The position numbers and the translations under genes were made by a program. DNA of 64,000 nt, from the NCBI RefSeq assembly GCF_000148645.1, contig NC_014541.1:2751139-2815138 (forward strand), written 5' to 3'. Below, one piece after another: positions 1-64,000 of the stretch (position 1 is its first letter; the number at the start of each line of letters is the position of its first letter). The notes under the pieces are model-generated. The model was not told the origin of the DNA. It saw nothing but the letters and a program-made list of their open reading frames with translations, and searched no databases. The stretch is from Ferrimonas balearica DSM 9799 (GTDB taxonomy: Bacteria; Pseudomonadota; Gammaproteobacteria; Enterobacterales; Shewanellaceae).

Positions 1-415
1 CACCGATCAGGGGGATCATCGGACCGTGGTTACCCGCCAGGTTGGAGCGCGGGTTGAGGAAGCCAGGGGCAATGATGCAGAACAGCAGCGCCGGGATCAG
101 CATCTCTACGCGCGCCACTTCGATGGCGAAGTCGCGGCCCAGTTCGATGTGGTCCCAGGCCTGAGACAGACCGTCGGCCCAGGACATGGCCACGGCGGAG
201 TACATGGCAATAATGCCGATGGTGCCTGCCAGAGCCGGTACCAGGTCTTCCCACTCGAAGCGATAATCGCGACCGGGCAGGTTCAGACGCCAGCGGCGCG
301 GCTTCATGATTTGCAGTTCGTGCTCCAGGTACTCAGACCGGGAGTTGAACTCGCTGGCCGGGCGGTGTGCTTCCCGGTAGGACTTCTCTTCGGGTTTTGT
401 TGTCTGCTCTTGCAT
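1..415 (-). CDS. DUF3360 family membrane protein, N-terminal part only
   Basis: The first 138 codons of a gene that runs off the left edge of the window; no stop is reached. It begins MQEQTTKPEEKSYREAHRPA and continues with a charged soluble stretch (YLEHELQIMKPRRWR) and then hydrophobic segments (PALAGTIGIIAMYSAVAM, MLIPALLFCIIAPGFL). This resembles what I recall of the DUF3360 family, multi-span inner-membrane proteins of Vibrio and relatives with no assigned function. The ATG at 415 has a GAGGAG-like ribosome binding site about ten bases upstream. The family call rests on remembered N-terminal similarity; the membrane character is directly visible. About 480 bases of noncoding DNA lie upstream. 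Confidence 0.6.
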   Translation of the reverse strand, partial: MQEQTTKPEEKSYREAHRPASEFNSRSEYLEHELQIMKPRRWRLNLPGRDYRFEWEDLVPALAGTIGIIAMYSAVAMSWADGLSQAWDHIELGRDFAIEVARVEMLIPALLFCIIAPGFLNPRSNLAGNHGPMIPLIG

Positions 416-893
416 GGCAACAACCACTCCTCAACACAAGGGGTATCAATGACAACAGATGGGCTTCGGCTCATTAGCTGATAACCAAAACCCATCACAG
501 TATAGCGTTGCGCGATATTCTGAACGCATTTGAGCCAGATACCGTGATCCACCTCCGAAGTCTTACCAATTTACCAATGGCTTTTTCGCTTCTGCGCTCT
601 TTTTGCCCAGCGGCAGCATGATTGTGATCTAGCTTCCTTGACGCACATCAATTTGGACAGTGAATGTGCGCATCAACAAGCGCTTTTTTCGGATTTCGTC
701 AAAAACGCGTCACAGACCCTTCCTTAGCCCACTTTTCCTCGCTGACGATTTTTCGCGACAACTCACAGCAATTGGTAAGACCAAAAGCCAAGGCAGGCAA
801 AATGCCATCTTTTGCCCCTGAGCAACAAGCGCTTAGGGTAACAACTTGGTGAAAGCGTGAAGCCCATCAGATCCACTTTGGTTAATCTCTTGG
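416..893. other. Noncoding interval between the DUF3360 gene and the dms operon terminator
   Basis: About 480 bases without a convincing gene. A 62-codon open frame at 664-852 (plus strand) has no ribosome binding site or recognisable protein features. The interval should hold the promoter of the DUF3360 gene, and it contains an FNR-like palindrome at 638-651. I see no RNA gene or repeat in it. Confidence 0.4.
638..651. promoter_or_regulatory. FNR/EtrA-like palindrome
   Basis: The sequence TTGACGCACATCAA matches the FNR consensus TTGAT-N4-ATCAA at nine of ten defined positions. It lies about 220 bases upstream of the DUF3360 start codon. An anaerobic regulator site would fit a neighbourhood devoted to anaerobic respiration, but the distance is long and no clear -10/-35 pair was matched to it. 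Tentative. Confidence 0.35.
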
Positions 894-926
894 CACAAAA
901 AAAGCCGGTCAATGACCGGCTTTTCT
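894..926 (-). terminator. Rho-independent terminator of the dms operon
   Basis: A perfect hairpin with arms AAGCCGGTCA/TGACCGGCTT lies 21 bases past the stop of the TorD-like gene. On the minus strand it is followed by a run of eight T. The same 33 bases, in the same orientation, recur at 8814-8846 at the far side of the dms block. Confidence 0.85.
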
Positions 927-946
927 CTTCGATGCGCCTCTGTGCC

Positions 947-1552
947 TTAGCGATAGAGGGGCATCGCCGTGACGCTGAGTGACCACTGAGCCATCAGTGC
1001 CTGCAGGGTCCCTTCCAGCATCTGTCCTACCGCTTGGTAAAAGCGGCTGACGGATTGCGCTTCGAGGCCAGCGATAAAGCGCGGCACCCAAGGCATCAGG
1101 TGGTCGCACAGCAACTCTCTGCTGACCTCGACATTGTCTTGCTCCAACAGCAGGGCCAGCAACAACAGTTGCTCCGACAGATGGTCCGGAGCGGCACACT
1201 CCAGCACCGGCTGCCATTGCTGCGCGGAAGCAAAGCGTTGCCACGCCCGCGCGGTATCGCCCCAGGTCAGGTTGTCCTTATCGGTATACACCGAACCAAA
1301 CGGCGACAGGCGCTGAGACCCGGGCACCCAAAAAAGCTGCTCATTGGCCAGCAGCAGAGCTTCCGGCTGCGCCAGTCCCTCCTGCCAGGCCTGACGCTGA
1401 GCAGGCGTCAGTGGGTCAGGCCAACTCTCGACACACTCAGCCAGTGCAGCCAGTGCGTCCTGTCCCGGCGCACGGTAGATCAGCCCCGCCAATACCCGCA
1501 GCTGGGCTGCGCGCTCGGCCAGGCTGACACCAACAGGCACCTCAGCACCCAC
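947..1552 (-). CDS. dmsG: TorD/DmsD-family redox enzyme maturation chaperone
   Basis: A 201-residue, largely helical protein rich in Leu, Ala and Trp. Its size and position as last gene after the molybdoenzyme and Fe-S subunits identify it as the TorD-like chaperone (DmsG in Shewanella). Such chaperones bind the Tat signal or apo form of the catalytic subunit and hold it until the molybdopterin cofactor is inserted. I chose the GTG at 1552. It sits two bases after the dmsB stop with a GGGAGG sequence about seven bases ahead, whereas the longer open frame upstream overlaps dmsB in another frame. Sequence identity to TorD is weak by eye, so the family call leans on context. Confidence 0.7.
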   Translation of the reverse strand: MGAEVPVGVSLAERAAQLRVLAGLIYRAPGQDALAALAECVESWPDPLTPAQRQAWQEGLAQPEALLLANEQLFWVPGSQRLSPFGSVYTDKDNLTWGDTARAWQRFASAQQWQPVLECAAPDHLSEQLLLLALLLEQDNVEVSRELLCDHLMPWVPRFIAGLEAQSVSRFYQAVGQMLEGTLQALMAQWSLSVTAMPLYR

Positions 1553-1553
1553 C

Positions 1554-2207
1554 TTACACCTCCCGCTCGTTGGTGACCCGGCCCAGGGTGGAGCCACTGG
1601 GCTGCGCATTGGCATTGGCGCCAATCAGCAAGTTGGGTGAGGTGATGCCCGGGTCCGGCAGCGGTGCAACCGCCGCAATGCTGGCGTGTGGGTAGCGCTG
1701 TTTCAGCTCATCCATCGGGCCAAAATCCAGCGCTCGCATCGGACACGCTGCCACACAGATTGGCGCTTTTCCCTCGGCCAGGCGGTCAGCACAGCCATCG
1801 CACTTCATCATGGTGCCGGTGGCCTGATTCAGTTGTGGCGCATCATAGGGACAAGCGCGGGCGCAGCTGGCACAGCCGATGCACACGCCTCGGTCGATGC
1901 TTACCAACCCGGTGCTGCGACTCTTATGACAAGCGCCGGTAGGGCAGGCTTTTACGCACACCGGGTGAGAGCAGTGGTTGCAGCCCACGGAGGTATAGTA
2001 GGAGAACACTGAGGCGGTCATCGCGCCCTGCTCATCCCGAATGAAGCCGCCGCCGCTGTATTCATAAACCCGACGCGGGATCACCCCTTCCGGGGCGTTC
2101 ATCCGATCTTTGCAGGCCACATGGCAGGCTTTACAGCCGCTGCAGCGGCTGGCGTCGAAGTAGAAACCGTATTGTTGGGTGGTCTTTTCCATCATCTCTG
2201 TTCTCAC
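1554..2207 (-). CDS. dmsB: DMSO reductase iron-sulfur subunit DmsB
   Basis: A 217-residue four-cluster ferredoxin subunit that passes electrons between the decaheme cytochrome and the molybdenum subunit. Four cysteine groups are visible in order: CSGCKACHVAC near residue 20, then CNHCSHPVCVKAC, CIGCASCARAC, and CDGCADRL followed by CVAAC. There is no signal peptide, consistent with export as a complex with Tat-dependent DmsA. The GTG at 2207 overlaps the DmsA stop (GTGA), which suggests translational coupling; ATG codons at 2195 and 2192 are alternative starts. The gene abuts the chaperone gene downstream. Confidence 0.88.
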   Translation of the reverse strand: MRTEMMEKTTQQYGFYFDASRCSGCKACHVACKDRMNAPEGVIPRRVYEYSGGGFIRDEQGAMTASVFSYYTSVGCNHCSHPVCVKACPTGACHKSRSTGLVSIDRGVCIGCASCARACPYDAPQLNQATGTMMKCDGCADRLAEGKAPICVAACPMRALDFGPMDELKQRYPHASIAAVAPLPDPGITSPNLLIGANANAQPSGSTLGRVTNEREV

Positions 2208-4642
2208 GCTCGCTCAATCTTGACCCGCAGGGTGCCGCCGGTGCAGCCCTTGGCCAACGGACTCGGACGGTGATCGGTCAGGGTATTGATGCAGCCGCCC
2301 ATATCCTCCTGGCCCGCATCGCGGGCGTTACGCCAGGCGCCCTGCCCCAATCCGGCCACTCCGGGCATCACCCGAGGTGTCACACGTGCAGGGACCACGA
2401 TGACACCGCGGCGGCTGGTCACCCGAACGGTATCGTTGTTTTGAATTCCCAATGCCGCAGCATCTCCCGGGTTGATCCACAGGGCATCCTGGATCGCCTC
2501 ACGCAGCACCTTGTGGCTGTGGAAGCTGGAATGGGCCCGGCCCTTGGTGTGGTACACCGCCACCTGGAACGGATAGTCCGGGTCGTCAGTGACACCGCCT
2601 TCCCACGGGGCGCGAAACTCCGGCAATGCAGTGACTTCGTCCCCTTCCGGCAGGTCCCAGTCTCTGGTGAGGTTGGCGATCGCTTCGGAGTAGATCTCGA
2701 TCTTACCGGACGGCGTTTTCAGCGGGTTGGCCTGAGGGTCAGCCCGGAAATCGGCAAAGCCCGGTTTACTGGCCGGCAGGTACTCGCGGTAAACGCCGTG
2801 CGCCTTGGCCTCGTCAAAGTCCGGCAGGGACAGAGAGCTGCTGGCCTGTGGGGTTTGCCACAGGTGGCGTACCCACTCTGCTTTGGTGCGTCCTTCGGTA
2901 AAGGTCTGGCGGATACCAAAACGCTCGGCGATGTCGGCACAGATGTCATAAGCGGAGCGGGACTCACCACGGGGCGCAATCGCGGCGGTGGTGGCCAGCA
3001 GGTTGGCCATATCTCCGGAGTGCCAGCCGTCGCACACCAGGTCTTCGGTTTCGAACTGGGTGATCTCCGGCAGCAGGATGTCGGCGAAGCGGGCGGTGGG
3101 CGTCATGTAGATCTCAGACACCAGAACGAAATCGACCTTACTGTCTTCGGCAGCCAGCAAACGGTGAGTCCGGTTGATGTTGGAGTGCTGGTTACCCAGC
3201 ATGTTGCTGCCCGCCACGATGATGGCGCGGATGTTGCGCTCCAGCTGCACGGTCGGGTCGCCCGGGCGCTGGCTGTCCAGCACGTCGTGGGTCAGCGCGG
3301 TCATCGGCTCCTGTTGCAGATCACGCTCGATGGCATCGGTCCACAGGAAACAGGGGATCGACTTGGTCACCGGGTTGGCGCCCGCCGGGATCCCCGGGGT
3401 GATGTAGGCGTGGGTCCCATTGTGAGCACCCACTGCGTTGGAGGTTCCCGGCAAACCAAACTTTCCGACTATGGCCACTAGGGTGTAGATGGCCCGGGCG
3501 GAGTTTTCACCATTGGCCTGGCGCTGAAGGCCCCAGCCCATCTGGATAAAGGGGGCTTTGCTGCGGTGCAGTTTGGTGGCCAACTCCCGAATGGTGGCAG
3601 CCGGAACGCCGGTGATGGACGCCGCCCACTCCGGGGTTTTGGCCACGCCATCGCGGTCGCCCAGGATGTACGCCTTGTAGCTGGCGTTCTTACCCTTGGC
3701 GGATTCCGGCAGGCTGGCTTCGGTCCAGCCTACGGCATAGCGGTCAACATGGGCGTCGTCCACCGCCCCAATCTCCCACAGGGCGTAGACAATGCCCGCC
3801 ACCAGCGCCGCGTCGGTGCCCGGGCGAATCGGCAGCCATTGCTGCTCTTTGCCGCCGGCGGATTCGGTGTAGCGCGGGTCAATCATGATCACTTCGGCAT
3901 TGCTGTGATGCAGCGCTTCAGACCACTCGTAGCTGACCCCGCCGCCACTCATAAAGGTTTCCTGCGGGTTGTAGCCAAAGCACAGCACCAGATCGGAGCG
4001 CTCAATCTCCCGGGTGGAGCTGCCCAGGCCATTAAGGATCACGCTGCCGATGCCGTAGGTGTACTGGGTAGCGGTATCCACCTGGTGGGTGCTGTAAGAA
4101 CCCCGCGTGCCGAGGTAGCCGCCCAGTTGATGGAACAGGCGCTTCCAGATCCCGGTGCCGCTGGTTTTCATGCCAGAGGTGCCGGTGGAAACCGGGAAAA
4201 ATACCGATTCCGGGCCACCCTGGCTGCTGTCCTGGTAGATGGCTTCGAGGCGCTGGTGGATCTCGGTCAGGGCGTCGTCCCAGCTGATGCGGACAAACTC
4301 GCCGCTGCCCCGCGGCCCTACCCGTTTCATCGGGTAGAGGATGCGCTCGTCGGAGTAAACCCGCTGACGCAGGGAACGACCCCGGGGGCAGGCACGAATT
4401 TGGCGGCTCTCGTATTGATCGTCGCCGTGGTCATCGGTTTCCAGCTGGGTGATCTGGCCGTCCTGGACGGTGAACTTGATCGGGCAGTTGGAACCGCAGT
4501 TAACGTAACAGCTTTGCCAGCCCTGGGTTACCGGCAGTTCCGGCTCAGGGATAACGGTTTCGGTGCGTTTTCCGTTGCACCCCGCCAGGCTGGCAGCGGC
4601 CGAAACCAGTGCCGCTGACTTGAGAAAATCACGACGTTGCAT
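2204..4642 (-). CDS. dmsA: DMSO reductase catalytic subunit DmsA (molybdopterin oxidoreductase)
   Basis: An 812-residue molybdopterin-guanine-dinucleotide enzyme of the DMSO reductase family. The N-terminus has the twin-arginine motif RRDFLK and then LAGC at residues 19-22, so a Tat-exported lipoprotein is likely. A 4Fe-4S motif follows: Cys45, Cys49, Cys53 and Cys85. The body carries the family's typical blocks (for example LVLCFGYNPQETF and GSNMLGNQHSN), and the C-terminal cofactor-binding domain contains HTKGRAHSSFHSH. With DmsE and DmsF next door it is expected to sit on the outer face of the outer membrane, as in Shewanella. The substrate could be DMSO or a related S- or N-oxide. It starts 15 bases after dmsF. 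Confidence 0.9.
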   Translation of the reverse strand: MQRRDFLKSAALVSAAASLAGCNGKRTETVIPEPELPVTQGWQSCYVNCGSNCPIKFTVQDGQITQLETDDHGDDQYESRQIRACPRGRSLRQRVYSDERILYPMKRVGPRGSGEFVRISWDDALTEIHQRLEAIYQDSSQGGPESVFFPVSTGTSGMKTSGTGIWKRLFHQLGGYLGTRGSYSTHQVDTATQYTYGIGSVILNGLGSSTREIERSDLVLCFGYNPQETFMSGGGVSYEWSEALHHSNAEVIMIDPRYTESAGGKEQQWLPIRPGTDAALVAGIVYALWEIGAVDDAHVDRYAVGWTEASLPESAKGKNASYKAYILGDRDGVAKTPEWAASITGVPAATIRELATKLHRSKAPFIQMGWGLQRQANGENSARAIYTLVAIVGKFGLPGTSNAVGAHNGTHAYITPGIPAGANPVTKSIPCFLWTDAIERDLQQEPMTALTHDVLDSQRPGDPTVQLERNIRAIIVAGSNMLGNQHSNINRTHRLLAAEDSKVDFVLVSEIYMTPTARFADILLPEITQFETEDLVCDGWHSGDMANLLATTAAIAPRGESRSAYDICADIAERFGIRQTFTEGRTKAEWVRHLWQTPQASSSLSLPDFDEAKAHGVYREYLPASKPGFADFRADPQANPLKTPSGKIEIYSEAIANLTRDWDLPEGDEVTALPEFRAPWEGGVTDDPDYPFQVAVYHTKGRAHSSFHSHKVLREAIQDALWINPGDAAALGIQNNDTVRVTSRRGVIVVPARVTPRVMPGVAGLGQGAWRNARDAGQEDMGGCINTLTDHRPSPLAKGCTGGTLRVKIERA

Positions 4643-4657
4643 AGGTCACCTCAATGG

Positions 4658-6655
4658 TTAAAGCGAATAGGTCAGGGTCAGCATCAGCAGGTGGGCGTTG
4701 TAGTTGTGGCCCAGGTCGCCCAGGGTGATAAGCCCGGGGATGCTGTCACTGGCGACATCGGCATAATCGGTGTCGTAGTAGCGTTCGTAGCGGTAATCCA
4801 GGCGCACGCTGGTGCGGGTGGATACCGCGTAATCGGCGTAGGCGCGCACGCTATGGGCCCACTGGAAGTAGTCACCGTAGGGCTGGCCCTCGGACACCTG
4901 GGTGTCGGAGCTGGACTCGGTGTACTGGTAGTCCGCGCCCACGGTCAGGCGGTCGTCCATCAGGCCGCCGTAGCTGGCGCCCACACCGGCGTAGTCGAAC
5001 TGGTCTTCGATGCGGTAGGTCCAGTCGGCGCTGGCGAAGCTCTGGCTGCCCGCCTGGTTGGACTCAATCCACTGCTGACCGGCAAACGCATGCAGGTTCA
5101 GGGCCTCGGTCACGCGGTAGTTGGCGGACAGGTCGTAGCTCAGGTCGTCGGCGTCCAGCAGGCCAATCTCGGACTCGCTGTAGTCGTCCTTGGCGTAGCG
5201 CACGGTGGCGTCCAGGCTCAGCGCCGCGAACGGGCTGTAGCTGGCGTCGAAGCTCAGTTCGGTGCGGTCACGGTCGGCCAGGTAGTACTTGCGCAGCAGG
5301 GTGTTGTCTTCGCTGGAGGTGGCTTCGCTGGCCTGGTAACGGGAGCCGTCACGCTGGCCGTAGCTGGCTTTCAGGCCCAGCTCGAGGTTGTCCATGGCGC
5401 TGACCCGGGTGCGGGCCCAGACGGTGTTGTCCTCGGTGGTTTCCCGCACGCTGTGGCTGCGCTCGGTGCGCTCACCCTGGTAGCCCGCTTCCAGTGCCAC
5501 GCGCTGGGACAGGCGGGTGCTGGCGTCCAGCCCGTAACGGTGACGGGTGATGTCCAGCGGGGTGTTCATCCGCGCGGTGCCGCTGAGGCTGTCGATGGAC
5601 AGGCTCTGGTCGTAGGCGAATACCGGGGTGCGGTTGTCGCGGTCGGAGTAGTCGTACTTGGCGGCCAGACGCACTCCGGAGAGGGCGCTGGTCAGGCGCA
5701 GGTTGGCGCCCTGGGTACGCACTTCGCCGTTGGCGTTGGTGATGCCGTTGGGTGCGCCCAGCGGGTCAACGAAGTCGGTGTCGTTCTGGTACAGCCAGCC
5801 CTGAGTCAGGCGACCGGTCAGGCGGGTTTTGCCCATCCGGTATTGGCCGGACAGGGCCACCAGGTGCGCTTCGTTGTTCGGCGCCAGGGCCTGAACCGCA
5901 CCGCGCTCACCGTTGTAGAGGCCGTCGTAGCTGTTCTCGAACAGCGAGCCCTGGTAGCTGACTGCGGTGTGCCACTGCTCACCGCCCAGCTCAGCGCCGG
6001 CGTTGAAGGTCTGGGTGGTGGTGTCCACCGGCGCAGCGATGTTGACCGGGCTCTTGATGAAGCTGGTGCTGCTGGATTTGAAGCCGGTTTTGGACTCGTG
6101 GTCGTAACGGGCGTAGGTGCGCCAGTTCAGGCCCGCCATCACGTCCTGATAGGCCAGACCCAGGCCGGTGCGCTCACGGCGCTGTTCCAGGTCCACGTCG
6201 ATGGGCTGGTCCAGTGCCACCAGGTTGCGGCCGTCAAAGCCGTACTGGGTTTGCGCGGTGGCGTCGACGGTGCGCAGCTTGGCGTAGTCAAACTGGGCGT
6301 CGAGGTGGTTGTCGCGGTAGCGGGCCTGGCCGTAGCCGCTGCTCATACCGAGCTGGTCGGCGTTGAGGTCGAGGCGGCCCTCTTCGTCACCGTTGAGGGT
6401 GGCGTTGGCGTTGACCCCGGCCACGGCACCGTCGCGGGCGCCGAAGCGGTTGGCGACGTGGTCGTCGTTGCTCTGCACCGCACCGGCGCTGAGGCCGATG
6501 GTGCCGCTGGCCTGCGGCGCGTCACAGCGTTTGCAGGCCCAGCTGCTGGTGTCCAGGCTCTGGGTGTTGGCTTGCGACAGGGCGAAGCTGGCGCCCTGGG
6601 CCGGGGCCATCACGGAGAGGATGGCCAGGGCAGTCATGGAGAGTTGCGCTTTCAT
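4658..6655 (-). CDS. dmsF: MtrB/PioB-family outer-membrane beta-barrel DmsF
   Basis: A 665-residue outer-membrane porin that sheathes the decaheme cytochrome and lets electrons cross the outer membrane. A cleavable signal peptide (ending near APAQGAS) is followed by the CKRC motif near residue 43, a hallmark of MtrB-type barrels. The rest is alternating amphipathic strand sequence rich in Tyr, Asp and Arg, and the chain ends in the hydrophobic-aromatic strand LMLTLTYSL, typical of a barrel end. I chose the ATG at 6655, preceded by AAGGA; a GTG lies one codon upstream. It should start nine or so bases after the true end of dmsE if that gene's frameshift is repaired. Confidence 0.9.
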
Positions 6656-7583
6656 CACGGACGTCCTTATTTCTCAAGCAGGCTGCCAGCGGGTGGTTGG
6701 AACCGTGCACCTGGCTGTGGCAGTTGAGACAGCTCTGGCCGGAGACAAAGGCGTTGCTCTGACCGTCGTAGACGCGGCTGGCGTGACCGTCGCTGGCGTG
6801 ACAGCTCTGACACAGCTGCGGAGCGCGGCGGGTCAGCATGGCGTCGTTGACGCTGCCGTGTACGCTGTGGCAGCTGGCGCAGTTGTCGGTCACCGGCGCG
6901 TGTTCCCACACCACCGGGCCGCGCTTCTCGGCGTGGCAGCTGTAGCAGGTGTCATTGAGGCTGACCTCCTTGAGGGCGGATTCGGTCAGGCTGCCGTGGG
7001 CGCTGTGACAGCTGGTGCAGCTCATGTCGCTGCCGCTGTGTTGGCCGGCCATCGGGTGGGCGGAGCGCTTCATCATGTCCGCCGCTTCGCTGCTGTGGCA
7101 GCTGGTGCAGGTGGCGATTTCGCCCGCGGGGGAGAGCACCGGGTCGTCGGCGGTGTGGATCTGGTGACAATCGGTGCAGGCCACTTCAGAGAAGTCGTGG
7201 CGGCTGCCGTGCCAGTCGCGGCGCCCGGTGTCTTCGTGGCAGCTCAGACACACGGAGTTTTGCAGCTCGGCACTGACGTTGGCCTCGTCACCGAAGTTGA
7301 TCATCGGCTCATTCTTGCCGCGGTGTTTACCCTGGGGGCCGTGGCAGGTTTCACACTGCAGCTTGGCCATCGGGCTGGCGCTGGTGTCGAGACTGCCGTG
7401 GGGGGAGGCAAACAGAGCGGTGACCTGCTCGTCGCGGCCGTGGCACATCAGGCAACCGTCGGTGCCTTTGCCGGAGTACTGTCCCTGCTGGAACTTGTCG
7501 ATAAGCTGGGCCTGAACGTCGTCACTGGCCAGCGACGGTGTCGCACAGAGCAACAGCAGCAATAAAGTAGGAATTCGAGTCAT
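6522..7583 (-). CDS. dmsE: Decaheme c-type cytochrome DmsE (MtrA family), apparent C-terminal frameshift
   Basis: A periplasmic decaheme cytochrome that feeds electrons through DmsF to DmsA. It has a signal peptide ([20 protein letters not shown]) and exactly ten CxxCH motifs, from CLMCH to CLNCH, as in MtrA and DmsE. After HGSNHP near 6691 the reading frame departs from family-like sequence and reads about 55 codons of dmsF DNA out of frame. One extra base at about 6690-6693 would restore the ending AGSLLEK and a stop at 6667, just before dmsF. The functional product probably ends there. All ten hemes lie upstream of the shift, so activity may survive. A real mutation and a sequencing error cannot be told apart here. 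First gene of the operon. Confidence 0.85.
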
Positions 7584-7837
7584 CAGTCATCGCCAGGAGT
7601 GGTGGTGACGATGAAGGTTACTTAGGTGGCATCGTGGGTGATATCAGGCCGAATTCATCAAACGCGCCAGCCTCGAAATCGATTACCGATTCGATCGACA
7701 TTCACGCCAACAGGCTCACACTGAAGGGGCTGAAGTCGGACTTGGTCACGCTGTCGCCGGGACCGGTTGACCTTCACTGCGAAGGCCGTAACACTCCAGC
7801 CCAACTCCCCCACCCAAGTCGAATGGTCTGATACATC

Positions 7838-8791
7838 ATGGAACCGCCGCTGATCATGCGGGCGTCTGTCGCCGAACCGTTTTTCCAGTTGCTGCCGCAA
7901 TTGGGGCTCGACGCGGATGCCCTGTTGGCCCAGTTTGAGATTGAGCGAGGCCAGCCCTTCGTGCCCGCCCGCAAGATCTGGTACCTGATTGACCATATCG
8001 CCCTCTGCCTGGAAGACCCGGATTTCCTGCTTAACCACCGGGACGCGTTCCAGGCCAGGATCGACCAGACCCTGCTCAGGGGCACCGCCAGCCCCTCCCC
8101 CAATCTGCACTGGGCGCTGTCCCAGGCGGTGCAAAACGTCAACACCCGTTTGACCAACGCCCGCTGGTTTCTCGATATTCGTGACGATGGTGTGGTGAAG
8201 ATCGGCAGCCGCAGTCCCTTTATCTTTGACCGGGGCGAGTGGCAGTCCGAACAGGGTTTTTTCTGCTTTGTCCTCGCACTGATTGAGCAAATTGGGCTGA
8301 AGATCAGCGATGTGTTTGAGGCAGGCAGTAAAACGGAACGCGAAAAATGTGACTTCTTTACGGGCCACAACATCCGCTTTATCAGTCATTGTTCCAGCGC
8401 CTACCTCAAGTTCCGGGTCGGCACTGACAGCCTGATTACCCTGCCCGCCCTGTCCGCGCTGGAGCAGGATCAGGCCATTGATCTCTGTGATCTGATCCGG
8501 ACCCTGCTGGCCAATGCGCCGCTGAATGCGCAACCCAGCCTCAGTGATATGGCCAGGGCACTGAACGTGACGCCGCGTACTCTGCAGCGTTACCTGGCTC
8601 AGCAACAGACGCAGTATGGTCAGCTGCGTGATTTGGCCTGGCGCGAAGCCGTGATGCTTCAGCTGATAAAAAGCCGCTCCATTAAGGCCGCCAGTTATGA
8701 CCTGGGTTACCGTAACCTGAGTCAGTTTTATGCCCGCTTCCAGCGCTGTTTTGGCACCACCCCCAAGGCGTATCTCAGCCAGCAAGCCTAG
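7838..8791 (+). CDS. AraC-family transcriptional regulator divergent from dms
   Basis: A 317-residue regulator. The first 200 or so residues look like the arabinose-binding-like sensing domain of the OruR/ArgR-type AraC subgroup. The last 90 form the double helix-turn-helix: first helix region SLSDMARALNVTPRTLQRYL, second around IKAASYDLGYRNLSQFYARF and ending FGTTPKAYL. It is transcribed away from dmsE across a 254-base gap, so it plausibly controls dms and itself. No strong ribosome binding site precedes the ATG at 7838, and an ATG at 7856 is an alternative. The gap has no clear FNR palindrome, only a TTGAT half-site on the dms strand. The ligand is unknown. Confidence 0.82.
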   Translation: MEPPLIMRASVAEPFFQLLPQLGLDADALLAQFEIERGQPFVPARKIWYLIDHIALCLEDPDFLLNHRDAFQARIDQTLLRGTASPSPNLHWALSQAVQNVNTRLTNARWFLDIRDDGVVKIGSRSPFIFDRGEWQSEQGFFCFVLALIEQIGLKISDVFEAGSKTEREKCDFFTGHNIRFISHCSSAYLKFRVGTDSLITLPALSALEQDQAIDLCDLIRTLLANAPLNAQPSLSDMARALNVTPRTLQRYLAQQQTQYGQLRDLAWREAVMLQLIKSRSIKAASYDLGYRNLSQFYARFQRCFGTTPKAYLSQQA

Positions 8792-8813
8792 ACCGGCCCC
8801 CCTATCCTGTAGC

Positions 8814-8846
8814 CACAAAAAAAGCCGGTCAATGACCGGCTTTTCG
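8814..8846 (-). terminator. Rho-independent terminator shared by the AraC gene and the DUF368 gene
   Basis: The hairpin AAGCCGGTCA/TGACCGGCTT, with eight T on the minus-strand side and four on the plus side, lies between two convergent genes. It mainly ends the DUF368 transcript. It is identical over 33 bases to the terminator at 894-926. Confidence 0.85.
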
Positions 8847-8859
8847 TTCTTACCCACGC

Positions 8860-9780
8860 TTATTCAGTGCGGGCAGCAAAGCGCTCCAGGCCCCATACCA
8901 GGCCGATGCCCAACAGGGCGCAGGCGATGGCCATCGGTACCTGAGCCGAAGCCCCAGTCAGGGCTTCGTATTGCCACGGGCTGATCGCCTGCTCCAGCAG
9001 CGGCACCTGTTCACCGCCGGAGTTGGTGCGCCAGGTCAACACCTCTTTCCAGGGCCAGATCTTCTCCAGAGTGCCCAGCATCAGGCCACAGAGGAAGGCC
9101 AGAGTCAGCCCGTGGAAGCGACGCAACAGGAAGCTGAGCAGGTGAGAGAAGCTCAGCAAGCCCAGGGCACAGCCAGTGGCAAAGATGGCAATTACGGTCA
9201 GGTCCAGTCCTTTTACCGCACTCAGTACCGGGCCGTAGAGACCCAACAGCAGCAGGATAAAGGAACCGGAGATCCCCGGCAGGATCATGGCGCAGATCGC
9301 CACCATGCCCCCCAGCAGGAAATTCAGGTAGGTGGCTTCCAGCGCCAGCGGATTGGATACGGTAATCACGTAGGCGAAGGCGAAGCCAGCGGCCGCGGAC
9401 AGCAGGGTGCCGATGCCGTGGCCCTTAATCGACCGCCCGATGTGCACCAGCGAGATCAGGATCAGGCCGAAGAAGAAGCTCCACAGCGGCACCGGGTGGT
9501 GCTCCAGCAGGTAGGTGATGACACGGGCCAGGGTCAGGATGCTGGTGAGGATACCGGTCAGCAGGGTAACCAGGAAGGTGCCGCTGATGTATTCCCAGGC
9601 CGCGGCGAAGCCCTGACGACGCCATACCCCGATCAGACTCGGGTTGATGCGGCGGATGCTCTCCAGCAGGCGGTCATAGATGCCGCTGATAAACGCGATG
9701 GTGCCACCGGACACGCCCGGTACCACGTCGGCGGCCCCCATGGCCACCCCTTTCAAAAACGTTCGAAAATCAATACTCAT
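8860..9780 (-). CDS. popT: DUF368 family undecaprenyl-phosphate translocase (PopT type)
   Basis: A 306-residue polytopic inner-membrane protein of the DUF368 family. The family signature is visible at the N-terminus (KGVAMGAADVVPGVSGGTIA) and repeated in related form mid-protein (MILPGISGSFILLLLGLYG), as expected for an inverted-repeat transporter. DUF368 proteins of Vibrio cholerae and Gram-positive bacteria have been reported to recycle undecaprenyl phosphate across the inner membrane for cell-wall synthesis. I chose the ATG at 9780 (MSIDFRTFLKG) because sequence upstream of it in the open frame does not look like protein of this family. It is monocistronic, with a terminator on each side. 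Confidence 0.85.
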   Translation of the reverse strand: MSIDFRTFLKGVAMGAADVVPGVSGGTIAFISGIYDRLLESIRRINPSLIGVWRRQGFAAAWEYISGTFLVTLLTGILTSILTLARVITYLLEHHPVPLWSFFFGLILISLVHIGRSIKGHGIGTLLSAAAGFAFAYVITVSNPLALEATYLNFLLGGMVAICAMILPGISGSFILLLLGLYGPVLSAVKGLDLTVIAIFATGCALGLLSFSHLLSFLLRRFHGLTLAFLCGLMLGTLEKIWPWKEVLTWRTNSGGEQVPLLEQAISPWQYEALTGASAQVPMAIACALLGIGLVWGLERFAARTE

Positions 9781-9850
9781 GCAAAAAAGCACACTCAGGG
9801 ACAATGCAGTGCAGCGATTATATCGGCTTTTTGTCGAAAGATTGTGGATC

Positions 9851-9878
9851 AAAAAAAAGGGGGGCCATTTGGCCCCCG
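9851..9878 (-). terminator. Rho-independent terminator after the ParA/RHH pair
   Basis: A GGGGGCCAAATGGCCCCC-type hairpin on the minus strand is followed by eight T. It lies about 15 bases after the stop of the small RHH-like gene and closes that transcript. Confidence 0.85.
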
Positions 9879-9892
9879 ATGGTTGGGGAACT

Positions 9893-10228
9893 TCAGGGAG
9901 TGTTACTGCGGAGAAAACCATCCAAATCGCGATTCCAGTCGATCTGCTCCAGCCAGATGCGGATCAGGCGCGACTTGGGAATGCCGGTGTGTTGCGACAA
10001 CAGGTTCAGCCGGGTGATGGACTGTTCCGTCAGGCTGAAGTTGGCCTTTTTACAGCGCGCGCCCTGCTCGGGCCGGACCATGGCCAACGACACCACCTTC
10101 TCCTGCCCGGCACCGTAGGCCACTGCCCCATTGATGAAGGCTTCGACCTGCGCCTCAAGTTCGTCGCCCGGTGGCGAACTGGCTTTACTGGCCGACGGCG
10201 ACGTGCGTTTCAAGTTGAGTAGACTCAT
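9893..10228 (-). CDS. Small ribbon-helix-helix-like protein, partner of the ParA-like ATPase
   Basis: An unrecognised 111-residue protein. The N-terminal third is polar and Ser/Pro/Lys-rich. The C-terminal half (KKANFSLTEQSITRLNLLS, then HTGIPKSRLIRIWLEQI) has the strand-helix-helix pattern of ribbon-helix-helix DNA-binding proteins. Its start lies 44 bases inside the ParA-like gene and has an AGGGGG ribosome binding site, so the two are translationally linked. Type Ib plasmid partition cassettes have this layout: a small ParA followed by a small RHH centromere-binding protein that stimulates the ATPase through its N-terminal tail. A role as ParA partner is inference from size, order and fold pattern. 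Confidence 0.6.
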   Translation of the reverse strand: MSLLNLKRTSPSASKASSPPGDELEAQVEAFINGAVAYGAGQEKVVSLAMVRPEQGARCKKANFSLTEQSITRLNLLSQHTGIPKSRLIRIWLEQIDWNRDLDGFLRSNTP

Positions 10229-10883
10229 GGTCTGCCCCCTGGCCGCGGCACAGCAGCTCGTGAATGATGGTGCGAATTTCGGCGGCGCATTTACCGTCCG
10301 GCTCAGACTCCATCACGGACATGCCGGACTCTTCGCTGTCGTCGTACATGTTGCGGCTGTAGGTGACCGCATCCAGTACCGTCATGTCGTAGGAGCGGCA
10401 CACCTCTTTCGCCTCAAGAATGCGCGGAGCCAGCGACGGCAGCGATGGACACTGGGTAATCACAAACGCCATGTTCATGCGGGGATTGACCATCTTGCAG
10501 GTGGAGACAATGTCTTCCATGTGCTCGACGGTTTTCAGGTCACGCCGCTTGGGTCGCAGCGGCACCAGTACATGGTCGGCGACGGCCATGGAGGAGCGCA
10601 GCGCCAGGTTGTCCTGACCACCGCAATCAATCACCAGGTAGTCATAGCGTTCCCGCAGGCTCAGTAACTCGTTGCGGATTTTTCCGTAGAGTTGGATGCA
10701 GTTGATATGAGGCAGTTGAGGATTGCTGTTTCGTTCCTGAACCCAATCCGAGGTGGTGCGCTGGGGATCACAATCCACCATCAGCACATTGCCTTCCTCT
10801 TCGGTTCTCAGATAAACCGCAATATTTTGCGCCAGACAGCTTTTGCCGCTGCCGCCTTTTTCTCCACCAACAAGGATGATCAT
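10185..10883 (-). CDS. ParA/MinD-like ATPase under a c-di-GMP riboswitch
   Basis: A 232-residue ATPase of the ParA superfamily without an N-terminal DNA-binding domain, as in small type Ib ParAs. The deviant Walker A motif GGEKGGSGKS at residues 6-15 carries the signature lysine. LMVDCDPQRTTSDW gives the switch region, YLVIDCGGQDN the Walker B-like segment, and VLVPLRPKRRDL a later conserved block. I chose the ATG at 10883, just before the P-loop and preceded by GGGAAGGA. The gene overlaps a small RHH-like gene downstream and is preceded by a c-di-GMP-I riboswitch. The cargo is unknown. No replication or conjugation gene is nearby, so this looks like a chromosomal orphan cassette. Confidence 0.82.
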   Translation of the reverse strand: MIILVGGEKGGSGKSCLAQNIAVYLRTEEEGNVLMVDCDPQRTTSDWVQERNSNPQLPHINCIQLYGKIRNELLSLRERYDYLVIDCGGQDNLALRSSMAVADHVLVPLRPKRRDLKTVEHMEDIVSTCKMVNPRMNMAFVITQCPSLPSLAPRILEAKEVCRSYDMTVLDAVTYSRNMYDDSEESGMSVMESEPDGKCAAEIRTIIHELLCRGQGADHESTQLETHVAVGQ

Positions 10884-10892
10884 GATCGATTC

Positions 10893-10926
10893 CTTCCCTG
10901 ATTGTCCGAATGAGAGGTCTGGGAAG
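10893..10926 (-). promoter_or_regulatory. Possible Shine-Dalgarno-sequestering hairpin between riboswitch and ParA-like gene
   Basis: On the minus strand CTTCCC (10926-10921) is complementary to GGGAAG (10898-10893), which is part of the ribosome binding site of the ParA-like gene; the loop is 22 bases. No hairpin followed by a T-run is seen between the aptamer and the start codon. Control at translation is therefore more likely than termination. Pairing was found by eye; energies were not calculated. Confidence 0.4.
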
Positions 10927-10973
10927 ACCACGCCCTGCACGGAAAAAGGAGGTGCGATCACAGGAGGGATCAT

Positions 10974-11068
10974 TACACTCGGCAGCCCCGCTATCGATAG
11001 CGTTCACCTTAGACCGGAGGCTTTGCGTCCCAGGCTTTCACCTGGTTTGCCTTTTTCGTCGTGCTTTC
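10974..11068 (-). ncRNA. Cyclic-di-GMP-I riboswitch (GEMM-I) upstream of the ParA-like gene
   Basis: Read on the minus strand, the interval has the GEMM-I blocks in order: GGCAAACC, a stem with a GAAA-type loop (CCAGG-TGAAAG-CCTGG), GGGACGCAAAGCCTCCGG, TCTAAGG, and the variable helix closing with TAGCGGGG-CTGCC. The GNRA loop and its receptor, the GACGCAAAGCC core and the GCGGGG return strand are those of the class I c-di-GMP aptamer. A -10-like TATGAT lies at 11077-11072, a few bases upstream of the aptamer, so the transcript probably begins with the riboswitch. About 90 bases separate the aptamer from the ATG at 10883. Whether ligand turns expression on or off cannot be read from sequence. 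Confidence 0.9.
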
Positions 11069-11143
11069 CCAATCATAGCCAATGCGTTAGCGGATACCAG
11101 ATCATTTTTCACACATTTCACCAACTGACTCACAACGAAGTAA

Positions 11144-11170
11144 CAAAAAAGGGCCTTTACGGCCCCTTTT
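11144..11170 (-). terminator. Rho-independent terminator after the oxygenase gene
   Basis: A GGGGCCGTAAAGGCCC hairpin on the minus strand with a T-run on each side lies just past the stop of the IPNS-like oxygenase. It separates that gene from the riboswitch-controlled ParA-like transcript. Confidence 0.8.
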
Positions 11171-11173
11171 TAC

Positions 11174-12013
11174 TCAGATAACGCCCAGTTCTCTGAGCCG
11201 TTCCATCAGATAGCTGTGCGCGGTATGGCGCTCAGACAACACCACCTCAGGACGGGGATGCAAAAACAGCGGCAACGAGATGCGCGACTGGTTGGCTGCC
11301 TCTCCCTCCGGGTTCACCACGCGATGGGTGGTGGAGGGAAAATACCCCCCGGAGGCTTCCTGCAGCATGTCACCGATATTGACAATCAGGGTGCCAAAAT
11401 CGCACGGCACGTCCAGCCATTGGCCGTCCCGGCCCTTGACCTGCAAACCCCGGGCATTGGCAGCGGGCAGGATGGTCAGCAGGTTGATGTCTTCATGGGC
11501 GGCAGCACGGATGGCGCCTGCGGCTTCATCGCCGTTCAGTGGCGGATAGTGCAGCACCCGCAACAGCGACTTTTCGCTGCCCTCAATCATGTTGGGCAAC
11601 GGCTCCGCGTAGCCGGAGGCCACGTTATCCGGCCCCAGCTGCTGAACCCAGCCCAGCAGCTCTGCGGCCAAGGTGGTGGCCTGACCGTAGTAGTCCGCCA
11701 GGTCGGCTTTGTGCTCGGCCGGGCACTGGCCCCAGGGGTAGTAGTGAAAATACTCTTTCAGGTCTTTTACGCTGTGGCCTTTGGCCACTTCCGAGACAGA
11801 CGCCGGAAAGAAACCGTCCTGAGTGTCGCGGTTAAAGTGGTAGCGGGTTTTATTTTCGCCATCAAAGAAGCCTTGCCAGTCGCGGTAGATCCGCTCAACC
11901 AGCTGCTCAGGGATGGGGTGATTTTTGAGGACGCCAAAGCCGGTTTGGCGCAGGGATTCGACGAATTGAGCCGGCGCATCAGGCGCGCGGTAATCCACGG
12001 CGGTTAGAGTCAT
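11174..12013 (-). CDS. Isopenicillin N synthase-like 2-oxoglutarate/Fe(II) oxygenase
   Basis: A 279-residue non-heme iron oxygenase. The N-terminal DIOX_N-type region (FVESLRQTGFGVLKNHPIP) is followed by the catalytic jelly roll. The iron ligands are visible as His-x-Asp in AAHEDINLLTIL and a distal His in STTHRVVNP, and the co-substrate-binding arginine pattern is in SRISLPLFLHP. In bacteria this family is often annotated as isopenicillin N synthase family, but most members do not make penicillin and their substrates are unknown. No secondary-metabolism genes adjoin it. It is followed by its own terminator. Confidence 0.83.
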   Translation of the reverse strand: MTLTAVDYRAPDAPAQFVESLRQTGFGVLKNHPIPEQLVERIYRDWQGFFDGENKTRYHFNRDTQDGFFPASVSEVAKGHSVKDLKEYFHYYPWGQCPAEHKADLADYYGQATTLAAELLGWVQQLGPDNVASGYAEPLPNMIEGSEKSLLRVLHYPPLNGDEAAGAIRAAAHEDINLLTILPAANARGLQVKGRDGQWLDVPCDFGTLIVNIGDMLQEASGGYFPSTTHRVVNPEGEAANQSRISLPLFLHPRPEVVLSERHTAHSYLMERLRELGVI

Positions 12014-12125
12014 TGGATGGATTCTCTGGACAGAGGGGCGAGAAAGCCCTTTGAAACGGCGCGCCGGCGACGTTTTTCTGTTTTTATGGAAAGCCTGAGG
12101 CTCGCCGCCGTCGGCGCGGTGAAGC

Positions 12126-12197
12126 TCAGGAGGTGGTCAGGGTCACCATGCCGAACAGCACAATGCCCACTACCATCAAGTAATCGCGTCGTTGCAT
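12126..12197 (-). CDS. Possible 23-residue single-span membrane peptide
   Basis: A short open frame begins MQRRDYLMVVGIVLFG and ends MVTLTTS. It starts with a basic N-terminus followed by one hydrophobic span. A GGAG motif lies six bases ahead of the ATG at 12197. It sits between the suc operon terminator and the oxygenase gene. The layout looks like a genuine small membrane protein, but a frame this short can arise by chance. Confidence 0.35.
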   Translation of the reverse strand: MQRRDYLMVVGIVLFGMVTLTTS

Positions 12198-12213
12198 GAC
12201 TTGCTCCATGTCA

Positions 12214-12240
12214 TAAAAAGGCCCACCGGTGGGTGGGCCA
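12214..12240 (-). terminator. Rho-independent terminator of the sdh-suc block
   Basis: A 20-base hairpin (GGCCCACC/GGTGGGCC arms) followed on the minus strand by five T lies 17 bases past the sucD stop. Confidence 0.82.
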
Positions 12241-12256
12241 TATTTTAACCAGTTTG

Positions 12257-13129
12257 TTACCAGCCTGTCACTTCCCGCAGTGCCTTGCCGATGTCGGCCA
12301 GGGAACGCACGGTTTTCACACCGGCATCTTCCAGGGCAGCAAACTTGTCGGCAGCGGTGCCTTTACCACCGGCGATGATGGCGCCAGCGTGGCCCATACG
12401 CTTGCCCGGAGGCGCGGTCACACCGGCGATGTAGGAAACCACCGGCTTGGTCACGTGCTGCTTGATGTAAGCGGCCGCTTCCTCTTCGGCGGTACCACCG
12501 ATTTCACCGATCATTACGATGGCTTCGGTCTGTGGGTCTTTCTCGAACATCTCCAGGATGTCGATGAAGTTGGAACCCGGGATCGGGTCGCCACCGATGC
12601 CCACACAGGTGGACTGACCAAAACCTTCGTCAGTGGTCTGCTTAACCGCTTCGTAGGTCAGGGTGCCGGAGCGGGATACGATGCCCACTTTGCCCGGCTG
12701 GTGGATGTGACCCGGCATGATGCCGATTTTGCACTCGCCCGGGGTGATCACACCGGGGCAGTTCGGGCCGATCATGCGCACACCGGCCTGGTCCAGCTTG
12801 ACCTTAACGTCGAGCATATCCAGGGTCGGGATCCCTTCGGTGATGGTGACGATCAGCTCGATGCCGGCGTCGATCGCTTCCAGGATGGCGTCCTTACAGA
12901 ACGGGGCCGGAACGTAGATAACAGAGGCGGTGGCGCCAGTGGCTTCAACCGCTTCACGGACGGTGTTGAACACCGGCAGGCCCAGGTGGGTAGAACCGCC
13001 TTTACCCGGGGAAACGCCGCCCACCATCTGGGTACCGTAGGCAATCGCCTGTTCGGAGTGGAAGGTGCCCTGGCCGCCAGTGAAACCCTGGCAGATCACC
13101 TTGGTGTCTTTGTTAATCAGAACGCTCAT
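12257..13129 (-). CDS. sucD: Succinyl-CoA synthetase alpha subunit
   Basis: A 290-residue subunit that binds CoA and carries the phosphohistidine in the reversible conversion of succinyl-CoA to succinate with ATP or GTP formation. The N-terminal CoA-binding Rossmann region shows [17 protein letters not shown], and the ligase region carries [16 protein letters not shown]. The phospho-His lies in the C-terminal GHAGAII block. Length matches the E. coli protein (289). Its ATG overlaps the sucC stop by one base, which suggests coupled translation of equal amounts. Last gene of the TCA block, followed by a terminator. Confidence 0.97.
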
Positions 13130-14295
13130 TACTGGGCCTCCGCGGCTTTTACTACTTGCTGGGCAGCGTCGGTCAGGCTGTTCGCTGCAATGATGTTCAG
13201 GCCGGACTCGGCCAGCTTCTGGGCACCCAGTTCGGCGTTGTTGCCTTCCAGACGCACCACCACGGGGACTTTCACACCCACCTCTTCCACAGCACCGATG
13301 ATGCCGTCAGCGATGAGGTCACAGCGGACGATGCCGCCGAAGATGTTCACCAGCACCGCTTTCACGTTGCTGTCGGACAGGATGATCTTGAACGCTTCGG
13401 TCACGCGCTCTTTGGTGGCGCCGCCACCCACATCCAGGAAGTTGGCCGGGCTGCCACCGTGCAGGTTCACGATGTCCATGGTGCCCATCGCCAGACCGGC
13501 GCCGTTCACCATGCAGCCGATGTTGCCATCCAATGCCACGTAGTTCAGTTCCCACTGGGCGGCGTGCGCTTCGCGCTCGTCTTCCTGGGACGGATCGTGC
13601 ATTTCACGAACCTTGGGCTGACGGTACAGGGCGTTGGAGTCGATGTTGATCTTGCCGTCGAGGCAGTGCAGGTTGCCCTGCTCGGTGATCACCAGCGGGT
13701 TGATCTCCAGCAGTGCGAAATCCAGGTCCAGGAACATCTGGCCCAGACCCATAAAGATCTTGGTGAACTGCTTGATCTGGTCGCCTTGCAGGCCCAGTTT
13801 GAAGGCCAGTTCACGGCCCTGGTAAGCCTGCGGGCCCACCAGCGGATCGATGGCGGCTTTGTGGATCAGCTCCGGAGTTTCCTCGGCCACTTTCTCAATT
13901 TCCACGCCACCTTCGGTGGAGGCCATGAACACCACGCGCTGGCTGCCACGGTCTACCACGGCGCCCAGGTACAGCTCTTTGGCGATGTCGGTGCAGGATT
14001 CCACCAGGATTTTGGTTACCGGCTGACCGTTGGCGTCAGTCTGGTAGGTCACCAGGTTCTTGCCCAGCCAGTGCTGAGCGAATTCACGGATCTCTTCTTT
14101 GCTGGAAGCCAGCTTTACGCCACCGGCTTTACCACGGCCACCGGCGTGGACCTGGCATTTCACCACCCACTTGTCACCGCCGATTTTGCCTGCGGCTTCA
14201 GCCGCTTCCTGGGGGGTGTCGCAAGCGTAACCTTCGGAGACGGGCAGGCCGTACTCGGCGAAGATCTGCTTAGCCTGATATTCGTGCAGATTCAT
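13129..14295 (-). CDS. sucC: Succinyl-CoA synthetase beta subunit
   Basis: A 388-residue subunit, the same length as E. coli SucC. It contains the ATP-grasp domain (start [33 protein letters not shown]) and the C-terminal ligase-CoA domain ([18 protein letters not shown]). It binds the nucleotide and succinate and works as a complex with SucD. About 90 bases separate it from sucB; that gap holds a strong hairpin without a T-run. Confidence 0.97.
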
Positions 14296-14355
14296 ACTCT
14301 TTTATCCGTATTACTTCTTATGACTTCCATAGCCGTTAGGCTGGGGACTTGATAA

Positions 14356-14376
14356 CGGGGAGGCTCCGCCTCCCCG
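14356..14376 (-). other. Intercistronic hairpin between sucB and sucC
   Basis: A near-perfect GGGGAGG/CCTCCCC stem with a short loop lies between the two genes. Neither strand shows a T-run right after it, so it is not a normal terminator. It could stabilise mRNA ends or mark a processing site that sets sucAB and sucCD levels apart. Confidence 0.4.
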
Positions 14377-14386
14377 GTAAAAACCT

Positions 14387-15583
14387 TTAGATGTCCAGCA
14401 GCAGACGAGTCGGATCTTCCAGCAGCTCCTTGATGGTCACCAGGAAGCCCACGGACTCACGACCGTCCACAATGCGGTGGTCGTAGGACAGGGCCAGGTA
14501 CATCATCGGCTGGATAACCACTTCGCCATTCACCGCCATCGGACGGTCTTTAATGGCGTGCATGCCCAGGATGGCGCTCTGCGGCGGGTTGATGATCGGG
14601 GTGGACATCAGGGAACCGAACACACCACCGTTGGTGATGGTGAAGTTACCGCCGGTCAGCTCATCCACGGTCAGCTTGCCCTGCTGGCCTTTCACTGCCA
14701 GCTCTTTGATGCCCTTCTCGATCTCGGCCACGGACAGCTTGTCCGCGTCACGCAGAACCGGGGTCACCAGGCCACGCGGGGTGGAGACGGCGATGCTGAC
14801 ATCGAAGTAGTTGTGGTAAACGATGTCGTCACCGTCGATGGAGGCGTTCACTTCCGGGTAGCGCTTCAGCGCTTCCACAACCGCTTTCACGTAGAAGGAC
14901 ATAAAGCCCAGGCGGATGCCGTGGCGCTCTTCGAAGATGTCCTTGTACTGCTTACGCAGGGCCATGATCGGGCCCATGTTCACCTCATTAAAGGTGGTCA
15001 GCATGGCGGTGGAGTTCTTGGCTTCCAGCAGACGCTCAGCGATGCGCTTACGCAGGCGGGTCATGGGAACGCGCTTCTCGGAGCGGTCGCCCAGTGCCGG
15101 GGCCGGAGCGGCTTCCGCGGCAGCGGCCGGGGCAGCGCCCTGACCTTTGATAAAGGCTTCAACGTCTTCTTTGGTGATGCGACCACCGACACCGGTGCCG
15201 CTGATCTTGGCCACGTCAACGTTGTGCTCAGCCACCAGGCGGCGTACGGACGGGCTCAGGGCGTCGTTACCGGCTTCCGCTTCAGCGGCTTCAGCCACCG
15301 GGGCAGCTTCGGCTTCGGCCTTGGACACTTCCTGGCCGGCCTTGGCACCGGCTACGAAGCGGGCAATCACCTGCTCGGCCAGAACGGTATCGCCTTCACC
15401 GTGCAGAATTTCCGCCAGCTGGCCATCTTCCGGCGCAACCACTTCCAGTACCACTTTGTCGGTCTCAATATCGACCAGGTTTTGATCACGGCTGACCGCT
15501 TCACCGGGCTGGACGTGCCAGGTGGCAATGGTGGCATCGGCGACGGACTCAGGGAGTACGGGAACCTTAATTTCGATGCTCAT
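14387..15583 (-). CDS. sucB: 2-oxoglutarate dehydrogenase E2, dihydrolipoyl succinyltransferase
   Basis: A 398-residue core of the 2-oxoglutarate dehydrogenase complex. It has one N-terminal lipoyl domain with the modified lysine in [10 protein letters not shown] (Lys43), an Ala/Glu-rich linker, a peripheral-subunit-binding domain ([15 protein letters not shown]) and the C-terminal acyltransferase domain ending in [16 protein letters not shown], which holds the catalytic HRxxDG pattern. It follows sucA by 23 bases, as in most gammaproteobacteria. Confidence 0.96.
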
Positions 15584-15606
15584 TGATTCTAATCCTTGTT
15601 ATTAAC

Positions 15607-18414
15607 TCAATTGAGGCCCAGCGCGGCATTGACCAGCGCTTGTTGCTGTTTGTTGTGCACGGAGACGTAACCGCAGGCAGGCGCGGCAGACGCCTCGCGG
15701 CCGGCGTAGGTCAGGTTGGCGCCAGCCGGGATGGCTTGCCAGAAGTGGTGCTGGCTGCAGTACCAGGCACCCTGGTTCTGCGGCTCTTCCTGACACCAGA
15801 CGAACTCTTTCACGTGCTGATAGGCTTCCAGCACCTGTGCCATTTCGGCGTGCGGGAAGGGGTAAAGCTGTTCGATGCGGATCAGTGCCACGTTGGTGAG
15901 TTCTTCACGACGGCGTTTTTCGAGCAGTTCGAAGTACACCTTGCCGGAACAGAACACCACGCGGTCGACCTTGGCCGGGTCCAGCTCGTCCAGTTCGCCG
16001 ATGACGTTCTGGAAGTCGCCGAGGGCCAGCTCCTCGAGGCTGCTGACGGCCATCGGGTGGCGCAGCAGGGATTTCGGGCTCATCACCACCAGCGGACGAC
16101 GCATCGGGCGCACCACCTGGCGGCGCAGCATGTGGTAGACCTGTGCCGGGGTGGAGGGCACCACCACCTGCATGTTGTGGTCTGCACAGAGCTGCAGGAA
16201 GCGCTCAAGACGGGCGGAGGAGTGCTCCGGGCCCTGGCCTTCGTAGCCATGCGGCAGCAGCAGGGTCAGGCCACAGAGACGGCCCCACTTCTGCTCACCG
16301 GAGGAGAGGAACTGGTCAATTACTACCTGAGCGCCGTTGGCGAAGTCACCAAACTGGGCTTCCCACATGGTCAGGCCGGACGGTTCCGCGGTGGCGTAGC
16401 CGTATTCAAAAGCCAGGACCGCCGCTTCGGACAGCACCGAGTCGAAGATCTCGATGGGGCCCTGGTGCTCGCCCAGGTGGCGCAGCGGCATGTAGGTGGT
16501 GGCGTTGTCCTGGTTGTGCAGCACCGCGTGGCGGTGGAAGAAGGTGCCGCGGCCGGAATCCTGGCCGGTCAGGCGCACCCGGTAACCGCTGTCCAGCAGA
16601 GTGGCGTAGGCCAGGGTTTCAGCCATACCCCAGTCCAGCGGCTTGTCACCGGCGGCCATCGCTTCACGGTCTTTGTAGATCTTGGCAACCCGGGATTGCA
16701 GCTTGTGGGACTCCGGCACTTCACAGATGCTGGTGGCCAGCGCCTTGAGCTTGTCCAGGCCCACCTGGCTGTCCCAGCTTTCATCCCAGTCGTGGCCCAG
16801 GTACGGGGTCCAGTCCACGGAGTGCTCTGTCATGGTGCGCCATTCCGGCACCACGCATTCACCCTGGTCGAGCTGTTCGCGGTAGGTGTTGATCTGCTCC
16901 GTCACCTCTTCGGCGTTCATCACGCCCTGCTCAATCAGGCGGTCTGCGTAGATCTTGCGCGGGGTCGGGTGCTTCTTGATCTTTTGGTACATCAGCGGCT
17001 GAGTCGCGTTCGGCTCGTCCGCTTCGTTGTGACCATGGCGGCGGTAGCAGATCAGGTCGATCACCACATCGCGGCCAAATTCGTAACGGAAGTCCACCGC
17101 CAGCTGGGCCACAAAGGCCACCGCTTCCGGGTCATCCGCGTTGACGTGCAGTACCGGCGCCTGAACCATCTTGGCGATGTCGGTGCAGTACTCGGTGGAA
17201 CGGGTGTCTTCCGGGTTGGAGGTGGTAAAGCCCACCTGGTTGTTCACCACGATGCGGATGGCGCCGCCCACCTTAAAGCCCCGGGTCTGGGACATATTGA
17301 AGGTTTCCTGCACGATGCCCTGACCGGTAATGGCGGAGTCACCGTGGATGGTGATGGGCATCACCAGCTTGCCGGTTTCGCAGTTGCGGCGGTCCATACG
17401 GGCGCGCACAGAACCCATCACCACCGGCGAGACGATCTCCAGGTGAGAGGGGTTGAAAGCCAGCGCCAGGTGAACGTTGCCACCGGGGGTGGCGAAGTCG
17501 GAGCTGAAGCCCTGGTGGTACTTCACGTCACCACTGCCCAGTGCTTCATCGTGCTTGCCGGCAAACTCGTCAAACAGATCACCCGGCTTTTTACCGAGGA
17601 TGTTCACCAGCATATTGAGGCGGCCACGGTGAGCCATGCCAACCACAACCTCTTTGGCACCCTGATCACCGGCGCGGTAGATCAGTTCGCGCATCATCGG
17701 GATCATGGCGTCGCCACCTTCGAGGGAGAAGCGTTTGGCGCCCGGGAACTTGGCGCCCAGGTACTTCTCCAGACCCTCAGCGGCGTTCAGGCCGGCGAGG
17801 ATGCGTTTCTTGGTGTCGGCGTCGTAGCTGCCCTGCCCCATCACCGGCTCAAGACGCTGTTGCAGCCAGCGCTTCTCTTCGGTGGAGGTGATGTGCATGT
17901 ATTCGGCACCGATGGGGCCACAGTAGGTGGCCTTGAGTGAGTTAAACAGCTCACCCAGCTTCATGGTGCCGTTGCCCAGCGCGTAGGAACCGGTATTGAA
18001 CTCGCGACCCAGGTCATCCTCGGTCAGGCCGTGGTGGGCCAGGTCAAGTTCGGCCACCGGCTCACGCTGCCACAGCCCGAGGGGGTCGAGGTTGGCGTTC
18101 TGGTGACCACGGAAACGGAATGCGTTGATCAGCTGCAGGACGCGCACCTGTTTCTCGGTGACTTCCGGATCAACGGTGGTGGTTTTGGAGCGATTGCTGT
18201 CCAGTGCGGTGGCACGGAAGTAGTCGCGGATACGGGAGTGGGCCACGTCGGTTCCGACACCCTGGGAAGGCAGTTCGGCGAAAATCGCCTGCCACTCTTC
18301 CGATACGGCATTCGGATCGTCCAGATAGGCCTCGTACAGCTCTTCGATGTAGGCAGCGTTCGCACCAGCGAAGTGGGAGGACGCCTGCCAAGCCTTGAGG
18401 GAACCCTGTTGCAT
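15607..18414 (-). CDS. sucA: 2-oxoglutarate dehydrogenase E1
   Basis: A 935-residue thiamine-diphosphate enzyme that decarboxylates 2-oxoglutarate and passes the succinyl group to SucB. The N-terminus MQQGSLKAWQASSHFAGANA and the block AYIEELYEAYLDDP are typical of E1o. TPP-binding and transketolase-like regions follow (for example GMAHRGRLNMLVNILGK and GDSAITGQGIVQETFNMSQ). Length matches the E. coli enzyme (933). A terminator-like hairpin lies between sdhB and this gene, so sucA may have its own promoter or depend on read-through. Confidence 0.97.
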   Translation of the reverse strand: MQQGSLKAWQASSHFAGANAAYIEELYEAYLDDPNAVSEEWQAIFAELPSQGVGTDVAHSRIRDYFRATALDSNRSKTTTVDPEVTEKQVRVLQLINAFRFRGHQNANLDPLGLWQREPVAELDLAHHGLTEDDLGREFNTGSYALGNGTMKLGELFNSLKATYCGPIGAEYMHITSTEEKRWLQQRLEPVMGQGSYDADTKKRILAGLNAAEGLEKYLGAKFPGAKRFSLEGGDAMIPMMRELIYRAGDQGAKEVVVGMAHRGRLNMLVNILGKKPGDLFDEFAGKHDEALGSGDVKYHQGFSSDFATPGGNVHLALAFNPSHLEIVSPVVMGSVRARMDRRNCETGKLVMPITIHGDSAITGQGIVQETFNMSQTRGFKVGGAIRIVVNNQVGFTTSNPEDTRSTEYCTDIAKMVQAPVLHVNADDPEAVAFVAQLAVDFRYEFGRDVVIDLICYRRHGHNEADEPNATQPLMYQKIKKHPTPRKIYADRLIEQGVMNAEEVTEQINTYREQLDQGECVVPEWRTMTEHSVDWTPYLGHDWDESWDSQVGLDKLKALATSICEVPESHKLQSRVAKIYKDREAMAAGDKPLDWGMAETLAYATLLDSGYRVRLTGQDSGRGTFFHRHAVLHNQDNATTYMPLRHLGEHQGPIEIFDSVLSEAAVLAFEYGYATAEPSGLTMWEAQFGDFANGAQVVIDQFLSSGEQKWGRLCGLTLLLPHGYEGQGPEHSSARLERFLQLCADHNMQVVVPSTPAQVYHMLRRQVVRPMRRPLVVMSPKSLLRHPMAVSSLEELALGDFQNVIGELDELDPAKVDRVVFCSGKVYFELLEKRRREELTNVALIRIEQLYPFPHAEMAQVLEAYQHVKEFVWCQEEPQNQGAWYCSQHHFWQAIPAGANLTYAGREASAAPACGYVSVHNKQQQALVNAALGLN

Positions 18415-18477
18415 CTCTTTTCCTTTGGGGTAATACCGGCTCAGATGATTATCGTTTTAATTCGCTGAGCACTATAC

Positions 18478-18520
18478 AAAAAAGCCACGACCTTCGGGTG
18501 TTGAAGGCGTGGCCTTTTTT
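18478..18520 (-). terminator. Hairpin with T-runs between sdhB and sucA
   Basis: GCCACG/CGTGGC outer and CCTTC/GAAGG inner arms form a long stem, with six-base T-runs on both strands. It lies about 30 bases past sdhB and would end or attenuate the sdh transcript before sucA. Confidence 0.75.
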
Positions 18521-18551
18521 CAATCCATAAGCGTGAAATATGCAGTCATTA

Positions 18552-19259
18552 TCAGACGGCGCGGTTCAGCAGCATGGACTTGATGTGGCCAATCGCCTTA
18601 GTGGGGTTCAACCCCTTCGGACAGACGTTTACGCAGTTCATGATGCCATGGCAACGGAACACGCTGAACGCATCGTCCAAATCAGCCAGACGCTCGTCAG
18701 TGGCAGTATCCCGGCTGTCGATCAGGAAGCGGTAAGCGTGCAGCAAACCACTCGGACCGACGAACTTGTCCGGGTTCCACCAGAAGGACGGGCAGGCCGT
18801 GGAACAGCAAGCACAGAGGATACACTCGTACAGGCCGTCCAGCTTAGCGCGCTCTTCCGGTGATTGCAGGTTCTCGCGAGCCGGGGTTTTGCCGTCATTA
18901 ATCAGGTACGGTTTCACCTTCTCGTACTGCTTGTAGAACTGGCTCAGGTCGACCACCAGGTCACGCACCACCGGCATACCAGGCAGCGGACGAACGGTCA
19001 GCTTTTTGCCCTTGAAGGTGGAGATGGGGGTGATGCAAGCCAGACCGTTCTTGCCGTTCATGTTGATGCCGTCTGAGCCACACACACCTTCTCGGCAGGA
19101 GCGGCGGAAAGACAGAGTCGGGTCCTGCTCCTTCAGCAGCAGCAAGACATCCAGCACCATCATGTCGGAGCCTTCCGGCAGATCCAGGGTGTAATCCTGC
19201 ATCTTGGGCCGGGCATCAGACTCCGGGTTATAACGGTAGACAGACACTTCCAATTTCAT
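18552..19259 (-). CDS. sdhB: Succinate dehydrogenase iron-sulfur subunit
   Basis: A 235-residue subunit that carries electrons from FAD to quinone. The N-terminal [2Fe-2S] ligands are in CREGVCGSDGINMNG. The C-terminal half holds the [4Fe-4S] motif CILCACCSTACP and the [3Fe-4S]/[4Fe-4S] ligands in CHGIMNCVNVCPKGLNP. Length is close to E. coli SdhB (238). It lies 13 bases after sdhA in the usual sdhCDAB order. Confidence 0.97.
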   Translation of the reverse strand: MKLEVSVYRYNPESDARPKMQDYTLDLPEGSDMMVLDVLLLLKEQDPTLSFRRSCREGVCGSDGINMNGKNGLACITPISTFKGKKLTVRPLPGMPVVRDLVVDLSQFYKQYEKVKPYLINDGKTPARENLQSPEERAKLDGLYECILCACCSTACPSFWWNPDKFVGPSGLLHAYRFLIDSRDTATDERLADLDDAFSVFRCHGIMNCVNVCPKGLNPTKAIGHIKSMLLNRAV

Positions 19260-19272
19260 TCTCTGTCTCTCC

Positions 19273-21033
19273 TTAGTAGGTACGCTTCTTCGGCGGGAAC
19301 GCTTCGCGCAGATTCGGTGACATGTTCACCTCGCGCTTGGTCATTTCGCCGGTCAGCGGGTTGTACAGGCTGTGGCACAGCCAGTTCTCATCATCCCGCT
19401 CAACAAAGTCTTCGCGGGAGTGGGCGCCACGGCTTTCGGTACGGAAGTTGGCCGCCATCGCGGTGGCGACAGCCGTCTCCATCAGGTTGTCCAGTTCCAG
19501 GCACTCGATGCGCTGAGTGTTGAACGCCTTAGAGGTGTCGCTCAGCTTGGCGTGCTGCAGACGTTCCCGAATCGCCTTGAGTTCGGTCAGGCCCTGCGCC
19601 ATCGCTTCGCCCTGACGGAATACGGAGAAGTTCAGTTGCATGCACTGCTGCAGGTCCTTGCGGATCTGAACCGGGTCTTCACCGTTGCCGTTTTTGCTGG
19701 ACTCCCAACGATTGAAACGGGCCATCGCGGCATCCAGATCGGACTCGGATGCGTCGCGGGCTTCGCCCTGCGCGTCCAGAGTCTCGCCCAGGTGCATACC
19801 GGCAGCGCGACCGAATACCACCAGGTCGAGCAGTGAGTTGCCGCCCAGACGGTTGGCACCGTGTACGGACACACAGGCGATTTCGCCTACCGCCAGCAGA
19901 CCCTGTACCGGCTTTTCATCAGCACCCAGTACCTGGCCATTCACGTTGGTGGGGATACCACCCATCATGTAGTGACAGGTCGGAATGACCGGAATCGGCT
20001 CTTTCACCGGATCAACGTGAGCGAAGGTGCGGGACAGTTCACAGATGCCCGGCAGGCGGGACTCCAGCACTTCCTGACCCAGGTGGTCCAGTTTCAGCTT
20101 GGCGTGTGGGCCCCAAGGACCATCGCAACCACGGCCTTCGCGGATTTCAGTCATGATGGCACGGGCCACCACGTCACGACCGGCCAGGTCTTTCGCGTTC
20201 GGCGCGTAACGCTCCATAAAGCGCTCGCCGTCTTTGTTCAGCAGGTAGCCGCCTTCACCACGGCAACCTTCGGTCACCAGCACACCCGCGCCAGCAATAC
20301 CGGTGGGGTGGAACTGCCACATCTCCATGTCCTGCACCGGAACCCCGGCGCGCAGCGCCATACCGACACCGTCACCGGTGTTGATGTGGGCGTTGGTGGT
20401 GGACGCGTAGATGCGACCGGCACCGCCGGTGGCCAGCACGGTGGCCTTGGCTTTGAAGTAAACGATCTCGCCGGTTTCGATGTCGATGGCAGTACAGCCC
20501 ACCACGGCACCATCCTGGTTCTTCACCAGATCCAGGGCGTACCACTCGGAGTACACCTCGGTTTTGTTCTTCACGTTCTGCTGGTAGAGGCAGTGCAGCA
20601 GGGCGTGGCCGGTACGGTCAGCGGCTGCAGCGGTACGGGCCGCCTGCTCACCACCGAAGTTCTTGGACTGGCCACCAAACGGACGCTGGTACACCTTGCC
20701 GTTTTCAAAACGGGAGAACGGCAGGCCCATGTTTTCCATCTCGATGATGGCTTCCGGACCGGTTTTACACATGTACTCAATGGCGTCCTGGTCACCGATG
20801 TAATCGGAACCCTTGACGGTGTCGTACATGTGCCATTCCCAGTTGTCGTCGTGGGCATTGCCCAGCGCCACAGTGATACCGCCCTGGGCGGACACGGTGT
20901 GGGAACGGGTCGGGAACACTTTGGAGAGCAGAGCGCAGGTCTTGCCTTCTTTGGAGATCTGCAGGGCAGCGCGCATGCCCGCGCCACCAGCGCCAATCAC
21001 AATGGCATCGAATTCTTTAGTTGGAATAGTCAC
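19273..21033 (-). CDS. sdhA: Succinate dehydrogenase flavoprotein subunit
   Basis: A 586-residue catalytic subunit that oxidises succinate to fumarate. It has the FAD-binding GAGGAG motif near residue 14, the covalent flavin site at His45 in [10 protein letters not shown], and the substrate-site blocks [21 protein letters not shown] and [14 protein letters not shown] in family order. Length equals that of typical enterobacterial SdhA (588). It directly follows sdhD with no gap. Confidence 0.97.
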
Positions 21034-21381
21034 TTACACACCCCACAGGATCACAACGCCGGCAAACAGGTAGGCCAGCAGAACCAGATTGACCGCAAAT
21101 TGCAGGAAGGCACGCAGGCCCGCCGGCTTGATGTAATCGGTCAGTACCTGCCACAGGCCAATCCAGCCATGCACCAACAGGGCGACCAGGCTGACCAGGG
21201 TGTACACCTTCATGGCGGTATGGGAAAACAGGCCGTGCCAGCTTTCAAAGGTCAGCTCCGGAGTGAGCGCCAGGAAACCAACCATAAAGAGGACGAAGCT
21301 GGCCAGAACCAGAGCACTGGCGCGCAGCAGGACAAAATCGTGGACGCCGCTGCGTCCGAGAGTCGCGGCATTTTTTACCAT
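21034..21381 (-). CDS. sdhD: Succinate dehydrogenase membrane anchor SdhD
   Basis: A 115-residue protein with three hydrophobic spans that, with SdhC, anchors the enzyme, binds heme b and forms the quinone site. The block VLLRASALVLASFVLFMVGF near the N-terminus and the heme-ligand-like HGWIGLWQVLTDYI segment fit the family. It overlaps sdhC by seven bases. Confidence 0.93.
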   Translation of the reverse strand: MVKNAATLGRSGVHDFVLLRASALVLASFVLFMVGFLALTPELTFESWHGLFSHTAMKVYTLVSLVALLVHGWIGLWQVLTDYIKPAGLRAFLQFAVNLVLLAYLFAGVVILWGV

Positions 21382-21764
21382 AACCAGATCCCCGCAATGA
21401 CAGACAGAATGACAGTAATCGCCATCGCAGCGCGGGCGGAGTTGTTGCCGCTTTCCATAGAGCCTTCGAAATGCCCCATGTCCATCAGCAGGTGACGAAT
21501 ACCACCACAGAAGTGGTAGGCCAGGGCGGTCAGGATCCCCCAGACAACGAATTTAGCGATTAGGCTGTTCATGATTTCCGATACGGTTGCAAACCCCTGG
21601 GCGGATCCCAGAGAGGTGGCCAGCAGCCACAGCAATACCGCAATGGAGACAAACAGGATGACACCGCTGACACGATGCAGGATCGACGCAATGGCCGTCG
21701 CGGGGAACTGGATCTGTTGCAGATCCAAGTAGACAGGTCTTTGCTTATTCACAGTTCTGCTCAC
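21375..21764 (-). CDS. sdhC: Succinate dehydrogenase cytochrome b556 subunit SdhC
   Basis: A 129-residue membrane subunit with three spans. The N-terminal block KQRPVYLDLQQIQFPATAIA and the signature SILHRVSGV (quinone site and start of helix I) are characteristic. The heme-ligand region is AYHFCGGIRHLLMDMGH. The start is the GTG at 21764, which aligns with the E. coli N-terminus. First gene of the sdh operon, divergent from gltA with 420 bases between. Confidence 0.95.
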   Translation of the reverse strand: MSRTVNKQRPVYLDLQQIQFPATAIASILHRVSGVILFVSIAVLLWLLATSLGSAQGFATVSEIMNSLIAKFVVWGILTALAYHFCGGIRHLLMDMGHFEGSMESGNNSARAAMAITVILSVIAGIWLW

Positions 21765-21960
21765 TCAGCTCCATTGAGCAATAGTTATCATTATCTCCAG
21801 TAGCCGTCCGACAAATCCTGTCCGTGGTAAAAACAGCGTTTTGGGCCACCACTAAACCACTGACCCGTGGAGAGGCAGACTCCACTTTCGTCTCATTGAC
21901 TGGCTAGAAAATCACCCTTAAAACCCAGTATTACCGGGCTCCCGGGGGAGGTTCGCGGCC

Positions 21961-21989
21961 AGTATACAGAGGCCCCCATACAAATACAA
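21961..21989 (-). promoter_or_regulatory. Sigma-70-like promoter of sdhCDAB
   Basis: On the minus strand TTGTAT and TATACT are separated by exactly 17 bases. The expected start point is near 21954, which gives a long untranslated leader before the GTG of sdhC at 21764. Confidence 0.5.
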
Positions 21990-22112
21990 ACATCACACTT
22001 TTAGGATTTCTGAGATTTACATCTACGACAGTCTGTTCAACACATGTGGGGGTTTTTGTGAACCCACTTCGAGGCAATTGGCGACCTGTTCCCCGGTTTG
22101 CGAATTGCCTTT

Positions 22113-22128
22113 TGTGATTCCCGTCACT
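22113..22128 (+). promoter_or_regulatory. CRP-like site upstream of gltA
   Basis: TGTGA-TTCCCG-TCACT matches the CRP palindrome TGTGA-N6-TCACA at nine of ten positions. It is centred about 65 bases before the gltA start codon and lies inside the spacer of the candidate gltA promoter, where binding would repress. It could instead serve another start point. Confidence 0.45.
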
Positions 22129-22184
22129 TAGAATGGCGCCACTGTGACGAAACAGATAACAATAATGAAGTAAGGAGAACCAGC

Positions 22185-23471
22185 ATGGCAGACAACATCG
22201 CCAAGCTTCAGGTCCCAGGTAAGGAACCCGTCGAGCTGCCCATTAAGTCCGGTACAGCAGGTCACGATGTCGTCGACATCAGCACTCTGGGTAAGAGCGG
22301 TTACTTCACCTTTGACCCGGGATTCATGGCTACCGCTTCCTGTGAATCTGAAATCACCTTTATCGATGGTGCCAAAGGCATTCTGCTGCACCGTGGATAC
22401 CCCATCGACCAGCTGGCTACCCAGTCCAGCTACCTCGAAGTTTGCTACCTGTTGCTCAAAGGCGAACTGCCGACTCAACAGCAGATGCAGGATTTCAAAA
22501 ACCTGGTGACCAAACACACCATGGTTCATGAGCAGCTGGCTCAGTTCTATCGCGGCTTCCGTCGCGACGCTCACCCGATGGCCATTCTGTGTGGTGTGGT
22601 GGGTGCCCTGTCTGCGTTCTACCATGACTCTCTGGACGTCAACGATGAGCACCACCGCGAAGTGGCGGCGATTCGCCTGATCTCCAAGATGCCGACCCTG
22701 GCCGCCATGGCCTACAAGTACAACCTGGGTCAGCCCTTTATCTACCCGCGCAACGAACTGTCCTTCGCCGGTAACTTCCTCAACATGATGTTCTCCGTAC
22801 CCTGCGAAGAGTACGTGGTGAACCCGGTGATTGAGCGCGCCATGGACCGCATCTTTATTCTGCACGCCGATCACGAGCAGAACGCGTCCACCTCCACCGT
22901 GCGTCTGGCTGGCTCTTCCGGTGCCAACCCGTTCGCCTGTATCTCTGCGGGCGTAGCCTCCCTCTGGGGCCCGGCTCACGGCGGTGCCAACGAGGCCTGC
23001 CTGAACATGCTGGAAGAGATTGGCAGCGTTGACCGCATTCCGGAGTTTATTGAAAAGGCCAAGGACAAGAACGACCCGTTCCGCCTGATGGGCTTTGGCC
23101 ACCGCGTCTACAAGAACTTCGACCCGCGTGCCACCGTGATGCGCGAAACCTGCCACGAAGTGCTGGCCGAGCTGGACATCAAAGATCCGCTGCTGGACGT
23201 GGCGATGGAGCTCGAGCGCATCGCGCTGTCCGACGAGTACTTTATCGAGAAGAAACTGTACCCGAACGTGGATTTCTACTCCGGCATCATCATGAAGGCC
23301 ATCGGTATCCCGACCTCCATGTTCACCGTGATTTTCGCGTTGTCCCGTACCGTGGGCTGGGTTTCTCACTGGCAGGAGATGCTGAGCCAGCCGGGCCACA
23401 AGATCGGTCGTCCGCGCCAGCTCTACACCGGTGCGCCGCAGCGTGACTACATCCCGGGTAGCCAGCGATAA
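22185..23471 (+). CDS. gltA: Citrate synthase (type II)
   Basis: A 428-residue hexameric-type citrate synthase that condenses acetyl-CoA with oxaloacetate. Visible signatures are [17 protein letters not shown], the catalytic-His region [20 protein letters not shown], and [14 protein letters not shown]. Length matches the E. coli enzyme (427). The ATG at 22185 follows AAGGAGAACC. It is divergent from sdhCDAB-sucABCD, the usual arrangement in gammaproteobacteria, and has its own terminator. Confidence 0.97.
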
Positions 23472-23493
23472 ACGCCGGCCCCTCTGATGATAT

Positions 23494-23520
23494 AAACCAG
23501 CCTCCGGGCTGGTTTTTTTG
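23494..23520 (+). terminator. Rho-independent terminator of gltA
   Basis: The hairpin AACCAGCCTCCGGGCTGGTT followed by a T-run starts about 23 bases past the gltA stop. Confidence 0.87.
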
Positions 23521-23680
23521 TGGCTTACGCCATCGATTTATACATTTCCTTAACAGTTGGTGTAACTGACCACGCCCCCCTCCACGCCCTGCCCTAACTT
23601 ATTGTAATTAATGATATTTAAAAGTTGGCACACCCTTCGCAAACTCAGCGGCGTCTGTGAATCGATTAGGGAAAGTCACC

Positions 23681-24769
23681 ATGTCTCACAAATTTGCTCC
23701 CGCCCTGGCTCTGCTGGTCCTGCTGTCCGGCTGCTCTCAGCCCGCTGCCGAGGACACCGAGACCACCGCCACCGACGCGGTTGAAACCGCCGAAGCTACC
23801 GAAGCCGCCCCCAAGGTGCCGGTGGAGATCCAACCGGTTGCGGTCGACAGCATCTCCGCTTACTACCGCACCACGGCACTGCTGGAAGCCCCGGAGGAGG
23901 CCCAGGTGGTCGCCCGGGTCAGCGGCCTGGTGGAATCCCTGCATGTAGAGGAGGGTCAGCGGGTGGAAGCGGGTCAGAAGTTGGCCACCATTGATCCCCG
24001 TCGCTACCGCCTGGCACTGAATAAGGCACAAGCTGAGCTGGACGTGATTGATCAGGAGCTGGAGCGTCTGAACGCCATCGCCAACCAGCAACTGGTTAGC
24101 CAGGAAACCCTCGCCAAGCTGGTCTATCGTCGCCAGGCTGCCCTGGCAGACCGGGACATTGCCGCGCTGCAACTGGAGTACAGCACCGTTGCGTCTCCCA
24201 TCGCCGGCGTGGTGGCTAAACGCTTTGTGAAGCGTGGCAAGATGGCCTCTGAGATGGACGCCCTGTTTCATATCGTTCAGCAGGACACCCTGCACGGTAT
24301 CCTGCACCTGCCCGAGCGCGAACTCAGTAAAGTGCGCCCGGGCCAGAGTGCCGAGTTGACCGTTGATGGCCTCGATACCCCACAGCGGGCGCAGGTTCTG
24401 CGCATCGCCCCGGTGGTGGACCCGGATACCGGCACCTTTAAGATCACCCTCTCCATCGATAACCAACAGGGTGAGCTGAAAGCCGGCATGCTCAGCCGCG
24501 CCCGGCTTCGTTTCGACACCCACCATGACACTCTGGTGGTGCCGCGCATGGCCCTGCTGCGCCAGGACCTCGGCCACTCTGTCTTTGTGATTGAGGAGGG
24601 TCAGGCCCGCAGCCAGGCGGTGCAAGTTGGTTACCAGGATGGGGAACGCGTCGAAATCCTTAACGGACTGGAAGCGGGCCAGCAGGTGGTGGTGCGCGGT
24701 CAGCATCAACTGAAGGACGACGCCAAGGTGGAGGTGATCCCTTCCCTGCAACTGGCGGCTCAGCGCTAA
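23681..24769 (+). CDS. RND efflux periplasmic adaptor, lipoprotein
   Basis: A 362-residue membrane-fusion protein. It starts at the ATG at 23681 after AGGGAAAG and has a lipoprotein signal (LALLVLLSGCSQ), then an acidic Thr/Ala/Glu-rich linker. The biotinyl-lipoyl half-motifs (VARVSGLVESLHVEEGQRVE and the return half STVASPIAGVVAKRFVKRGK) flank an alpha-hairpin, followed by beta-barrel and membrane-proximal domains. It links the inner-membrane pumps encoded next to an outer-membrane channel. No TolC-like gene is in the cluster. The first pump gene follows after ten bases. Confidence 0.9.
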   Translation: MSHKFAPALALLVLLSGCSQPAAEDTETTATDAVETAEATEAAPKVPVEIQPVAVDSISAYYRTTALLEAPEEAQVVARVSGLVESLHVEEGQRVEAGQKLATIDPRRYRLALNKAQAELDVIDQELERLNAIANQQLVSQETLAKLVYRRQAALADRDIAALQLEYSTVASPIAGVVAKRFVKRGKMASEMDALFHIVQQDTLHGILHLPERELSKVRPGQSAELTVDGLDTPQRAQVLRIAPVVDPDTGTFKITLSIDNQQGELKAGMLSRARLRFDTHHDTLVVPRMALLRQDLGHSVFVIEEGQARSQAVQVGYQDGERVEILNGLEAGQQVVVRGQHQLKDDAKVEVIPSLQLAAQR

Positions 24770-24779
24770 GGACCGCACC

Positions 24780-27700
24780 ATGACCCTTATCCGCACTGCC
24801 ATTGCCCGCCCTATTACCGTCTGGATGGGCATTCTGACCCTGCTGCTGTTCGGCATGGTGGGCTTCTCCCGCCTGGCCGTGACCCTGCTGCCGGAGATGA
24901 ACTACCCCACCCTGACCATCCGTACCCTCTACCCCGGTGCCGCCCCGGTCGAGGTGGAACAACTGGTGTCCAAGCCGATCGAGGAAGCGGTCGGCATCGT
25001 GAAGGGGCTGCGTCGTCTCAGCTCCACCTCACGGGCAGGACTGTCCGACATTCAGCTGGAGTTTGAATGGGGCACCGATATGGACCTGGCGGCCCTCGAT
25101 ACCCGGGAAAAGCTGGACGCCATCCTGTTACCGCTGGACATCGATAAGCCACTGATTCTCCGTTTTAACCCCAATCTCGACCCGGTGATGCGCCTTGGCG
25201 TGCAGACTGACGCCAGCGATGAGGCCAGCCTTATCGCCCTGCGCAGCTGGGCCGACGACGACCTGAAGCGCCAGCTTGAAGCGGTACCGGGCGTGGCCTC
25301 GGTGCGTCCCTCCGGGGGACTGGTGCGCGAGGTTCAGATCCTGGTGGACCAGGACAAGCTGGCCCAACTCAACCTCAGCCCTGATGAGTTGGTTCAGCGC
25401 ATCAACGCAGAGAACATCAACCTCTCCGCCGGCAAGCTGACCCAGGGCAGCGAAGAGTTACTGGTGCGCACCCTGAATCAGTTCGACAGCGTCGACGCCC
25501 TCGCCAACGTGATTGTCTATCACCAGCAGGGCCGCCAGGTTCGGCTGCGTGATGTGGCCGAAGTGCGGGACGGCTTCGCCGAGCGCACCGACATCTCCCG
25601 GGTGGATGGCGAAGACGCGGTGGAACTGTCGCTCTACAAGGAGGGCGATGCCAACGCGGTTCAGGTGGCCAATGCAGTCCACGCCAAACTGGCGGAACTG
25701 GCCAAGCGTCCGAACGCCCGCACCATTACTGTGCTCTATGACCAATCCCGCTTTATCCAGGGCGCCATTGATGAAGTGACCTCCGCCGCGGTCATTGGCG
25801 CAGTATTGGCGATGCTGGTGATCTATCTGTTCCTGAGGGATATCCGTCCCACCCTGATCATCTCACTCTCCATCCCCATCTCCGTGGTGGCCACCTTTAA
25901 TCTGATGTACTTCGCCGACATCAGTCTCAATTTGATGTCGCTGGGTGGCATCGCCCTGGCGGTGGGTCTGCTGGTGGATAACGCCATTGTGGTGCTGGAA
26001 AACATCGACCGTCAGCGCCAGCTGGCGGGCAACAGTGAAGCACCGCAAGCCCGGGCTGAAGCGGCCCGTAAAGGCACTGCGGAGGTAGCCGGAGCCATCA
26101 CCGCCTCGACCCTCACCACCCTTGCGGTGTTCGTACCACTTCTGTTTGTTGAGGGGGTGGCCGGGGCGCTGTTTGGCGACCAAGCCCTCACCGTCGCCTT
26201 TGCCCTGGTGGCCTCCTTACTTGTTGCCCTGACGGCCATTCCGATGCTGGCTGGCCGCCGGGGATTCCAATGGCCCAAAGGGGAAACCCGTCCCAAACGC
26301 CCGCTGCCCGACAGCCGTTGGGGCCGTACCCGGCACTACGCCACCACGGTGTTCTCCTTCCCCTTTTCGGTCTTGTTCCGCTACATTCCGGCGCTGCTGT
26401 TTACCCTCGGCCTGATCCTGGGACGGGCCATTAAGCGACTGGCCGGTGCCCTGTTTGCGCCACTGGCCTGGCTGTTTCAGAAGCTTTATGGCGCCCTGGC
26501 CTGGTTCTATCCCCATCTGCTGGCACTGGCGCTGCGCCAACGCGCCGTGACCCTGCTGCTGGCACTGGCGATAACCGGCACCGCCACGGCCTTATTACCG
26601 CGGCTGGGTATGGAGCTGATCCCGCCGATGAATCAGGGCGAGTTCTACCTCGAGGTGCAGCTGCCGCCGGGCACCGATGTGCGCCGTACTGACGAAGTGC
26701 TCAATCGATTGGCTCAATCGATATTGTCTGACCCCGCAGTGCATCACGCCTACTCACAGGCCGGCAGTGCCGCCCTGCTCTCCTCCGCGTCCAGTCGCAG
26801 CGGTGAAAACTGGGGCCGGTTGCAGGTGGTGTTGGCAGACGCTGACGCTCAGGCCTCGGTCATGGCGACCCTGCGCCAGACCGCCGCCCGCATTCCCGAC
26901 CTGGAGACCGAGCTGAAACAGCCGCAACTGCTGACCTTCAAACAGCCGTTGGCCATTGAGCTGGCGGGCTATGACCTTGACCACCTCAAACAAGCCAGCA
27001 CGGCACTGGCCAAGGCGCTGGGCGCCTCACCACGGTTCAGTGACGTCACCAACAGTCTGCGTGACGGCCAACCGGAGCTGGCGATTCACTTTGATCACGC
27101 CCGCCTGGCCGCACTGGGGTTGACTGCGCCGGACGTGGCCAGCCGTCTTGCCACGCTGGTGGGGGGCACCGTCGCCTCGCGCTACACCCTGGCGGACCGC
27201 AAGATCGACATCCGCCTGCGGGCCGATGAAGCCACCCGCGACCAGCTGGATGACATCCGCGCCCTGATCGTCAACCCCGGCGCCCGTCATCCGGTGCCGC
27301 TGGATGCGGTGGCCACCATCGAGCAGAGCATCGGCCCGGCTGCCATCAACCGTATTGCGCAGCAGCGGGTGGCCATCGTCAGCGCCGGTCTGGCCGAGGG
27401 CACTCTGAGTGAAGGGGTCGACGCGGCACAGCAGCTGGTGCAGCAACTGGCCCTGCCTGCGGGCATTCAGATCACCTTTGGCGGCCAGAACGAAGAGATG
27501 GAGCAATCCAGCCAGTCGCTCAAGATTGCGCTGCTTCTGGCGGTGTTCCTAGTCTATATCGTGATGGCCAGCCAGTTTGAATCGCTGTTGCACCCGCTGC
27601 TGATTCTGGCGGCGGTGCCAATGGCACTGGCGGGGTCGGTATTGGGCCTGTGGCTGACCGGCACCCCACTGTCGGTGCTGGTGTTTATCGGCCTGATCAT

Positions 27701-28034
27701 GCTGTGTGGCATTGTGGTCAATAACGCCATTGTCCTGGTCGACCGCATCAACCAACTGCGTGGCCAGGGCCTCGACCGCATTGCGGCGATTGAGCAGGCG
27801 GCCGCCAGTCGCCTGCGCCCCATCCTGATGACCACCCTCACCACCACCCTGGGTCTGCTGCCGATGCTGCTTGGCCTGGGGGAAGGGGCGGAACTGCGCG
27901 CGCCGATGGCGATCACCGTCATCTTTGGCCTTGGCCTCTCGACGCTGCTGACCCTGGTGGTGCTGCCGGTGCTGTACGCGGTGTTCGACCACGGCCAGCG
28001 TCGCCAGCCGGATGCGGAGGTGCAGCATGGCTAA
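24780..28034 (+). CDS. RND efflux permease 1 with extra central hydrophobic insert
   Basis: A 1,084-residue HAE1-like RND pump. TM1 is preceded by RTAIARPITVWMGILTL, and the TM4 proton-relay region reads ALAVGLLVDNAIVVLENIDR. The second half repeats the fold (FIGLIMLCGIVVNNAIVLVDR). Between the halves, around residues 490-565, lies an unusually long linker with added hydrophobic segments (for example FRYIPALLFTLGLILGRAIK). This makes the protein longer than the roughly 1,030-1,050 residues usual for the family. It overlaps the second pump gene by eight bases, so the two are probably made together, perhaps as a heteromeric pump. Substrate unknown. Confidence 0.9.
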   Translation: MTLIRTAIARPITVWMGILTLLLFGMVGFSRLAVTLLPEMNYPTLTIRTLYPGAAPVEVEQLVSKPIEEAVGIVKGLRRLSSTSRAGLSDIQLEFEWGTDMDLAALDTREKLDAILLPLDIDKPLILRFNPNLDPVMRLGVQTDASDEASLIALRSWADDDLKRQLEAVPGVASVRPSGGLVREVQILVDQDKLAQLNLSPDELVQRINAENINLSAGKLTQGSEELLVRTLNQFDSVDALANVIVYHQQGRQVRLRDVAEVRDGFAERTDISRVDGEDAVELSLYKEGDANAVQVANAVHAKLAELAKRPNARTITVLYDQSRFIQGAIDEVTSAAVIGAVLAMLVIYLFLRDIRPTLIISLSIPISVVATFNLMYFADISLNLMSLGGIALAVGLLVDNAIVVLENIDRQRQLAGNSEAPQARAEAARKGTAEVAGAITASTLTTLAVFVPLLFVEGVAGALFGDQALTVAFALVASLLVALTAIPMLAGRRGFQWPKGETRPKRPLPDSRWGRTRHYATTVFSFPFSVLFRYIPALLFTLGLILGRAIKRLAGALFAPLAWLFQKLYGALAWFYPHLLALALRQRAVTLLLALAITGTATALLPRLGMELIPPMNQGEFYLEVQLPPGTDVRRTDEVLNRLAQSILSDPAVHHAYSQAGSAALLSSASSRSGENWGRLQVVLADADAQASVMATLRQTAARIPDLETELKQPQLLTFKQPLAIELAGYDLDHLKQASTALAKALGASPRFSDVTNSLRDGQPELAIHFDHARLAALGLTAPDVASRLATLVGGTVASRYTLADRKIDIRLRADEATRDQLDDIRALIVNPGARHPVPLDAVATIEQSIGPAAINRIAQQRVAIVSAGLAEGTLSEGVDAAQQLVQQLALPAGIQITFGGQNEEMEQSSQSLKIALLLAVFLVYIVMASQFESLLHPLLILAAVPMALAGSVLGLWLTGTPLSVLVFIGLIMLCGIVVNNAIVLVDRINQLRGQGLDRIAAIEQAAASRLRPILMTTLTTTLGLLPMLLGLGEGAELRAPMAITVIFGLGLSTLLTLVVLPVLYAVFDHGQRRQPDAEVQHG

Positions 28035-31000
28035 TCGCAACAACCTGACCCGCCTTGCTCTCCAGCGCCCGGTCACCGTCACCATGGCCTTTATTGCCAT
28101 GTTGCTGTTGGGTCTGGTCGCCACCCGCCTGTTGCCGCTGGAGATGTGGCCGGGGCTGGAGATCCCCCAGATCACCGTACAGGTGCCCTACCAGGGCGGT
28201 TCGCCGGAGGAGGTGGAGCGTGAGATCACCTCGGTACTGGAGGAATCGCTGGCAACCCTCTCCGGGGTAAAACGGATGCGCTCCGGTTCGAGCCAGAGCG
28301 AATCCTGGATCCGAATGGACTTTAACTGGGACGAGTCGATCGCCAGCAAGGTGGTCGAGGTGCGGGAGCGGGTCGATTCGGTTCGTCACCTGCTGCCGCA
28401 GGATGTGGAACGGGTGATGCTGTGGCAGTTCTCCACCGCCGACATGCCCATTCTGACCCTGCGCCTCTCCTCCCGTCGCGACCTGTCCGGTGCCTGGGAC
28501 TTGCTGGATAAGCAGCTTAAGCGTCCGCTGGAGCGCCTGAGCGGCGTCTCCAAAGTGACGCTGTACGGGGTCCAGCCCCAGGAGATCCAGATCCGGCTCG
28601 ACCCGGACCGCATGATCGCCCGCGGCATCGATGCCAACTGGCTGAGCCAGCAGCTGCAGGCGCAGAACTTTGTGATCAGCGCCGGTGACCTGCGCACCGG
28701 CTCCGCCCTGTGGCAGATCTCTCCCAAAGGGGAGTACCAAAGTGTCGAAGCGATGCGGGAGCTGGTGGTGCGCCGCGGCGTTAAGCTGGGCGAGATCGCC
28801 GACGTCCAGTACCGCCGCCCGGAGATGATCGATGGCCGTCACCTTGACCGTGACTACGCCGTTGGCCTGGACGTGTTTAAAGAGTCCGGCGCCAACCTGG
28901 TGGAGGTGGCCGACCGGGTGCTGGCCGTGGTGGAAACCGTACGGGCGCATCCCCAGTTTGAAGGCATTGAGCTGTTTGTGATGGATGATCAGGCCGCTGG
29001 GGTGAAGTCCTCACTGAAGAACCTCGCCAATGCGGGCCTCATCGGGGCCGGGCTCTCCTTCCTGGTGCTGTTCCTGTTCCTGCGCAATCCGCTGACCACC
29101 CTGATCATCGTGGTCTCCGTGCCGCTGTCGGTGGCGATCACCCTTGGCGCCATGTACCTGATGGGCTATACCCTCAACATCCTGTCGATGATGGGCCTGC
29201 TGCTGGCTGTGGGGATGTTGATCGACAACGCCGTGGTGGTCAGTGAAAGTGTGCTTCAGCAGGACCCGAAAGATCGCTTCAACGCCGTGACGAACGGGGT
29301 CGACAAAGTCGCGCTGGCCGTGATGGCCGGCACCCTGACCACCGCCATCGTGTTCCTGCCCAACATCTTCGGCGTTAAGGTGCAGCTCACCGTGTTCCTC
29401 GAACACGTGGCCATCTCCATCTGCCTCTCTCTGCTGGCCAGTCTGCTGATTTCGCGCACCCTGCTGCCGCTGCTGCTGTATCGCTTTGCTCACCTCGGGC
29501 AGAAAGCCAAAGTGGCCCGCGCACCGCGCTATCGCAAGGCCCTGAGCTGGACCCTGGATCACCCCAAAACCAGTGGCCTTATCGCCATACTGCTGTTGGC
29601 CAGCACCGCCCTACCGGTGTCTCAGGTGACCGCGACCGATGACGATGAGGGCAACGATGAGCGCCTCTTTATCAACTACAACCTCGAGGGGCGCCACAGC
29701 CTGCAGGTGACCGAGGGGATGATCAACCAGATGGAGGAGTACCTGTACGCCAACCAGGAGGCGTTCCATATCGACTCGGTCTACAGCTATTTTTCCAACG
29801 ACAATCTGCAGACCACCCTGCTGCTGAAGACCCCCCTGCCGGAGCCCCGGGCTGACCTGATGGAGCGGGTACGGGAAGGTTTTCCCAAGTTCGCCTATGC
29901 CCGACCCGAATTTGGCTGGCAGGGCGGCGACGACCGTGGCATGCGGGTCTATCTGCGGGGACGGTCTACCACCACCCTGATCGAGCTGGCCAGCCAGATC
30001 ACCCCGATGCTCAGCCGCATCGAGGGGCTGTCCGATGTGCGCAGTGAGTTGGATGGCGGTCAGCGGGAGCTGTTGGTGCAGTTTGACCGGGACAAGCTGG
30101 CCCGCCTCGGCATGAGCGTTAAAGACGCCGCTCAGGTGCTGGCCACGGCGTTGCGGGGGCAAACCCTGCGCTCGTTCCGTCATGACCCGAACGGTGAAGT
30201 GCAGATCCGGCTGCAGTGGGATCCCCTCTGGCGACAGTCCGCCGACCGCCTGCAAGCCCTGCCGCTGGGCCAGCAGGAGGGCAAAGTGATCACGCTCGGA
30301 CAGGTGGCGAAGTTGCATGAGCAGCCGCGGCTGGAGGAGATCCGCCACGAAGGTCGCCAGACCGCACTGGCCATCGGCGGAAACGTTGACGACCGTGACC
30401 TGAATGAGCTGCGCGAGGAGATCACCGCGCTGATGGACACCATCGCCCTGCCCGAGGGTTACAGCTACAGCTTCGGGGGCAGCTTCCAGTATCAAGATGA
30501 AAGCCAGGCCCTGATGGTGACCAACATGCTGCTGGCGGTGGCGATGATCTACATCGTCATGGCCGCCCTGTTTGAATCCCTGCTGCTGCCTACCGCCGTG
30601 ATAAGCGCCATCCTGTTTTCCATCACCGGGGTGTTCTGGACCTTTATGCTGACCGGCACACCGATGAGCATCATGGGGATGATCGGCATTCTGGTGCTGA
30701 TGGGAGTGGTGGTGAACAACGGCATCGTCCTGGTGGACCAGATCAACCAGCGGCAACCCAGCCTGGAGCAGATGAAGGACGCCATCGTTGAAGCCGCCAG
30801 CACCCGCTTACGGCCGGTGCTGATGACGGTGTCCACCACCATCCTGGGATTGCTGCCACTGGCCCTAAATGACACGCGTCTGGCCGGCGGTGGCCCCAGC
30901 TACACACCGATGGCCTTCGCCATTATTGGTGGCCTGGCCTTCTCCACCCTGACCAGCCTGTTTCTGGTGCCCTATCTCTATCTGATGCTGTGTCGTTTGC

Positions 31001-31071
31001 GGCACCGGGTCGCGACCGGGGTGGGTAATGTGCTGGCCTGGCGCCAGCGGGCCCTGCCAGGGTGGCTCTGA
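28027..31071 (+). CDS. RND efflux permease 2
   Basis: A 1,014-residue RND pump of normal length, with TM4 block LLAVGMLIDNAVVVSESVLQ and the matching second-half block GVVVNNGIVLVDQINQR. The start is the ATG at 28027 (MANRNNLTRLALQRPVTV) after GCGGAGG; the ATGGCTAA overlap with pump 1 implies coupled translation. Two RND permeases sharing one adaptor is the layout of MdtBC-type or VexCD-like heteromeric pumps. The periplasmic loop segment ATDDDEGNDERLFINYNLEG is acidic. Confidence 0.9.
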   Translation: MANRNNLTRLALQRPVTVTMAFIAMLLLGLVATRLLPLEMWPGLEIPQITVQVPYQGGSPEEVEREITSVLEESLATLSGVKRMRSGSSQSESWIRMDFNWDESIASKVVEVRERVDSVRHLLPQDVERVMLWQFSTADMPILTLRLSSRRDLSGAWDLLDKQLKRPLERLSGVSKVTLYGVQPQEIQIRLDPDRMIARGIDANWLSQQLQAQNFVISAGDLRTGSALWQISPKGEYQSVEAMRELVVRRGVKLGEIADVQYRRPEMIDGRHLDRDYAVGLDVFKESGANLVEVADRVLAVVETVRAHPQFEGIELFVMDDQAAGVKSSLKNLANAGLIGAGLSFLVLFLFLRNPLTTLIIVVSVPLSVAITLGAMYLMGYTLNILSMMGLLLAVGMLIDNAVVVSESVLQQDPKDRFNAVTNGVDKVALAVMAGTLTTAIVFLPNIFGVKVQLTVFLEHVAISICLSLLASLLISRTLLPLLLYRFAHLGQKAKVARAPRYRKALSWTLDHPKTSGLIAILLLASTALPVSQVTATDDDEGNDERLFINYNLEGRHSLQVTEGMINQMEEYLYANQEAFHIDSVYSYFSNDNLQTTLLLKTPLPEPRADLMERVREGFPKFAYARPEFGWQGGDDRGMRVYLRGRSTTTLIELASQITPMLSRIEGLSDVRSELDGGQRELLVQFDRDKLARLGMSVKDAAQVLATALRGQTLRSFRHDPNGEVQIRLQWDPLWRQSADRLQALPLGQQEGKVITLGQVAKLHEQPRLEEIRHEGRQTALAIGGNVDDRDLNELREEITALMDTIALPEGYSYSFGGSFQYQDESQALMVTNMLLAVAMIYIVMAALFESLLLPTAVISAILFSITGVFWTFMLTGTPMSIMGMIGILVLMGVVVNNGIVLVDQINQRQPSLEQMKDAIVEAASTRLRPVLMTVSTTILGLLPLALNDTRLAGGGPSYTPMAFAIIGGLAFSTLTSLFLVPYLYLMLCRLRHRVATGVGNVLAWRQRALPGWL

Positions 31072-31088
31072 TACCACATTAACTCAAT

Positions 31089-31110
31089 GGGCCCGGCGCA
31101 AGCCGGGCCA
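31089..31110 (+). terminator. Terminator-like hairpin after the RND genes
   Basis: A GGCCCGGC-GCAA-GCCGGGCC stem with a tetraloop lies about 18 bases past the RND2 stop. There is no T-run behind it, so it is only a candidate terminator or mRNA-stabilising hairpin. Confidence 0.4.
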
Positions 31111-31190
31111 CTGTGTAATGATTCGCTTTTGACCAACATCACAATCGGTTAGGCTTGACCGAAAACCGACGTTAACACGGAGCGAACGGA

Positions 31191-32048
31191 ATGTTACGCG
31201 CACCCCTACTGTTGCTGTCCCTGCTGTTGTCCCCTGCCCACGCCGGGCCCGATGACCGTTTCACCGACGTGCAGATAACCCGCACCGAATTGGCCAGTGG
31301 TATCCATATGCTGGTGGGCGCCGGTGGCAATATCGGCGTCAGCAGCGGCCCTGATGGCATCCTGATCATTGACGATCAGTTCGCGCCGTTGGCGGACAAG
31401 ATTGAAGCGGCCCTGGCTCAGATCCAACCCGGCCCGGTGCGCTTTGTGGTGAACACCCACCACCATGGCGACCACACCGGCGGCAACGCTCACTTTGCCC
31501 GACAGGGCACGGTGTTTGCCCACCAAAACGTTCTCAAACACCTGCAGGCCGACGACAGCACCAGCCCGGCGCATTGGCCGGTGGTGACCTACCAGGACGG
31601 CATCGCCTTCCGCTTCAACGGCCAGTCAATCCGTGTTCGCCACTTAGGTGCAGGCCACACCGATGGCGACTCGGTGGTGTGGTTTGAAAAGGCCAATGTG
31701 CTGCACATGGGTGACCTGTTCTTTAAAGACCGTTTCCCCTACGTTGACCTGGCCCACGGCGGCACCGTGCGCGGCTACGCCGAGCGGGTGCGCGAGGTAT
31801 TGAGCTGGACCAACGACAACACCCGCATCATTCCGGGCCATGGCAGCCTCGCCAACCGGGCCGACCTGACCCGATTCCTGACCATGCTGGACGACTCGCT
31901 GACCTGGGCCGAATCGATGAAAGGCCAACCCAAAGAGGCCTGGCATCAGGCTGGCGTGCCCGAGGCCTATAAAGACTGGTCCTGGCAATTTATCGGGGAG
32001 TCACGTTGGATAGACACCCTTTGGGAGGAGATGGAGACCCAACCATGA
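31191..32048 (+). CDS. Secreted metallo-beta-lactamase-fold hydrolase
   Basis: A 285-residue protein with a signal peptide (LLLLSLLLSPAHAGPDD) and the MBL-fold zinc motif NTHHHGDHTGGN around residue 90. Later metal-ligand blocks are GAGHTDGDSVVWFEKANVLHMGD and IIPGHGSLA. This pattern fits the periplasmic MBL-fold group near class B beta-lactamases and SoxH-like hydrolases; the substrate cannot be read from the sequence. Its stop overlaps the next start (ATGA), so it is co-translated with a small membrane protein. Resistance activity should not be assumed. Confidence 0.85.
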   Translation: MLRAPLLLLSLLLSPAHAGPDDRFTDVQITRTELASGIHMLVGAGGNIGVSSGPDGILIIDDQFAPLADKIEAALAQIQPGPVRFVVNTHHHGDHTGGNAHFARQGTVFAHQNVLKHLQADDSTSPAHWPVVTYQDGIAFRFNGQSIRVRHLGAGHTDGDSVVWFEKANVLHMGDLFFKDRFPYVDLAHGGTVRGYAERVREVLSWTNDNTRIIPGHGSLANRADLTRFLTMLDDSLTWAESMKGQPKEAWHQAGVPEAYKDWSWQFIGESRWIDTLWEEMETQP

Positions 32049-32428
32049 TGGCGTTAATTCTGTTTGTCGGCGCTGCGGTAGTGTTGGCGCTGCTGCCGGT
32101 ATACTTGGGGGCTCGCTTGCTGCGGGTGGGCAACCCGGCATGGTGGGCCGCATTGCTGGCAGTGGTGGCCATTCTGGCTTTGCAGGACCTGGCAATGAAG
32201 TATATCGACGACATTGAGCTGGCCTGGCTGGCAGCCTGTCTGCTTGGCGGGTTCGCCTTCTCACTGATGCTGGATACCAGCTACTGGCGCGGCCTGGTGA
32301 TTGGGGCTTTGGTGCTGGGTCTGCAGTTTGCTGTGACTCAGGTTCTGCTGGACGGTCAGCCTCCGGCAGAGGCGCTGAATAATCGAATCCTTGCCGCTCA
32401 GGAAGAGCTGTGGCCGGAGTACCGCTGA
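32045..32428 (+). CDS. Small integral membrane protein of unknown function
   Basis: A 127-residue protein with about four hydrophobic spans (ALILFVGAAVVLALLPVYLG, NPAWWAALLAVVAILALQDL, WLAACLLGGFAFSLML, GLVIGALVLGLQFAVTQVLL) and a short polar tail. I do not recognise the family. Its ATG at 32045 overlaps the stop of the MBL-fold hydrolase gene, so the two proteins are probably made together. Confidence 0.72.
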   Translation: MMALILFVGAAVVLALLPVYLGARLLRVGNPAWWAALLAVVAILALQDLAMKYIDDIELAWLAACLLGGFAFSLMLDTSYWRGLVIGALVLGLQFAVTQVLLDGQPPAEALNNRILAAQEELWPEYR

Positions 32429-32675
32429 CCCGCCCAATCTCGCCCGCTGCACCAGCTTACATCTGACTTACGCCGGGAGGAAGTGGATCGGAAACGGTCA
32501 CTTCCGCCCTCCAGACCCGCCCAAATCGCACACCCCAGAACACACAGGAAGTACCACTTCCGCACCCAGCCCGCCACCAAAGGAAGCCCTGCTTCCGCCC
32601 CACCCCATTGCGAAAGGCGTTTTTTCTGCCCTAATCTGACGCCGGTGACAACGCTGTCATTTGTACCTCACAAGT
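32429..32675. other. Noncoding interval with three palindromes upstream of the chitinase riboswitch
   Basis: About 250 bases between the small membrane protein and the riboswitch. It is pyrimidine-rich on the plus strand and holds three GGAAG/CTTCC palindromes. The promoter of the chitinase transcript should lie at its right end, but I found no good -10/-35 pair. With the riboswitch and leader, the whole gene-free stretch runs to 32856. Confidence 0.5.
32479..32596. repeat. Three GGAAG-N-CTTCCGC palindromes
   Basis: Three inverted repeats lie at 32479-32505 (GGAAGTG...CACTTCC, 13-base loop), 32547-32561 (GGAAGT-ACC-ACTTCC) and 32582-32596 (GGAAGC-CCT-GCTTCC). Each right arm is followed by GC. 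The paired arms covary between copies (GT/AC, GC/GC), which suggests structure or a dimeric binding site, not chance. Function unknown; they precede the c-di-GMP riboswitch and could be operators for chitinase control. Confidence 0.6.
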
Positions 32676-32766
32676 GGTCACTGTGATAAAGGCAAACCGG
32701 TCGAAAGGCCGGGACGCAAAGCCTCCGGTCTAAGGGCATCGCCTAAGATAGCGGGGATACCATATT
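32676..32766 (+). ncRNA. Cyclic-di-GMP-I riboswitch (GEMM-I) upstream of the chitinase
   Basis: The GEMM-I blocks occur in order: GGTCAC, GGCAAACC, a GAAA-capped stem (CCGG-TCGAAAG-GCCGG), GGGACGCAAAGCCTCCGG, TCTAAGG, and the closing strand TAGCGGGG-ATACC. The ends resemble the well-studied Vibrio cholerae Vc aptamer, which also starts GGTCAC and ends TAGCGGGGTTACC. The core is identical over about 25 bases to the second copy in this window on the minus strand at 10974-11068. GEMM elements upstream of chitin-related genes are established in Vibrio. It sits 90 bases before the chitinase start codon. Confidence 0.92.
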
Positions 32767-32767
32767 T

Positions 32768-35469
<2,702 letters not shown>

Positions 35470-35486
35470 CCCCGGACAGCCAGGCA

Positions 35487-35520
35487 TAAAAAACGCCGCG
35501 CATCTGCGCGGCGTTTTTTT
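35487..35520. terminator. Bidirectional terminator between chitinase and kdsB
   Basis: The strong hairpin AACGCCGCGC-ATCT-GCGCGGCGTT has a T-run on both strands. It ends the chitinase transcript on the plus strand and the comEC-kdsB block on the minus strand. Confidence 0.9.
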
Positions 35521-35531
35521 GGGGCCCGGTA

Positions 35532-36272
35532 TCAGGCCAGGTGAGCGCGAACCCGCTCCAGATCTTCCGGGGTGTCCACCCCCGCTGGCGGCGGCTCCAC
35601 CGCTGCGGCGACGTGGATCTTCTCACTCTGGTACAGCACCCGCAGTTGCTCCAGAGACTCGATGGTCTCCAGCGGACTGACCGGCCAGGCCACGTAGCGA
35701 CGGATAAAACCGGCTCGGTAGCCGTAGATGCCAACGTGACGCATCGCCCCATCGCTGACGCCCTGGGCTACGGCAAAGCCGTCACGGTCCCACGGAATCG
35801 CGGCACGGCTGAAGTAGAGTGCATGACCGTGTTGGTCACACACCACTTTCACCGCATTGGGGTTATGCATCTCTTCGGCGTCTTCAATGGCCACCGCCAG
35901 GGTCGCCATGGAGGCACTGCCCTGAGCCAGGTTCTGCGCCAACTGGTGAATGTTGGCGGAGGGGATAAGCGGCTCGTCCCCCTGCACATTCACCACGATG
36001 GCATCGTCCGCCAGCGCCAGGGTGTCGACCACTTCGGCCAGGCGTTCGGTACCGCTCTGGTGGTCCGGTGAGGTCATCACCACCTCACAACGACCCGCCA
36101 GTGCAGCCTGCACCCGCTCATCGTCGGTGGCCACGATCACCCTCTCAGCACCGGAGGCCAAAGCGCGTTCCACCACGTGCTGAATCATCGGCTTGCCGGC
36201 GATATCCACCAGCGGCTTACCCGGCAGGCGGGTAGACGCATAGCGCGCCGGGATCACCACGATAAAGCTCAT
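35532..36272 (-). CDS. kdsB: CMP-KDO synthetase (3-deoxy-manno-octulosonate cytidylyltransferase)
   Basis: A 246-residue nucleotidyltransferase that activates KDO with CTP for lipopolysaccharide inner-core synthesis in the cytoplasm. The N-terminal motif [17 protein letters not shown] and NVQGDEPLI are family signatures. Length matches E. coli KdsB (248). It follows ycaR by two bases at the end of the comEC-msbA-lpxK-ycaR-kdsB block. Confidence 0.97.
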
Positions 36273-36274
36273 GC

Positions 36275-36454
36275 TCAGGCCTCGTCGCGCAGGGGCTCGG
36301 CCCGGTCTTCCAGCAGAACCGGAATGCCTTCGGTGATCGGGTACACCAGTCGATCCGCCTTGCAGATCAGGCGGTCGCCTTCACGGTCATATTCCAGCTT
36401 ACCCTTGCAAACCGGGCAAGCGATGATCTCCAGCAGCTTGTTATCAAAGCCCAT
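36275..36454 (-). CDS. ycaR: Trm112-like small protein YcaR
   Basis: A 59-residue protein beginning [20 protein letters not shown]. The CPVC pair and a later lone Cys (LICKADRL) resemble the partial zinc-ribbon of the Trm112/UPF0434 family, and [12 protein letters not shown] is the family's C-terminal block. YcaR sits between lpxK and kdsB in most gammaproteobacteria. Its start overlaps the end of lpxK by 11 bases. Exact function is unsettled. Confidence 0.9.
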
Positions 36455-37430
36455 CGAGCGATTCCTTCAACTTACGCAAAAATTCGGTATCAAAATTCCG
36501 CCCCAAACTAGCAGTAACCGGTAGGTAATACCAGTTGGAGCGGGCAAAGCCGCGACACTTGACCGCGTCTTTTTCGGTCATCACCAGCGACTGGCCAGTG
36601 TCGGTCAATTGGGTCAGGATATCAGCCTCGTAAGGCTGGTGATCCGCAAATCCGTGACAGGCGACCGGCGCCATTCCCAACGAACGCAGGGTGTCGAAAA
36701 AGCGCGGCGGATGGCCAATACCCGCCATCGCCACCTGGGGTGCAGGCGGTTCAGCCGGGCCGGAGCCATCCACCCGTTGCCATTGGTCGGGCATCAGCGT
36801 CATGGCGTATTCGCCTGGCTGGGCCTCGCCGCCATTACAGACCCTCAGGTCACACTGCTGCAGCCGCGCCGGCGTCTCGCGCAGCGGGCCCATCGGCAAC
36901 AGCCAGCCATTGCCAAACCGACGCTGGCCGTCGATGACGGCGACTTCAAGCTGTCGTGCCAGACGGTAATGCTGCATGCCATCGTCACTGATCAGGACAT
37001 CCACTTCGCCACTGTCGATCAGCAACTGTGCTGCGGCGACCCGGTCAGGCCCCACCGCCACCGGCACGCCGGTGCGCTGGGCCATCAGGGCGGGCTCATC
37101 GCCACAGTATTCCGCTGGCGTGTCGGCGTCCACCCGGTAGGGATAGTGCGGCGCTTTTCCGCCATAGCCGCGGCTGATGATGCCGGGCCGGTACCCGGCT
37201 TTCTGCAACAGCGCCACCAGATAGAGCACCGTCGGGGTCTTGCCGTTCCCACCAACGCTGATGTTGCCGACCACCACCACCGGCACAGAGAGGCGCGGTG
37301 ACGACAGCCAGCCCCGGCGGTATAACCAGCGGCGACTGACACTGATAAGGGCAAACAGGGCGGTCAGCGGGGCCAGCAGATAGAGGGCCGGGTGGCCCTG
37401 TTGCCACGCCCGTTCCAGCGCCTTGCTCAT
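36444..37430 (-). CDS. lpxK: Tetraacyldisaccharide 4'-kinase
   Basis: A 328-residue inner-membrane-associated kinase that phosphorylates the lipid A disaccharide at the 4' position. An N-terminal hydrophobic helix is followed by the P-loop [13 protein letters not shown]. Later conserved blocks include [28 protein letters not shown] and [19 protein letters not shown]. Length matches the E. coli enzyme (328). It lies two bases after msbA, whose product exports the finished lipid A. Confidence 0.97.
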
Positions 37431-37432
37431 AC

Positions 37433-39181
37433 TCAGTCGCTCGCTTGCAGCTGTTGCAGCTGGGCGTAGATGCCACCGTGGTTCATCAGGTCGTTGTGAT
37501 CGCCCTTCTCAACGATGGCGCCCTTATCCATCACCACGATCTGGTCCGCATTCTCAATGGTGGAGAGTCGGTGCGCGATCACCAGACAGGTACGGCCCTG
37601 CTGAAGGGTTTCCAGCGCCGCCTGAATGGCACGCTCGGATTCGGTATCCAGCGCTGAGGTCGCCTCATCCAGGATCAGGATGGGGGCATCACGCAACAGC
37701 GCGCGGGCGATGGCAATACGCTGGCGCTGGCCGCCGGACAGCAGAACGCCATCCTCACCCACCAGGGTGTCGAGCCCGTCCGGCATATCCTTGACGAAAT
37801 CCATCACGTGCGCCGCTTCCGCCGCCGCTTCGATCTGCTCGCGGGTAACGGCTTCATCGCAGGCGTAGGCGATGTTGTTGGCGATGGTGTCGTTAAACAG
37901 AATCACCTGCTGGGACACCATGGCGATCTGATTACGCAAGCTGGCCAGAGTAACGTCACGAATGTCCTGACCATCAATGGTGATGGTGCCACTGGCGATG
38001 TCGTAGAAACGGGGCAACAGGCTGGACAGTGTGGACTTGCCGGAGCCGGACCGCCCTACCAGGGCCAGCGTCTGCCCGGCCGGAATGGCCAGGTCGATCT
38101 GCTTCAGTACCGGATCGGATTCCTCGTTGTAGCGGAAGGTGACGTTGTCAAAACGCACTTCACCCTTAACCCGCTTGAGCTCAACGCTGCCGTTGTCCAC
38201 CGCTTCGGCTTCGTCCAGCACTTCAAACACACTGCTGGCCGCAGCGATGCCACGCTGGAATTCGGCGTTGACCCGGGTCAGGTGCTTAACCGGCGTCATC
38301 AGGCCCATCATCGCGCCGATAATGGCGACAAAGGAGCCCGGGGTCAGGCTGTCCAACACACTGGGGAAACTGGCCGCAAACAGCACCACCGCCAGCGCGA
38401 TGGAGCCGATGATCTGGATTGCCGGTTGGCTGATGGCCTGAGCCGCCGCCAGTTTCATGTTCTGCTGACGGGTGTGGTTGTTCACCTTGTCGAAACGCGC
38501 AGACTCCACCTCCTGGCCCCCGAAGGCCAGCACGTTACGATGGCCCTTGAGCATCTGCTCAGATGCACTGGTCACCCCGCCCATGGCGGCCTGAATGTTC
38601 TTGGAGATCTTACGGAAGCGGCGGCTCACTATGGTGATCACCCAAGCCACCACCGGACCCACCAGGAAGAAGATGGCGGACAGTTGCCAGCTCTCGTAGA
38701 ACATGATGAAGAGCAGGCCGATAACGGTAAAACCGTCACGCACCATGCTGATCAGCGCGTTGGTGGAGGCGCGGGATACCTGCTCGGTGTCGTAAGTGAT
38801 TTTGGAGATGAGATCGCCACTGGAGCGGCTGTCAAAGTAGGTCACCGGCAGCTTCAGGTACTTCTCAAACACCGCCTGGCGCATGGAACGAATAACGTGC
38901 TGGGAAACCCAGGCCATGCAGTAGGTGGAGACAAAGTTGCCGAGGCCGCGGATCATAAACAGGCCAACCACCACCAGGGGGGCCCATTTGAAGGTGCTGG
39001 CATTACCGTCGGCCAGGCCGCTGTCGATCAGCGGTTTGACCAGATAGATCATGGCGGCGTCAACACCACCGTAAACCATCATCGCGATGATGGCCGCAAT
39101 AAAGGCCATCTTGTAGGGCAGGACATAGGGCCACAGTCGTTTAAAAGTGGGCCAAACCTGGCTCTGATTTTCTGCGCTCAT
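37433..39181 (-). CDS. msbA: Lipid A export ABC transporter MsbA
   Basis: A 582-residue half-transporter that flips core lipid A across the inner membrane. Six hydrophobic spans in the first 320 residues are followed by an ATPase domain with Walker A GRSGSGKST, signature LLSGGQRQRIAIARAL, and Walker B ILILDEATSALD. Length equals E. coli MsbA (582). It is coupled to lpxK downstream and lies 71 bases after comEC. Confidence 0.97.
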   Translation of the reverse strand: MSAENQSQVWPTFKRLWPYVLPYKMAFIAAIIAMMVYGGVDAAMIYLVKPLIDSGLADGNASTFKWAPLVVVGLFMIRGLGNFVSTYCMAWVSQHVIRSMRQAVFEKYLKLPVTYFDSRSSGDLISKITYDTEQVSRASTNALISMVRDGFTVIGLLFIMFYESWQLSAIFFLVGPVVAWVITIVSRRFRKISKNIQAAMGGVTSASEQMLKGHRNVLAFGGQEVESARFDKVNNHTRQQNMKLAAAQAISQPAIQIIGSIALAVVLFAASFPSVLDSLTPGSFVAIIGAMMGLMTPVKHLTRVNAEFQRGIAAASSVFEVLDEAEAVDNGSVELKRVKGEVRFDNVTFRYNEESDPVLKQIDLAIPAGQTLALVGRSGSGKSTLSSLLPRFYDIASGTITIDGQDIRDVTLASLRNQIAMVSQQVILFNDTIANNIAYACDEAVTREQIEAAAEAAHVMDFVKDMPDGLDTLVGEDGVLLSGGQRQRIAIARALLRDAPILILDEATSALDTESERAIQAALETLQQGRTCLVIAHRLSTIENADQIVVMDKGAIVEKGDHNDLMNHGGIYAQLQQLQASD

Positions 39182-39252
39182 GAACGCCTTAGGGCTAATG
39201 ATTCAAAGGGGCCATCATACCCCCCACGCACGGCGATACCAATGTTCGGGCG

Positions 39253-41499
39253 CTATTTTGCGTCCTGTTGCCTGTTATACCACCAGGGGGAGCGATGGCG
39301 ACGCTGACTGATCAACCTCGCCGGTTGTCCCGGCCAGAAGCCAACCGTGATCTGCCCCTCCTGGCCCACCACCCAAACCTGGCTGTCGATGGCCCGGTAA
39401 CGGGCCAGTACCGCCGGGTGGGGAAAGCCCCAGCGATTACGATAACCCGCTGGCACCAATACCCACTGTGGTGAGAGTGCCGCCAGCCACCCGGGTGAAC
39501 TGGAGGTGGCAGAACCATGGTGAGGACTTACCAACACCGATACCGGCCCTGCAACGCCGGCTTCCACCATTAACGCTTCAGCGTCCGCTTCGATGTCGCC
39601 GGGAAGCAATACGCTGTGAACGCCATCGCTGATCCGCACGGTGCAGGAATCATTATTGTCGATGGCGCGCGCTTCGGCCGGTCCGGCTGGCGCCCGCCAC
39701 CAACGGAGGGTTAACCGATGCCACTGCTCTTCGCCCTGACAGGCGCCCCCAAGGCCCCGATATGCCAGAACAGGCAAGGCGTCACGAATCGCCGGTACCC
39801 CACCGGCGTGATCGTTGTCGCTGTGGCTCACCACCAGATAATCCAGTCGTTCAGCGCCCCGCTCCCGCAGCATCGGCAGCACCGCCCGCTCGGCATAACG
39901 ATAGCCGCTGACAAAGGCGGCACCAGTGTCGTACAACAGGAAATGTCCCTCCTGCTCCACCACCACCGCCAGCCCCTGCCCCACATCGATAAGGTGAAGT
40001 TGCCAGGGCGGCTCGGGGCGCCAGAGTCGCCAGCCAACCACCAGCAACAACACCATCAGGTACACCGGCCAAGTTCGCCAGGGACGCAGCAGGCCCATCG
40101 CCAGCGCCAGCAACACCACCAGCAGACTGACCGCCGCCTCGCTGTTCAGGTGGCCGCCCAGCAACGGCCAGCGTTGCTCCGCCCACAGCGCCCACTCTGA
40201 CAATACGGTCACCAAGGCCAGTGCCTGATCCGCCAGCCACAGCGGTGTGGCTGCCCACTCCGGCACAACAATCGCCATCATCCCCGCCAGCAGGCACAAC
40301 GGCAGCACCAACAGGGAAAACAGGGGCAGCGCCAGAGCATTGGCCCAGATCCCCTGCAGGGTATAGGTCTGGAACCAGGCCCCCTGTATCAGGGTCATCA
40401 CCAGTGCCAGCCCCAATTGCAGGTAGAGCAGATAGCCCAGTTTGGCCCAGCGCCCCTCAGGCGGCGGGCGGCACCAGTTCAACATAAGCAGCGTCACGAC
40501 CGCCCCGAAAGAGAGCCAAAACCCGGCACTGAGCGCCGCCAGCGGTTGCAACAGCAACACCAGCGCCGCCGCACGTAACGCCAGTTCCCAGGGCCTGGCT
40601 TCGTGACAGCGCCACAGCAATGCCAGCGCCAGCAGCACCATCACCGCCGCCCGGCGGGTTGGCAGAGCGTAGCCGGCCAGCGCCGCGTAGCCCAACACCA
40701 GCGCGCCACAGATCAGCCACAGCACGCCCTGCCCTTGTCCGGTGGCGCTGGGCCGGAACCGGGACAGCCCTTTGCGGCCCAGCCACAACACCCAACCGGC
40801 CACAATACTCAGGTGCAGGCCGGAGATCGCCACCAAGTGCACCAGCCCTGAGCTTCGCAGCGCTTGCCAACGGTCATTGCCGATGCCGCGTCGGTCCCCC
40901 AGCACCAGCGCCCGCAGCAGATCGCCACGGGGCAACGCAGACACCTGGTTCGCCAGCCGTGTGGCCAACACCCCACGCCAATGCCGACTATCCTCCAATA
41001 TCAGCCCATTACGGATATAGCCCGTGGCGCTGATCCCCTCCGCCAGGGCCCGTTGACGGGCGTTGCCCCCGCCCTGGTTAAGGATCCCGGAGGGGGGCTT
41101 AAGACGAACCTGAAGCTGGTAGCGCTGCCCCAGAGCCAGCACCGGTGCGCCGTACCAGCCCAGCGTGACCCGGTCTGGCCACCAAAGTGAAAAGGTTTCG
41201 CCATTTATGGCCTCGACCTGCCACTGGGATCGCTGGTATATTTCGTCGCCGACTGGCAGAGAGGCCACGCGCGCCACCAGAGTCACGTCGCCGGAATGAA
41301 GCGGCCGCTCCGGATGGACCAGCCGATGGGCCTGCAGGTGAAACAGCGTCACCCCCAAAATCCATCCCAGGAGCAAAGGGTAACGACGCAGCAATACCAC
41401 CGCAGGTATACTGAATAGCAAAAGGGGCAATGGCACTAGGCCCGGCCAGATGATGGCCGACAGCAAGGCGATAACCCAGCCCAGTAGAAGTCCGTTCAC
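39253..41499 (-). CDS. comEC: DNA internalization channel ComEC/Rec2
   Basis: A 748-residue competence protein. The N-terminal DUF4131-like region is followed by the multi-span competence domain (for example SGLVHLVAISGLHLSIVAGW). The C-terminal third is a metallo-beta-lactamase-like domain (VIDVGQGLAVVV-like block LIDVGQGLAVVVEQEGHFLL; SHSDNDHAGGVPAI; LVSPHHGSATSSS). It carries single-stranded DNA across the inner membrane during uptake. In E. coli the homologue ycaI also precedes msbA. Together with a chitinase in the window this fits chitin-associated natural competence, though no regulator of competence is seen here. Confidence 0.93.
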   Translation of the reverse strand: MNGLLLGWVIALLSAIIWPGLVPLPLLLFSIPAVVLLRRYPLLLGWILGVTLFHLQAHRLVHPERPLHSGDVTLVARVASLPVGDEIYQRSQWQVEAINGETFSLWWPDRVTLGWYGAPVLALGQRYQLQVRLKPPSGILNQGGGNARQRALAEGISATGYIRNGLILEDSRHWRGVLATRLANQVSALPRGDLLRALVLGDRRGIGNDRWQALRSSGLVHLVAISGLHLSIVAGWVLWLGRKGLSRFRPSATGQGQGVLWLICGALVLGYAALAGYALPTRRAAVMVLLALALLWRCHEARPWELALRAAALVLLLQPLAALSAGFWLSFGAVVTLLMLNWCRPPPEGRWAKLGYLLYLQLGLALVMTLIQGAWFQTYTLQGIWANALALPLFSLLVLPLCLLAGMMAIVVPEWAATPLWLADQALALVTVLSEWALWAEQRWPLLGGHLNSEAAVSLLVVLLALAMGLLRPWRTWPVYLMVLLLVVGWRLWRPEPPWQLHLIDVGQGLAVVVEQEGHFLLYDTGAAFVSGYRYAERAVLPMLRERGAERLDYLVVSHSDNDHAGGVPAIRDALPVLAYRGLGGACQGEEQWHRLTLRWWRAPAGPAEARAIDNNDSCTVRISDGVHSVLLPGDIEADAEALMVEAGVAGPVSVLVSPHHGSATSSSPGWLAALSPQWVLVPAGYRNRWGFPHPAVLARYRAIDSQVWVVGQEGQITVGFWPGQPARLISQRRHRSPWWYNRQQDAK

Positions 41500-41526
41500 T
41501 GAACGTTTAGGTAATATTCAACCGTT

Positions 41527-42057
41527 ATGCCGAAGAAGACGATCCAGAGATTCATGCCGGATCCGGAAGTGATCCGCCAGCACAAAAGCCTGCGCCTGCT
41601 CGGGCCATGGATGCAGCGTGCGAGTCTTTGGCATCTGAATCGACGCTCCGCCTCCGGAGCGTTGGCCCTCGGCATGGTGGTAGCATGGATCCCGATCCCC
41701 TTTCAAATGGTGGTGGCGGCGCTGTTCGCCATTCTGGTGGGGGTAAACCTGCCACTGGCGGTAGCCACCGTCTGGATCTCCAATCCGGTCACCATGCCGG
41801 TAATGTTCTACGCCGCCTATCTTTGTGGCACCTGGGTGATGGACTGGCCCCGCACCGGTTTCCATTTCGAACTGAGCTGGCATTGGCTGACGGAGAGCAT
41901 GCACGCCTTCGGGCCCCCGTTTTTTCTGGGCTGCGCCATTCTCGGCATCGCCAGCGCCGCCTTCACCTATCTGGTGATCAACAGCCTGTGGCGCTACGCC
42001 ATTCTGTTCAGTTGGAAGAAGCGACGGGAACTGCGCAGCACCCGCACTCCGCGCTAA
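41527..42057 (+). CDS. DUF2062 family membrane protein
   Basis: A 176-residue inner-membrane protein of the DUF2062 family. The diagnostic region LALGMVVAWIPIPFQMVVAALFA followed by VGVNLPLAVATVWISNPVTMPVMF is clear, and a third hydrophobic span lies near the C-terminus before a basic tail. Function is unknown. It is divergent from comEC with only 27 bases between, so the two promoters overlap neighbouring coding sequence. It is followed by a bidirectional terminator. Confidence 0.9.
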   Translation: MPKKTIQRFMPDPEVIRQHKSLRLLGPWMQRASLWHLNRRSASGALALGMVVAWIPIPFQMVVAALFAILVGVNLPLAVATVWISNPVTMPVMFYAAYLCGTWVMDWPRTGFHFELSWHWLTESMHAFGPPFFLGCAILGIASAAFTYLVINSLWRYAILFSWKKRRELRSTRTPR

Positions 42058-42059
42058 AG

Positions 42060-42088
42060 CAAAACGGCACCCAAGGGTGCCGTTTTTC
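42060..42088. terminator. Bidirectional terminator between DUF2062 and the acetyltransferase
   Basis: The hairpin ACGGCACCCAAGGGTGCCGT has a T-run on each strand and ends the two convergent genes. Confidence 0.85.
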
Positions 42089-42125
42089 GTTGTATCTCAT
42101 TGGTATCGCGAAGGCCGCTGCCCCC

Positions 42126-42674
42126 CTAAGCCAATGATTTGATCACCTTAGCCGGAACCCCACCTACCAGGGTATCTGCCGGCACATCCCGGGTGACCAC
42201 CGCGCCAGCGGCCACCACGGCACGCGCCCCAATAGTGACCCCCGGATTGATCACCACATTGCCGCCAATCCAGGCATCCTGCTCGATGCGGATAGGCTGG
42301 CACAGGGTCTCCCACTGACGGCGCTCAAGATGGTTGAGGGAATGGGAGGCGGTATAGAACTGCACGCTCGGCCCCACCATCACGTTATCGCCAATGTGGA
42401 TCTCCGCCCCATCGAGCATCACCACGTTGGTGTTGATAAAGCAGCCGCGGCCAATGCGGATGGTCTTACCGAACTCACACTGAAACGGCGTCCGGACCAT
42501 CGAGCCCTCCCCCAACTGACCGAACAACTCAGCAAACAGGGGTTGGGTGGCATCGAAAGTGGGGCTTTGGCGGATGCGGTGCAGCAGATCAAAGGCGCGG
42601 TCGCGGATGGCGGACAGCTCGGCATCGCCGCCGTTAAATGGCAGCCCCTGAATCATTTTTTGAAATTCGGTCAT
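42126..42674 (-). CDS. Maltose/galactoside-type sugar O-acetyltransferase
   Basis: A 182-residue left-handed beta-helix acetyltransferase of the LacA/Maa family. The N-terminal Mac domain (QKMIQGLPFNGGDAEL) is followed by hexapeptide repeats. The acetyl-CoA-binding block DAWIGGNVVINPGVTIGARAVVAAGAVVTRDVP is typical, and the catalytic histidine probably lies in YTASHSLNH. The acceptor sugar is not known. It is the last of three minus-strand genes after speG and ppiC. Confidence 0.9.
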   Translation of the reverse strand: MTEFQKMIQGLPFNGGDAELSAIRDRAFDLLHRIRQSPTFDATQPLFAELFGQLGEGSMVRTPFQCEFGKTIRIGRGCFINTNVVMLDGAEIHIGDNVMVGPSVQFYTASHSLNHLERRQWETLCQPIRIEQDAWIGGNVVINPGVTIGARAVVAAGAVVTRDVPADTLVGGVPAKVIKSLA

Positions 42675-42691
42675 GGTCGAATCAGCAAAAA

Positions 42692-42973
42692 TCAGGTGCG
42701 GTACAGCACCTTGATGATGTGAAAACCAAACTTGGTTTTGACCGGGCCAATCGGCTTCAGAATCGGGCCGGTGAACACCGCCTTGTCGAAGGTCGGCACC
42801 ATATCGCCTTTACGAAACTCCCCCAGGTGTCCGCCCTTTTTGCCGGACGGACAGGTGGAGTGTTTCTTGGCCAGGGTCTGGAAGTTGGCGCCCTTTTCCA
42901 GCTGTTGCAGCAGCTCTTGCGCTTTGGCTTCGTGCTTGACCAGGATGTGCAGGGCACTGGCGGTTTTGGCCAT
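42692..42973 (-). CDS. ppiC: Parvulin-type peptidyl-prolyl isomerase PpiC
   Basis: A 93-residue single-domain parvulin with no signal peptide, so cytoplasmic. The signatures [36 protein letters not shown] and [11 protein letters not shown] match E. coli PpiC, which has the same length. It catalyses cis-trans isomerisation of proline bonds. Confidence 0.95.
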
Positions 42974-43006
42974 GGGGGTCTCCTCAAAAATCGGGCGCCA
43001 ATGCTA

Positions 43007-43543
43007 TCAGCTTTTCTCAGCCGCAGCGACGCGTGACAGGTACTCACCCTGCAGCATGTACATGCGGATGGCGTCGCGATAGGCCCCGTCGGTAAAGAAC
43101 TCCTCCACCAGCGTGCCCTCTTCGATAAAACCAAACTCACGGTAGAGGCGCACCGCGACGGTGTTTTCCACCGCCACCAGCAGATACAGCTTGTGGATGT
43201 TGAGCACTTTGAAGGCGTAGTCCACCGCCTTAGCCATCACCGGACGGGCGTAGCCTTTGCCCTGGTGCGCCGGGTCGATGATGATCTGGAATTCGGCACG
43301 ACGGTGGATATGGGTGATCTCCACCAACTCCACCAGACCAATCGCTTCCCCCTCGCCGTTTTCGGCGATAAAGCGGCGTTCAGACTGGTCATGGATGTGC
43401 TTGTCGTAGAGCTGTTGCAGCTCGACAAACGCCTCGTAAGGCTCCTCAAACCAGTACGCCATGATCTGGCGGTCGTTATTGAGGTGGTGAACAAAACGCA
43501 GGTCATCCCGCTCAAGCGGGCGAAGGCGGACAACAACGGACAT
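43007..43543 (-). CDS. speG: Spermidine N1-acetyltransferase SpeG
   Basis: A 178-residue GNAT acetyltransferase. The start at 43543 gives [21 protein letters not shown], the usual SpeG beginning. The acetyl-CoA motif A is [17 protein letters not shown], and motif B is [29 protein letters not shown]. The acidic patch [20 protein letters not shown] belongs to the polyamine allosteric site seen in Vibrio SpeG. It detoxifies excess spermidine. It precedes ppiC by 33 bases. Confidence 0.92.
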
Positions 43544-43582
43544 AAGTCTCCCGCGAATACGCGACATCTGAGTTGAACTGAA

Positions 43583-43611
43583 CGGCGCCAGCCCATTGAG
43601 GGCCAGCGCCG
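43583..43611 (-). terminator. Terminator-like hairpin after lolE
   Basis: A long GC-rich stem (CGGCGCTGGCCC with GGGCTGGCGCCG, two internal mismatches) lies about 70 bases past lolE. No T-run follows on the minus strand, so termination here is uncertain. Confidence 0.35.
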
Positions 43612-43680
43612 GGAAAGACGATTTCAACGGTCACCGTGCTCTGGCATCCAAGCATACGTGCTCAGGCCCTGCTGGTCAGC

Positions 43681-44922
43681 TTAGAGCACCTGAGCCGGTT
43701 GCAGGCGACTGGCTTGCCAGGCGGGGTACCAGGTGGCCACCAGCGTCACCGCGAAGGCCAGCAGGCTGACGCTGGCCACATCCTGCCAGTGCAGCTCTGA
43801 GGGCAGGAAGTCGATAAAGTAGATGTCTCCGGACAGGAAGCGGATGCCAAACAGCCGCTCCAGCGCCGCCATCAGATCGGACAGTTTCCAGGCCAGAATG
43901 GCGCCCAGCGCCGCACCAATCAGGCAACCCAGCAGCCCAGTCAGCGCCCCCTGCACCATAAAGCTCTGCAGGATGCCGCGTCGGCCCATGCCCATGGTGC
44001 GCAAAATGGCGATCTCCGCCTGCTTGTCCCGCACCGACATCACCAAAGAGCAGATGATGTTAAAGCTGGCCACCGCCACCACCAGCACCAGCACCAGGTA
44101 GGTCAGGGTGCGGATAAGCTGAATGTCGCTGTAAAGGTGACCCTGAGTGCGGGTCCAGTCAGTCAGATACAGCGGGTGCTGCTGAGCAAAACCGATATTG
44201 CGGATCAGTTGCGGCGCTTCGAACAGGTTGTCGGCGCGAATGCGCACACCGCTGACGCCGTCCCCCATCCCCGCCAGCTCAGCGGCGGCAGCCAGGTTGG
44301 TAAAGGCCACCGTGCGATCAATCTCACCGCCCAGATCAAACAGACCGGTGATGGTCAGGTGCCGGGTGCGGTAACCGGCCAACGGCCCGGCTCCGGCGCG
44401 GGGCAGCAGCAGGCTGATGCGGTCCCCCACTTCAACGCCCAATTGGTTAGCCAGCGCTTTTCCCAGCACCAGATTGGGCTGGTTGTCAGTCAAACTGTTC
44501 CAGGCGCTGTCGCTCATAAACCGGTGGGCGTCGGAAACGTCCTTCTCCCACTTCGGCAGAACCCCGCGCAGCGCCACGGGCTTCATGGTGTCGCCCTTCT
44601 GCAGCATCCCCTCGATCAGCACAAAGGGGGCCGCCGCGGCGACACCGGGCTCCGCTTCGGCACTTTGCACCATCGCTGGCCAATCAATAATCGGGGTATC
44701 GATGGCGGTCATCTCGGCATGGGGCACCACCGCCAGCAGCCGGTCTTTCAGTTCCCGCTCAAACCCATTCATGGCAGACAGCACCAGGATCAACACGGTG
44801 ACCCCCAGTGCCACACCCACCACAGAGGAGAGGCTGATAAAGGAGACAAAGCGGTTGTTGTTGCGAGCCCGCAGGAAGCGCCAGCCAATCTGCAGCGCCA
44901 GCGGCCCCTTAGTGTTGAGCAT
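43681..44922 (-). CDS. lolE: Lipoprotein-releasing ABC transporter permease LolE
   Basis: A 413-residue inner-membrane permease with one N-terminal span, a large periplasmic domain and three C-terminal spans, the FtsX/MacB topology. The block [20 protein letters not shown] at the first span and [20 protein letters not shown] before the second are family signatures. With LolC and LolD it extracts outer-membrane lipoproteins and passes them to LolA. Its start overlaps lolD by 14 bases. Confidence 0.93.
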
Positions 44923-45601
44923 CCGCCGCCTCCAGGTGGCCCGCCTTCATCTCCAGCTGACGGTCCAGTCGCGCCGCCAGGTCACGGTCGTGGGTCACCA
45001 CCACAAAGGCGGTGCCCTGCTCCGCCGCCAGTTCGCGGATCAGGCTGTAGATCGATTCCGCCGTGGTGGCATCGAGGTTGCCAGTGGGCTCATCCGCCAG
45101 CACCAGGGCCGGTTGATTCGCCAGGGCACGGGCAATCGCCACCCGCTGGCGTTCACCGCCGGACAGTTCACCGGGCTTATGGTGGTGGCGCTCGGCCAGA
45201 CCAACCCGGGCCAGCAGCTCTGCGGCTCGCTCGGCGGACTGCTTACGGCTGAGTCCGGAGATCATCAGCGGCATCGCCACATTTTCCAGCGCAGTAAATT
45301 CCGGCAGCAGATGGTGGAACTGATAGACAAAGCCCAGATCGGCGTTGCGCAGACGGTTGCGTTGGGCTTCGGAGAGCCGGGTCAGGTTCTGGCCACGAAA
45401 CCGGACTTCCCCCTCAGACGGGGTGTCCAGGGTGCCCAACAGGTGCAGCAGGGTGCTCTTGCCGGAGCCGGAGCTGCCCACTATCGCCACCAGTTCGCCG
45501 GCGTTCACGGTCAGATTCAAGCCTTGCAGTACCCGGGTTTTCTGCCGGCCTTCCTGATAGACCTTGCCCAGGTCGATGCACTGCAGTAAGGGTTCACTCA
45601 T
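44909..45601 (-). CDS. lolD: Lipoprotein-releasing ABC transporter ATPase LolD
   Basis: A 230-residue ATPase of the MacB/LolD type. Walker A is GSSGSGKST, the Q-loop region reads [19 protein letters not shown], the signature is [16 protein letters not shown], and Walker B is [13 protein letters not shown]. Length is close to E. coli LolD (233). It overlaps lolC upstream by eight bases and lolE downstream by 14, a tightly coupled lolCDE operon. Confidence 0.96.
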
Positions 45602-46820
45602 AGCGTAAAATCTCCGCCGGATTGACTTGGGACGCCCGCCAGGCGGGATAGAGGGTGGCCAGGAAGCTCAGGGACAGAGCACCACCGACCACACTGGCCA
45701 CCTGCACCGGGTCGATGATCACCGGCAACGGCTGACCCGGCGGCAGCAACCAGATACCCAGCAGTGACAACACCGGTTGCAGATGGTTGGCCAGCAGCAG
45801 GCCGATGGTCATGCCCACCAGAGTACCGAGGGCAGCACTGCTCATCCCCTGTACCGAGAAGATGCCCATCACCTGGCCACGGGAGAGTCCCAGGGTTTTC
45901 AGAATGGCCACATCGGCGGTTTTGTCGGTCACCATCATCACCAGCGCCGACACAATATTGAACGCCGCCACGGCGATGATGAGGCCCAGCAGCAGCGACA
46001 TCATCCGCTTCTCCATCTTTACGGCAGAGAACAGCTGGCCATACTGGCTGCGCCAATCGGTCAGGGTCAGGGTTTCCCCCAGCTGTTGCGGCGCTTTGGC
46101 CGCCAGCTCGGCAGAGAGCAGCGGCGCATCAAAGGCATCATTGAGATAGAGGCGCAGGTCCGGGCTCTGGCGCAGCAGGCGCTCGGCGTCGGACAGGTTA
46201 ACCAGGGCCAGGGCTTTGTCGATGTCGGAACCCAGCTCAAACACCCCGGCTACGGTGAACTGTCGTTGCGCCGGCACCCGGCCCATCGGGGTATAGCGGG
46301 CGCCCTGGGCGGTCATCACCCGCACCCGGTCACCGGGCAGCACGTTCAGGCGACGAGCCAGCTGACTGCCCAGGATGATGTGGTAATCGCCGGGGCTGAG
46401 GTCTTTCAGCTGACCGTACAGCATGTGGCTGGTCACCACGGAAAGTGGGGTTTCGGTGTCCGGGTCGATGCCCAGCAGCTGCACGCCGCCAAGCTCGCTG
46501 CCCCGCTGAACCATCGCTTCCGAGGTCAGCATCGGCACCGCACCACGAATGCGGGGGTCGCCTTGCAACAGGGGCTCAAAGCGGCTGATGGGGCCCTCAC
46601 CGGCTTCAATCACCAGCTGCGGCACAGCCCCAAGAATCTTGCCCTTCAGGCGCCCTTCCAGGCCGTTCATCACCGAACTGACGATGATCAGCGCCGCCAC
46701 GCCCAGCGCGATGCCAAGCACGGAGAACAGGGTAATAAAGGAGACAAATCGGGTGTCCTTGCGCGCACGCCAGTAGCGCAGCCCTACAAAGAGCGACAGG
46801 GAAGGCAAAGCCTGAGACAT
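45594..46820 (-). CDS. lolC: Lipoprotein-releasing ABC transporter permease LolC
   Basis: A 408-residue permease with the same four-span plan as LolE. The N-terminal block [22 protein letters not shown] and the [19 protein letters not shown] segment are typical. First in the lolC-lolD-lolE order, it contains the periplasmic domain expected to recruit LolA. It is divergent from the PilZ-like gene across a 462-base gap. Confidence 0.93.
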
Positions 46821-47282
46821 AGGGGCCGTTTGGATAAACTCATCAGTTAACAGGGCATTCCGTTACCCGATTCCATCCTGCGGAACCCGGGTCGGGCACG
46901 TTCTGTACCATCTGGCTAAAACAGTTCGCCGGTACAACCAAGGTGTTACCGCGCAAAGTCGCGATAAAACAGCGTGTTCAGCGATACTACCCCATACCAC
47001 CGCCAGAATCCTAGTGAGGCGCTGCCGAGACGGGTGAAAAAATCCGCCGCAATGCGCATTACGGACACCCCTAAGCCGCGGTAGCCGGGCACGGCCGGGA
47101 AGTGTTTACCGGTTAGGCAAACGCGCCGGCCGGAAGCGGGTATTTTGGCGTGATGGCGCCGAATTGGGTACTATTCAACAGGTTGTCAGCGGCCGCCCGG
47201 ACGATGGAATGGACGGTATTGGGTCCGTCCCGGCGCCGCATCCCGATAACACGCCATCATCAACGCACTAAAAGGGAAGATC
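46821..47282. other. Long noncoding interval between lolC and the PilZ-like gene
   Basis: A 462-base divergent gap. It must contain the lolCDE promoter and that of the PilZ-like gene. I found no convincing open frame, RNA gene or terminator. Several short GC-rich inverted sequences occur (for example around 47080-47130), but none makes a clean structure by eye. Confidence 0.4.
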
Positions 47283-47861
47283 ATGTCCGAGACCGATCCG
47301 GGTCTGTTCAGCGTCGAAAGCGACTTTGAGGCCCTGCTGGACCCCATCGACGAAGCCCAATTGTGGCTGTCGGAAAGCGCCCTGACCGACGCCATGCCCA
47401 AGGCGTTCGCCCTGATGGCGCAGGTCACCGACCTTGAGAGCCACTGCCTGCCTCTGCTCAAAGGGTTGGAGAAACACGCCAAGGCCCTGGCCGAATACCT
47501 GAGCCTGCAATCCCAGAAAATCGATCTGGTGCTGCAGCAGCAGTTGGCTCAGGACCCCAACGCCCATTACCGCGCCCGCGGCCTGCGTTTTGGCGGCTCC
47601 GGCGTTACCCTGCAGGTCGACCGTCCATTGGCGGTAGGCCAGGCTTTGGCACTGCGCCTCTTCCTGCCCCATGCTCAGGTGGCGGTGTTTGCCCACGGCG
47701 AAGTGAGCCAGGTCAGCGCCAATGACCAGGGCCAGCAGATCGAGGTGGCCTTTACCGCCATCCGTGAGTCCGATCAGGACCGACTGGTACGGGCCAGCTT
47801 GCAGATCCAGCAGCGGCTGCTGCGGGAACGCGCCGAACGGCGTCGTGCTGGCGAGCTGTGA
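47283..47861 (+). CDS. PilZ-like domain protein upstream of mfd
   Basis: A 192-residue cytoplasmic protein. The first 90 residues look helical (ALMAQVTDLESHCLPLLKGL and similar). The second half resembles a PilZ beta-barrel (GLRFGGSGVTLQVDRPLAVG, LALRLFLP, GQQIEVAFTAI), ending in a basic helix. The usual RxxxR c-di-GMP-binding arginine pair is not clear: only HYRARGLRF stands where it should be, and the D/NxSxxG motif is reduced to GGSG. It may be a non-binding PilZ relative. A PilZ gene next to mfd is seen in Shewanella and Vibrio as I recall. Its stop lies about 46 bases before mfd. Confidence 0.6.
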   Translation: MSETDPGLFSVESDFEALLDPIDEAQLWLSESALTDAMPKAFALMAQVTDLESHCLPLLKGLEKHAKALAEYLSLQSQKIDLVLQQQLAQDPNAHYRARGLRFGGSGVTLQVDRPLAVGQALALRLFLPHAQVAVFAHGEVSQVSANDQGQQIEVAFTAIRESDQDRLVRASLQIQQRLLRERAERRRAGEL

Positions 47862-47907
47862 CGCGCTTTTTTACACTAAACCCTCAACCGAATTCCAAGT
47901 CGTGCCA

Positions 47908-50900
47908 ATGAGTCGTTTTTCCCCTCTTGAGCCGCCAGCGGGCGGTCCTCACAGCAAGTTACGCCTGACCGGACTGGTGGGCTCAGCGAAATCGCTGGCC
48001 ATCAATACCATGGCGCGCCGTCACAGCGGACTGACACTGCTGCTGACCCACGACACGCCAACCGCATTGCGCCTGGAGCAGGAGCTGGCCTATCTGTGCC
48101 GCGACGATCTGCCGGTGCTGCTGTTCCCGGACCGCGAAACCCTGCCCTACGACAGCTTTTCGCCCCATCAGGACATCGTGTCCCAGCGCCTCGAAGCGTT
48201 GCATGCCCTGCCCGGCCTCAAGCGTGGCCTGGTGATCCTTCCGGTGCCCACCGCCCTGACCCGGGTCTGCCCGCCCGCCTTTGTGGCCGGCAAAGTGGTG
48301 CGATTCGAGCAAGGCCAGACGCTGGATATCGAGAAGCTGCGACAGGATCTGACGCAGGCCGGCTACCACCACGTCGACCAGGTCCGCGAACATGGCGAGT
48401 ACGCCATTCGCGGCGCCATTGTTGACCTGTTCCCCATGGGCAGCGATACGCCGCTGCGACTGGACCTGTTTGACGACGAACTGGAAAGCATCCGCCCCTT
48501 TGACCCGGATACCCAGCGCTCCGAGGGCACCCTGCCCTCAATCAGCCTGCTGCCGGCCCGGGAGTTCCCCACCGACGCGGCGGGCATCGACAGCTTCCGC
48601 GCCCACTATCGTCAACGCTTTGAGCGCATCAGTAACGAAGCGGAGTCGGTCTATCAGCAGGTGTCCAAAGGGATCCTGCCCGGCGGGGTAGAAAACTACC
48701 TGCCGCTGTTCTTCGACCAGACCGCCACCGTGTTCGACTTTCTGCCCAACGACACCCAGATGCTGACGGTCGGGCCGATTCAGGACGCCTGCGAACGCTA
48801 CCTGAGCGACGCCGAAGCGCGCTACGAAAACCAGCGGGTTGACCCCCTGCGTCCACTGCTGGCTCCCCACGAGCTGTTCCTGCGCAACGAAGAGCTGTTC
48901 AGCGAGATCAAACAGCGTGGCCGCATCCAGCTCGAAGCTGGCGTCTCCGAGATCGCCCGCGAACCTCGCGCCGATGTGGACGACGTGCAGGAGATTGAGA
49001 TCAACCACCTGCTGAAAACGCCCCTGGCACCGCTGCTCAGTTATCTGGAAAACGTGCCACGGGTGTTGTTCTCGGTGGAATCCGAAGGTCGCCGCGAAGC
49101 GCTGCTGGAACTGCTGCGTCCGGCGGGGCTGAAGCCGGAACCTTGCGACCATATCGACGACTTCCTCGCCAGCAACTGCCCGATGGGTCTGGTGGTCAGC
49201 CCGCTTGAGCGCTCAGTGATGCTGCGCCGGGAGGGGATCGCCCTCATCTGTGAAGAGGAGTTGCTTGGTGGTCGGGTGCGGCAAAGCCGCCGCAGCCGAC
49301 AGCGCCGCAGCGTCAGCTCCGAATCCCTGATCCGCAATCTGGCTGAGCTGAAAGTGGGCCAGCCGGTGGTGCACCTTAAACACGGCATCGGGCGCTACCT
49401 CGGCCTGGAAACCCTGGAAGCCGGTGGGCTCGAATCCGAGTTCCTGATGCTGGAATACGGTGGCGGCTCCAAGCTCTATGTGCCGGTTAACGCGCTGCAC
49501 ATGATCAGCCGCTACAGCGGTGCCGACGAAGAGAGCGTCACCCTCAACAAGCTGGGCTCTGAAGCCTGGGACAAGGCCCGTCGCAAAGCCGCCGAGAAGG
49601 TGCGTGATGTGGCCGCGGAGTTGCTGGACATCTATGCCCGCCGTGAGGCCAAACCGGGCCACGGTTTCCCCATGGACGAGCTGGAGTACCAGCGCTTCAG
49701 CGCGGCCTTCCCGTTTGAGGAAACCGTTGATCAGGCTGCCGCCATCGGCGCCGTACTGCGGGATATGACCAAGCCCCAGGCCATGGACCGTCTGGTCTGC
49801 GGTGACGTGGGCTTTGGTAAAACCGAGGTGGCGATGCGCGCGGCGTTTGTTGCCGTCAATGGCGGCAAGCAGGTGGCGGTGTTGGTGCCCACTACCCTGT
49901 TGGCCCAGCAGCACTACGAGAACTTCCGTGATCGCTTTGCCGATTGGCCGGTGCGGGTTGAGGTGATGAGCCGATTCCGCACCGCCAGCGAGCAGAAAAA
50001 GGTGCTGGAGCAACTGGCCGAAGGCAAAGTCGACATCCTGATCGGCACCCATAAGCTGCTGCAGAGCGAGATCAACTTCCCCGACCTGGGCCTGCTGATC
50101 GTCGACGAAGAGCACCGCTTTGGCGTGCGGCAGAAGGAGAAGATCAAGGCGCTGCGGGCCGAGGTGGACATTCTCACCCTGACCGCCACGCCCATCCCGC
50201 GTACCCTCAATATGGCGATGTCCGGCATGCGCGACCTCTCCATCATCGCCACCGCCCCCAAACGCCGCCTGTCGGTGAAAACCTTTGTCCGCCCCCAGGA
50301 GGGCGCGCTGGTGCGGGAAGCGCTGATGCGGGAGATCCTCCGCGGTGGCCAGGTGTACTACCTGCACAACAGCGTGGAGACGATTCAGGAGTGCGCCGAC
50401 GAACTGGCCAAACTGGTACCGGAAGCGCGGGTGGGCATTGCCCACGGCCAGATGCGTGAGCGCGAGCTGGAGCAGGTGATGAGCGACTTCCACCACGGTC
50501 GTTTCAATCTGCTGGTCTGCACCACCATCATCGAAACCGGCATCGACATTCCCAGCGCCAACACCATCCTGATTGAGCGGGCGGATAAATTCGGCCTGGC
50601 CCAGCTGCACCAGCTGCGCGGCCGGGTGGGTCGTTCCCACCACCAGGCTTACGCCTACCTGCTGACCCCGGCCAAGAAGCTGGCCAAAGACGCGGCCAAG
50701 CGACTGGAGGCGATTGAGCAACTGGATGATCTGGGTGCCGGCTTCCTGTTGGCCACCCAGGACCTCGAGATCCGGGGCGCCGGCGAACTGCTCGGCGATG
50801 AGCAGAGCGGCCACATCAGCAAGATCGGCTTCAGCCTCTATATGGAGATGCTGGAGCAAACCGTCAATGCCCTGAAATCCGGTCAGGAGCCGTCGCTCGA

Positions 50901-51378
50901 CCAGATCCTGTCGGACCAGGCGGAACTGGAGCTGCGCATCCCGGCCCTGCTGCCGGAGTCCTACCTGCCCCACGTCAACACCCGCCTGGCCATCTACAAG
51001 CAGATCGCGTCCTGCAACAGTGACGATGACCTGCTGCAAGCCAAGGTGGAACTGGTGGACCGATTTGGTCGACTGCCGGAAGCGGCGGAAAACCTGTTGG
51101 CGGTTACCCGCCTGAAACTGCGCGCCACCACGCTGGGGATCCGGCGAATTGAGGCTCACGCCAAGGGCGGCAGCTTCGAATTCACCGAACATACCCCGGT
51201 TCAGGCACAAACCCTGATAGCACTGCTGCAATCGAACGTCGGTAAGCTTAAGATGGACGGGCCGACCAAACTGCGGTTTATGGACGATATCGAGGCGCCC
51301 CAGGCTCGTCTGGACGCCGTCACCGAGTGGCTTGACCGCCTCTCGGTGGATCTCAAACAAGAGGCCACGCTTTCGTGA
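47908..51378 (+). CDS. mfd: Transcription-repair coupling factor Mfd
   Basis: A 1,156-residue translocase that removes RNA polymerase stalled at DNA damage and recruits UvrA. N-terminal UvrB-homology domains are followed by the RNA-polymerase-interacting CarD-like region (VVHLKHGIGRYLGLETLE). The helicase core has Walker A GDVGFGKT at residues 632-639, DEEHRFG and LTATPIPRTLNMA, then the TRG motif region (HQLRGRVGRSHHQAYAYLL) and the C-terminal TRCF domain. I chose the ATG at 47908; the open frame extends further upstream but there it overlaps the PilZ-like gene out of frame. Length matches E. coli Mfd (1,148). It overlaps csiV by four bases. Confidence 0.96.
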   Translation: MSRFSPLEPPAGGPHSKLRLTGLVGSAKSLAINTMARRHSGLTLLLTHDTPTALRLEQELAYLCRDDLPVLLFPDRETLPYDSFSPHQDIVSQRLEALHALPGLKRGLVILPVPTALTRVCPPAFVAGKVVRFEQGQTLDIEKLRQDLTQAGYHHVDQVREHGEYAIRGAIVDLFPMGSDTPLRLDLFDDELESIRPFDPDTQRSEGTLPSISLLPAREFPTDAAGIDSFRAHYRQRFERISNEAESVYQQVSKGILPGGVENYLPLFFDQTATVFDFLPNDTQMLTVGPIQDACERYLSDAEARYENQRVDPLRPLLAPHELFLRNEELFSEIKQRGRIQLEAGVSEIAREPRADVDDVQEIEINHLLKTPLAPLLSYLENVPRVLFSVESEGRREALLELLRPAGLKPEPCDHIDDFLASNCPMGLVVSPLERSVMLRREGIALICEEELLGGRVRQSRRSRQRRSVSSESLIRNLAELKVGQPVVHLKHGIGRYLGLETLEAGGLESEFLMLEYGGGSKLYVPVNALHMISRYSGADEESVTLNKLGSEAWDKARRKAAEKVRDVAAELLDIYARREAKPGHGFPMDELEYQRFSAAFPFEETVDQAAAIGAVLRDMTKPQAMDRLVCGDVGFGKTEVAMRAAFVAVNGGKQVAVLVPTTLLAQQHYENFRDRFADWPVRVEVMSRFRTASEQKKVLEQLAEGKVDILIGTHKLLQSEINFPDLGLLIVDEEHRFGVRQKEKIKALRAEVDILTLTATPIPRTLNMAMSGMRDLSIIATAPKRRLSVKTFVRPQEGALVREALMREILRGGQVYYLHNSVETIQECADELAKLVPEARVGIAHGQMRERELEQVMSDFHHGRFNLLVCTTIIETGIDIPSANTILIERADKFGLAQLHQLRGRVGRSHHQAYAYLLTPAKKLAKDAAKRLEAIEQLDDLGAGFLLATQDLEIRGAGELLGDEQSGHISKIGFSLYMEMLEQTVNALKSGQEPSLDQILSDQAELELRIPALLPESYLPHVNTRLAIYKQIASCNSDDDLLQAKVELVDRFGRLPEAAENLLAVTRLKLRATTLGIRRIEAHAKGGSFEFTEHTPVQAQTLIALLQSNVGKLKMDGPTKLRFMDDIEAPQARLDAVTEWLDRLSVDLKQEATLS

Positions 51379-52322
51379 AATTCCTGCTTCCTGCAATGGC
51401 GCTGCTGGCCAGCGTCACCAGCCCCCTGGCTTTGGCCGAAGACCCCACCTGGTTTGAGGTGGAGGTGGCCGTGTTTACGCGCCCGGACAACAGCGGTGAA
51501 ATATGGGATCAGGACCAACCGGTGCTGACCCAGGGCAACACCCGCGACCTGATTGGCCCGGCGCTGCTGCCGGATCTGAGCCAGTTTGAGGCCGCGCTGG
51601 CAGAGTGCGATGCCAATGAGTGGTTGATGGATCCTGCGGGCTGTCAGGCCCGAGAAGACAGCGCAACCCCATCCCTGCCATCACGGCTGCCGGTGGTCGC
51701 CACCGCCGATCAGGCCGGTGACCCGCTCAAGGGCCAACCCTATCTGCTGACCAGCGCCCAGCTGCAGTTTAACGATGCGCTGAGTCAGCTTAATCGCCAG
51801 CGGGGTTACAAAATTCTGCTGCACACCGGTTGGCAGATGCCGGTGTATGGCCGACGTCAGGCTCAACCCTTTGCCCTGTATGGTGGCGTCAACTTTGGTG
51901 AGCGTTTCCGCATGGATGGTCATCTGAAAGCGCCAGACGATGAACTGCTGTCCCAGTTCAATTTCCTCACTGGCTTTGCCCCCAGCAGCCAGGGTTCGGA
52001 AGCGGTTTGGCAGCTCAATGGCTGGCTGCGCATCTACCTCGACCACTTCCTGTTTATTGAAACCAAACTGGACCTGCGTGAAGAGGGTGAGCGCCGCTGG
52101 AGTGCAACCTCACTGGAAGCCGACAGCGGAGCGCTGGCCGCCGATGTGACGGTGGCCGAAGAGAGTGAGCCGTTCCTGCTGACCATTCCGCTGGAGCAGA
52201 ACCGACGCGTGCGCAGTCGCGAGATCCACTATTTTGACCATCCCAAGATGGGCCTGATTGTGCAGATCCGCCGGATGGAACAGCCGCAGCCGTCCGAGCC
52301 CAGCGCCAGCGCTAATCCGTAA
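51375..52322 (+). CDS. csiV: CsiV-like periplasmic peptidoglycan-binding protein
   Basis: A 315-residue secreted protein with a signal peptide (LLPAMALLASVTSPLALAED). The next block, PTWFEVEVAVFTRPD, is typical of CsiV, the peptidoglycan-binding activator of the LpoA-PBP1a pathway described in Vibrio cholerae. It lies directly downstream of mfd in Vibrio and Shewanella too. The start is a GTG at 51375 forming GTGA with the mfd stop. Its 3' end overlaps the convergent acyP stop by 11 bases. Confidence 0.85.
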   Translation: MKFLLPAMALLASVTSPLALAEDPTWFEVEVAVFTRPDNSGEIWDQDQPVLTQGNTRDLIGPALLPDLSQFEAALAECDANEWLMDPAGCQAREDSATPSLPSRLPVVATADQAGDPLKGQPYLLTSAQLQFNDALSQLNRQRGYKILLHTGWQMPVYGRRQAQPFALYGGVNFGERFRMDGHLKAPDDELLSQFNFLTGFAPSSQGSEAVWQLNGWLRIYLDHFLFIETKLDLREEGERRWSATSLEADSGALAADVTVAEESEPFLLTIPLEQNRRVRSREIHYFDHPKMGLIVQIRRMEQPQPSEPSASANP

Positions 52323-52584
52323 TCTCGAAATCCAGGTAGAGGTCGTCGCCGTCGTAATCGCTGACCAGCACATCCATGACGGCGGCCTGTTCGGGCCCAT
52401 GATGGGCCCAGTCAACCAGGGCGTCCACCGCCAGGTCGCCGCCCTGCGCCAGGATCTCCACCGAGCCATCGCTCAGGTTGCGCACATACCCAGTCACCCC
52501 CAATCGGCGCGCTTCCTGCCGCGCCGACGCACGAAACCAGACTCCCTGAACCTCACCGGTGACTCTCGCCACGATTTTCTTCAT
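52312..52584 (-). CDS. acyP: Acylphosphatase
   Basis: A 90-residue acylphosphatase that hydrolyses carboxyl-phosphate bonds. The loop GEVQGVWFR provides catalytic Arg18, and TGYVRNLSDGSVEI provides Asn36. The C-terminal strand LDFEITD is also typical. It is convergent with csiV and overlaps it slightly. Confidence 0.94.
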   Translation of the reverse strand: MKKIVARVTGEVQGVWFRASARQEARRLGVTGYVRNLSDGSVEILAQGGDLAVDALVDWAHHGPEQAAVMDVLVSDYDGDDLYLDFEITD

Positions 52585-52888
52585 TTTTCACCCCTTTACG
52601 CCTCACACAGGCTGAGCCCAGCCAAAAGGCATAAGACTGTTTTAGCGAATGGAAGGGGGGGCGTCCAGTTTCATGGCCAGAGGATGGCGTCGGAAAAAAG
52701 CAGCTAACGAAACCGCTGTTAGCTGCATCGGGCGACAAAACGCAAAGACTCGTGCGGCGGTCAGCCCGGACGGGCCAACCGCAGGGCCCCGCCAATCAGG
52801 GCCCGAGTCTGCGCGCACAGCTTACCGAGCCGCCACAATTATGCAACAACGGAATAGGGCTATAGCCCAGAGGAATGACCAGTGCGGC
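52585..52888. other. Intergenic region between acyP and ycfP
   Basis: About 300 bases with no convincing gene. It should carry the acyP promoter, and it holds a terminator for ycfP at 52692-52726. Nothing else was recognised. Confidence 0.4.
52692..52726 (-). terminator. Rho-independent terminator of nagZ-ycfP
   Basis: Perfect GCAGCTAAC/GTTAGCTGC arms with a nine-base loop are followed by six T on the minus strand. It lies about 160 bases past the ycfP stop. Confidence 0.75.
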
Positions 52889-53461
52889 TCAGGCCGGTTG
52901 CTGGGTTAACGGTGTGCCCGGTTCCGACGCTTTGAACGCCTCAATCCGACGCAGGTGAGCACTGATCGACTTGAACTTGTGCAGCTGCTCTTCGTCCCAC
53001 ACCACCGGGTAGTAGGGGGACAGCTCCGCCTCGATACGACCGGTATCCAGCACTTCGTCCTGGCGGGCCAGAACCACCAGAGCCCGGCCCTGGTTCTTAC
53101 GGCGAAACTCGCTGACGCACTTACTGCGGATGTCGGCGTACTCTTCGGGGCGGTCAATCTTGCCCACCATGTTCTCTTCCGGCCACAGGTTGGGATTGAA
53201 CATCACCGCCCGGATGCCGCACAGAAAACCCACCCGTTCGGCCCAGTAGCCGCCCAGGCCCACCCCGACAATCAGCGGGGCCGGGTCATCGGACAGTTTC
53301 AGTTGCTTATCCACTTCCTTGAGCAGGTGCTGCATATCGTGCTTGGGGTGGAGGGTGGAATAGCTGACAAACCGCACGTCCTCCTCGATAAACTGCAACT
53401 GCATCACCTTCTCGTGGTTGCCGGGGCTGGTGGCATCAAAGCCGTGTAGATAGATGATCAC
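52889..53461 (-). CDS. ycfP: YcfP family alpha/beta-hydrolase-like protein
   Basis: A 190-residue protein of the UPF0227/YcfP family, beginning [20 protein letters not shown]. The HGF oxyanion-type motif and [19 protein letters not shown], the nucleophile-elbow position, show an alpha/beta-hydrolase fold. The elbow reads G-L-G-G where active esterases have G-x-S-x-G, so catalysis is doubtful. It follows nagZ by 33 bases, as in E. coli. Confidence 0.9.
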
Positions 53462-53494
53462 CCGTCTCTCCTTGTCGCCCGGTTGAGCGTCCTT

Positions 53495-54502
53495 TTAGTG
53501 TACTTCCCGCAGCCTGTCCGCCAGGGCCGCCGCCTGTTGCCAGCGCTCTGATGCCTTCAGCGTGTTCCAGTCCACCGTGGTTTTACCCATCATCGCCTGG
53601 AACCGCACCGGCACCTGTTGCCAGGGGGCCAGCACCCGCGCCACCGCCAGTGCCGCTTCGCCCTGATTGCAGATCAGCGCCACATCACAGCCAGCAGTCA
53701 ATGCCGAATGGGTGCGCTTGAGGTAGTTGCCCGCCCCGGCGGCACCAGCCATCCCGAGGTCATCAGAGAAGATAAGGCCCTGATAGCCCATCTTTCCACG
53801 CAGGATGCTCTGCAGCCAGATGCGGCTGTATCCTGCCGGCTGTTCGCACACTGCCGGGTAGGTAACGTGCGCCGGCATCATTGCATCCAGCTTAGCGCTG
53901 AGGGCAACAAAAGGCACCATGTCGTTGGCTTCAATCTCCGCCAGCGGCCGCGGGTCCACCGGTGCAGCCAGATGAGAGTCGGCGGCTACGCTGCCGTGGC
54001 CCGGGAAATGTTTACCCACACAGGCCATACCCGCGTCGTGCATGCCATCGATGTAGGCCCCCGCCAGGGCAATCACGGCATCGGGTCGGCTGGCAAAGGC
54101 ACGCTCACCAATCACTTCGGAGATGCCGTTCAGGTCCAGCACCGGGGCAAAGCTGAAATCAATATCAAACGCGCGCAACTCACTGGCCATCAGCCAGCCC
54201 AGCTCACGGGCCCAGCCCATCGCCTTATTCATATCGTCACCGGCCACATTCAAAATCTGGCCCGCCGAAGGCAACACGGTAAAACCGTCACGAAAGCGTT
54301 GTACCCTGCCGCCTTCATGGTCCACGGCCAGCAGCAGCTCAGGGCGGCGCGCCCGCACATCGGCGACCAGTTGGCGTAACTGGGCCAGGTCGGCAAAGTT
54401 GCGGGAAAAGAGGATAAGGCCGCCCAGGCTGTCACACGCCAACAGGGCTTTATCGAGGTCGGTCAGTTCCGTGCCAGTCAAATCGGCCATCAAAGGACCC
54501 AT
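53495..54502 (-). CDS. nagZ: Beta-N-acetylglucosaminidase NagZ
   Basis: A 335-residue cytoplasmic GH3 glycosidase that removes GlcNAc from anhydro-muropeptides in cell-wall recycling. The signature KHFPGHGSVAADSH contains the catalytic His and Asp of the mobile loop, and LIFSDDLGMAGA holds the nucleophile Asp. The start at 54502 (MGPLMADLTG) has GGAG seven bases ahead and aligns with E. coli NagZ; an ATG four codons upstream is less likely. In bacteria with AmpC its product controls beta-lactamase induction. Confidence 0.95.
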   Translation of the reverse strand: MGPLMADLTGTELTDLDKALLACDSLGGLILFSRNFADLAQLRQLVADVRARRPELLLAVDHEGGRVQRFRDGFTVLPSAGQILNVAGDDMNKAMGWARELGWLMASELRAFDIDFSFAPVLDLNGISEVIGERAFASRPDAVIALAGAYIDGMHDAGMACVGKHFPGHGSVAADSHLAAPVDPRPLAEIEANDMVPFVALSAKLDAMMPAHVTYPAVCEQPAGYSRIWLQSILRGKMGYQGLIFSDDLGMAGAAGAGNYLKRTHSALTAGCDVALICNQGEAALAVARVLAPWQQVPVRFQAMMGKTTVDWNTLKASERWQQAAALADRLREVH

Positions 54503-54600
54503 GCTACGCTCCATAGGTAAAGATTTCAGTCATCGGATTGGGCTGTGCTGTGCGCTAGTGTACCATCCGGCTCAATAAGATGACGTGACAGGGAAGAGAG

Positions 54601-55974
54601 ATGATCAGCGTTTTCGATATGTTCAGCATAGGCATAGGCCCCTCCAGCTCCCACACCGTGGGACCGATGCGGGCCGCCAACCGGTTTATTGACGACCTGC
54701 GCAACCAGGAGCAGCTGTCCCAGATCACCGAGGTGCGCTGTGAGCTGTTTGGTTCATTGGGGCAGACCGGCAAAGGCCACGGCACCGGCACCGCGGTAGT
54801 GCTGGGCCTGTTGGGCGAAGCTCCGGAGTCGGTGGACCCGGATCAGGTGCCTAAGATGCTCGAAGCGGTGGCTACCGATCAGGCCATGCTGCTCGGCGGT
54901 GAACAGCAGGTGGCATTCACCCGCGCCGATGGCATCACCTACCATCGCCGCAAGTCGCTGCCGGAGCATGCCAATGCCATGACCCTGCACGCCTACACCC
55001 GCGATACGCTGGTTTACAGCCGCACCTACTTCTCCATCGGCGGTGGTTTTGTGCTTGATGAGGACGAGATCAAGCAGAGCGACAGCATTAACCAGATCAC
55101 CATCAGCCAGCCCTACCCCTTCGACACTGCCCAACAGCTGATGGAGCAGTGCACCGAGCATGGCTTATCCATCTCCAGCCTGATGATGGCCAATGAGTGT
55201 GCGGTTCAGGACCGTGAAGCGGTGATCGACGGCCTGTGGGCCATCTGGCAAACCATGCGCGCCTGCGTGGACCGTGGCTGTCGCAGTGAAGGGATCCTGG
55301 CCGGTGGGCTGAAACTGCGGCGCCGGGCCCCGGCCCTCTATCGTCGCCTGCATGCGGAGGGTGTGACCAACCGCGACCCGCTGAACGCCATGGATTGGGT
55401 TAACCTGTTTGCCCTGGCCGTGAACGAAGAGAACGCGGCCGGCGGACGGGTGGTAACGGCCCCCACCAACGGCGCCGCCGGCATCATCCCGGCGGTGCTG
55501 TGCTACTACGACAAGTTTGTTCAGCCGGTGGACCGCGAGATCTGCGCCCGTTATCTGCTGACCGCCGCCGCCATCGGCATTCTGTATAAGAAAAACGCCT
55601 CCATCTCCGGTGCCGAAGTGGGCTGCCAGGGGGAGGTGGGCGTGGCCTGTTCCATGGCCGCTGGCGCACTGACCGAGATCCTCGGTGGTACCGTGGTGAA
55701 CGTGGAAAACGCCGCCGAGATTGGCATGGAGCACAACCTGGGCCTCACCTGCGACCCGGTAGGCGGCCTGGTACAGGTGCCCTGCATTGAGCGCAACGCC
55801 ATGGGCGCGGTGAAGGCGATCAACGCCTCCCGCCTGGCCCTGCGCGGCGATGGCATGCATAAGGTGTCTCTCGATAAGGTGATCAAAACCATGTGGGACA
55901 CCGGCATGGATATGCGCTCCAAGTACAAGGAAACCGCCAAAGGCGGCTTGGCGGTGAACATCGTCGAGTGCTGA
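54601..55974 (+). CDS. sdaA: L-serine ammonia-lyase (single-chain, 4Fe-4S type)
   Basis: A 457-residue enzyme that deaminates L-serine to pyruvate and ammonia. The N-terminal block [20 protein letters not shown] and the cluster/substrate region with [20 protein letters not shown] and [14 protein letters not shown] give the expected cysteines for an oxygen-sensitive 4Fe-4S cluster. Beta- and alpha-type halves are fused, as in E. coli SdaA (454). SdaB is an equally possible name. It is divergent from nagZ and has a strong terminator. Confidence 0.95.
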
Positions 55975-55993
55975 TTGGCCCGACGCGTCCCAC

Positions 55994-56027
55994 AAAAACG
56001 CCCGGCCAACTGGCCGGGCGTTTTTTA
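55994..56027 (+). terminator. Rho-independent terminator of the serine ammonia-lyase gene
   Basis: The hairpin ACGCCCGGCC-AACT-GGCCGGGCGT with six T on the plus strand lies 20 bases after the stop. Five A precede it, so it may also act on the convergent cysB transcript. Confidence 0.9.
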
Positions 56028-56044
56028 TCCTGAGACGGAGTCGC

Positions 56045-57345
<1,301 letters not shown>

Positions 57346-58116
57346 ATGTCTTTTACCCTCGTGATGCTTCTGCTCGGCGCCCTGCTGCTGCTGGTGATTG
57401 GTATCAACCTTATCCAGCAGCACAAAGAGCAGGTGGAGAACGTTAAGCGCCAGGAGATGGCGAAACAGCGTGCCATCATTGAAGAAACTGAGCAGATCCT
57501 GTCAATGGCGCCGGTCCTGCCCTTTACCAGTGCCCTGCTGGTCACCCTGAACCAACGCATTCTCGATGCGCTGGACGCCGCGCTGGTGATCGACCCCAAA
57601 CACACCGACCTGGCCCGCCGTAAGGCCGACATTCAGGCCCAATTGACCAACCTGGCCAAAGGCGCCGACCACGCCCCCTCCCTCGACACCTTCTCCGTAC
57701 CCAACAACGAGAAACAGGTGTTGGCGATGGTGCAGACCTTAAAACGTCTGAAAGCGGTGATCCGCAATGAGCACAGCAAATCCCGCATGAACCACGACCG
57801 CTACGTCGAGGAGAACCATCGGGTTGATCAGCTCCAGGTGCGTATTAACGCCACCGTACTGTTTGAGCGTGCCCGGATGGCGCTGCAGGCAAATCAGGTG
57901 GGGTCCGCCAAACAACTGCTGTCCAAGCTGGTGGCGACCCTGAACAGTCACGGCGGTACTGACCACCTGTTTAAGGACACCATGCTGGAGCGCGCCAACG
58001 AGCTGCTTGGCGAAATCGACACCCGGCAGAAAGCCAACCTGCACCAGGTCAGCAATGAGCCCAAGTCGGAGAAAGACGACCTGGACCAGCTGTTCCAGCC
58101 CAAAAAGAAGTGGTAA
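57346..58116 (+). CDS. Conserved-looking coiled-coil protein with one N-terminal membrane span
   Basis: A 256-residue protein I do not recognise. It starts with one hydrophobic span (FTLVMLLLGALLLLVIGINL). A long charged, heptad-rich helical body follows (QQHKEQVENVKRQEMAKQRA, then KQVLAMVQTLKRLKAVIRNE and RVDQLQVRINATVLFERARM). It ends in a polar tail finishing LDQLFQPKKKW. The likely topology is membrane-anchored with a cytoplasmic helical bundle. The middle (LDAALVIDPKHTDLARRKAD, AKQLLSKLVATLNSHGGTDH) recalls TPR-like helical hairpins. It lies divergent from cysB; a role cannot be assigned. Confidence 0.75.
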   Translation: MSFTLVMLLLGALLLLVIGINLIQQHKEQVENVKRQEMAKQRAIIEETEQILSMAPVLPFTSALLVTLNQRILDALDAALVIDPKHTDLARRKADIQAQLTNLAKGADHAPSLDTFSVPNNEKQVLAMVQTLKRLKAVIRNEHSKSRMNHDRYVEENHRVDQLQVRINATVLFERARMALQANQVGSAKQLLSKLVATLNSHGGTDHLFKDTMLERANELLGEIDTRQKANLHQVSNEPKSEKDDLDQLFQPKKKW

Positions 58117-58181
58117 CAACCGCCTCTTACTGTTGAGCCTTCGATCAAACTGGCGCCCCCTCAGAGGCGCCAGTTTTCCGT

Positions 58182-61100
58182 TCAGTGGGCCCGACGCCTG
58201 TAGCACCAGCCTCGGCTTGCAAGCAGCCAGAGCAGGATGGCCAAAACCACGCCGCTCATCACACCGCCACCACTCTCCTCCTCACCCTCGACAGGCCAGA
58301 TTTTGATGTTCAGCATGACCGGTTGGCTGCTGACCTGCGGATCGCTCGCCACCAGAGCCAGTACGACGGTTTCCGCCTGCTGCACCGTTGGGGCCATCAC
58401 GATCATGGTTGAGCCGACAATCTCCGTATCCACTGCAGTGCCTTGTCGCTGGGTGACCTGCCACTGGATAGGGTCACCCTCCACGTCGCTGGCCCGAAGT
58501 CCCACTTCCAGCTGCTCGCCGCTACGAACCTGATAGGACAGCGGCATATTGATCCTTGGCGCATCATTGACCTGGGTGACGTCGATGACCAGTTGCTGCT
58601 GGAACAGCGCATTGCCGCCGCCATCGAGCAGTTCATACCGCACTCTGTCCTGGCCCGAAAAGTCCGCTTCCGGCTGGTAAACGATGCTGCTCCCCTGTGG
58701 CTGTACGATGCCCGCATCCGGCGCATTCAACACCCTTACACTGACTCCCTCATCAATACCAAAGTCCACCAACCGCACCGCCTCGACCCGGTTTTCCTGG
58801 TTCTCCGCAGTCATGACCAGCGGATGGGACCCCGAAGGCAGGAGCTTAACGGAAACCGGATTGTCCTCTTTCGTGGTGACGCTGATCGCCTCGGGTAACA
58901 CCGAGCTCAGCGAAAAGTCGATCGCCAGCTGACCCGCTGGAATCATCTCGACTTTCAGCGTGTCGCCCTCCTTCGGCGCCACCCCTTCACCATTGTGATA
59001 CCGCATCACACCGGCGGCACCGAGTACGTCCTCAACGCCAACGGTCAGGTTGGCCGGCAGGGGCCCCAGTTTGTAGTAACGCAGCAGGTTGTGGCCCTTT
59101 TTCTGCCCAACCCCAAGCCAGACGCCAAAGCTGTAGCCCTCACCGTCACCGTGTCCGGCCAGTTGCGTCCCAATCCAATCCACCACCAGATAGTTCACCT
59201 CCCCGGCGCCGTCCTTAACCTGATAAAGGTGCAAGGTACCGCCCCCGCTTCCGTTGCCCGGTAAAGCGTCCTCATCCTGCAGGTCAAGATCGGTCCAGAA
59301 AGGCGCAATGACATTATTTGGCACCAGCGAATCTGGCAGCCGGTGGTTTAGCCAGCTGCTGTTGGCCTTGGTCTCTCCGGGAGAGAGGAAGCCATTACTG
59401 GAGACGGTAAATTGGTTGTAGCTCCGCCCATGAAATTCAAAGGGCAATGCGGTGGTGTACACCAGAGACACTTCGTCGCAACTGCCAAAGCAGGGGATCC
59501 GATTTGCCTCGCTCGCCAGGCTGTTCTGAGCCAGTGGAGGCACCTCGGTGATGGAGGCGATGGTTTGATTAAGCCGCCCCTGCCAGACCAATCGACGACG
59601 CTGCGTGTCTACCGTCACCTCCTGCTCCAGCCCACCCAACAATTGGGTTTCAATGCTGTCCGGTTCAATCGATAAGGCATCATCGATGTCCAGCGTGACG
59701 GTCACCGGTCCGTTAAAAGCACGATTAAACAACACCGCATGGTACTGAGCCTGTTCGCCCAACTGATGCTCAGGTTCTGCGCTGTATATGGCGGTCAGAT
59801 TAAGGTCATCAGAGATATCCGGATACACCGCAATGGGGAGGTGTGCATGATTGTCAGCGGCGGTCAGCTCAACCCGGCCAAACAGCCATTGCCCCTTTTT
59901 CGCCAGGGTTGAGTCGACCGTCACCACCAGTTCCGCTGATTCACCACTGGCCAGCACCAGTTGGGTCGGCTGCGTTGTGACCTCTGCCCCCTCCAGCGCC
60001 GTGCTGACCACCCAGGTGCCCTTATTGGAGGAGCGATTGGTCACCCGGGTACTGAACTGGCATTGCAGGATGCAAGTGGCGTCAGAGAAGCCTGTGGCAG
60101 AAAAGGTCAGCTTGGCGGCCGCAGCTGCGGCCAAATCCAGACGCCCGGCCCCCACATCAAATGGCGTCGGCGAGGAGGTTGAGTCGGGCAGCCTCAGTCC
60201 TTCCGTTTGTGCGCTGGAGGTGAGCGCGCTTTTGATCGCTTGTGCCCCCCAGTTGGGATGGAGGTTTTTCAGCACCGCTGCCGCGCCGGCAACATGGGGA
60301 CTCGCCATTGAGGTGCCGGTTAACATCGCAACCGCCTGGCCCTCGTAACCCGGCTCCTGGGACGAGACGGCGGACAATATCAGTGCCCCCGGCGCAGCAA
60401 TATCGGGTTTGAGGATATTCGGGTCACCATTAGGGCCCCGGGAACTGGACGTATGGACCATATCCACCAGGGATTCCGAGACCACCGGGTGCTCTGTCGC
60501 AGAGATCGTGGCCAGCGCCGTGCTGCCCTTAAGCAGAGCTGCACGCAGCATCGCCCCACTGGCCTGGTCAACCATCACAGCGGGGATACGGGCCTTATCC
60601 ATCAACATGCCGAAGGGCTCGCCACTCTGGTGGTTATCCACCACCAGCGCTTTCGCCCCGGCCAGGAGAGCGTGCTCACTTTTATCCAAAAAGGGACAGT
60701 CCCCTCGTTGAACCAGAGCGATGCTGTCCCGGAAGCTCTCCTGAGCAAAGGGCCGACAGCCCTTGCTGTTGCCAGGGTCAACCTGATCCGCCGCAACCAG
60801 AGGGGCGCTGATGTCCTCGCTCACCCGTATCGAAGAGGTTCCCTCAAGCGCGTAAACATCGGGCAGATTGCCCAGCGACAAGACGTTACTGATGTAGCGG
60901 CCATGGGTGGTATTGGCCACGGCCAAACCCGAAGCCACGCAGCCCGGGCAACTGATGGTGCCGGGTTCCGGCCCCGCATTACCGGCGGAACTGACCACCA
61001 CCACCCCTGCCGCTTCTGCAGCGATAAGCGCCTTATGAAATGGCGAGAATGCGGGGTCGAGACCGATGCCCCCACCCCAGGAGTTGTTGATGACATCAGC

Positions 61101-62066
61101 GCCATCATTGACGGCGTCCTCTAATGCCTGCAGCAGCGTGATATTGGAACCCATCGCTCGCGTTGGATCGTAAGCCGGGGAAAACAGCGCCTTATACACC
61201 ATCAGATAGGCCCCTGGGGCGACTCCCGACAGCGTAAACCGGTTTCCCTTGTGATCGACTTCGACCCGATTCCCCACCGCGATGGCCGCAACATGGGTGC
61301 CATGGCCATTAAAACCCAGCGGACTGCGATGCTCATCCTGCCAGATGTTCATCGATGGCATGTACCAGCGCGCCACAATCAACTTGCCGTTACAGAAACT
61401 GGCGTCCTGTTCAGAGCAGTAATCGTCGCTCGGCATCCCTTTTTCCGGCGCAGTGAACCCCACCGACGAGAACATCGGATGTTCGGGACGGATGCCGCTG
61501 TCGATGATGGCGACGCGCACCCCAGCCCCCGCGTCATCGCGACCACCGACGCGTCGCCAGGCCCCTGGCGCATCGATCAACTCAAGCGAGGTATCCAGGT
61601 TGGTATAGAACAGGCGTTCGGGAAACACCGCCCTCACCCCCTGCATCGCCGCGACTTGTGCTACATCAATCTGATGACCTTCCAGCACAACGCCATTAAA
61701 CAGGCTGGTAAAGCGGTGCTTCACCTTCAGATCGAGACGACTGTTTGTCAGTCCCCGCTCAAACTGGTCGGCCTCCCGCATCAGCTTTTGGCGATAACGC
61801 TGCGAAGCGGCAGAAAACAGCGGGGACCCCTTGCCACCGTGGGCAGCAGGGTCGTCATCCTGATGAAGGAACCAGGCCACCGGCTCAGAGTCCAGCTGAA
61901 CAATGTATCGCTGCGATGGCTCCGATGCGGATGAGCGCTGGCTCACTGACCAGTGTTCCCGCATCGACTGCAGTGCAAAGGCTTCACTGGCCCCGGCGCG
62001 CTCCAACCACCCCACTCCTCCCAGCAGGCACACAATCAGGCCTACGCTCTTTACACTCAATCGCAC
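58182..62066 (-). CDS. Large subtilisin-like (S8) protease with GlyGly-CTERM tail
   Basis: A 1,294-residue exported protease. Order: signal peptide, an I9-like propeptide (RYIVQLDSEPVAWF, about 53-165), and an S8 domain with Asp189 (VAIIDSGI), His255 (GHGTHVA), oxyanion Asn363 (SSAGNAG) and Ser586 (TGTSMASPHVAG). A protease-associated domain is inserted at about 415-515 (RGDCPFLDKSEHALLAGAKA). Beta-rich Ig/cadherin-like domains follow (NDAPRINMPLSYQV). The C-terminus has Gly-Gly-Gly, one hydrophobic span and a basic end (WCYRRRAH), the GlyGly-CTERM pattern processed by rhombosortase, so surface display is likely. Transcribed alone. Confidence 0.93.
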   Translation of the reverse strand: MRLSVKSVGLIVCLLGGVGWLERAGASEAFALQSMREHWSVSQRSSASEPSQRYIVQLDSEPVAWFLHQDDDPAAHGGKGSPLFSAASQRYRQKLMREADQFERGLTNSRLDLKVKHRFTSLFNGVVLEGHQIDVAQVAAMQGVRAVFPERLFYTNLDTSLELIDAPGAWRRVGGRDDAGAGVRVAIIDSGIRPEHPMFSSVGFTAPEKGMPSDDYCSEQDASFCNGKLIVARWYMPSMNIWQDEHRSPLGFNGHGTHVAAIAVGNRVEVDHKGNRFTLSGVAPGAYLMVYKALFSPAYDPTRAMGSNITLLQALEDAVNDGADVINNSWGGGIGLDPAFSPFHKALIAAEAAGVVVVSSAGNAGPEPGTISCPGCVASGLAVANTTHGRYISNVLSLGNLPDVYALEGTSSIRVSEDISAPLVAADQVDPGNSKGCRPFAQESFRDSIALVQRGDCPFLDKSEHALLAGAKALVVDNHQSGEPFGMLMDKARIPAVMVDQASGAMLRAALLKGSTALATISATEHPVVSESLVDMVHTSSSRGPNGDPNILKPDIAAPGALILSAVSSQEPGYEGQAVAMLTGTSMASPHVAGAAAVLKNLHPNWGAQAIKSALTSSAQTEGLRLPDSTSSPTPFDVGAGRLDLAAAAAAKLTFSATGFSDATCILQCQFSTRVTNRSSNKGTWVVSTALEGAEVTTQPTQLVLASGESAELVVTVDSTLAKKGQWLFGRVELTAADNHAHLPIAVYPDISDDLNLTAIYSAEPEHQLGEQAQYHAVLFNRAFNGPVTVTLDIDDALSIEPDSIETQLLGGLEQEVTVDTQRRRLVWQGRLNQTIASITEVPPLAQNSLASEANRIPCFGSCDEVSLVYTTALPFEFHGRSYNQFTVSSNGFLSPGETKANSSWLNHRLPDSLVPNNVIAPFWTDLDLQDEDALPGNGSGGGTLHLYQVKDGAGEVNYLVVDWIGTQLAGHGDGEGYSFGVWLGVGQKKGHNLLRYYKLGPLPANLTVGVEDVLGAAGVMRYHNGEGVAPKEGDTLKVEMIPAGQLAIDFSLSSVLPEAISVTTKEDNPVSVKLLPSGSHPLVMTAENQENRVEAVRLVDFGIDEGVSVRVLNAPDAGIVQPQGSSIVYQPEADFSGQDRVRYELLDGGGNALFQQQLVIDVTQVNDAPRINMPLSYQVRSGEQLEVGLRASDVEGDPIQWQVTQRQGTAVDTEIVGSTMIVMAPTVQQAETVVLALVASDPQVSSQPVMLNIKIWPVEGEEESGGGVMSGVVLAILLWLLASRGWCYRRRAH

Positions 62067-62343
62067 ACTGTTCCCTCCCTGTTCCGTTCTGTGCGGTGCC
62101 GATACCTCTTGCGAGCTATCAATAACGTTCCAGCTTTACCACGTTCAAACTTCAATGAGTGGCCCTGCTGAGCCGAACAGGCTCCTGTGTAACGCCAGCG
62201 AACAGAAGTAAAGCGCTTAACAAATCAGAAGGTTGGGCAGGACGATGCGGTCAGCAGCGGAGGCCGCCCTGGTTGAAACCGTCGTGATGGAGAGAGGGGA
62301 AGATGAGTGATCAGTGACGCCCGCCGGCAGCGCGCGCAGGGAT
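62067..62343. other. Intergenic region between the protease gene and the topA terminator
   Basis: About 280 noncoding bases that should carry the protease promoter. Short open frames here lack ribosome binding sites. I see no structured RNA or repeat. Confidence 0.35.
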
Positions 62344-62374
62344 AACAAAAAAGCGCCCCGGAGGGCGCTTTTCA
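62344..62374 (-). terminator. Rho-independent terminator of topA
   Basis: The hairpin AGCGCCCTCCGGGGCGCT is followed by six T on the minus strand, right after the topA stop. Confidence 0.87.
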
Positions 62375-64000
62375 TTACTTCTTGGCTTTGCTCTTCTTGG
62401 TCTGCTCTTCGACCCAGCGGCTGTTCTCGAACCGCGCAATCCAGCCAGTTGGTTTGCCATCGACTTCGGACGCAACGTACTGCTCCTTGGTCTTACGGCT
62501 GAACTTCACCACCGCCGGATTGCCTTCCGGATCCGCTTGCGGCGCCTCAGCCAGGTAGTAGAACTTGGGCGAGATGCGGTCCTTGAAGCGCTTCAGCTCT
62601 TCCACCTTGGGCGCGCGGGTTTCGCGGCTCTTGGGGAAGGTACTGGCAGCCAGGAACAGGCCAGCGGCACCGTCGCGCAGCACAAAGTGCGCATCGGACT
62701 TTTCACAGGGCAGCTCCGGCAGTTGCACCGGGTCTTCCTTCGGCGGCGCCACTTCACCGTTCTTCAACAGTTTGCGGGTGTTCTTACAGCCGGTTTCCTT
62801 GCTGTCAGTACAGGCGAAGTACTTACCAAAGCGGCCGTTCTTCAGCTCCATGTCGCTGCCACAACGGTCACATTCGATGATCGGGCCGTCGTAACCCTTG
62901 ATCTTGAAGCTGCCGGTTTCCACCTCGTAGCCGTCGCACACCGGGTTGTTACCACACACGTGCAGCTTGCGGGTTTCGTCGATCAGGTAGCTGTCCATGG
63001 TGCTTTCGCACTTGCTGCAGCGACGCTTGGTCACCAGCGCGGCGGCTTCCTGATCATCCGAGGTGATCGCTTCAGCTTCCTCACCGGGAGTGAGGTTGAT
63101 GGTGGTTTTGCAGCGCTCTTTCGGCGGCAGAGCATAGCCACTGCAGCCGAGGAACACGCCGGTGGTAGCGGTGCGGATGCCCATCGGACGGCCACAGGTG
63201 GGACACGCGATGTCGGTCATCACCATCTGGTTGGCCCGCATACCGCCCTCTTCCGGGGCCAGCTCCGCCTGGGTCAGCTTCTCAGTAAAGTCGCTGTAGA
63301 ACTGGTCCAGAACCGCCTTCCACTCCAGCTTGCCCTGGGCGATTTTATCCAGGGTCTGCTCCATCTCCGCGGTGAAGTGGTAGTTGAGCAGGTCGGTGAA
63401 GTTTTCCACCAGGCGATCGGTGACGATCTCACCCATCTTCTCCGCGAAGAAACGGCGGTTCTCGACCCGTACGTAACCCCGGTCCTGGATGGTGGAGATG
63501 ATGCTGGCGTAGGTAGAGGGACGACCAATACCACGCTTCTCCAGCTCTTTTACCAGCGACGCTTCGTTAAAGCGCGCCACCGGCTTGGTGAAGTGTTGTT
63601 TCGGGTCCAGCGCCTTAAGGTCGAGCACATCGCCCACCTGCACCGCAGGCAGCATGGTGTCCTCGTCGCCCTTACGGCCCATCGGCGGCTGCACACGGGT
63701 CCAGCCATCAAACACCATGATGCGCCCTTTGGCTTTCAGCTCGTAGCTGCCCGCGGTGGCGGTCACGGTGGTGGAGTCGTACTTGGCCGGCACCATCTGA
63801 CAGGCCACGAACTGGCGCCAGATCAGTTCATACAAACGCTGAGCGTCACGCTCCATGGTGCTCAGGGTGGACGCCTTAACGTTCACATCGGACGGACGGA
63901 TCGCTTCGTGCGCTTCCTGTGCGCCCTGCTTCGCGCCGTACAGGTTGGGGCTGGAGGGCAGGTACTGGTTACCGAACTCCTGGCCAATGTAGCCCCGTAC
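62375..64000 (-). CDS. topA: DNA topoisomerase I, C-terminal part
   Basis: The last 541 codons of topA; the gene continues beyond the right edge, so its start and the active-site tyrosine region are not in view. The visible part begins in the core domain ([20 protein letters not shown]) and includes [20 protein letters not shown] and [20 protein letters not shown]. Zinc-ribbon modules follow: [36 protein letters not shown] and [20 protein letters not shown]. Two C-terminal ribbon-like repeats lacking zinc ligands come next, then a lysine-rich tail. It relaxes negative supercoils. The topA-cysB neighbourhood is conserved in related genera, here interrupted by the protease. Confidence 0.96.

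Follow-up and report, generated by a model that had tools for sequence, protein, structure and literature searches.

Cassettes of the ParA type are usually regarded as constitutive segregation machines, and in the type Ib pair ParF/ParG of TP228 a small ParA is followed downstream by an RHH partner with a flexible N-terminus. BcsQ/YhjQ, of the ParA/MinD superfamily, belong to a c-di-GMP-related pathway, MinD/ParA proteins at the poles provide a precedent for organelle positioning, and Vc1 and Vc2 are c-di-GMP-I riboswitches of Vibrio cholerae. Myxococcus CdbA is a 67 aa RHH c-di-GMP receptor acting in chromosome organisation; its gene shares an operon with the paralogue cdbB, and no CdbA homologues were found outside the Myxococcales according to the part of that paper drawn on here (PMC7156744). 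CdbS is a PilZ protein likewise connected with c-di-GMP and chromosome organisation in Myxococcus (PMC10313047).

The locus described here lies within a stretch of 64,000 nucleotides of the Ferrimonas balearica DSM 9799 chromosome (hereafter the window), and from its sequence and relatives it is probably a chromosomal ParA/RHH cassette, of type-Ib-like partition descent or shared ancestry, that has been put under c-di-GMP control. It is similar to TP228 ParF/ParG in having a small ParA with a downstream RHH partner, and TP228 ParA is its best solved-fold match, but the cassette is chromosomal, no adjacent centromere-like repeats were found, and a c-di-GMP aptamer or, in relatives, a PilZ gene is attached. 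The pair of Acinetobacter pAS80-1 is alike in its ParA (54% identity) and in its partner, which begins MAGLSGLKKK and has an FIxGA motif, but it is on a plasmid beside repM, and our aptamer model and an upstream PilZ search found nothing there. The aptamer is of the same class as Vc1 and Vc2, and the Ferrimonas genome also has one before a GbpA-like gene, whereas the target here is a ParA/RHH operon. BcsQ/YhjQ of cellulose operons share the superfamily, although the ParA here scores far below BcsQ cut-offs. The Myxococcus proteins CdbA and CdbS similarly combine an RHH protein, a PilZ protein and c-di-GMP, but no ParA partner appears in the part of the CdbA paper drawn on here (PMC7156744). 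In the portions of the openly licensed literature that were searched, no ParA/RHH cassette with a c-di-GMP riboswitch or PilZ gene was found described.

Organisation of the ParA/RHH operon

The operon is read from the minus strand, with the following features (window coordinates):

11072-11077, minus: putative -10 element TATGAT, directly 5' of the aptamer (by eye)
11060-10977, minus: c-di-GMP-I riboswitch aptamer at the operon 5' end (cmscan, RF03167 and RF01051)
10942-10949, minus: CCTTTTTC leader element, putative anti-aptamer strand, complementary to the aptamer 5' strand GAAAAAGG (11057-11050)
10891-10898, minus: Shine-Dalgarno-like GGGAAGGA before parA (sequence)
10883-10185, minus: parA, encoding a small deviant-Walker ATPase of 232 aa (Pfam/NCBIfam, predicted structure)
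10228-9893, minus: gene for the RHH partner, 111 aa (Pfam RHH_3, alignment, CopG profile match, model)
9877-9860, minus: terminator-like hairpin and T run at the operon end (terminator scan)

An earlier note on this DNA had proposed a small ParA-type ATPase with an overlapping RHH-like protein in the layout of a type Ib cassette, and both the proteins and the layout proved to be real. ParA scores 64.9 bits against PF13614 (cut-off 27), with 41.9 bits for MipZ and 38.3 for CbiA; it carries KGGSGKS near the N-terminus and is too short for an N-terminal DNA-binding domain, so that it has the small size, deviant Walker A motif and lack of an N-terminal HTH that characterise type Ib ParAs. An alternative in-frame ATG at 10973 would give a protein of 262 aa; GGGAAGGA stands before the ATG at 10883. 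The best NCBIfam model is ParA_partition NF041546 (140.8 bits, under its cut-off of 180), and the structural model (mean pLDDT 83) has the TP228 ParA-ParB complex as its nearest solved fold. The note contrasted the pair with the BcsQ relatives of cellulose operons, of which it saw none here, and ParA scores far below the cut-offs of both BcsQ models, TIGR03371 (38.3 bits, cut-off 157.85) and PF06564 (15.4 bits, cut-off 21.3), and on these scores we rejected a link to cellulose synthesis.

The RHH gene overlaps parA by 44 nt on the same strand, and thus provides the adjacent downstream RHH partner of a type Ib cassette. Its product scores 24.9 bits against PF12651 RHH_3 (cut-off 21.6); a single-sequence search of solved structures gave no match, and a profile of 44 RHH homologues matches CopG with an E value of 3.8e-5. 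Across the 44 aligned sequences the protein consists of an MSLxxLKK N-terminal motif, an FIxxAxxYAxG helix and, after a variable-length linker, the RHH domain, with M1, L6, F31, I32, A35, G41, S86 and R90 among the invariant positions. The AlphaFold model (mean pLDDT 77, pTM 0.44) has a low-confidence N-terminus and helices at 21-39, 68-81 and 85-95; its best fold match is CopG, a statistically weak one (E 1.1, rmsd 1.2 over 35 columns). Homology with CdbA was considered but set aside, the Foldseek match (E 8.1, 8% identity, from the model with this pTM) showing no more than generic RHH similarity. ParA is the better conserved of the two proteins, with a mean column identity of 78% (29 sequences) and an invariant deviant Walker motif, compared with 33% (44 sequences) for the RHH partner.

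As the earlier note stated, the cassette lies among housekeeping genes with no replication or transfer gene among its neighbours, a judgement made partly by eye. Adjacent genes at 4.270-4.272 Mb of this genome encode a separate ParA and ParB; the partner in the cassette is an RHH protein and not a member of the ParB family, which sets the cassette apart from a canonical chromosomal ParABS system. No convincing centromere-like repeats are present in 9740-11260: a repeat search there gave no more than two inverted pairs and three direct repeats of two copies each, which are short or weak. Elsewhere in the window, 6522-7583 and 4658-6658 (minus) contain multihaem cytochrome and MtrB/PioB porin genes; the cytochrome frame extends about 137 nt into the porin frame and has an odd C-terminus, and a frameshift is possible.

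The closest plasmid ParAs are those of Acinetobacter plasmids, at 54% identity, and in the one plasmid opened parA adjoins repM; the Acinetobacter plasmid partner matches the RHH profile (E 1.1e-8). Because this nearest plasmid relative combines that level of ParA identity with the same partner N-terminal motif and a position beside repM, it suggests that the ParA/RHH cassette originated as a partition system. The cassette resembles type Ib partition, and we do not claim membership because no centromere was found. ParA also matches 124 phage records, the best at 41% identity. When viral contigs were scanned with two peptide patterns from ParA, no relative could be confirmed, and a search with just the RHH protein as query gave no plasmid match.

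The c-di-GMP-I aptamer and its leader

The aptamer that the earlier note placed at the 5' end of the transcript was borne out by Infernal and Rfam. It matches RF03167 (c-di-GMP-I-GGC) over the full length of the model at 72.4 bits (E 3.2e-15, gathering score 59), and in a whole-genome search it matches RF01051 over positions 1-87 at 78.3 bits, above the gathering score of 35 for membership of that covariance model; the same RF01051 search matched 0 of 14 control genomes. Its core reads GACGCAAA and not the GACGCGAA of the printed RF03167 consensus, which we take to be what the name of the GGC variant refers to, and for that reason the aptamer is best read as ordinary c-di-GMP-I despite its score with RF03167. 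Our own covariance model gives it 89.5 bits, the window sequence being within the training set of that model. The cassette end proposed in the earlier note, 11068, lies 8 nt beyond the aptamer. The TATGAT block is also present in L034 and L036, and L035 has TATGCT; a scan for sigma-70 promoters gave no match in 9750-11250.

The RF01051 search of the 4.28 Mb chromosome returned three aptamers in total, the parA-linked one included, and the Rfam scan of the window returned two c-di-GMP-I aptamers. The two that are not linked to parA are:

32681-32764, plus: second c-di-GMP-I aptamer of the window (81.9 bits), with ORF 32857-35469 downstream
L002 1501-1594 (G000:C1:739797-739890): third aptamer of the genome (RF01051), upstream of ORF L002 1646-3013

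Both are upstream of chitin-degradation genes, ORF 32857-35469 encoding a ChiA-like chitinase (GH18) that also carries PKD and CBM5/12 domains and ORF L002 1646-3013 a GbpA-like LPMO_10 protein. This arrangement suggests a chitin-surface regulon under c-di-GMP, and because the other two aptamers head the chitinase and LPMO genes, the ParA/RHH cassette may be part of a surface-colonisation regulon.

The chitin genes also bear on a different explanation, in which the RHH protein is a transcription regulator with a regulon of its own, ParA tunes or sequesters it, nothing is positioned, and c-di-GMP sets the level of the regulator through the riboswitch or its activity through PilZ. A surface-life regulon is plausible given what the other two aptamers head, and an RHH domain closest to CopG and the lack of adjacent centromere repeats would both suit such a regulator. 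It is harder to reconcile with ParA being the better conserved partner with an invariant deviant Walker motif, and it does not predict diverged ParA loci without a detectable partner, some of which exist (see below). We regard this explanation as rather unlikely, and prefer the reading of a partition-like cassette brought under c-di-GMP control.

The aptamer and the parA start are separated by 93 nt. A CTTTTT[CT] sequence occurs between aptamer and start codon in all 29 distinct riboswitch leaders, compared with 1 of 39 PilZ-type and 1 of 56 other upstream regions, an uneven comparison that favours the riboswitch leaders in that the entire aptamer-ATG stretch was set against a fixed 120 nt elsewhere. 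In the window leader the putative anti-aptamer helix has 8 bp, and 2% of 300 shuffles are as good; the helix is better than shuffles at the 5% level in 12 of the 29 leaders, and covariation support is absent because the helix core is nearly invariant. The folding ensemble of the window leader favours pairing of the U-rich element with GAAAAAGG (6.35 of 7 positions), whereas that of many other leaders does not. A terminator scan found no terminator-like site on the operon strand between aptamer and parA in the window leader. Given that the U-rich element can pair with GAAAAAGG and that the window leader has no terminator-like site, we infer that riboswitch control probably acts after transcription starts. 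Shine-Dalgarno accessibility did not shift consistently when the leaders were folded (14 of 29). An ON/OFF call from pairing of the U-rich element with the Shine-Dalgarno sequence, an idea formed by eye, was abandoned when partition-function folding favoured neither direction.

Sensors beside related parA genes

ParA has a match at E<=1e-20 in 59 of 295 genomes of the same GTDB order; in a search of 369 genomes drawn from across the class, no match outside the order exceeded 41% identity. A contig scan with patterns from the window protein gave 59 loci, from Alteromonadales, unclassified or uncultured bacteria and one Marinobacter; this last (L034, named Marinobacter nauticus DP3N21-5) is a Ferrimonas-like locus with 95% ParA identity and window-like neighbours, and is probably mislabelled or mixed. 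Together with the window, 80 stretches that we selected from ParA matches in same-order genomes, one plasmid and one phage, these make up 142 loci, which include some that are not independent (the same ParA in L118 and L061, L106 and L085, and L152 and L088), two cut at contig ends (L062, L191) and one that stops before the partner (L079). An RHH partner is present downstream of parA in 124 of the 142, as judged by a profile whose source sequences were clear partners from the very loci that were searched with it. Among the 18 loci with no detected partner, at least 10 have distant or strongly diverged ParAs, and three PilZ-type loci at 69% (L098, L170, L180) also belong to this group. Four loci (L110, L121, L122, L124) have a diverged ParA (49-53%) with neither a detectable RHH partner nor an upstream sensor.

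With Rfam alone, 7 of the 17 loci searched showed an aptamer in front of parA. Our own covariance model, trained on 15 aptamers of which 12 came from these loci, placed a riboswitch immediately before parA at 29 of the 59 contig-scan loci (12 in the training set and 17 outside it) and in 2 of 40 additional stretches, one of which (L118) repeats L061; in 42 further stretches it found no aptamer beyond one chance-level match. Every aptamer is on the parA strand, and in the 29 leaders measured the distance from the conserved aptamer start to the ATG is 166-260 nt. A riboswitch is beside parA in 32 of the 142 loci, and 26 of the 59 contig-scan loci have neither sensor upstream. A whole-genome search of 58 genomes found at least one aptamer in 41, and at parA in only three (G000, G224, G292). 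The recurrence upstream of related parA genes on which the earlier note's proposal depended was therefore seen in the contig-scan loci, and the co-conservation of riboswitch, ParA and RHH that it suggested testing holds in part: the combination recurs in Ferrimonas and in Alteromonadaceae, while Shewanella has ParA and RHH without the riboswitch. In the one other sampled genome of this genus, ParA finds no match at E<=1e-20, and homologues of the two genes flanking the cassette lie more than 1 Mb apart.

A PilZ-domain gene lies directly upstream of parA in 40 of the 142 loci (median gap 88 nt), and PilZ and riboswitch occur together in none of the 142. PF07238 is over its cut-off in the three of three proteins scanned, and among 39 distinct sequences RxxxR is present in 39, [DN]x[SA]xxG in 37 and the strict [DN]xSxxG in 23, the Shewanella-type motif often having Ala instead of Ser. 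Searching 14 genomes for this PilZ subfamily, with one PilZ protein as query, gave a single match, located at parA, in each of six PilZ-type genomes and none in the eight others; the window genome has six PilZ-domain matches, all of other kinds than the parA-linked subfamily. PilZ, parA and RHH genes are kept together in varied surroundings (ftsN/hslV, radC/mutM and suhB-like/psiE-like, where the names ftsN and radC are backed by model scores over cut-off and the others were assigned by eye or below cut-off). Two copies of the cassette are present in 17 of the 20 Shewanella-type genomes with a ParA match; 18 copies are PilZ-type, all 19 of the second copies have neither sensor, and the two kinds form separate groups. 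In L123 and L163 a PilZ gene is retained although ParA has diverged strongly (48% and 53%) and no RHH partner is detectable, and the L163 PilZ has no [DN]x[SA]xxG motif.

A GGDEF-like gene is the next gene downstream in 38 of 100 loci (phmmer), and Pfam, run on one of these genes, recognises GGDEF and TPR domains; this neighbour represents a single local context and may be due to chance. In L086 the cassette is closely followed, at 4899-8363, by genes for XrtA/PEP-CTERM regulators, one PrsR-like and one PrsK-like and each over its cut-off, and other Alteromonas-type loci contain genes of the same blastp clusters; a link to exopolysaccharide was set aside, this also being a single local context. 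The same surroundings bear on whether ParA positions a surface organelle, in the manner of BcsQ, FlhG or ParC, with the RHH-like partner serving as a protein adaptor and not as a DNA binder. The c-di-GMP wiring would suit such a role, and an MCP-like gene is found 1.9-4.0 kb upstream in 5 of 100 loci; against this, no flagellar, pilus or cellulose gene was recognised in the part of the neighbourhoods scanned and the partner has a CopG-like RHH domain, and we consider organelle positioning very improbable.

For a ParA tree the 142 loci were reduced to 124 rows by dropping proteins shorter than 190 aa or less than 45% identical and merging identical ones, with the plasmid row as outgroup. All 38 PilZ-type rows group in a single clade (aLRT 91). 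The riboswitch rows, 29 in number, all fall inside one 51-row clade (aLRT 94) alongside 22 rows without a riboswitch; 61 of the 121 inner branches are weak, and neither of these two clades is starred. The remaining 57 rows have neither sensor upstream, and include the plasmid outgroup and L062, which is cut off there. By a quick method the three sensor states need 8 changes on the tree, against 54.8 in shuffles, and the riboswitch label needs 7. In a starred clade of 11 Alteromonas rows the riboswitch has been lost or was never present. The Ferrimonas ParA groups with Alteromonadaceae and not with Shewanella, despite the GTDB family common to the window genome and the Shewanella-type genomes; this grouping, and the same-genus genome without ParA, indicate that the riboswitch-parA-RHH unit probably moved horizontally.

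That the cassette may move, as the grouping with Alteromonadaceae implies, would also be expected if it were a plasmid-type partition cassette of the ordinary kind that had integrated and persisted through drift or because it stabilises the region around it, with its ties to riboswitch and PilZ incidental. Outside the clade, the ParAs most closely related to it come from plasmids and phages, and ParA_partition is its best NCBIfam model, though below cut-off. Yet the PilZ subfamily is tied one-to-one to parA in six of six genomes and in different surroundings, the riboswitch is retained in many loci, replication or transfer genes (partly by eye) and centromere-like repeats were not seen at the locus, the two-pattern scan of viral contigs confirmed no relative, and the RHH query matched no plasmid; we therefore think incidental association improbable.

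Because riboswitch, PilZ and GGDEF-like genes all recur beside ParA/RHH, comparison of these loci indicates that, on the chromosomes of marine bacteria, a single kind of ParA/RHH pair has time and again RNA or genes of c-di-GMP signalling attached to it. The mutually exclusive attachment of two kinds of sensor is, as we read the loci, the strongest argument that c-di-GMP control matters, and the 57 of 124 rows with neither sensor are the strongest argument against its being essential.

Proposed role of the c-di-GMP-controlled pair

In the arrangement that we favour, a partition-like pair under c-di-GMP control, binding of c-di-GMP to the aptamer would alter the leader RNA at GAAAAAGG and CCUUUUUC and change the production of both the ParA and RHH proteins, the switch acting through pairing of the U-rich element with the aptamer 5' strand. 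ParA-ATP would bind the nucleoid, an RHH dimer would bind one or more specific DNA sites and would contact ParA via its conserved N-terminal motif, and together the two proteins would position a chromosomal locus, or control access to it, when the cell changes from a motile to a surface-attached life or back. Where a PilZ gene takes the place of the riboswitch, control of this pair would lie with a c-di-GMP-binding protein and not at the RNA level. More specifically, we tentatively propose, as a possibility that could well prove wrong, that c-di-GMP decides when the ParA/RHH pair binds or moves its locus, with the sensor swapped between aptamer and PilZ and with some Alteromonas adding a downstream diguanylate cyclase.

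If this is correct, the Shewanella-type genomes with PilZ-linked and unlinked copies in the same cell would offer a ready internal control, and the family would represent a rare natural case in which sensing of one ligand by RNA and by protein is interchanged on a single effector. A chromosomal ParA wired to c-di-GMP through two independent kinds of sensor would tie the positioning of DNA or other cargo to the decision between motile and sessile life.
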